IMG/VR virus record: IMGVR_UViG_3300032050_001028
Location: 1-20,315 of that record
DNA from: a virus
Length of the DNA stretch: 20,315 nucleotides
Reading direction: 5' to 3' (one strand)
Position numbers and translations under genes: made by a program. Positions 1-20,315 of the stretch are shown here, one piece after another; position 1 is the first letter of the stretch; the number at the start of each line of letters is the position of its first letter. Under the pieces are notes generated by a model. The model did not search any database and was not told the DNA's origin. It was given only the letters and a program-made list of their open reading frames with translations.

Positions 1-871
1 GGGAAAATCCATAGATAGTCCATGAGCGTCTATTTTTGACCAAATAAGATAATTCGTCAGAGGTAAATTCCCCATCAGCATCTTCCATTTCCATCGGCGC
101 CATGAATTCACTACGAGGAAATCCGTAAAGAATCTGTTGGAACGCAGGGTTAGGTGGTATCGGGCGCATGCCTCGGTCGTCAATAAGTGGCTTGATAGTT
201 GAACCATCAAGAACTTGAAATCCGTATAACTCTCCGCCTACTGATTTTTGTGGCCAAATCGCCCACGCATCAATCACTAGAATTTCTTCAAGCGAAAGAT
301 TTATCCAATCAGTGAATGTATAACCATTAGCGCGGTCAGGGTTTTCCCAGAATGAACGCAAACGAGCAATATCTTCTGTGAATTTTTCGCGAGCAGAAGC
401 CATCGCACGAACATGGTCTTTGCCTGATTCTGCTGCTATGCGCTCAGACGCATCTTCGCTGAGGACAATATCCCAATCCATGCCTGTAATTTTGTTCTTT
501 ACAACTTCTAAGCAACGGCGAATAATATCTACTTGGTCAGCAGTAGCACGAAGCGTCTTGAAAGGAATAAGACGCGTTTCCGTAATATTGATATTCTGCG
601 CAACTTGATATTCATATCGGCGTGGGTCAGGACGACCATCTTCGCGTAATGGATTTATCGCTCCCGGAACAATAGGTTGCCCAGGAGTAAAAGGAACATT
701 TGGCCAAATTGGATTACGAGGTAATCCTACGGATTGACCGTATGTTTGATTCATAGGTCGCGAGCGATTGACCATATCTTGTTCAGAAATAGTCACAGTT
801 CCGGGCGGAAGATTTGGTGCTTTCTGTATCTCCGCCGCAACTGCTCGCGCCAATCTGTCGAACAGACCCAC
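1..871 (-). CDS. Portal protein, N-terminal part (runs off the window)
   Basis: The portal forms the dodecameric ring at the capsid vertex through which DNA is packaged and ejected. The 290 visible codons start at a GTG (871-869) 7 nt after a perfect AGGAGG (884-879) lying just outside the end of the fibre gene. The frame is open to the left edge, so the C-terminal part is missing. Recognisable portal features are the N-terminal TPGQPIVPG-type proline-rich arm, RLIPFKTLRATADQVDIIRR, then a stretch beginning VKNKITGMDWDI, and the later SYLVKNRRSWTIYGFS near the cut edge, all typical of the HK97-like portal family in actinophages. It is the last gene of the packaging/virion run visible here. 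The call rests on remembered family resemblance plus position after the terminase; the intervening fibre-type genes are unusual. Confidence 0.8.
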   Translation of the reverse strand, partial: MGLFDRLARAVAAEIQKAPNLPPGTVTISEQDMVNRSRPMNQTYGQSVGLPRNPIWPNVPFTPGQPIVPGAINPLREDGRPDPRRYEYQVAQNINITETRLIPFKTLRATADQVDIIRRCLEVVKNKITGMDWDIVLSEDASERIAAESGKDHVRAMASAREKFTEDIARLRSFWENPDRANGYTFTDWINLSLEEILVIDAWAIWPQKSVGGELYGFQVLDGSTIKPLIDDRGMRPIPPNPAFQQILYGFPRSEFMAPMEMEDADGEFTSDELSYLVKNRRSWTIYGFS

Positions 872-881
872 GCTATGCCTC

Positions 882-2402
882 CTAAGCGTGTACGACTACA
901 CGATATTGGTTTGAAGTTGGAGCAACTGAGAATAGCAGAGTAATTGAAGTGGTGTTGGTATGTTGAACATCGCAAATCACTTCTGCGTATGGGCTGCTGT
1001 TGTCATAAACAGTAACAACAACATCACGAGTGCCGAGGTTATGGGTAATCGTGTATGAGGTGTTTGAACCATCGCCGACATTGGCTGCGTACTTGCGTAC
1101 AACAAGAGTAGTATCGATAGCGATACCTGCGGAACTGACAGAGATACCTGTGTCAGCAACAGCAGAGAAATTATTGGCTCCGCCGACTGCGCCGAGAGCA
1201 ACACCATTGCTTGCGGTATAAGTACCAGCACCCGAGAACTGAGTGAATTCAAGAACAGTAGTGTTGAGAGTGATTGGGTTGTCAGTTGTAAGAACCCAGC
1301 CAGTATTAGCAAGAGTATCGCCAGTCTGTACGAATGTAAACATACCCGACTTGACTTCAGCAGAGGTATTTGCGTCAGCAGAACGAACAAGAATCCATGG
1401 ATTAGAACCATCACCCTCTTGTGACAATACATAGATGCCGTTGTATTGACCACCAAGACCACCAAGACTTGCTTCGTTCTTGACGAGGACGCGCTGACCA
1501 GCAAGAACTTGGTCGCCATCTACTGTGAGTGTGGTGTTGCTTCCTGCTGTGATTGTTCCGCCATTAGCAGAAGTCCAAGCAGGGCTGTTAGGAAGAATTG
1601 CCGCAGTTGCTAGATGAACTGCCTCTTTGATGAGTAGTCCTTGCGCAGTAGCATCAACATACGCCTTAGTTGCTGCGTCACTATCGGCTGATGGTGCTGC
1701 GAGGTTCGTAATTTTGTAGTTACCGAAAGACACATCAGCAAGAGGAACAGTAAGCGCAGAAAGATTGATTGCGCTGTGTGCTGCGTTGTCATGAACAGGT
1801 GTTCCGTGAGTATGGTCATTACGAGCGAACTCTGTGCCTGAACCATTCGCGGAAGAAGCACCGAAAGTAGTTTGTGCGGTGACATTACCAAAGTTAGGTA
1901 GTGCGTGAACATGGTCTGCGCGAGCAGGTGTAGTAGCAGTACCTACGCTGTTAGTTCCACCAGCCGCAAGTGTTTGCGGTGCTGTGCTAGTAAGTGATGG
2001 CGTTCCGTGTGTGTGGTCAGCGCGAGCATAGTCGTTGCTGCTACCACTTGACGAAGTATCGCCGTAAGAAGTCTGTGCTGAAACTGTACCGAACGATGAG
2101 ATTTGGTCCCATGTTGAACCATCGCTGAGATAAAGGAGATTGTTATCTGTCGCGAAATAGAGTGTGCCAGCAGGAACAGTATTAGCCGTAGGGCGATTGC
2201 TGAATGTGCCGTATTGAACTTGTGTCGTCTGTACGAAATTGACCCATTGAGTTCCATTGTAAAAATACAGCGTATCGTCTGAGGTGTTGTAATAAATCTG
2301 ACCATCAAGTGGGCTAGATGGTGCCGTACCGAGGTTCTGAATTACCGCGTTTTGTAATTCGTTCTTGTTCAGGTCAATGCTGACTAGAAATTTGCGTGCC
2401 AT
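882..2402 (-). CDS. Tail fibre / virion adhesin-like structural protein
   Basis: A 506-residue modular structural protein, probably displayed on the virion and involved in host attachment. The start ATG follows AGGAGA. The N-terminus carries two tandem units of about 35 residues built around SPLDGQIYYNTSDDTLYFYN and AGTLYFATDNNLLYLSDGST. Next come three repeats with the cores ARADHTHGTP, ARADHVHALP and ARNDHTHGTP, a metal-binding DHxH motif common in trimeric phage fibres. Then a segment of the type YKITNLAAPSADSDAATKAY, a beta-rich domain with TLANTGWVLTTDNP, and a C-terminal domain built on YTITHNLGTRDVVVTVYD that resembles the small protein encoded next door. The composition is rich in Ser, Thr, Ala and Gly. 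It sits between the large terminase and the portal, an unusual place for a fibre gene. The fibre-type call is good; which virion part it belongs to is unknown. Confidence 0.75.
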   Translation of the reverse strand: MARKFLVSIDLNKNELQNAVIQNLGTAPSSPLDGQIYYNTSDDTLYFYNGTQWVNFVQTTQVQYGTFSNRPTANTVPAGTLYFATDNNLLYLSDGSTWDQISSFGTVSAQTSYGDTSSSGSSNDYARADHTHGTPSLTSTAPQTLAAGGTNSVGTATTPARADHVHALPNFGNVTAQTTFGASSANGSGTEFARNDHTHGTPVHDNAAHSAINLSALTVPLADVSFGNYKITNLAAPSADSDAATKAYVDATAQGLLIKEAVHLATAAILPNSPAWTSANGGTITAGSNTTLTVDGDQVLAGQRVLVKNEASLGGLGGQYNGIYVLSQEGDGSNPWILVRSADANTSAEVKSGMFTFVQTGDTLANTGWVLTTDNPITLNTTVLEFTQFSGAGTYTASNGVALGAVGGANNFSAVADTGISVSSAGIAIDTTLVVRKYAANVGDGSNTSYTITHNLGTRDVVVTVYDNSSPYAEVICDVQHTNTTSITLLFSVAPTSNQYRVVVHA

Positions 2403-2410
2403 TATTTCTC

Positions 2411-2689
2411 CTAGATTACATACGCGGTGCCTGTGAAGGCTGCCGTGAAGGTGATTATCATTGTGTTCTTACTTGGATAACTGAATGTGCCTTCACATTG
2501 AGTACCTGCTGAATCAAGCACAACCGCAGTAGGTTCGCCACCAAGATTGTGATTGATTGTCCATGTCGCACTTGAAACTGCTTGTGTGTGAACATAGAAA
2601 ATCTGTGCTGCTCCGCCTTGTGGTCCGGGAGCAGTAACGCGAATGATTGGCTGCGTTACTTGAACTACTACTGTTTCGTCTGCCATCAT
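2411..2689 (-). CDS. Small virion protein with HNLG-type beta domain
   Basis: A 92-residue protein, probably structural. The N-terminus (VVVQVTQPIIRVTAPGPQGG) looks like a short virion-binding or collagen-like linker. It is followed by a compact beta domain ATWTINHNLGGEPTAVVLDS, then a strand turn and TMIITFTAAFTGTAYVI. The same pattern (aromatic-x-Ile-x-His-Asn-Leu-Gly, then V-x-V-x-D, ending in a Tyr-x-Val strand) is the C-terminal domain of the neighbouring 506-residue fibre, so both probably present the same fold. Two adjacent ATG codons exist: the first overlaps the TGA of the upstream gene (ATGA), and the second (at 2686) forms TGATG and is better spaced from GAGG. The function is inferred from context and shared fold. 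Confidence 0.6.
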   Translation of the reverse strand: MMADETVVVQVTQPIIRVTAPGPQGGAAQIFYVHTQAVSSATWTINHNLGGEPTAVVLDSAGTQCEGTFSYPSKNTMIITFTAAFTGTAYVI

Positions 2690-3033
2690 GTCCTCGTTAC
2701 TTGTGGGCTAACTTCAACTGTTCCTTGAACCAGCCGAGTGACAACATTTTGCGGTGAAGTAATTTCAATATCGTAGGCATATCTGCCATTAGTGATTGCT
2801 GCTGTCTGTGTGTTAGTCGCATGACACGCAATAGTTCCTGTATTACCGGTGATAGTAATACCGCTTCCTGTTGTCAAAGTCAATACTGCTGTTTTAGCCA
2901 ATGGGGAAGTGCGTACTTGAAGTGCTGCTGTGTAGTTCGTGATATTGACAGGACTTCCACTAGGTTGTTCATAAATAAAAGTTATATACCAATCCGCACC
3001 TTGGTCTATCACGGTATTGTAAGTAACTGCCAT
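2686..3033 (-). CDS. Putative beta-sandwich virion protein (baseplate/BppU-N-like)
   Basis: 115 residues starting with MAVTYNTVIDQGADWYITF. It follows the pattern of small phage structural proteins in which a 'dqGaDw..tf.w..pdGsPvnltgYtA.mqvR' opening is followed by a 'tGtI...a..ta.i..g.Y.YDlei' segment and ends in 'vtRLvqGtV.VsPeVTR'; here the matching pieces are NITNYTAALQVRTSP, GRYAYDIEITSP and RLVQGTVEVSPQVTRT. Such domains form Ig-like sandwiches at the N-terminus of baseplate or fibre-anchoring proteins. It starts immediately after the TAA of the terminase and overlaps the next gene by 4 nt, so the three fibre-like genes form one translationally coupled set. The exact virion location is unknown. 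Confidence 0.6.
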   Translation of the reverse strand: MAVTYNTVIDQGADWYITFIYEQPSGSPVNITNYTAALQVRTSPLAKTAVLTLTTGSGITITGNTGTIACHATNTQTAAITNGRYAYDIEITSPQNVVTRLVQGTVEVSPQVTRT

Positions 3034-4458
3034 TTATGCTCCTAGTGCTGCGTTACAGTATTCGCAAATCCTGTTTGTTTTCTTATTTGGCATCTGACAT
3101 GAGCGACAGATAATCGCGAGGTTCTGTAATCCTGTCAAGGAAACTGAACCATCTTTGAGTTCTGTAAGTGCCCATACTAGAGCATCAAGTCTATCGGGTG
3201 ATGTGGCTGTATCAGGAGTCCACATTACCATTTGGTCTTCCAACTGTGGAAATGCGCCGACATGATGAACGCGGAACTGTTCGTAGAGAGCCGAGATGGG
3301 TTCTGCTCTTACTCTTTTTCCTCGCGTTGCGTGAACTTTGGTGACAGGAACATTTCTATCGACCTGTTGAAGAACCATGACGACCATATCTCCGCCATTG
3401 TTTGTTTCGGCGACAATGCGGTCTGCTTTCCATTGATGAAACGCTTCGACTGCGCGTTTGCCCCATTCGTTTGGAGTAGCGCGTAGAGTGTCATCAGAGA
3501 GGATATAGAACTGTCCGTCTGATGATGCTCCTGCTGTGATGATTCCTGTTTCATCGCTATCTTCTCCGCTGGTTACTGCTGGGTCAATGGCTACAACTAT
3601 GCGATACAGAGGTGGCAATTTATCTGCCGTGATTCTGCTTCGTTCTATCCAATCGCGTTGCCATAGTGCGCCTTCTGCCTGTTCTAGCAGTTCGCCGTAT
3701 AACTCTTGCCTTCCTGTGCGCGTACCTTCGTAGCGCGCCTTCAGTTCCGCAAGTGCGGTTTCCGATAAATTCTTACGATTATCAAAAGTGCTTCCGCGTG
3801 TGATATGTACTGAGCCATCGGTGCGTGTCACCCAATCGCGTAACAGTTTGATTGGCTTTGGTGTTGTTGTAACAACTACGCGTGGGCGGTCACCAATACG
3901 CAACGCAGGAGCAAGACCTTCTGTCCATGTTTCGTAGGGATACTGCCATATTGCTAACTCGTCTAACCATGCGCCTGATAAGTTCAAGCCACGACCAGCA
4001 TCGGGAGAGTCAGCACCGAACATGTGGACTAGTTGTCCGTCTTTGAAAATTACTTTGTATGAGGACTTGTTGTAGATGTAATCCTCGTCGCGCTTCAAGC
4101 CTCTGTGTTCTAGTGCTTTGATGAATCCACTAGGACCTTCTACGCAGATGTTCTTCGCATCGCTGAAAGTCGGCGCGATGATTGCCCATTGTGTCGGCAC
4201 ACCATCAGGAGCCTTCGGGTTATCAATAACCTGCTTGGCTAACCATTCGCCACCAGTTCTTGTTTTGCCCCAACCACGACCTGACAGAATAAGCCAAACA
4301 TTCCAGTTGCCTTCGGGTTCCTGCTGTTCAGGTCTGCCGATATACCACCATGGTTTACGAACAAGGTCATAAACTAATTGCGGTGGAAGCGCATCAATCC
4401 AGCGTTGGCGTTCCGCTCGGCTCTTCTGCTGATACTTCTCCGCTATTGATTGACTCAT
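3034..4458 (-). CDS. terL: Terminase large subunit (ATPase-nuclease) with C-terminal zinc ribbon
   Basis: The motor that cuts concatemeric phage DNA and pumps it into the prohead through the portal. The 474-residue protein has a Walker A SGRGWGKT at residues 59-66, Walker B AWLDE (163-167), the coupling motif TTTPKP (197-202), and RNase-H-like nuclease acidic residues D292 in VAIDPAV, E351 in VAETNNGGD and D425 in PDRLDAL. A GAAGG ribosome site lies 5 nt before ATG 4458; the gene overlaps the small subunit gene by 65 nt. Unusually, the last ~24 residues form a zinc ribbon, C451-x2-C454 ... C465-x2-C468, beyond the normal nuclease end. The family assignment is firm; the role of the ribbon (DNA, portal or capsid contact) is not known. 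Confidence 0.95.
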   Translation of the reverse strand: MSQSIAEKYQQKSRAERQRWIDALPPQLVYDLVRKPWWYIGRPEQQEPEGNWNVWLILSGRGWGKTRTGGEWLAKQVIDNPKAPDGVPTQWAIIAPTFSDAKNICVEGPSGFIKALEHRGLKRDEDYIYNKSSYKVIFKDGQLVHMFGADSPDAGRGLNLSGAWLDELAIWQYPYETWTEGLAPALRIGDRPRVVVTTTPKPIKLLRDWVTRTDGSVHITRGSTFDNRKNLSETALAELKARYEGTRTGRQELYGELLEQAEGALWQRDWIERSRITADKLPPLYRIVVAIDPAVTSGEDSDETGIITAGASSDGQFYILSDDTLRATPNEWGKRAVEAFHQWKADRIVAETNNGGDMVVMVLQQVDRNVPVTKVHATRGKRVRAEPISALYEQFRVHHVGAFPQLEDQMVMWTPDTATSPDRLDALVWALTELKDGSVSLTGLQNLAIICRSCQMPNKKTNRICEYCNAALGA

Positions 4459-4873
4459 TATCGCCTTCTTCTAGAAATGCCAAGACCGCCTTCTTTGCTT
4501 CTTCTAGCGACAGAGGAACAGGCTTACCTTCGGGACCTGAAATCTCCTGCCGAATCTTATCGTTGCGACCCCATCTATCGCCATGCTTGCGTTCTAGATA
4601 CCATGCTGCTGCTTGCCATGTTCCGTTGTCTGCTGCTTGACGGATACGAGCCACATTCGTAACTTCGGCTTCCGCTTCTGCTCTTTTTATAGACTCCCGA
4701 AACTCCCGATAAATCTTAGATGCGTTGGGCTTTGACCCCATATCTAACCAGCGATAGAAAGTTGTTTCGCCGATGCCGTTCATTTCAGCAGCAATCTTTG
4801 AGTAGTTACCTGCGCGTATAGCGAGGCAAATGCGCTCTTGTAACTCTTGTGTGAGTTTGAGTGGTCTAGACAT
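4394..4873 (-). CDS. terS: Terminase small subunit
   Basis: A 159-residue DNA-recognition subunit of the packaging machine. The N-terminal helix-turn-helix LTQELQERICLAIRAGNYSK...GIGETTFYRWLDMG is typical of TerS. It is followed by the helical oligomerisation region (FRESIKRAEAEAEVTNVARI, AADNGTWQAAAWYLERKH) with the RWGRND motif, and an acidic C-terminus that overlaps the large-subunit gene by 65 nt. A GGAAGG site lies 8 nt before ATG 4873. The start overlaps the last 8 nt of the glycosyltransferase gene, so packaging genes are read in the same transcript as the DNA-modification genes. Confidence 0.88.
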   Translation of the reverse strand: MSRPLKLTQELQERICLAIRAGNYSKIAAEMNGIGETTFYRWLDMGSKPNASKIYREFRESIKRAEAEAEVTNVARIRQAADNGTWQAAAWYLERKHGDRWGRNDKIRQEISGPEGKPVPLSLEEAKKAVLAFLEEGDNESINSGEVSAEEPSGTPTLD

Positions 4874-5663
4874 TCTGAAGCCTTCCGTACTTTGCGTGGG
4901 TTATTGGCTTCAACTTCATGCTGACTGCTAATCCATCTTTGAGTTTGACTTTGGCTAAATCGGGATAGCGTGATTCAACCCAATGTAGTTCTGTGGAGTG
5001 CCGTTCCGCCCTGCTGATGCCTTCTGTTTCTTTCACCATAGCATCTATGCCACCCTTAGCCCAATACTTGGTTTTAGGACATAGATATTCGGCGCGTACT
5101 ACCGCACCATAGCGAGTGAATGCTCTGAGTGTGCTGTGATGGTCTTCGCCTGATGAAGTCATGCGGCGTTCAGGGTCACAATGAACCCAGTCGCCAGCGA
5201 TTGCGCCCATAAAATTAGCGCAAATGAATCGCAGACCAACTGTTACATAATCTTTCATAAAGAAAGCATTCTGAACAGGATTGATGCCCCACAGCGTAGT
5301 TTGTTCTTTCGCTGTTATGTCGAACATCGTATTGACGAACTCAACAAGGTTGCCAGCGAAAGGAACTAATTTATCACCTATCTTCTCCAATAGGTCATCA
5401 ATGTCATCATCAAGACTAAATACGCGAGTACCTTTCTGAAAGTAATTCAGATAGAACTTGCGTTGTGATGATATGCCCTTCACGCCGACAACAATGTTGT
5501 ATGACGGTCCGATAGTTGCGCGATATCTGATGTATTCATCTTCATCGGCAACGAACACGAATATACGCGAAGGTTCAATGTTATGTCTTGCTAGAAATGC
5601 GAGAGTTTGGTCACGACAGATTTCCTCACGCTTGTATGAGGGAACAGCAACAACAAAGTCCAT
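4866..5663 (-). CDS. GT-A-fold glycosyltransferase, TET-associated type (TAGT-like)
   Basis: A 265-residue glycosyltransferase predicted to add sugar to hydroxymethylated bases made by the dioxygenase encoded just upstream. It opens with the nucleotide-sugar binding strand MDFVVAVPSYKREEICRDQT. The expected metal-binding acidic motif of GT-A enzymes is FSLDDDIDDL (D85-D87), preceded by the GVKGISSQRKFYLN helix typical of the TET-associated family. A second acidic patch SSGEDHHSTLRAFTRYG (E173, D174) lies where the catalytic region is expected. No membrane segment or signal peptide is seen, so it acts in the cytoplasm, on DNA. Its ATG shares the A of the upstream TGA (TGATG), with no good independent ribosome site, implying re-initiation after the dioxygenase gene. 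GT-A fold is strong; the sugar donor and precise family assignment need profile searches. Confidence 0.8.
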   Translation of the reverse strand: MDFVVAVPSYKREEICRDQTLAFLARHNIEPSRIFVFVADEDEYIRYRATIGPSYNIVVGVKGISSQRKFYLNYFQKGTRVFSLDDDIDDLLEKIGDKLVPFAGNLVEFVNTMFDITAKEQTTLWGINPVQNAFFMKDYVTVGLRFICANFMGAIAGDWVHCDPERRMTSSGEDHHSTLRAFTRYGAVVRAEYLCPKTKYWAKGGIDAMVKETEGISRAERHSTELHWVESRYPDLAKVKLKDGLAVSMKLKPITHAKYGRLQNV

Positions 5664-6547
5664 CAGCGTTTGCCGACTTTGAACTCCGTTTCACCTTTTA
5701 CAGCCGAAGCAAGACCGACCTCGCGTTCTGTTCTTCTTTTACGCGCCTCCGCTTGTTCAACTGCGTAGGTGAAGCAATCCTTCATACCACGCAAGCAATA
5801 ATAAACAACTGTGTATCTGTATGCGTCTTTTGTTACATGCGCAATCGGTGTTACGCCATGAAGCAGACGGAATCCCGGGAAAAACAATACCCAGCCATCG
5901 CGACATTCAATCGTCAATCCGTATTCAGGCATTGACAATGCTCCGCCTCGTGTGCCTCTACGAATAACAGGCATCGCTGACCACATATCAAAATTGTTTC
6001 CGTCATAGTGATAAGGCAGCGTAGAAGTCTTGTTGATAACTCCGCTAGTCCATAGCGAGTCTTCGCTGATACGCCACTCTTTATCTACTTCGCTGGTTTC
6101 TTGAACATCAGCGTCATATACATCAGGCGCAATCTTGCGCATAATCTGTGAGAGTCTATCTGCGGTACGCTCTAATACTTTATGAACATCAGGTTGGTCG
6201 TATGACAATGATGTTGGGCGGCATGCTTCGCGTGTTTGAAATGGTTTGCGTGGTGCCATACCGAAAGTGCGTGAATGATTTTCTGTGCCTGTTGATTGGC
6301 GTGTTACGCCTGATGATGAATATTTGACATCGCGAACTGCTGCGCGAAGTTCAGGAACCATGTCAGTAGGCATAGGCATATAAACCATAAATGGTTCGCC
6401 TGTTTCCTCATCAACATAAATACCAGCCTCGGTGATATTTGGTTCAATATCAGGTACGAGTTCGCCACGCATTTCGCGCACGGCTTTCTTGTCAATGAGT
6501 CGCTTGACTTTGACTACGGGTAAGTCTGTATCAACTGCGGTTGTCAT
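5663..6547 (-). CDS. TET/JBP-family Fe(II)/2-oxoglutarate dioxygenase (5-methylpyrimidine hydroxylase)
   Basis: A 294-residue enzyme expected to oxidise the 5-methyl group of 5-methylcytosine or thymine in DNA, using Fe(II), O2 and 2-oxoglutarate. The double-stranded beta-helix core is seen from about residue 165. The iron ligands H180 and D182 are in LPYHYDGNNFDMWSAMP and H230 is in FRLLHGVTPI. The 2-oxoglutarate-binding arginine R244 is in YRYTVVYYCLRGM. The intervening strands TRGGALSMPEYGLTIECRDG and VLFFPG match the phage TET/JBP pattern, as does the upstream RTFGMAPRKP motif (about 93-102). The ~90-residue N-terminus is not recognised. The ATG overlaps the TGA of the ParB-like gene (ATGA), and the stop overlaps the glycosyltransferase start. 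All catalytic residues are present, so it should be active. Substrate base is unresolved. Confidence 0.88.
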   Translation of the reverse strand: MTTAVDTDLPVVKVKRLIDKKAVREMRGELVPDIEPNITEAGIYVDEETGEPFMVYMPMPTDMVPELRAAVRDVKYSSSGVTRQSTGTENHSRTFGMAPRKPFQTREACRPTSLSYDQPDVHKVLERTADRLSQIMRKIAPDVYDADVQETSEVDKEWRISEDSLWTSGVINKTSTLPYHYDGNNFDMWSAMPVIRRGTRGGALSMPEYGLTIECRDGWVLFFPGFRLLHGVTPIAHVTKDAYRYTVVYYCLRGMKDCFTYAVEQAEARKRRTEREVGLASAVKGETEFKVGKR

Positions 6548-7182
6548 GATGGTATCTCTTGTCCTGTATATTCAGAAATTACTTTCAATATCGCTTCTGC
6601 GTTACTGTCTAACGAAAACTTATCGCGTAACTCTGTGAGGCGTTCAATCACCCATACATATTGAGGATTAGGATATTCGCACATCAATAATCTAATTGTG
6701 CGTTCCGCATATCTATCGGCGCGTTCTTCTAGTGTTGGTCGCTTTTGAACATTCTCGTATTGTGCTGTTGTCTGCGCGACTTTCCATTCAGGCATTTGTT
6801 TTTCTTCAATGAGTGCGAGCAAATCATCAACATCAGCAGGAACATAACCAGTTCCAACTAAATCAATCTCGCCTAACAAATCTAATAGTTTCTGTTCATC
6901 ATATACACCAAGGTCAGCAAGACGATTATCAGCAGCAACAATTTTCTTTGCTTGCGCATCATCAACATCTAACTCAACAACATCTATTGTTTTCCAACCA
7001 AGTTCTTGTGCTGCTTTCCACAAGTGATTACCGGCGAGGATTTGACGCGTTGATTTCTGAACCACAATCGGTCGGTATTGTCCGTTGGCTTCTAATGATT
7101 CAACAAGTGCCTTGACATTACCTTTGCGTGGATTGCCCTCAAATTCTTTGAGAGTATCTATCTGTACTGAAATAGTTTGCAT
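6544..7182 (-). CDS. ParB-like N-terminal nuclease-domain protein
   Basis: A 212-residue protein with a ParB/sulfiredoxin-type domain. The signature pieces are EFEGNPRKGNVKALVESLEA (about 14-33), GQYRPIVVQ, QILAGNHLWKAAQELGW (the GNHxxxA box) and AADNRLADLG. The C-terminal ~100 residues are helical and unassigned. In phages, stand-alone ParB-like proteins often sit beside DNA methylases and TET/JBP genes, and some have NTP-dependent DNA-binding or nuclease activity. Here it starts the modification operon with a strong GGAGG site 4-5 nt before ATG 7182, and overlaps the dioxygenase gene by 4 nt. It could help load or target the modification enzymes on DNA; that is an inference. It is not a partition system: no ParA is present. 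Confidence 0.82.
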   Translation of the reverse strand: MQTISVQIDTLKEFEGNPRKGNVKALVESLEANGQYRPIVVQKSTRQILAGNHLWKAAQELGWKTIDVVELDVDDAQAKKIVAADNRLADLGVYDEQKLLDLLGEIDLVGTGYVPADVDDLLALIEEKQMPEWKVAQTTAQYENVQKRPTLEERADRYAERTIRLLMCEYPNPQYVWVIERLTELRDKFSLDSNAEAILKVISEYTGQEIPS

Positions 7183-7287
7183 ATCGCCTCCGATGCTATA
7201 CAGAAGAAGCCTGTCAGACGCGGAAGGGTAAGAAACGCATCAGGACAGACTTCTCCCATTGGCAGGAAGTGTAACACACTTAGGCGT

Positions 7288-7305
7288 AGAAGTATTCCTA
7301 CTTCT
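7288..7305. repeat. Perfect 7-bp inverted repeat at the end of the HTH gene
   Basis: AGAAGTA-TTCC-TACTTCT forms a perfect 7-bp stem with a 4-nt loop. It spans the TAG stop of the small helix-turn-helix gene and lies at the start of the 115-nt gap before the modification operon. No T-run follows on the minus strand, so it is not a standard terminator. It could be an operator for the HTH protein encoded there, or an RNA stability hairpin. The rest of the gap (7183-7287) shows no clear promoter to me. Confidence 0.4.
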
Positions 7306-7489
7306 GACCCAGTTCGCCTCGGCGTGTTTGTAGTGCCAGCACATCTTGTAGCCGAAAGGTATTTCTACGAGATTGCCTTCCAACTGGCACTAATTGTTTT
7401 CTGTGAACCAACTGACGGAGGTTGTTCTTGCTGATTCCCAGAAGCATGGCTGCTACTTCGCTATCTATAATTCCGTTGCCTTCGGTCAT
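7298..7489 (-). CDS. Small helix-turn-helix DNA-binding protein (excisionase/MerR-like, HTH_17 type)
   Basis: 63 residues forming one winged helix-turn-helix: DSEVAAMLLGISKNNLRQLV, then KQLVPVGRQSRRNTFRLQDV. The 'vaa.LgIsk..lrqlv..g.lp.v' pattern is that of HTH_17/excisionase-like proteins. A GAAAGG site lies 5 nt before ATG 7489, and 9 nt separate it from the preceding 46-codon gene. It ends 115 nt before the base-modification operon and could regulate it, or serve as a DNA architectural factor. No integrase is present, so a true excisionase role is unlikely. Confidence 0.7.
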   Translation of the reverse strand: MTEGNGIIDSEVAAMLLGISKNNLRQLVHRKQLVPVGRQSRRNTFRLQDVLALQTRRGELGQK

Positions 7490-7498
7490 ATTGCCTTT

Positions 7499-7639
7499 CT
7501 ACCATTCAATGAAAATCCAAAACGGACCGAAATCTATATTGAAAGACCATCTATCAATGCAGATGCCGACACCGAAACGCTGACTAATGCCACCACCAAT
7601 TGTTACTTTGCCCAGTTGCCAATATGTGCTTTTTACCAT
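7499..7639 (-). CDS. Small 46-residue hypothetical protein, coupled to ssb
   Basis: A short gene filling the gap between ssb and the HTH gene. ATG 7639-7637 overlaps the TAA of ssb (ATGGTAA) and is preceded by AGAGG at good spacing inside ssb. The product begins MVKSTYWQLGKVTIGGGISQ and ends NIDFGPFWIFIEW. The pattern of alternating Gly and hydrophobic residues with a terminal GPFW-x4-EW motif suggests a tiny beta-sheet protein; I have an impression of similar small proteins in other phages but no name. There is no Cys pair or membrane helix. The good ribosome site, the stop-start overlap and the otherwise empty gap support it being real. Confidence 0.6.
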   Translation of the reverse strand: MVKSTYWQLGKVTIGGGISQRFGVGICIDRWSFNIDFGPFWIFIEW

Positions 7640-8031
7640 GGGAAATCCTCTATTGGTTCTTCGTCTGATTTATCAGAGCGAGGTTCCTGTGGTTCAGGAG
7701 CATATTTTGGAACTAGACCAACACCATCAGCGTTGATTTCTAGCGCGGTGCGTAAATTGCCTTCTTTGTCTGTATATGTTGATACTTGTAGCCGACCTGT
7801 AACAAGAGCCTTGTCGCCTTTCTTCAAAGCGAGCGCAGTTCCAGCAGCATCACGATTCCATACGAATACGCGGAACCATGTTGTTTCACCATCTACCCAT
7901 TCGTTGCCTTGCTGTTTGCGTGGAGTATTCGCAAGACTGAATGATGTAACAGGTGTTCCTTTTGGTGTTTTCTTGAATTCGGCATCAGTGCCTAAGTTAC
8001 CCATTACAGTAACTATTGCCTCACCAGCCAT
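7633..8031 (-). CDS. ssb: Single-stranded DNA-binding protein
   Basis: A 132-residue OB-fold protein that coats single-stranded DNA during replication and recombination. The bacterial/phage SSB pattern is clear: VTVMGNLGTDAEFKKTPKGT, VTSFSLANTPR, TTWFRVFVWNRDAAGTALAL, KGDKALVTGRLQVSTYTDKE and LRTALEINADGVGL. After a short Pro/Glu/Asp-rich linker the acidic tip is EEPIEDFPW, a variant of the usual DDIPF partner-binding tip ending in Trp rather than Phe. The start overlaps the HNH gene end by 11 nt. It belongs to the same set as the Bet/RecT annealing protein, exonuclease and resolvase. Confidence 0.93.
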   Translation of the reverse strand: MAGEAIVTVMGNLGTDAEFKKTPKGTPVTSFSLANTPRKQQGNEWVDGETTWFRVFVWNRDAAGTALALKKGDKALVTGRLQVSTYTDKEGNLRTALEINADGVGLVPKYAPEPQEPRSDKSDEEPIEDFPW

Positions 8032-8371
8032 AGCCTTTCCTTTCTAGATATTTGTAAGTGCCTTCCTGTGTAAGTATAACAGTATCTCCGTTTGGAAGCG
8101 TAACAGGACACTCCGCAGGGTCAGCCCAACTTGAAACCATGAATCCTTTTTCAAGCGCGTCTTTCGGATTGTTATGAACGGAGTCAGTAGCCAAATTATG
8201 ACATTCATGATGTAACGCAACGAAATTAGTAATCTCATCTTCGCCACCACGACTTCGTAACTTTCTGTGATGTAACGCCCATGATGCTGGAAGTGAACCA
8301 CCGCATTTTTCACAGTAGCCTCTAGCCCGTGACCAAACGAGCGCACGCAAAACTTCTAGTGAGCGAGCCAT
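8021..8371 (-). CDS. HNH endonuclease
   Basis: A 116-residue HNH protein. The zinc knuckle C20-x2-C23 (YCEKCGG) pairs with C57 in HHECHN. The HNH core is ALHHRKLRSRGGEDEITNF followed by VALHHECHNLATD, giving H34/H35, N49 and H54/H58. The C-terminal part (PVTLPNGDTVILTQEGTYKY) is a short beta extension. GGGGAG precedes ATG 8371 by 8 nt; the gene overlaps the stop of the upstream gene. It is not next to the terminase here, so it is not the usual HNH partner of TerL; it might be a free-standing homing-type or DNA-processing nuclease. Confidence 0.87.
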   Translation of the reverse strand: MARSLEVLRALVWSRARGYCEKCGGSLPASWALHHRKLRSRGGEDEITNFVALHHECHNLATDSVHNNPKDALEKGFMVSSWADPAECPVTLPNGDTVILTQEGTYKYLERKGYGW

Positions 8372-8874
8372 GTACGGAACTCCCCAGTCAAAGGATTCTT
8401 ACAACCAGTATTGACACAGACGAATTTATCGTTGATACGCATTACGGACCTGTGCGCACAACTCTCACAAGCCATCTCGGATTCGTAGGTATAAGTGTCG
8501 CCGTCATTGACTTTTATCCTGATTCGGGTGTGCCAATGGACTATCTCATCGCCTAATGTTTTAGATAATGATTTGCGCTTGCGGACAATTTCTTCCCACG
8601 AATAGTCAAGCCAGCGTATCCGTGACATGACCAATGGACATGGACCTACATCAGTTCTACGAACAGGAACAGGTAACGCTTGTTGTAATTCACCTGCTAC
8701 AAGATATGTAGTTTTGTGTGTCCATTTGTGAAAATCAAGAATCATGCTGAGAGTTGCTAACGGTAACGGATAGCGTTGCGAAAACTTTGGACCTCTGTTT
8801 TTTTCACCAGCATCGTGTTTGTAGTATTCCCATACACGAGGATAATCACTCAGTATTTCTTCAAGTAGCTTCAT
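8356..8874 (-). CDS. Hypothetical protein with C-terminal zinc ribbon
   Basis: 172 residues, no named family recognised. The N-terminus (MKLLEEILSDYPRVWEYYKH) is helical. The middle has a PVPVRRTDVGPCPLVMSRIR stretch. The C-terminus is a probable zinc-binding unit: CESCAHRSVMRI followed by KFVCVNTGCKNPLTGEFRTW, i.e. C-x2-C ... C-x4-C. Proteins ending in 'C.NPlTGe.RtW' occur in actinophages in my memory, supporting the host guess. ATG 8874 overlaps the TGA of the RusA gene (ATGA). Function unknown; the location among replication genes suggests nucleic-acid binding. Confidence 0.65.
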   Translation of the reverse strand: MKLLEEILSDYPRVWEYYKHDAGEKNRGPKFSQRYPLPLATLSMILDFHKWTHKTTYLVAGELQQALPVPVRRTDVGPCPLVMSRIRWLDYSWEEIVRKRKSLSKTLGDEIVHWHTRIRIKVNDGDTYTYESEMACESCAHRSVMRINDKFVCVNTGCKNPLTGEFRTWLAH

Positions 8875-9248
8875 ACACCTAACTGCTCAATCGTTATCCA
8901 TACACCTTCGGCACTTCCGTAGGATTTGCTTGCTTGAATAAGTGTTACTTGGCAGTCGTCAGCATAAGCCACGCCAGTCAAGCCATCAAGTACTGCGCGA
9001 ATTAGTTTATCCAAATCAGGTTTCACCCATGGCATTGAACGCAAACTCGTTTTTGGTTTCAGATAAACAAACTCGCATGTGACTTTTACGCCACCATCAA
9101 CAGGTCTGTAACCAGAAAGTTCTGCATTTCTTGCTATGTCTGCTCGCCATACAGCGAGGTCAGTTGCTCTTGCGTGAATAGGGCGACCATTGATGAACTT
9201 GAGCGAACCCTGCGGAACAGGTCGCCCTTTCACGAAGAATGAATCCAT
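8871..9248 (-). CDS. rusA: RusA-family Holliday junction resolvase
   Basis: A 125-residue endonuclease that cuts four-way DNA junctions before packaging. The RusA pattern is VKGRPVPQGSLKFINGRP at the N-terminus, WVKPDLDKLIRAVLDGLTG (D78, D80, D88), VAYADDCQVTLIQASKSYG (D97, D98, K107). I place the start at ATG 9248, whose A is shared with the TGA of the upstream gene (TGATG); an upstream in-frame ATG at 9281 has no ribosome site and would add 11 residues before the conserved fold. It works with the Bet/RecT protein, exonuclease and SSB encoded in the same run. Confidence 0.9.
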   Translation of the reverse strand: MDSFFVKGRPVPQGSLKFINGRPIHARATDLAVWRADIARNAELSGYRPVDGGVKVTCEFVYLKPKTSLRSMPWVKPDLDKLIRAVLDGLTGVAYADDCQVTLIQASKSYGSAEGVWITIEQLGV

Positions 9249-9706
9249 CAGTACCACCGATTCTTTTGCCAAAACTGCCATGCGTTACATGGATTATTGT
9301 AACGGATAGATATGTAATTCAATCCCCAAACTATCTGTCCTCGCGTGTCGTTGAGGAAAGCATTCTTTTGAGATTGCGTATGGTTTGGCATGTTTCGTTG
9401 TGGTATCCCATGGTCATTTGTTGGACTCACGGCTTTCGGATTCCATGCGGACTCCTTGCCCCACAGTCTAGATAAACAGGTGAACTGTTTATTTCCCCAT
9501 GAATAATCAACCTGAGCAATATTGCGTGCGATTGTTCGTGGGTCTGTTAGTTTCTTGACCTTGACTGGGTCAAGCGTAGGGGAAGTAGTAGCCGATATAG
9601 GCGCTGTGAAGGTGAATAGAGCCGTCAAATAGATTATGGCGAACCCTTTTACCCTCCATTTTTTCTGAGCCTTCCTAGAGCCTTCTAGCGGTTTTATTGT
9701 GCTCAT
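9248..9706 (-). CDS. Secreted lytic transglycosylase-like protein (actinobacterial SLT/goose-lysozyme-type)
   Basis: A 152-residue protein with a basic N-terminus, a hydrophobic segment GFAIIYLTALFTFTAPISA (21-39) and a likely cleavage after it, so it should be exported or membrane-anchored. The C-terminal domain matches the small transglycosylase fold used by actinobacteria: FTCLSRLWGKESAWNPKAVS with the catalytic Glu at E85, HGIPQ, QIVWGLNYISIRYNNPCNAW, and a final WY. The two Cys (C77, in CLSRLW; and the one in NNPCNAW) are in the places where this family forms a disulfide. It may act as endolysin or in cell-wall remodelling. It lies inside the recombination block rather than beside a holin. 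GAGG precedes ATG 9706 by 7 nt. Confidence 0.8.
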   Translation of the reverse strand: MSTIKPLEGSRKAQKKWRVKGFAIIYLTALFTFTAPISATTSPTLDPVKVKKLTDPRTIARNIAQVDYSWGNKQFTCLSRLWGKESAWNPKAVSPTNDHGIPQRNMPNHTQSQKNAFLNDTRGQIVWGLNYISIRYNNPCNAWQFWQKNRWY

Positions 9707-9715
9707 TGAAGTACC

Positions 9716-10015
9716 TCATAACGCTCTAGTCTTGGAGCGTTCTTCTTCTTCGTAGGCTTTGAATTTAGATACAGTAGAACGCGCTCTCAGGCGTTCACCG
9801 AGTTCCTTACTATCGCGGGAACTTTGTTGAATACTTGCGCGCTCAGGGTCGCAAGTAGGACAGAACTTTACACCTTGAAAACGCTCTGATGTAACTTTCG
9901 TATTCCCATCTTTTGTAACGGATTTCTTGTCTTCGTAATACTCTACCCATATAAAACCATACTCGCATGGCTCTGTATGCGTACAGATACAGCCTGTTCT
10001 TCCACAATGATTCAT
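9716..10015 (-). CDS. Small Cys-rich zinc-binding hypothetical protein
   Basis: 99 residues from ATG 10015, which shares its A with the TGA of the preceding gene (TGATG) and has GAAGGG 6 nt upstream; a longer in-frame start at 10063 has no ribosome site. The N-terminus holds MNHCGRTGCICTHTEPCEYG and the middle VKFCPTCDPERA, giving six cysteines and a His arranged for zinc binding. The C-terminal 40 residues are charged and helical. The 'C.CTHT.pC..G' motif with a later 'CP.Cdper' is common in actinophage replication regions as I remember them. Function unknown. Confidence 0.65.
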   Translation of the reverse strand: MNHCGRTGCICTHTEPCEYGFIWVEYYEDKKSVTKDGNTKVTSERFQGVKFCPTCDPERASIQQSSRDSKELGERLRARSTVSKFKAYEEEERSKTRAL

Positions 10016-10200
10016 CACATACCCTTCGTTCGGAATGTACTTCGTTTCGGTTTGAATGGGCATTCTTCAAGATGAGCATCCATTTTCTCGCCCACTCCTT
10101 GATGTTTGCCCGATTGCCAAATAATGATAAACCCACAATTATGAAAACAACTCATGCTCTCATAGCCTTCGGGTATCTCATATCCGTTTTCTAGTATCAT
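10015..10200 (-). CDS. Small C2HC zinc-finger-like protein
   Basis: 61 residues. The likely metal ligands are C18 and C22 (SCFHNCG) and, after a ~20-residue spacer, H43 and C48 in MDAHLEECPF, a Cys2-His-Cys arrangement. Its ATG overlaps the TGA of the initiator-like gene (ATGA) and its stop overlaps the start of the next gene (TGATG), so it is translationally coupled on both sides, which argues that it is a real gene. Role unknown; probably a nucleic-acid or protein adaptor. Confidence 0.6.
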   Translation of the reverse strand: MILENGYEIPEGYESMSCFHNCGFIIIWQSGKHQGVGEKMDAHLEECPFKPKRSTFRTKGM

Positions 10201-10997
10201 GCTTTCCTATCTGCGTACATACGCTGGGCTATCCTGAACGCATAACTCACCAAATCATCTAAGTCTTTTGACGCTGCTTCGTCAATGGCAAGTAATGCGA
10301 TACGCCCGAATCGCTTCGTCATTTGCCCGATGCGACTAATCTCTGCTGAGGTTAGATTGCGAGATTGTAGTTCTGCGACATACCAAGCAGTCAGCGCGAT
10401 ACACGCGCCTATCTCATTCTTGGCATGTAACGAATCCCATTCTTCTTCAACCAGCCTAGACAGATTCCATGCGTTGATGCCTTGCGTTCTAGCGTCTGCC
10501 AATTTATCGCTGATTCTTGTAACAGAATCTAAAGCAGACTTCACGCGTGGTAGCGGAATCGGTGTAGCCGATTCATAGACCTCTACCTCATTAGATATAT
10601 CTATATCTAATGAGTTTGGGTTGGGTTGGGTTGGGTTGGGTTGGGGGTGGCGTTTCTTTTGCGTTTCAGTTGCGTTTCCTTGTTTCTCTCTGTAACGCTT
10701 CAAGCGTTCACGCGCCTCAGCCCTTTTGCTTTCAACCTTCTCACGAGTCGGTTGATATTCGTCATACGAACGAATGTGATAACCCTTATCAACTTCTTCC
10801 CACAATCCAGCCTCAATGAGGAACTGCGCATCATCTTCACGGCTGAGTTTTGTGTAAACAGCCGAGGGTATAAAACCATCGGTGAGTTGCCTATTGGCGT
10901 AACACAATCCTTCAATGTAAAGACGAAACGCTGAATCGCTGAGAGCAATTACTTTCGGGTGGTCTGCGAAGTTATCATCAAGTCGTACCCAGCCCAT
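10197..10997 (-). CDS. Replication initiator / replisome-organizer-like winged-helix protein
   Basis: 266 residues from ATG 10997, which has GGAAGG 6 nt upstream; a TTG at 11003 is in frame but poorly placed. The N-terminal ~85 residues are a winged helix of the kind found in phage replication proteins: MGWVRLDDNFADHPKVIALS, AFRLYIEGLCYANRQLTDGF, YHIRSYDEYQPTREKVESKR. A charged helix (EARERLKRYREKQGN) and a low-complexity Pro/Asn/Gln linker (PQPNPTQPNPN) follow, then a C-terminal helical domain to the end. The linker codons contain a repeat cluster and a perfect palindrome resembling an origin, as in lambda O where the origin lies inside the initiator gene. The initiator role is inferred from domain layout and context. 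Confidence 0.68.
   Translation of the reverse strand: MGWVRLDDNFADHPKVIALSDSAFRLYIEGLCYANRQLTDGFIPSAVYTKLSREDDAQFLIEAGLWEEVDKGYHIRSYDEYQPTREKVESKRAEARERLKRYREKQGNATETQKKRHPQPNPTQPNPNSLDIDISNEVEVYESATPIPLPRVKSALDSVTRISDKLADARTQGINAWNLSRLVEEEWDSLHAKNEIGACIALTAWYVAELQSRNLTSAEISRIGQMTKRFGRIALLAIDEAASKDLDDLVSYAFRIAQRMYADRKA
10587..10614. repeat. Perfect 13-bp inverted repeat (origin-like) inside the initiator gene
   Basis: CTCATTAGATATA is followed after 2 nt (TC) by its exact reverse complement TATATCTAATGAG. The AT-rich core is an easy melting or protein-binding site. It lies in the linker-coding part of the winged-helix initiator gene, 3 nt from an array of GGGTT units. The position and composition fit a replication origin; this is not proven. 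Confidence 0.6.
10618..10650. repeat. GGGTT pentamer array, six G-runs (G-quadruplex-capable)
   Basis: On the plus strand there are five GGG runs and one GGGGG run, each separated by TT, ending in TGG. This satisfies the G-quadruplex pattern on the strand opposite the coding strand. On the coding strand it encodes the Pro-Asn-Pro-Thr-Gln repeat of the initiator linker. Pentamers are not a multiple of three, so loss or gain of a unit would shift the frame. It may act as iteron-like binding sites next to the palindrome. Confidence 0.6.
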
Positions 10998-11226
10998 CTT
11001 CAACCTTCCCTTCTATCGGTCGTAGGAAATTTATCAGTTGTTCCACAATAACGACATCACGACCCTCTATGTGATGATGATAATCACCAGCGAATGCTTC
11101 AATTTCTCTGATGATTTCTTGACGAGCGTATGTCATGACTTTGATATACATATCAGCAGATAAGCATTTACAAGCCATTACATATTCGCCGGTAACTTTC
11201 AATCCAGCACAATCATGCTCGAACAT
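10978..11226 (-). CDS. Small hypothetical protein
   Basis: 82 residues starting MFEHDCAGLKVTGEYVMACK, overlapping the exonuclease gene end by 14 nt and the initiator gene start by 20 nt. Two N-terminal Cys plus one at CKC could bind metal; the middle is helical (YARQEIIREIEAFAGDYHHH) and the end is acidic. No family recognised. The overlaps with clear genes on both sides support reality; the ribosome site is weak (GGTGA), suggesting coupled translation. Confidence 0.55.
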   Translation of the reverse strand: MFEHDCAGLKVTGEYVMACKCLSADMYIKVMTYARQEIIREIEAFAGDYHHHIEGRDVVIVEQLINFLRPIEGKVEDGLGTT

Positions 11227-12160
11227 TTTTCACCGCCAATCTGTCAGTTGGTTGTCCGTACTTGTAGGGCACAGTACCGAGCAGTTCCGCTACGGCTTTT
11301 TCATCTATTGTCTTGCGACCAGCAACTTGCGACCACGCAATCTTGATACCTGATTGTGTGATGCCATTGACGCCTTCTAATACAGCCTTGATAGAATCTT
11401 TCTGTTCTTCAAGTTCGCTGATTCGTTTTGTTATTTCTAGATATTCCTGCGCGACTGTGTCAATCGCATTATCCTCAATAACGACGCCTTCCAGTTCTGC
11501 TTTTGGGCGACCAGCGCATCCTTTCTGCCCTGTTTCATCATAGAAACCGCAGTACAACTTACAGAACGATGCTTCTTTCTCAGGCGCAGGTGGCGTATCG
11601 GCGAATTTGATTTCACCGAGCCAAGCCATAGCCTCATTGACAACATTGATATCAAATGGTTCTGAGTGATACACAATATCGCGCTCGTCACCATCACGCG
11701 GAATACATACCAGCGTAACAGTATCAACTTTGTGTCCAGCAAGTTCAACTAGCCAGCCGTATATCTGTACCTGCCAACGCTGTTGCTTGCTAGGAAAATA
11801 ACGCAGATTAGATTTCTTAGTTGATTTCCAATCTACGATTTCATGCTTTTCTTTGTCGTATAAATCAACATGACCGACAATCATGCCATCGTCAGACTGC
11901 CATTCTTTTTCAATCAAATAGCGTTCTTCAAATGGGTCTTGACGGCGGAATGCTTCCTCTATGTAATTATGAATTGCCGTTCCCATAATTGCGCTGAGGC
12001 GTAGCGTGTTCGGATTAGTAATCTCTGCTCCGTTCAATCTACGCCACGCCTTGTGTCGGCATCCACCTATTTCAGATGGTCCAATGTTTTTCTGCTTGCT
12101 ACGAGCATCAGATTTGCTTGCGCTCGTGACCATCTTGATTAGTTCATTTGCTATGGACAT
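11213..12160 (-). CDS. Cas4/RecB-like PD-(D/E)XK exonuclease with Fe-S-type cysteines
   Basis: A 315-residue nuclease expected to resect double-stranded ends so that the Bet/RecT protein can anneal strands. Active-site features are H64 (GTAIHNYIEEA), D99 (GHVDLYD), D110 and K112 (HEIVDWKS) and the QVQIYGW (Q130, Y134) motif IV. Four cysteines bracket the domain in Cas4/AddB fashion: C34 in SEIGGCRHKAW and C200, C204, C215 in SFCKLYCGF...KGCAGRP, likely ligating a 4Fe-4S cluster. The C-terminal ~90 residues contain a coiled-coil (LEITKRISELEEQKDSIKAV) and a small sheet. I prefer ATG 12160; a GTG at 12169 lies on top of the ribosome site. It overlaps the next gene and is overlapped by the preceding one. 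Confidence 0.87.
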   Translation of the reverse strand: MSIANELIKMVTSASKSDARSKQKNIGPSEIGGCRHKAWRRLNGAEITNPNTLRLSAIMGTAIHNYIEEAFRRQDPFEERYLIEKEWQSDDGMIVGHVDLYDKEKHEIVDWKSTKKSNLRYFPSKQQRWQVQIYGWLVELAGHKVDTVTLVCIPRDGDERDIVYHSEPFDINVVNEAMAWLGEIKFADTPPAPEKEASFCKLYCGFYDETGQKGCAGRPKAELEGVVIEDNAIDTVAQEYLEITKRISELEEQKDSIKAVLEGVNGITQSGIKIAWSQVAGRKTIDEKAVAELLGTVPYKYGQPTDRLAVKNVRA

Positions 12161-12413
12161 CAACCTCACCCTTCTCTCGTTTTTCCATTAGGTCTTGTAT
12201 GTGATATCGCCAAGCGTTGAATACTTCCTGCCAAACGCCATCATCAGTTTCCATGCGGCGTAACAGTTCAACATATTCATCATCAGACAACTTAGTCTGT
12301 TCCAATGTTTCTTCTACATAATCATCGGCTTCGGCTCTGTCTAACACACACGCAAACATATCTGTATCGTCTGACAGACCTTCAATGATTTCTTTGATTT
12401 GTCTAACTTTCAT
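12144..12413 (-). CDS. Small acidic hypothetical protein
   Basis: 89 residues, MKVRQIKEIIEGLSDDTDMF at the start, strongly acidic and helical with an LSDDEYVELLRRME stretch. The opening 'mkv.elie.l..l.ddt.i' is a recurrent layout of small phage proteins with no known function. GGAAGGG lies 3-4 nt before ATG 12413. It overlaps the exonuclease start by 17 nt, so the two are made together. It could be a partner or inhibitor of host factors, but there is no direct sign of that. Confidence 0.6.
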   Translation of the reverse strand: MKVRQIKEIIEGLSDDTDMFACVLDRAEADDYVEETLEQTKLSDDEYVELLRRMETDDGVWQEVFNAWRYHIQDLMEKREKGEVDVHSK

Positions 12414-12430
12414 TTACCCTTCCTGTTCTA

Positions 12431-13072
12431 TTAGAGGTTGATTAGATATAACGATGCGAAAAATTCGCGTAACCAGTCAAAGAAAATCGCCCAAGAATAT
12501 AAATCAATTCCTGTGTTTGAGTTATTTTCAACAGGCGTTTCTGTTGGTGTGGGTTCAGGTGTTACAACTACTGTCGCTGAATCAGTAACGATAGTAACTG
12601 TTGATGTATCAACTGTTGTGACAGTTGTAGTTTCCGTAACTGTTGGTTGCGGAGTAGGCGTAGGTGTTGTTACTGGTGCTGGTGTACTGATTGGTTCAGG
12701 TTGCGGAGTAGGTGTTGATTCAACTACTTTGGGTGTCACGATAGTTGTAATTGTTGTCGCTGTCGCAGCAACGAAAGTATTCTTATCTGCTTCCTCTTTG
12801 ACAACCAATATTTGATTTGGCTGTGCGCCGATGCCTGAGTTATTACCCTGAGCATCTGTTCTGCCTTGCAAAACATAACGCTCGCCAGTCTTCAATGTCA
12901 ATCGTGAATACAACGAATTAGGGTCGCCGCAAACATGAGCGTCACAGACTATGGCGCCACTCACGACTACATTGTTGCTATCAACGATTACATATACATC
13001 ACTATGCGCAGGAATAGTCATAGTGTTGAGCAACAATAAAGTTGCTCCTAACATCATTACCCTTTTGCGCAT
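12431..13072 (-). CDS. Secreted or surface protein with Pro/Thr-rich stalk
   Basis: 213 residues from ATG 13072, which has GGAGG 6 nt upstream; an in-frame TTG at 13108 would bury the signal peptide and is rejected. MRKRVMMLGATLLLLNTMTI followed by PAHS-D is a clear signal peptide. The mature N-terminal domain (~90 residues) holds one Cys pair in VCDAHVCGDP (C43, C48) that could form a disulfide. A long Pro/Thr/Val-rich stalk (about 110-190; PTPQPEPISTPAPVTTPTPT and VTETTTVTTVDTS) leads to a C-terminal hydrophobic/aromatic segment (SWAIFFDWLREFFASLYLIN) that may anchor in the membrane. The layout is that of a wall-spanning surface protein. Role unknown: superinfection exclusion or cell-surface change are possibilities. 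Confidence 0.7.
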   Translation of the reverse strand: MRKRVMMLGATLLLLNTMTIPAHSDVYVIVDSNNVVVSGAIVCDAHVCGDPNSLYSRLTLKTGERYVLQGRTDAQGNNSGIGAQPNQILVVKEEADKNTFVAATATTITTIVTPKVVESTPTPQPEPISTPAPVTTPTPTPQPTVTETTTVTTVDTSTVTIVTDSATVVVTPEPTPTETPVENNSNTGIDLYSWAIFFDWLREFFASLYLINL

Positions 13073-13073
13073 G

Positions 13074-13421
13074 TTAGACCTCCAACGCAGCGCGAACGCT
13101 GGTTCCAATAGAACGAGCGATATCTACTTGTGTGCGTACTCGGTTTGAGTTTGCTCTAGCAGCCTTGACTAATGCCTCAGCCTGTTGTAAATCGAACCAT
13201 TCATTTTCGCATTGCGTAAGTGCTTTATCTGCTACATCGCCAACGCGTAACTTCAAGTTGTTCATACCGATATTCAAGCGAGCATGCGCAATCTGTATTT
13301 CAAATCGTGCTTTCGCTGTGTGATATGCCTTTTCTGCTTTGACTAACTCATCATGAGCAGCATCAATTTCTTTGCTCAATTCGTATAGTCGCGCTTCTAC
13401 TCTGTCAGGTGTTATCGTCAT
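13074..13421 (-). CDS. Coiled-coil hypothetical protein of actinophage type
   Basis: 115 residues from ATG 13421, which overlaps the TGA of the small zinc-ribbon gene (ATGA) and follows GGAAAG; an in-frame ATG at 13439 has no ribosome site. The sequence is almost wholly helical with heptads: VEARLYELSKEIDAAHDELV, KAEKAYHTAKARFEIQIAHA, then AEALVKAARANSNRVRTQVD and IARSIGTSVRAALEV. This pattern is widespread in actinobacteriophages, usually near recombination genes, with no defined function. The stop lies 1 nt before the start of the secreted protein gene. Confidence 0.68.
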   Translation of the reverse strand: MTITPDRVEARLYELSKEIDAAHDELVKAEKAYHTAKARFEIQIAHARLNIGMNNLKLRVGDVADKALTQCENEWFDLQQAEALVKAARANSNRVRTQVDIARSIGTSVRAALEV

Positions 13422-13576
13422 TTGCTTTCCGTTCCGCATGTATTACATGCTTGATTCATGATTATCCACGCACCGCAATATAAGCAACGCGTGATTGGTT
13501 CAGGGCGAACCTTCGGTGTGACTGGGTGCGGATATGTCAATGCCCACCCATCGCGCCATGAGTATTCGTTCTTCAT
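13418..13576 (-). CDS. Small zinc-ribbon protein (52 residues)
   Basis: A short gene filling the gap between the winged-helix gene and the coiled-coil gene. ATG 13576 shares its A with the upstream TAA (TAATG), and its TGA overlaps the downstream ATG (ATGA), so it is coupled on both sides. It begins MKNEYSWRDGWALTYPHPV and ends with a zinc ribbon CLYCGAWIIMNQACNTCGTE (C-x2-C, C-x2-C). No name recognised. The paired junctions and the tight Cys motif make it very likely real. Confidence 0.7.
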   Translation of the reverse strand: MKNEYSWRDGWALTYPHPVTPKVRPEPITRCLYCGAWIIMNQACNTCGTESK

Positions 13577-14136
13577 TAGAACAGAACACCAGTAGTGAGT
13601 TTATTTACCCACACAATACAGTCGTGTCCGTTCTTGTTCTTGCGTAGTCTGCCTGAATCAATGATGTAGCCATCACGGACAAGACTGACACGCGTTGGAC
13701 GCATAGTGTTGCCATCTATGCCCAATGCTGCTTGCGCTTCTTCATCAGTTGCGCCATCAGAATCGCGTTGTATGTAGAAGTCATATACTTCTTTACGCAA
13801 AGAACCAGCGCGTATCATGGCATTCTGTTGAGCCTTGACACTTGTGCGCTGTGCGTTCTTAGGCAGTTGAACTACAACATTATCCTCAACTGCGTGTAGC
13901 GGTTCACGATTGCGCATCGCTTTGTGGCGATAATGGTCAGCGATGATTACATCATGAACCTGCTCAATCGTTTGATGATACGCCTGTTCGCCTGTTGCTT
14001 TCATGTTCCTAGCGTCAAAATTTGCTGGGTGAAATAGGCAAATAGAAGTACCTTCATCATCAATCCATATCGCGAGGGCAGGTGTTCGTGTCAGCCGTTC
14101 CTCGCACCAATGGCAATAGTCTTCAATGAGTTCCAT
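13576..14136 (-). CDS. Zinc-knuckle and winged-helix DNA-binding protein
   Basis: 186 residues in two parts. The N-terminal domain has C8-x2-C11 (YCHWCEERL) and C33-x2-H36 (ICLFHPANF), a treble-clef-like zinc site. After a linker (VVVQLPKNAQRTSVKAQQNA) the C-terminal 70 residues are a winged helix: LRKEVYDFYIQRDSDGATDE, EAQAALGIDGNTMRPTRVSL, VRDGYIIDSGRLRKNKNG. Such wings usually recognise DNA, as in MarR-like or replication proteins. AAGGGAG precedes ATG 14136 by 6-7 nt. It may be a transcription regulator of the phage or a replication accessory protein; I cannot decide. Confidence 0.65.
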   Translation of the reverse strand: MELIEDYCHWCEERLTRTPALAIWIDDEGTSICLFHPANFDARNMKATGEQAYHQTIEQVHDVIIADHYRHKAMRNREPLHAVEDNVVVQLPKNAQRTSVKAQQNAMIRAGSLRKEVYDFYIQRDSDGATDEEAQAALGIDGNTMRPTRVSLVRDGYIIDSGRLRKNKNGHDCIVWVNKLTTGVLF

Positions 14137-14308
14137 TGTTACTCCCTTCCTGAGTAGATAAATACGCTACCGCGATTGATAGCGTTTCAATGGTTTTGTT
14201 CATGACGGCGAGGGCAAAATCCACATCGCCGTCTTGAGATGCGTTGAATAACCTGCGTGAGCAAGCCATCATTGTGTCTTGAACATGTGGCGGTAATAAC
14301 TTAGCCAT
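14123..14308 (-). CDS. Small helical hypothetical protein
   Basis: 61 residues, starting MAKLLPPHVQDTMMACSRRL. Its ATG sits within the final codons of the Bet/RecT gene (8-nt overlap, ATGGCTAA) and its end overlaps the next start by 14 nt. The sequence is mostly helical (DVDFALAVMNKTIETLSIAV) with no Cys pair or membrane helix. No family known to me. The double overlap and shared orientation support it. Confidence 0.55.
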   Translation of the reverse strand: MAKLLPPHVQDTMMACSRRLFNASQDGDVDFALAVMNKTIETLSIAVAYLSTQEGSNNGTH

Positions 14309-15083
14309 TGAGGTCTTTGACCATGCCTAACAACAGTTCGCGTAGCGTTGTTTTACTACCGGGGATTGTTGTGTCAAGAATCTTCTCGTGCTTTTTCCAA
14401 TATGCACGAATGTCCTCTTTGCTTTTCAATGCTTCCATGTCTTCCATGATTGTCAGCATTTCTTCAGGACTGAGTGTTTCGGCAGGAGTATTCACAACTG
14501 CTTTCAACTCAACCTTCTGTGGCTTAGGTGTTTCCTCAATGACGACAGTATCAACCTGACTCATTTCATCATCGGTGTATATGCCTGATAGGTCATTCGG
14601 GAACGCCTTGCGTAGTGCTAACGCCTCAGCGCATTTAGCCAGCATGAGGTCAGGCATCTTGCGCCAAATAGGGTTGTTAGGAACCGCGTATGAATCCCAG
14701 CGAGCAACCGCGTAGAGCGGTTCAGGGAAGCCTTGACGATACACGCCTACCTTTGCTGCTAGTGGTGGCGTCTTAGCGAGCCATACATCAACCCACTTGC
14801 CATCTTCACCGCACCAGAACGGACCAGATTGACCAGCGTATTCACCTGAACGCTGTGCCACGATACGCAGACCATCAATACTTGTCTGAATACCATAACG
14901 ACCACCGCGTTCAATCATGTATATCTGTCTAGCGAATGGGTCTAGTCCTGTCTTTTGTGCCTGATGAAAAAATACGGCAAGGTCGCCGTTACTTGCGTTG
15001 TTCAGCCCAAGTTGTTTGAGTGCTGACAGTTGTTCTTGTGACCAATACTTTTGGTCACCTGTTATTGCGAGTGTTGTACTCAT
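14301..15083 (-). CDS. bet: Single-strand annealing recombinase, Bet/RecT family
   Basis: A 260-residue annealing protein that loads on resected ssDNA and pairs it with complementary strands during phage recombination and replication. The family pattern is clear: WSQEQLSALKQLGLNNASNG, FFHQAQKTGLDPFARQIYMI, GGRYGIQTSIDGLRIVAQRS, GEYAGQSGPFWCGEDGKW, LAAKVGVYRQGFPEPLYAVA, and WRKMPDLMLAKCAEALALRK with AFPNDLSGIYTDDEM. The C-terminal ~80 residues are variable and acidic, as usual. GGGAAGG precedes ATG 15083 at good spacing. It pairs with the Cas4/RecB-like exonuclease and SSB. Confidence 0.92.
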   Translation of the reverse strand: MSTTLAITGDQKYWSQEQLSALKQLGLNNASNGDLAVFFHQAQKTGLDPFARQIYMIERGGRYGIQTSIDGLRIVAQRSGEYAGQSGPFWCGEDGKWVDVWLAKTPPLAAKVGVYRQGFPEPLYAVARWDSYAVPNNPIWRKMPDLMLAKCAEALALRKAFPNDLSGIYTDDEMSQVDTVVIEETPKPQKVELKAVVNTPAETLSPEEMLTIMEDMEALKSKEDIRAYWKKHEKILDTTIPGSKTTLRELLLGMVKDLNG

Positions 15084-15101
15084 GTATGCCTTCCCTTCGG
15101 T

Positions 15102-15764
15102 TTAGTTTTCTGTCTTGATTGGTGTGCGTAAATCTTTACGCCACTCTTGGATAGTGCTGTATTTCCATAGCGGAGTGCGACCATACTCGCGGTCAGGCTT
15201 GGGCATTTGACCACGAGCCTTGTATGAACTGATTGTCTTGGGTGATACGCCAAGCAGTTCCGCTACTTGTTTGCTTGTCAAATAGACGAGATTGTTGCCA
15301 ATCATGTCAAGATTATCTCCTTTTTTGAATGTACCTAGTCGGAACGCTTGCTCGTCCATCAACGGCCATACATACGGAATGTTGTATGGCACATCAAAGG
15401 TGTAATAATCTGAATCTTTGCGAATCAAATTAGAGCGATGCGTTAGATGAAGTAACTCGCTATTGACCCACCAAGGTGTGGCATCGGTGCCATCAATAGC
15501 GTTAGTAAATTGGTCATACAACGAGTCTTGAAAACCACGCTTGACCCACTCGGTACACATAACAGCACCATAGTTACATAGGTCGTTGATGTGACCAGCC
15601 CACATGCGTGTTGCTGGGTGATTGACCCATGCGCCTGTGTCGTTGTAATCACCGCGAAGTGCTTTGACGATTTGCCATGCCTCAACGCGTTGTTTGCCTA
15701 AACGCTTATCGTCTAAGCAACGCGCTGATACGCCATAGTTTTCGTGCGGTAGAAATGTTTGCAT
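15102..15764 (-). CDS. MSMEG_6728-type protein fused to a helix-turn-helix domain
   Basis: 220 residues from ATG 15764, which shares its A with the upstream TAA (TAATG) and follows GGGGG. Residues 1-146 match the MSMEG_6728/Pyr_excise-like family: MQTFLPHENYGVSARCLDDK, RLGKQRVEAWQIVKALRGDY, GAWVNHPATRMWAGHINDL, YGAVMCTEWVKRGFQD. That family is annotated as related to pyrimidine-dimer DNA glycosylases, but activity is not established. Residues 161-210 form a separate HTH_17 domain: YLTSKQVAELLGVSPKTISS, then LWKYSTIQEWRK. The two are joined by a Lys/Asp linker. The fusion is unusual and would target a base-recognition domain to specific DNA. It could act in repair, or guard modified DNA. Confidence 0.75.
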   Translation of the reverse strand: MQTFLPHENYGVSARCLDDKRLGKQRVEAWQIVKALRGDYNDTGAWVNHPATRMWAGHINDLCNYGAVMCTEWVKRGFQDSLYDQFTNAIDGTDATPWWVNSELLHLTHRSNLIRKDSDYYTFDVPYNIPYVWPLMDEQAFRLGTFKKGDNLDMIGNNLVYLTSKQVAELLGVSPKTISSYKARGQMPKPDREYGRTPLWKYSTIQEWRKDLRTPIKTEN

Positions 15765-15991
15765 TAGTACCCCCAAGTAAATGAACATGTCGTTGCGTCA
15801 CAGTTCCACCATGAGCCATTGATAAGCACAACGATTGCGCCAATCAACAGACCGAATGCGATACCGGTGACGATACGACCACGCCGAGTCAAGTTTGATT
15901 TTGATTCTTGTGCGTCAATAGCCATGAGGCGTAATGCCAACAGGGTTCCGAAGAACCCTGCGACAACATAAAGTATTACTGGATATAACAT
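15764..15991 (-). CDS. Small two-helix membrane protein
   Basis: 75 residues with two hydrophobic segments, MLYPVILYVVAGFFGTLLAL and GIAFGLLIGAIVVLING, separated by a basic/polar loop (QESKSNLTRRGR). The C-terminal tail has two Cys (NCDATTCSF). It has the shared ribosome box AAAGGGTAATC before ATG 15991. It could be a holin, an inner-membrane inhibitor or a host-takeover protein. The two-helix topology fits small holins, but it is not beside the transglycosylase, so I do not name it. Confidence 0.6.
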   Translation of the reverse strand: MLYPVILYVVAGFFGTLLALRLMAIDAQESKSNLTRRGRIVTGIAFGLLIGAIVVLINGSWWNCDATTCSFTWGY

Positions 15992-16012
15992 GATTACCCT
16001 TTCGTTAGTTTG

Positions 16013-16186
16013 TTACGCAGGTTCTTTCACTTTACGGCGAGGGTGACTGCGTAGAACACCATCGCGTTTTGTTGTGGTGTTGTGACCACATATCGGGCAA
16101 GGATTTTTACTACCAGAAGCGAAATTACTTTTCTGTAATGAACCTTCGCATTTCTTGTTTGACTTGCCTGATACTTTCGTTGCCAT
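16013..16186 (-). CDS. Small basic protein with CPxCG zinc motif
   Basis: 57 residues from ATG 16186, which has GGAAGG 5 nt upstream; an in-frame start at 16216 lies inside a hairpin and lacks a site. MATKVSGKSNKKCEGSLQKS leads to NPCPICGHNTTTKRDGVLRS and a basic tail HPRRKVKEPA. The 'CP.CG......kdG.lr.H' layout recurs in actinophages as small nucleic-acid-binding candidates. Only two to three Cys plus a His are present, so the metal site would be C-x2-C with H or the earlier Cys. Confidence 0.6.
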   Translation of the reverse strand: MATKVSGKSNKKCEGSLQKSNFASGSKNPCPICGHNTTTKRDGVLRSHPRRKVKEPA

Positions 16187-16373
16187 ATTTGCCTTCCTAG
16201 TCATTACACCGACCACCTTGGTCGGCGTCCTATTTTACAGTTTCACGCTGTCGCAACTGAGGCGACCCACCGCGTCTAAATCACGCTCAAATAAAGCCCG
16301 TAGCAGCCGTTTAGAGTCGTTTTCAGCCAAGGGCTGAGGGATTACCCCCAACCCTTGTTCGCTAAGGCTTCTA
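16187..16373 (-). promoter_or_regulatory. Structured leader between the DUF932 gene and the zinc-motif gene
   Basis: This 187-nt gap has no gene. Read on the minus strand it holds several hairpins: TCAGCC/GGCTGA with a 3-nt loop (16337-16323), which competes with an AAGGG/CCCTT pairing (16356-16329); GCGT/ACGC (16286-16272, 7-nt loop); GTCGC/GCGAC (16266-16250, 7-nt loop); and a strong 7-bp stem at 16225-16209. A TAAAAT box (about 16239-16234) could be a weak -10. It is likely a 5' regulatory leader; none of the hairpins has a T-run typical of a terminator. Confidence 0.45.
16209..16225. repeat. 7-bp inverted repeat, operator-like
   Basis: CCGACCA-CCT-TGGTCGG is a perfect 7-bp inverted repeat, extended by two further pairs after one mismatch. 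It lies 22 nt before the chosen start of the 57-residue gene. The GACCA/TGGTC symmetry is like operators of TetR-type repressors, but as RNA it would also form a stable hairpin over the spurious upstream start. Confidence 0.45.
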
Positions 16374-17318
16374 TCAGGCTGAAAGCAATTCATGAGCACG
16401 GCTCTTTAGTGAGGATTCACCAGTCAATCTGCGTTCAGCGCGAAGTGAATCTTTGTTTTCAGCAGAACCACGAACAGGCTTGAACCAATCAACATATTCG
16501 GCGACTGCGTTGTAAGCAGCCCAACGAGTATTTTTGACAATAGCCTGAGTGTCGGCTCGCCACAATCCCATGAGTTCACCGCGAACGCGTCCTACTGAAT
16601 TCTGTTTGCGCTCGGTGGCTTCACCCTTGGGTTCGGGAATGAGGACCTCAATGAACTTCTTGTATTCGTTGTCTGTCATCTTGGTATCAAGTAGTCGTTG
16701 AACCTCAATCTCAAATTGTTCCTGTTGCTTGAACACAATGCTGAGAGCGTCACGCGCTTCCTGAACTTTCAGCGTGGCTGATTCAGTATGACGCAGAGTT
16801 ACAGATGAACCACCGACCATACCTGTCAAGCCATTGGTACAGATTTGGCGTAGGAACGCCACCTGAATACGGAACGATGAAGAACCATCGTGCGAGTTGA
16901 AACAGTTGAGGTAGGTGTCAATCACATCAGCACCACCAGCAACCTGAACACTCTGCGGCATTTTCATCGTGATGTAACAGCGCGCACCGCCATTGATGAT
17001 ACCTGCGCTGTCATAGTTAGCACCTGACTCATCAACGATATTGTTGAGCATGTCAAATGCGTCTTTGTTTTGTATCGGCGTGTAACGATTGCCGACTACG
17101 CCAAGCGGTTGAAGTTTCTTGCCGAACTCGGCGTATGTAATGAACTTATTGTCAATCGTCAATGTCTGACCATCAACAACAGTTGATACTGCTTGCTCGC
17201 TGACTCGCACAGTAAAGTCAAGCCCACCGAGTTTGATTGCGTCCTGCGCTGTCATGGCTGCGCCGACTGGCTTGCCAATCTTGCGCCATTGTGGAACGCG
17301 TTGATTTGTCGTTGTCAT
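16374..17318 (-). CDS. DUF932 phage/plasmid-like protein
   Basis: 314 residues of the DUF932 family (TIGR03299-type). Recognisable parts are GGLDFTVRVSEQAV near the start, ITYAEFGKKLQPLGVVGNRY followed by TPIQNKDAFDMLNNIVDES, GGARCYITMKMP, VIDTYLNCFNSHDGSSSFRI, VAFLRQICTNGLTG, SVTLRHTESATLKVQEARDA, and NTRWAAYNAVAEYVDWFKPV. The family is widespread in phages and plasmids; its function is unknown. The start is ATG 17318, set by AAAGGGTAATC directly upstream; a longer start at 17360 would lie in the hairpin leader. A three-hairpin RNA element sits 17 nt before the ATG. Confidence 0.87.
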   Translation of the reverse strand: MTTTNQRVPQWRKIGKPVGAAMTAQDAIKLGGLDFTVRVSEQAVSTVVDGQTLTIDNKFITYAEFGKKLQPLGVVGNRYTPIQNKDAFDMLNNIVDESGANYDSAGIINGGARCYITMKMPQSVQVAGGADVIDTYLNCFNSHDGSSSFRIQVAFLRQICTNGLTGMVGGSSVTLRHTESATLKVQEARDALSIVFKQQEQFEIEVQRLLDTKMTDNEYKKFIEVLIPEPKGEATERKQNSVGRVRGELMGLWRADTQAIVKNTRWAAYNAVAEYVDWFKPVRGSAENKDSLRAERRLTGESSLKSRAHELLSA

Positions 17319-17335
17319 GATTACCCTTTCGTTGT

Positions 17336-17403
17336 CTGATGAACTCATCAGCATAGGCATTTACCTATGGACACCCAACCGAGTGGCTGGGTGTTTCGTT
17401 CTA
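17336..17403 (-). ncRNA. Three-hairpin leader RNA element, copy B (before DUF932)
   Basis: Read 5' to 3' on the minus strand: CGAAAC flank; HP1 17394-17371 (7 bp, a G.U, two C-G, loop ACTC; 24 nt); 1-nt spacer; HP2 17369-17352 (CATAGG/CCTATG, 6-nt loop; 18 nt); HP3 17351-17336 (CTGATG/CATCAG; 16 nt); then 17 nt with AAAGGGTAATC to ATG 17318. The plus-strand 13-mer GTGTTTCGTTCTA (17391-17403) is identical in copy A. The 5' flank includes the TAG of the preceding gene. See copies A and C for the same lengths and spacing. Confidence 0.7.
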
Positions 17404-17658
17404 CTTGACGATTTGAACAATTGGCTCCAAGTCGTCAATACCAGCGCATTGAATACATGAGTAACAGCGATATCCTGGGTATTCTGTTTCTTCACGCAAG
17501 ATAAACTGGTCAGGATAACCGCAGTTATCGCAGACATAAGAAACCAGTTCGCCGTCAATGAAACGAGCACCGGTAAGCCATGTGTAAACAATTCCCGGAG
17601 TATTGACTGGGTCAATAACTTTCATTTCTGCTTTGATTTCTTCTCTACGCACGAGCAT
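17401..17658 (-). CDS. Small zinc-ribbon hypothetical protein
   Basis: 85 residues with a ribbon formed by VCDNCGYPDQFI and YRCYSCIQCAGID (C-x2-C, C-x2-C-x2-C). The N-terminus MLVRREEIKAEMKV is basic and helical. An alternative start at M12 (17625) is possible. The gene overlaps the end of the preceding gene by 14 nt. It ends with TAG at 17401, which is also the first base-triplet of the conserved flank of the leader RNA. Function unknown. Confidence 0.6.
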   Translation of the reverse strand: MLVRREEIKAEMKVIDPVNTPGIVYTWLTGARFIDGELVSYVCDNCGYPDQFILREETEYPGYRCYSCIQCAGIDDLEPIVQIVK

Positions 17659-17911
17659 TCACCCACTCTGCTAAGTGACGCTGTAATTCAATCTCGTTGG
17701 CTGAGTCATTGAGGTCACGCGCTACTTCTACGGCTACGCCATAGTAAGGAGTTACGAATACAGGTCGTGTTACTGAACGCGTATTCATGAACTTCATAAA
17801 TTGGTCATACTCAATGACCGCAGACTCGCCTGACTTCATAAAGCCTTCACGAATACAAGCATCGCCAAAGTAACCGCCTGATTGAATCGGTATGAATGTT
17901 TTGCTTTTCAT
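17645..17911 (-). CDS. Small hypothetical protein
   Basis: 88 residues beginning MKSKTFIPIQSGGYFGDACI, with alternating sheet and helix segments (RPVFVTPYYGVAVEVARDLN, then a helix IELQRHLAEWVNARA). AGGAGAG lies about 7 nt before ATG 17911, so the start is firm. No family recognised. It overlaps the next gene by 14 nt. Confidence 0.6.
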   Translation of the reverse strand: MKSKTFIPIQSGGYFGDACIREGFMKSGESAVIEYDQFMKFMNTRSVTRPVFVTPYYGVAVEVARDLNDSANEIELQRHLAEWVNARA

Positions 17912-17922
17912 GATTTACTCTC

Positions 17923-18372
17923 CTAGTTTTCTTCTGCTTCGAAGTCTTCGACTTCGGTTGAATCGTTGTCGAACTCAACATCATCGTTGCCTGTGTAGCG
18001 AATAGTGATGTCAAAGTCATGCTCGTCAATACTTTCAATATCAAAGTCAATCGGCACAGTTACATCGGCTGTGTATGTGACATTGAAACTGATAGTTACA
18101 TCTTTGCTCAATTCAATATCTAACTCGTTGGCTAACTGTTTCAATTTGCCAGCGAAACTTGAATCAAGATTGTCTTTGATGAACTCGGTGACAGTATCAA
18201 CAAGTTCTTGAAGCCGAGCGCGTGTTGAGCGATTAGCCTCTTTACTTGCGTCTAACAGGCGTTCGGTACCAGCGAGTGCGTCAATAATGTCAGCCATGCT
18301 GTGTGTATTGACGAACTCAATGGCTTTTACTTTGTGTGTATCTACTGCTGTTTCTGTTGTTACTTCGGTCAT
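17923..18372 (-). CDS. Acidic hypothetical protein with helical N-terminus
   Basis: 149 residues from ATG 18372, set by AAGGGTAAAATC upstream. The N-terminal half is helical (MADIIDALAGTERLLDASKE, RARLQELVDTVTEFIKDNLD). The C-terminal half is beta-rich and strongly acidic (VTISFNVTYTADVTVPIDFD, then runs of Asp and Glu to the end). Very acidic small phage proteins are sometimes DNA mimics, but nothing here proves that. A three-hairpin RNA element precedes the gene by 23 nt. Confidence 0.62.
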   Translation of the reverse strand: MTEVTTETAVDTHKVKAIEFVNTHSMADIIDALAGTERLLDASKEANRSTRARLQELVDTVTEFIKDNLDSSFAGKLKQLANELDIELSKDVTISFNVTYTADVTVPIDFDIESIDEHDFDITIRYTGNDDVEFDNDSTEVEDFEAEEN

Positions 18373-18387
18373 GATTTTACCCTTCAT

Positions 18388-18474
18388 GATAGACAGACGA
18401 TTGGCTCGTCAGGTGGCGCAGTCACGCCACGACTCTGTACCGAATGGCACAGAGTTTCGCCATTACGCTCTATC
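18388..18474 (-). ncRNA. Three-hairpin leader RNA element, copy C
   Basis: On the minus strand: HP1 18455-18432 (ACTCTGT/ACAGAGT, then a G.U and two C-G, loop ATTC; 24 nt); 1-nt spacer; HP2 18430-18413 (GTGGCG/CGCCAC, 6-nt loop; 18 nt); 2-nt spacer; HP3 18410-18396 (GACGA/TCGTC, 5-nt loop; 15 nt). The ends (GATAGA 18474-18469, TCTATC 18393-18388) pair to close the set as a four-way junction in this copy. HP1 and HP2 match copy B in size and loop, with different stem sequences, so pairing is kept by covariation. It overlaps the TAG of the preceding gene and ends before the ribosome site of ATG 18372. Confidence 0.7.
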
Positions 18475-18661
18475 CGTATAACTCGTACTCCTTCTCAAGA
18501 GCCATGAACTCCATCTCGGCTTCATGACAAGCCATGAGGAAATTGTCAGGATTGCTGACATATCCAACACGAACGCCATCGTTGTATTTGCCGAACCATA
18601 GTTCGTAGTAGCCATCAACTTTGTACATGCGATAGTTGTCAAGTTTGCGTAGTGCTTTCAT
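18470..18661 (-). CDS. Small hypothetical protein
   Basis: 63 residues: MKALRKLDNYRMYKVDGYYE, then LWFGKYNDGVRVGYVSNPDN and an acidic helix (ACHEAEMEFMALEKEYELYG). The aromatic-rich sheet half and helical half suggest a compact alpha/beta fold. AGAAGGG lies upstream of ATG 18661. The stop is inside the closing stem of the leader element. No family known. Confidence 0.57.
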   Translation of the reverse strand: MKALRKLDNYRMYKVDGYYELWFGKYNDGVRVGYVSNPDNFLMACHEAEMEFMALEKEYELYG

Positions 18662-18663
18662 GA

Positions 18664-18882
18664 TTAGTTACCCTTCTTGTTGAGTTGTTCTTGCTGTTCG
18701 TCTAGCCATATTTGGAAAATAGCAACAGAAGCAACTAGTTCATTACATAATTGCCCTGCATCTGAATCATTACTGAAATCAGTAATATTTTTTGAATCAC
18801 GCATGATTTGATTTGCTTGCTTCATCAAATCTTTCGCGTAACGGAAGTTACTGCGTACATCAGATTTTGTAGTTCTGTCCAT
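18664..18882 (-). CDS. Small helical hypothetical protein
   Basis: 72 residues, almost all helix: RSNFRYAKDLMKQANQIMRD and AGQLCNELVASVAIFQIWLD. A GGCAGG-type site is present before ATG 18882. It is 2 nt from both neighbours. No family known; likely part of the early small-gene set. Confidence 0.55.
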   Translation of the reverse strand: MDRTTKSDVRSNFRYAKDLMKQANQIMRDSKNITDFSNDSDAGQLCNELVASVAIFQIWLDEQQEQLNKKGN

Positions 18883-18884
18883 GA

Positions 18885-19118
18885 TTACTTACCTGCCCTT
18901 GCTAGTAGGAGTTCGCGGTATGGCTTCATCAAATTGCCACACACTTCTTCAAGTTGTAACAGATGTGTTTGAATGCGTTGAGCATGAGCATCGTCTGTTG
19001 GTGTTTGTATTTTGGCTTGTCGCCAAGCAGCAGCGAGTGACTCGGTAATGTGGAACAGTTGATAAACACTAAGTTCAACTGTTACTGTTGATGGAACTGT
19101 TGTTGTTGATGTAGACAT
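18885..19118 (-). CDS. Small helical hypothetical protein, head of early gene run
   Basis: 77 residues from ATG 19118, set by GAAAGGGTAATC immediately upstream; an extended start at 19214 would read through the hairpin element and lacks a site. After a Thr/Ser/Val-rich opening (MSTSTTTVPSTVTVELSVYQ) two helices follow (LFHITESLAAAWRQAKIQTP, RIQTHLLQLEEVCGNLMKPY). It is the first gene of the long minus-strand run after the noncoding gap. A three-hairpin RNA element precedes it by 18 nt. Confidence 0.6.
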   Translation of the reverse strand: MSTSTTTVPSTVTVELSVYQLFHITESLAAAWRQAKIQTPTDDAHAQRIQTHLLQLEEVCGNLMKPYRELLLARAGK

Positions 19119-19136
19119 GATTACCCTTTCAAAATT

Positions 19137-19201
19137 ACTGAACTCGTCAGTAGCAGCGAATACTGCTAGACACGCAACTGGGTGTCGCGTGTTTCGTTCT
19201 A
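19137..19201 (-). ncRNA. Three-hairpin leader RNA element, copy A
   Basis: On the minus strand: flank TAGAACGAAACAC (19201-19189); HP1 19192-19170 (ACACGC/GCGTGT, then a G.U and A-U/C-G pairs, loop ACCCA; 23 nt); 1-nt spacer; HP2 19168-19151 (TAGCAG/CTGCTA, 6-nt loop; 18 nt); HP3 19151-19137 (ACTGA/TCAGT, 5-nt loop; 15 nt); then 18 nt with GAAAGGGTAATC to ATG 19118. Same order, sizes and spacing as copies B and C. Confidence 0.68.
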
Positions 19202-19632
19202 ATGTAATTTGCACCTTGCGGATATAACTGTAAGTTCATCAGCCGTTGCGCTAGGCAGTTATTTGTCACGCGCTCGCCGAATGAATCGGGTCATCGCGAA
19301 TAACTAACCACGGAACCTAGAACTGGTTCGGGCGTCGTCTGATTATCACCAGCCGTCACTATGTAATTTGAGAACCATCGCGCTTCCGTCACCCAGTCCC
19401 TGCTTACTTCGACTGTAACTGGAACACCGTAGCCTTCCGATTTTCTCTATCGCTTTTTCACTTCTGGCAACCGCTTCGTTCGGAGCACCCTTTGCCGCGT
19501 GTCGATGGGAGCAATTCTACCGCCTCAGACTGTAAAACACTACCCCCCGACTCGCCGAGTATTACTCGGGGAATGAAGCTTCATTTTTCAGGGTTGCTAG
19601 CAGGGAGCCGTCAGAAGGGGTAAATTACCGCC
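19202..19632. other. 431-nt stretch without a convincing gene
   Basis: This is the largest gap in the window, between the leftward run and the plus-strand gene. It should hold promoters for one or both directions, but I see no clear -35/-10 pair. It has a perfect CCGAGT-ATT-ACTCGG stem (19555-19569) and a 14-bp palindrome AATGAAGCTTCATT (19572-19585) followed by Ts. On the minus strand one frame is open at 19294-19446 (reads like VEVSRDWVTEARWFSNYIVT) and again at 19150-19290 with one TGA between, but no start codon or ribosome site; it may be a decayed gene or chance. Confidence 0.45.
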
Positions 19633-19845
19633 ATGGCACTAGCACGAGTAGTAATCAATCTTGGTGGTCTAAATATCAAGATTGAACAAGACGCACCATA
19701 TCCTGACATAGTTACTGATATGTGTAATCGTGCTGCTGTTTTATTTGGAACATCTATCGCACAAGCGAAGGCTGCTGATTTAGAAATTATGGCAGCAACT
19801 TGGGTTGATTATGGCGATGATGATGAAGAAGACGAAGACGCATAA
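19633..19845 (+). CDS. Small acidic hypothetical protein (only plus-strand gene)
   Basis: 70 residues: MALARVVINLGGLNIKIEQD, a short helix region (DMCNRAAVLFGTSIAQAKAA) and a C-terminal acidic tail YGDDDEEDEDA. AAGGGG is present but 12 nt from the ATG, longer than usual. The product has consistent amino-acid composition, and a good terminator hairpin follows at 19855-19876, supporting a real transcript. The opposite orientation to all neighbours suggests a separately controlled gene. Function unknown; the acidic tail may contact a basic protein. Confidence 0.6.
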   Translation: MALARVVINLGGLNIKIEQDAPYPDIVTDMCNRAAVLFGTSIAQAKAADLEIMAATWVDYGDDDEEDEDA

Positions 19846-19854
19846 AAAAAAATA

Positions 19855-19876
19855 ACCCCCCACCGAAGTGAGGGGT
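19855..19876. terminator. Bidirectional rho-independent terminator
   Basis: ACCCCCCAC-CGAA-GTGAGGGGT forms a 9-pair stem with one C/A mismatch and a CGAA loop. On the minus strand it is followed by TTATTTTTTTT, an excellent U-tract ending the leftward DUF6378-like gene. On the plus strand it is followed by a weaker T-rich stretch. It lies between two convergent genes, 10 nt after the stop of the plus-strand gene. Confidence 0.85.
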
Positions 19877-19891
19877 AATCTTTGTTTGTTG

Positions 19892-20161
19892 CTACGAGGT
19901 TGCTAATTGACCAGCACCAGCGACATACGCAACTGCGTCAATGTAGTTATCCGTGTGCGTTGGGTCATTAGCAATTCTAGAAATTTTCATTAGTGCCAAC
20001 ATACAGCCAACCATGTGTGGCGGTATTGGTTCATTTAGTTGTAATACGGCTGACCACAATTTACCAATGCGTTCCCATGATTCATGAATGTCGCCATAAG
20101 TATCTTGTCTGTCGCCGGCAATCAAACAACTTGCTTCCGCAAGAATATCGTCAAGTTCCAT
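19892..20161 (-). CDS. DUF6378-like phage protein
   Basis: 89 residues from ATG 20161, which shares its A with the TAA of the upstream gene (TAATG); an in-frame TTG at 20173 is less likely. It is all helical and matches the DUF6378 pattern: LIAGDRQDTYGDIHESWERI, GKLWSAVLQ, PPHMVGCMLALMKISRIAND, PTHTDNYIDAVAYVAGAGQL. The 'DR..tYGD...nf..ia.lW' and 'H.Dn..Da.gYa' motifs recall the acidic metal-binding helices of MazG-like nucleotide pyrophosphohydrolases, so a nucleotide-handling role is possible but unproven. Confidence 0.75.
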   Translation of the reverse strand: MELDDILAEASCLIAGDRQDTYGDIHESWERIGKLWSAVLQLNEPIPPHMVGCMLALMKISRIANDPTHTDNYIDAVAYVAGAGQLATS

Positions 20162-20315
20162 TAGTCTAACCAAACTTTATATGCCGCAGTTACGCGTCCT
20201 TTGATTGGGTCAATGAAGTGAAGTCGTTGTGATGGTGTTGCGCTTGCTGCCAACATGACACCAGCATATCGGTTATCCGATTCCGTACTGCCTGTTTGAT
20301 AGACGCTTCCTTGTC
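20161..20315 (-). CDS. C-terminal end of an unidentified gene (runs off the window)
   Basis: The frame is open from the right edge to TAA 20163-20161, giving 50 codons that end in RLHFIDPIKGRVTAAYKVWL and a final Asp. The stop overlaps the next ATG (TAATG), the usual junction in this genome, which supports it. The visible part reads like a beta-rich C-terminus; too little is present to name a family. Confidence 0.55.
   Translation of the reverse strand, partial: QGSVYQTGSTESDNRYAGVMLAASATPSQRLHFIDPIKGRVTAAYKVWLD

Follow-up and report, generated by a model that had tools for sequence, protein, structure and literature searches.

The window analysed here is the whole stretch of 20,315 nucleotides of the IMG/VR virus record IMGVR_UViG_3300032050_001028, a 20 kb fragment of the genome of an uncultured phage. 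It contains a cassette of three overlapping genes, coding for a ParB-like protein, a TET/JBP dioxygenase and a TET-associated glycosyltransferase (TAGT), all on the minus strand and directly upstream of the terminase genes. An earlier note on this DNA had described the three open reading frames and their ATGA (ParB/TET) and TGATG (TET/GT) junctions; all are present in the sequence, at the following positions:

3034..4458, minus strand: terminase large subunit, the landmark adjoining the cassette (PF03237, E=4.2e-22; PF17289, E=6.2e-17)
4394..4873, minus strand: terminase small subunit, the 3' border of the cassette (phrog_4102, E=8.6e-36)
4866..5663, minus strand: TAGT with a GT-A fold, 265 aa (PF20691, phrog_25200, DDD at 85-87)
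5661..5665, minus strand: TGATG stop/start overlap of the TET and GT genes, 1 nt shared (from the sequence)
5663..6547, minus strand: TET/JBP-family 2-oxoglutarate/Fe(II) dioxygenase, 294 aa (PF12851, phrog_6059, active site, fold)
6544..6547, minus strand: ATGA stop/start overlap of the ParB and TET genes, 4 nt shared (from the sequence)
6544..7182, minus strand: ParB-like protein, first gene of the cassette, 212 aa (PF02195, phrog_723)

The terminase small subunit gene and the GT gene share 8 nt. The same cassette, with 100% identity, is found on a second contig (L002), while a megablast search of the whole window against phages gave no match.

The dioxygenase matches the Tet_JBP profile PF12851 with E=1.6e-12 and 47.4 bits (cut-off 34.9) and phrog_6059 with E=2.6e-81; the Pfam domain was detected in all of the 47 aligned TET sequences. 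The HxD...H triad for Fe(II), formed by H180, D182 and H230, and the 2-oxoglutarate-binding R244 are invariant in this alignment, and the active site is complete, as had been claimed, with H, D, H and R at residues 180, 182, 230 and 244. The best PDB folds for the AF2 model (pLDDT 83.5) are CcTet, NgTet1, CMD1 and TET2, and the top 26 are all TET, CcTet or CMD1; TM-scores against the TET-type folds are moderate, 0.5-0.6. A single-sequence PDB search gave no match and profiles were needed; Pfam, PDB profile and fold comparisons all place the enzyme in TET/JBP. The name attached to phrog_6059, "queuine tRNA-ribosyltransferase", was rejected, since the Pfam match, the active site and the fold agree in pointing to TET/JBP.

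The assignment of the third gene to a GT-A glycosyltransferase with a DDD motif was likewise confirmed. The match to the TAGT profile PF20691 is marginal (E=2.7e-6; 27.9 bits, where the cut-off is 27.5) and covers residues 5-93 only; the profile is matched by 17 of 17 aligned GT sequences, with a best value of 1.3e-39, and the window GT has E=1.4e-22 with phrog_25200. The DDD motif (D85-D87) is invariant among the 17 sequences. The AF2 model (pLDDT 87.8) finds GT-A-type enzymes in the PDB, together with nucleotidyltransferases that have the same Rossmann-like fold; only chance matches came from a single-sequence PDB search. Identity to the actinophage TAGTs is 26-28%.

The first gene product contains a ParB_N domain (PF02195, E=4.6e-9, above the Pfam cut-off; phrog_723, E=5.1e-43), in agreement with its earlier description as ParB-like. 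Of 83 loci, 80 have a ParB homolog upstream of TET, and in 76 it is no more than 160 nt away; N17, R19, G51-N52, D85 and N86 are conserved among the homologs. The box II (P motif) arginine of the ParB CTPase switch is absent, and a GNH motif occupies the canonical place of the arginine motif; at this site, H is found in 67 of 77 homologs and G in the other 10. The cassette protein is best described as a ParB-fold protein.

The order ParB-TET-[decorator]-terminase was found in about 80 environmental IMG/VR contigs or loci and in cultured actinophages, among them Mycobacterium Rich and Indlovu, Arthrobacter Prairie and Altadena, Rhodococcus Tonitrus and Gordonia CaiB. The ParB-TET-decorator sets of GenBank actinophages have already been described as predicted DNA modification systems, by authors who name Iyer et al. 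2013 and Lee et al. as the source of the predictions; the cassette type is thus already known as a prediction, and the window is a well-conserved further example. The actinophage operons share with the window the gene order, in most cases the adjoining terminase, and the TET family (38-48% identity); TAGT is present in Rich, Indlovu, Prairie and Altadena. The window differs in that TAGT stands alone in the slot, where the 5hmU kinase, ADDT and PIG-L deacetylase are all absent, and in that its host is uncultured.

In related phages the slot 3' of TET contains either TAGT or a set formed by ADDT (PF18724), a P-loop kinase (PF18751) and a FAD enzyme. The two states are exchanged at least seven times on the TET tree, and TETs beside different decorators can be up to 91% identical. 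TAGT together with ADDT was not found in 63 environmental loci; TAGT and the kinase occur together, with a PIG-L deacetylase, in Rich and Indlovu, so these two branches are not strictly exclusive. Mycobacteriophage Reprobate has TET with ADDT, the flavin enzyme and the kinase. The kinase family was detected in 11 of the 11 cultured phages tested, which carry PF18751 or, in the slot, a gene annotated as terminase small subunit or adenylate kinase. Some PF18751 genes are recorded as terminase small subunit; in Nigel, KayaCho and Terij the gene after TET, annotated in this way or as hypothetical, is the PF18751 kinase, and these phages were therefore rejected as examples of TET without a decorator.

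Single-sequence PDB searches with the slot enzymes gave no match, and profiles were needed here too. The ADDT profile matches the solved glycinyltransferase 8z2m (4.4e-7) and also 25qc (3.7e-16), and the FAD enzyme finds the flavin-dependent lyases 8z2o/8z79 (3e-9) as its best PDB matches. The names agree with the N-alpha-GlyT/5-NmdU pathway, which appears in a title cited in PMC11946847. The 5hmdU DNA kinase phosphorylates 5hmdU in DNA (PMC7653180), and the pathway is described in PMC6449724. Two other slot families, c8 and c6, are candidate GT-B glycosyltransferases by motif reading; the c8 profile gave no match in the PDB.

Comparative genomics, in its best reading, would narrow the target pyrimidine to thymine rather than 5-methylcytosine, and the dioxygenase would most likely be a thymine hydroxylase acting on DNA. 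This reading is suggested because thymidine-type decorators are exchanged with TAGT beside close TETs, and because relatives have neither a C5-methyltransferase nor a hydroxymethylase: the C5-cytosine methyltransferase PF00145 was found in none of the 14 complete genomes of cultured phages that carry this TET and in none of the 17 closest contigs, and the thymidylate-synthase-fold hydroxymethylase PF00303 in none of 66 records. It competes with an explanation that we regard as rather unlikely, in which a phage or host C5-methyltransferase produces 5-methylcytosine, TET oxidizes it to 5hmC and TAGT glycosylates the product, as in the characterized phage TET pathway. According to PMC12730594, 5mC is the substrate of the characterized eukaryotic TETs and of the phage TET that has been studied by experiment (Burke 2021), which acts together with glycosyltransferases; moreover, glucosylated hmC is the substrate of the T6 TAGT, which puts a second sugar on it (PMC13216743). 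PF00145 is present in 5 of 49 related contigs overall, 2-11 kb from TET, which counts against thymine; a methyltransferase could also lie elsewhere in this phage or its host, the window being a 20 kb fragment, and the assignment of PF18724 and PF18751 to 5hmU comes from biochemistry on other phages only. The TETs of S-CBWM1, P-HS2 and DLP_6 were used to look for a clade whose TETs go with C5-methyltransferases, as a positive contrast, but none was obtained: one scan returned the query alone and the others gave TET clades almost without PF00145. Against the cytosine route, besides the missing methyltransferase in the closest relatives, stands the fact that close TETs adjoin genes for a 5hmU-type kinase, an amino acid:DNA transferase and a flavin lyase.

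Phage glycosyltransferases are also known to glycosylate capsids, and many carbohydrate-acting enzymes resemble GT-A folds; it could be supposed that TET oxidizes a pyrimidine while the GT, adjacent by accident, targets the virion surface or a host glycan. This is very improbable, since the GT recurs directly after TET with overlaps of 1-4 nt, relatives have DNA base-modifying enzymes in the same place, and the family is TAGT, whose T6 member works on DNA (PMC13216743). Least credible of all is that the dioxygenase is a member of some other 2-oxoglutarate family, such as AlkB-like repair enzymes or RNA demethylases, in a repair or RNA-modification unit: AlkB-type enzymes do appear lower in the fold list, with E about 1e-7, but the Pfam and top fold matches given above are uniformly of the TET type and the decorator context is that of DNA hypermodification.

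Hydroxylation of thymine followed by glycosylation would bring the cassette close to the base J pathway of kinetoplastids, where the thymidine hydroxylases JBP1/JBP2 modify DNA and 5hmU is then glycosylated by a glucosyltransferase (PMC12730594). The window differs in that its GT is of the phage TAGT family and the modification is presumed to be armour, not a transcription mark; no J-binding domain was seen. The phage pathway of Burke et al. 2021 similarly combines a TET dioxygenase with glycosyltransferases on phage DNA, but uses a C5-cytosine methyltransferase, which the complete cultured relatives lack. With thymidine hypermodification in M6, ViI and phiW-14, and with N-alpha-GlyT/5-NmdU, relatives of the window TET share the types of enzyme encoded next to it, a kinase, an amino acid:DNA transferase and a flavin lyase; those phages bring in 5hmdU through the nucleotide pool (PMC6449724), whereas the window TET would produce 5hmU in DNA, with a sugar branch in place of the amino branch. 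The T6 TAGT, a beta-glucosyl-HMC-alpha-glucosyltransferase, has PF20691 and the GT-A fold class in common with the window GT, which would add the first sugar and not the second, since no first-sugar enzyme was seen in the cassette.

Gene content, protein families, active-site conservation, folds, operon conservation, decorator exchange and relatives without enzymes for the cytosine or nucleotide-pool route are what the analysis shows, and they all bear on the mechanism that we consider likely, a base-J-like hypermodification of phage DNA after replication; its activities, target base, sugar, linkage, order of steps and biological role are predicted from sequences and models. The ParB-like protein may assist or direct the dioxygenase on DNA, where TET/JBP, using Fe(II), O2 and 2-oxoglutarate, would hydroxylate the 5-methyl of thymine to generate 5-hydroxymethyluracil; TAGT would then use a nucleotide sugar as donor and attach its sugar to the hydroxyl group, leading to glycosyl-5hmU. 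The sugar would shield the DNA from host nucleases, and the modification is perhaps complete before packaging, because the cassette adjoins the terminase genes. The glycosylated 5-hydroxymethyl pyrimidine proposed in the earlier note still appears the best explanation for the virion DNA, and evasion of restriction or CRISPR may be its function.

We lean, with somewhat less assurance, towards the wider view of a phage equivalent of base J produced wholly after replication, with a conserved ParB-TET core that feeds an interchangeable slot, where sugar, amino-acid and several unassigned decorating enzymes have taken each other's place in evolution. The clade is large and common in environmental and actinobacterial phages, and there are cultured relatives that grow on laboratory Mycobacterium smegmatis, so the question of the target base is directly testable. 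If thymine is the target, the clade would offer a way to hypermodify thymidine after replication, with end groups that can be exchanged, and several unassigned slot enzymes could be new DNA-decorating catalysts. The origin of TET/JBP enzymes is thought to lie in the conflict between phages and bacteria; if this clade oxidizes thymine, the origin of base J would be linked to phage DNA armour.

The window carries the set of three genes that the earlier note had described, and all three are found as ORFs:

6544-7182, minus strand, ParB-like gene
5663-6547, minus strand, dioxygenase (TET/JBP) gene
4866-5663, minus strand, glycosyltransferase (TAGT) gene

The ATGA and TGATG junctions are indeed gene overlaps in the sequence, and the terminase small subunit gene in turn shares 8 nt with the glycosyltransferase gene; the cassette is 100% identical in a second contig, L002. 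The terminase large subunit (3034-4458, minus strand) ends in a zinc-ribbon-like CxxC...CxxC tail with a weak DZR match. Elsewhere, a pyrimidine dimer DNA glycosylase domain (PF03013) is fused to a C-terminal MerR/HTH_17-type DNA-binding domain (15102-15788, minus strand). In related loci a short variable slot follows the TET gene, then terminase genes; among cultured phages this order lies at the left genome end in Mycobacterium cluster B, Gordonia, Rhodococcus and Microbacterium phages and in the genome interior in Arthrobacter phages. For phages Tonitrus (PMC11955845) and CaiB (PMC9302106), published accounts predict that such an operon modifies thymine or nucleotides, so that this kind of cassette is already known. 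The cassette is well supported as real and ordinary in kind, with a better handle on its substrate than expected. The phage host is likely actinobacterial, judging from sequence relatives: hosts of cultured relatives are mostly Actinomycetota, and the window TET is 54% identical to that of a contig assigned to an Actinomycetota MAG; this contig has ORFs of matching length on both sides of TET. GC content of the window is 45.7%.

The dioxygenase belongs to the TET/JBP family, as proposed, scoring 47.4 bits against a Pfam Tet_JBP cut-off of 34.9, and H180, D182, H230 and R244 are correctly numbered. Tet_JBP is matched at search threshold by 47/47 aligned dioxygenase sequences, and the family profile matches PDB entries for human TET2 and Naegleria Tet1 across the HxD and H...R regions. 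In the predicted structure (pLDDT 83.5) the best 26 PDB matches are CcTet, NgTet1, CMD1 and TET2, with AlkB-type enzymes ranking below; TM-scores are moderate (0.5-0.6), which makes the modelled TET-type fold class firm and the substrate-pocket details not firm. Actinophage TET/JBP proteins are annotated as queuine tRNA-ribosyltransferase, apparently a misnomer, and the PF18751 P-loop kinases beside them as terminase small subunit; the entries concerned include phrog_6059, phrog_800 and RefSeq records such as NC_011044, NC_042035, NC_022061 and NC_022064.

The first protein is a ParB_N protein by profile matches, in line with its ParB-like label; its box II region reads GNH, lacking the arginine, and the name CTPase is therefore unwarranted. 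A ParB homologue lies upstream of TET in 80 of 83 related loci (within 160 nt in 76), while in the other three the TET gene starts close to the contig end, no more than about 550 nt from it. Tandem ParB-like pairs precede TET in L030, L041, L044-L047, L050, L056, L057, L060, L061, L065, L073, L076 and L090.

The slot after TET holds a single or doubled TAGT, a TAGT with an FkbM methyltransferase, an amino acid:DNA transferase (ADDT, PF18724) accompanied by a kinase of the P-loop type (PF18751), by a flavin enzyme or by one of PLP type, or families lacking assignment (about 315 aa, and 308+148 aa). Slot genes in the related loci (L-numbers) include:

L084:2441-3028, L091:7544-8134, L095:2470-3048, L097:7484-8077, PIG-L/glucosaminyl deacetylase immediately after TAGT, cultured Mycobacterium and Arthrobacter phages
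L011:11642-12259, FkbM-type methyltransferase after TAGT; likewise L012, L013, L015, L017
L186:4560-5258, FkbM-type methyltransferase after ParB-TET, pelagiphage HTVC112P
L004:1541-2488, 315-326 aa family after TET; homologues in L010, L043, L051, L056, L057, L079, L080
L025:10864-11790 and 11787-12233, two-gene unit between TET and terminase; homologues in L027-L029, L032-L034, L040, L046, L047, L049

The 315-326 aa family had no match in Pfam, PHROG or PDB, and its motif DGGGTQYxFLEAxDA resembles the donor site of GT-B glycosyltransferases. The two-gene unit, a 308-312 aa protein with a 148 aa HAD-like protein (GYDIDGVLA), had no match in the family search. The kinase was confirmed in 11 cultured phages, among them Nigel, Zemanar, Reprobate and KayaCho, whose kinase genes are labelled terminase small subunit. 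ADDT was confirmed in the cultured phages LittleMunchkin, Reprobate, Tonitrus, Zemanar and Kozie. The ADDT profile matches the solved glycinyltransferase 8z2m, and also 25qc, and for the flavin enzymes the top matches, 8z2o and 8z79, are solved structures of flavin-dependent lyases. Such enzyme names agree with the N-alpha-GlyT/5-NmdU pathway, named in a title that PMC11946847 cites.

If a single TET product is made throughout the clade, the decorators reveal which product that is. At least seven changes between TAGT and ADDT/kinase states occur on the TET tree: TETs of Rich (TAGT, PIG-L, kinase) and Reprobate (ADDT, flavin enzyme, kinase) are 91% identical, those of L067 (TAGT) and L059 (ADDT-type, PLP-type) 84%. 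TAGT shares its slot with ADDT or kinase in none of 63 environmental loci (21 TAGT-only, 16 ADDT/kinase; Fisher p=5.5e-4, indicative only since the loci are related), and TAGT and kinase occupy one slot in cultured Rich and Indlovu. The substrate of the 5hmdU DNA kinase is 5hmdU in DNA (PMC7653180), and a route from 5hmdU through kinase to transferase has been described (PMC6449724). Less probably, TET would oxidise 5mC, which host methylation could supply; a C5-cytosine methyltransferase is encoded 2-11 kb from TET in 5 of 49 contigs, and none is present in the 14 complete genomes of cultured phages that carry this TET or in the 17 closest contigs. Thymidylate-synthase-fold enzymes, nucleotide hydroxymethylases included, are absent from all 66 records. 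Hydroxylation of thymine in DNA would explain both the missing cytosine-methylating enzyme and the missing pool route to 5hmU, and by this indirect argument TET probably acts on thymine; the window, a 20,315-base IMG/VR virus fragment, covers part of the phage gene set. In two ADDT-bearing loci, L064 and L070, the C5-methyltransferase occurs as two separate parts some 2-3 kb upstream of the cassette (contig records G040:15657-17339, G045:29723-30915), possibly split or decayed.

The glycosyltransferase falls in the TAGT family, as suggested, barely above the cut-off and over its N-terminal part; TAGT is matched by 17/17 aligned sequences (best 1.3e-39), and the DDD motif, at residues 85-87 as stated, is invariant among them. 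The model (pLDDT 87.8) has a GT-A/nucleotidyltransferase-type fold. Enzymes of the GT2 group are mostly inverting. The T6 TAGT is a GT-A enzyme sister to GT2 (PMC13216743), and beta(1-6) diglucose is present in T6-type DNA (PMC13390438); 5hmU bearing a beta-linked glucose would be base J itself. The PIG-L deacetylase that follows TAGT in cultured phages Rich, Indlovu, Prairie and Altadena hints that GlcNAc may be moved onto DNA and deacetylated afterwards, and the FkbM-type enzyme may possibly methylate a DNA-bound sugar. Numerous solitary TAGTs have no known function (PMC13216743), and the present cassette supplies a plausible acceptor for them.
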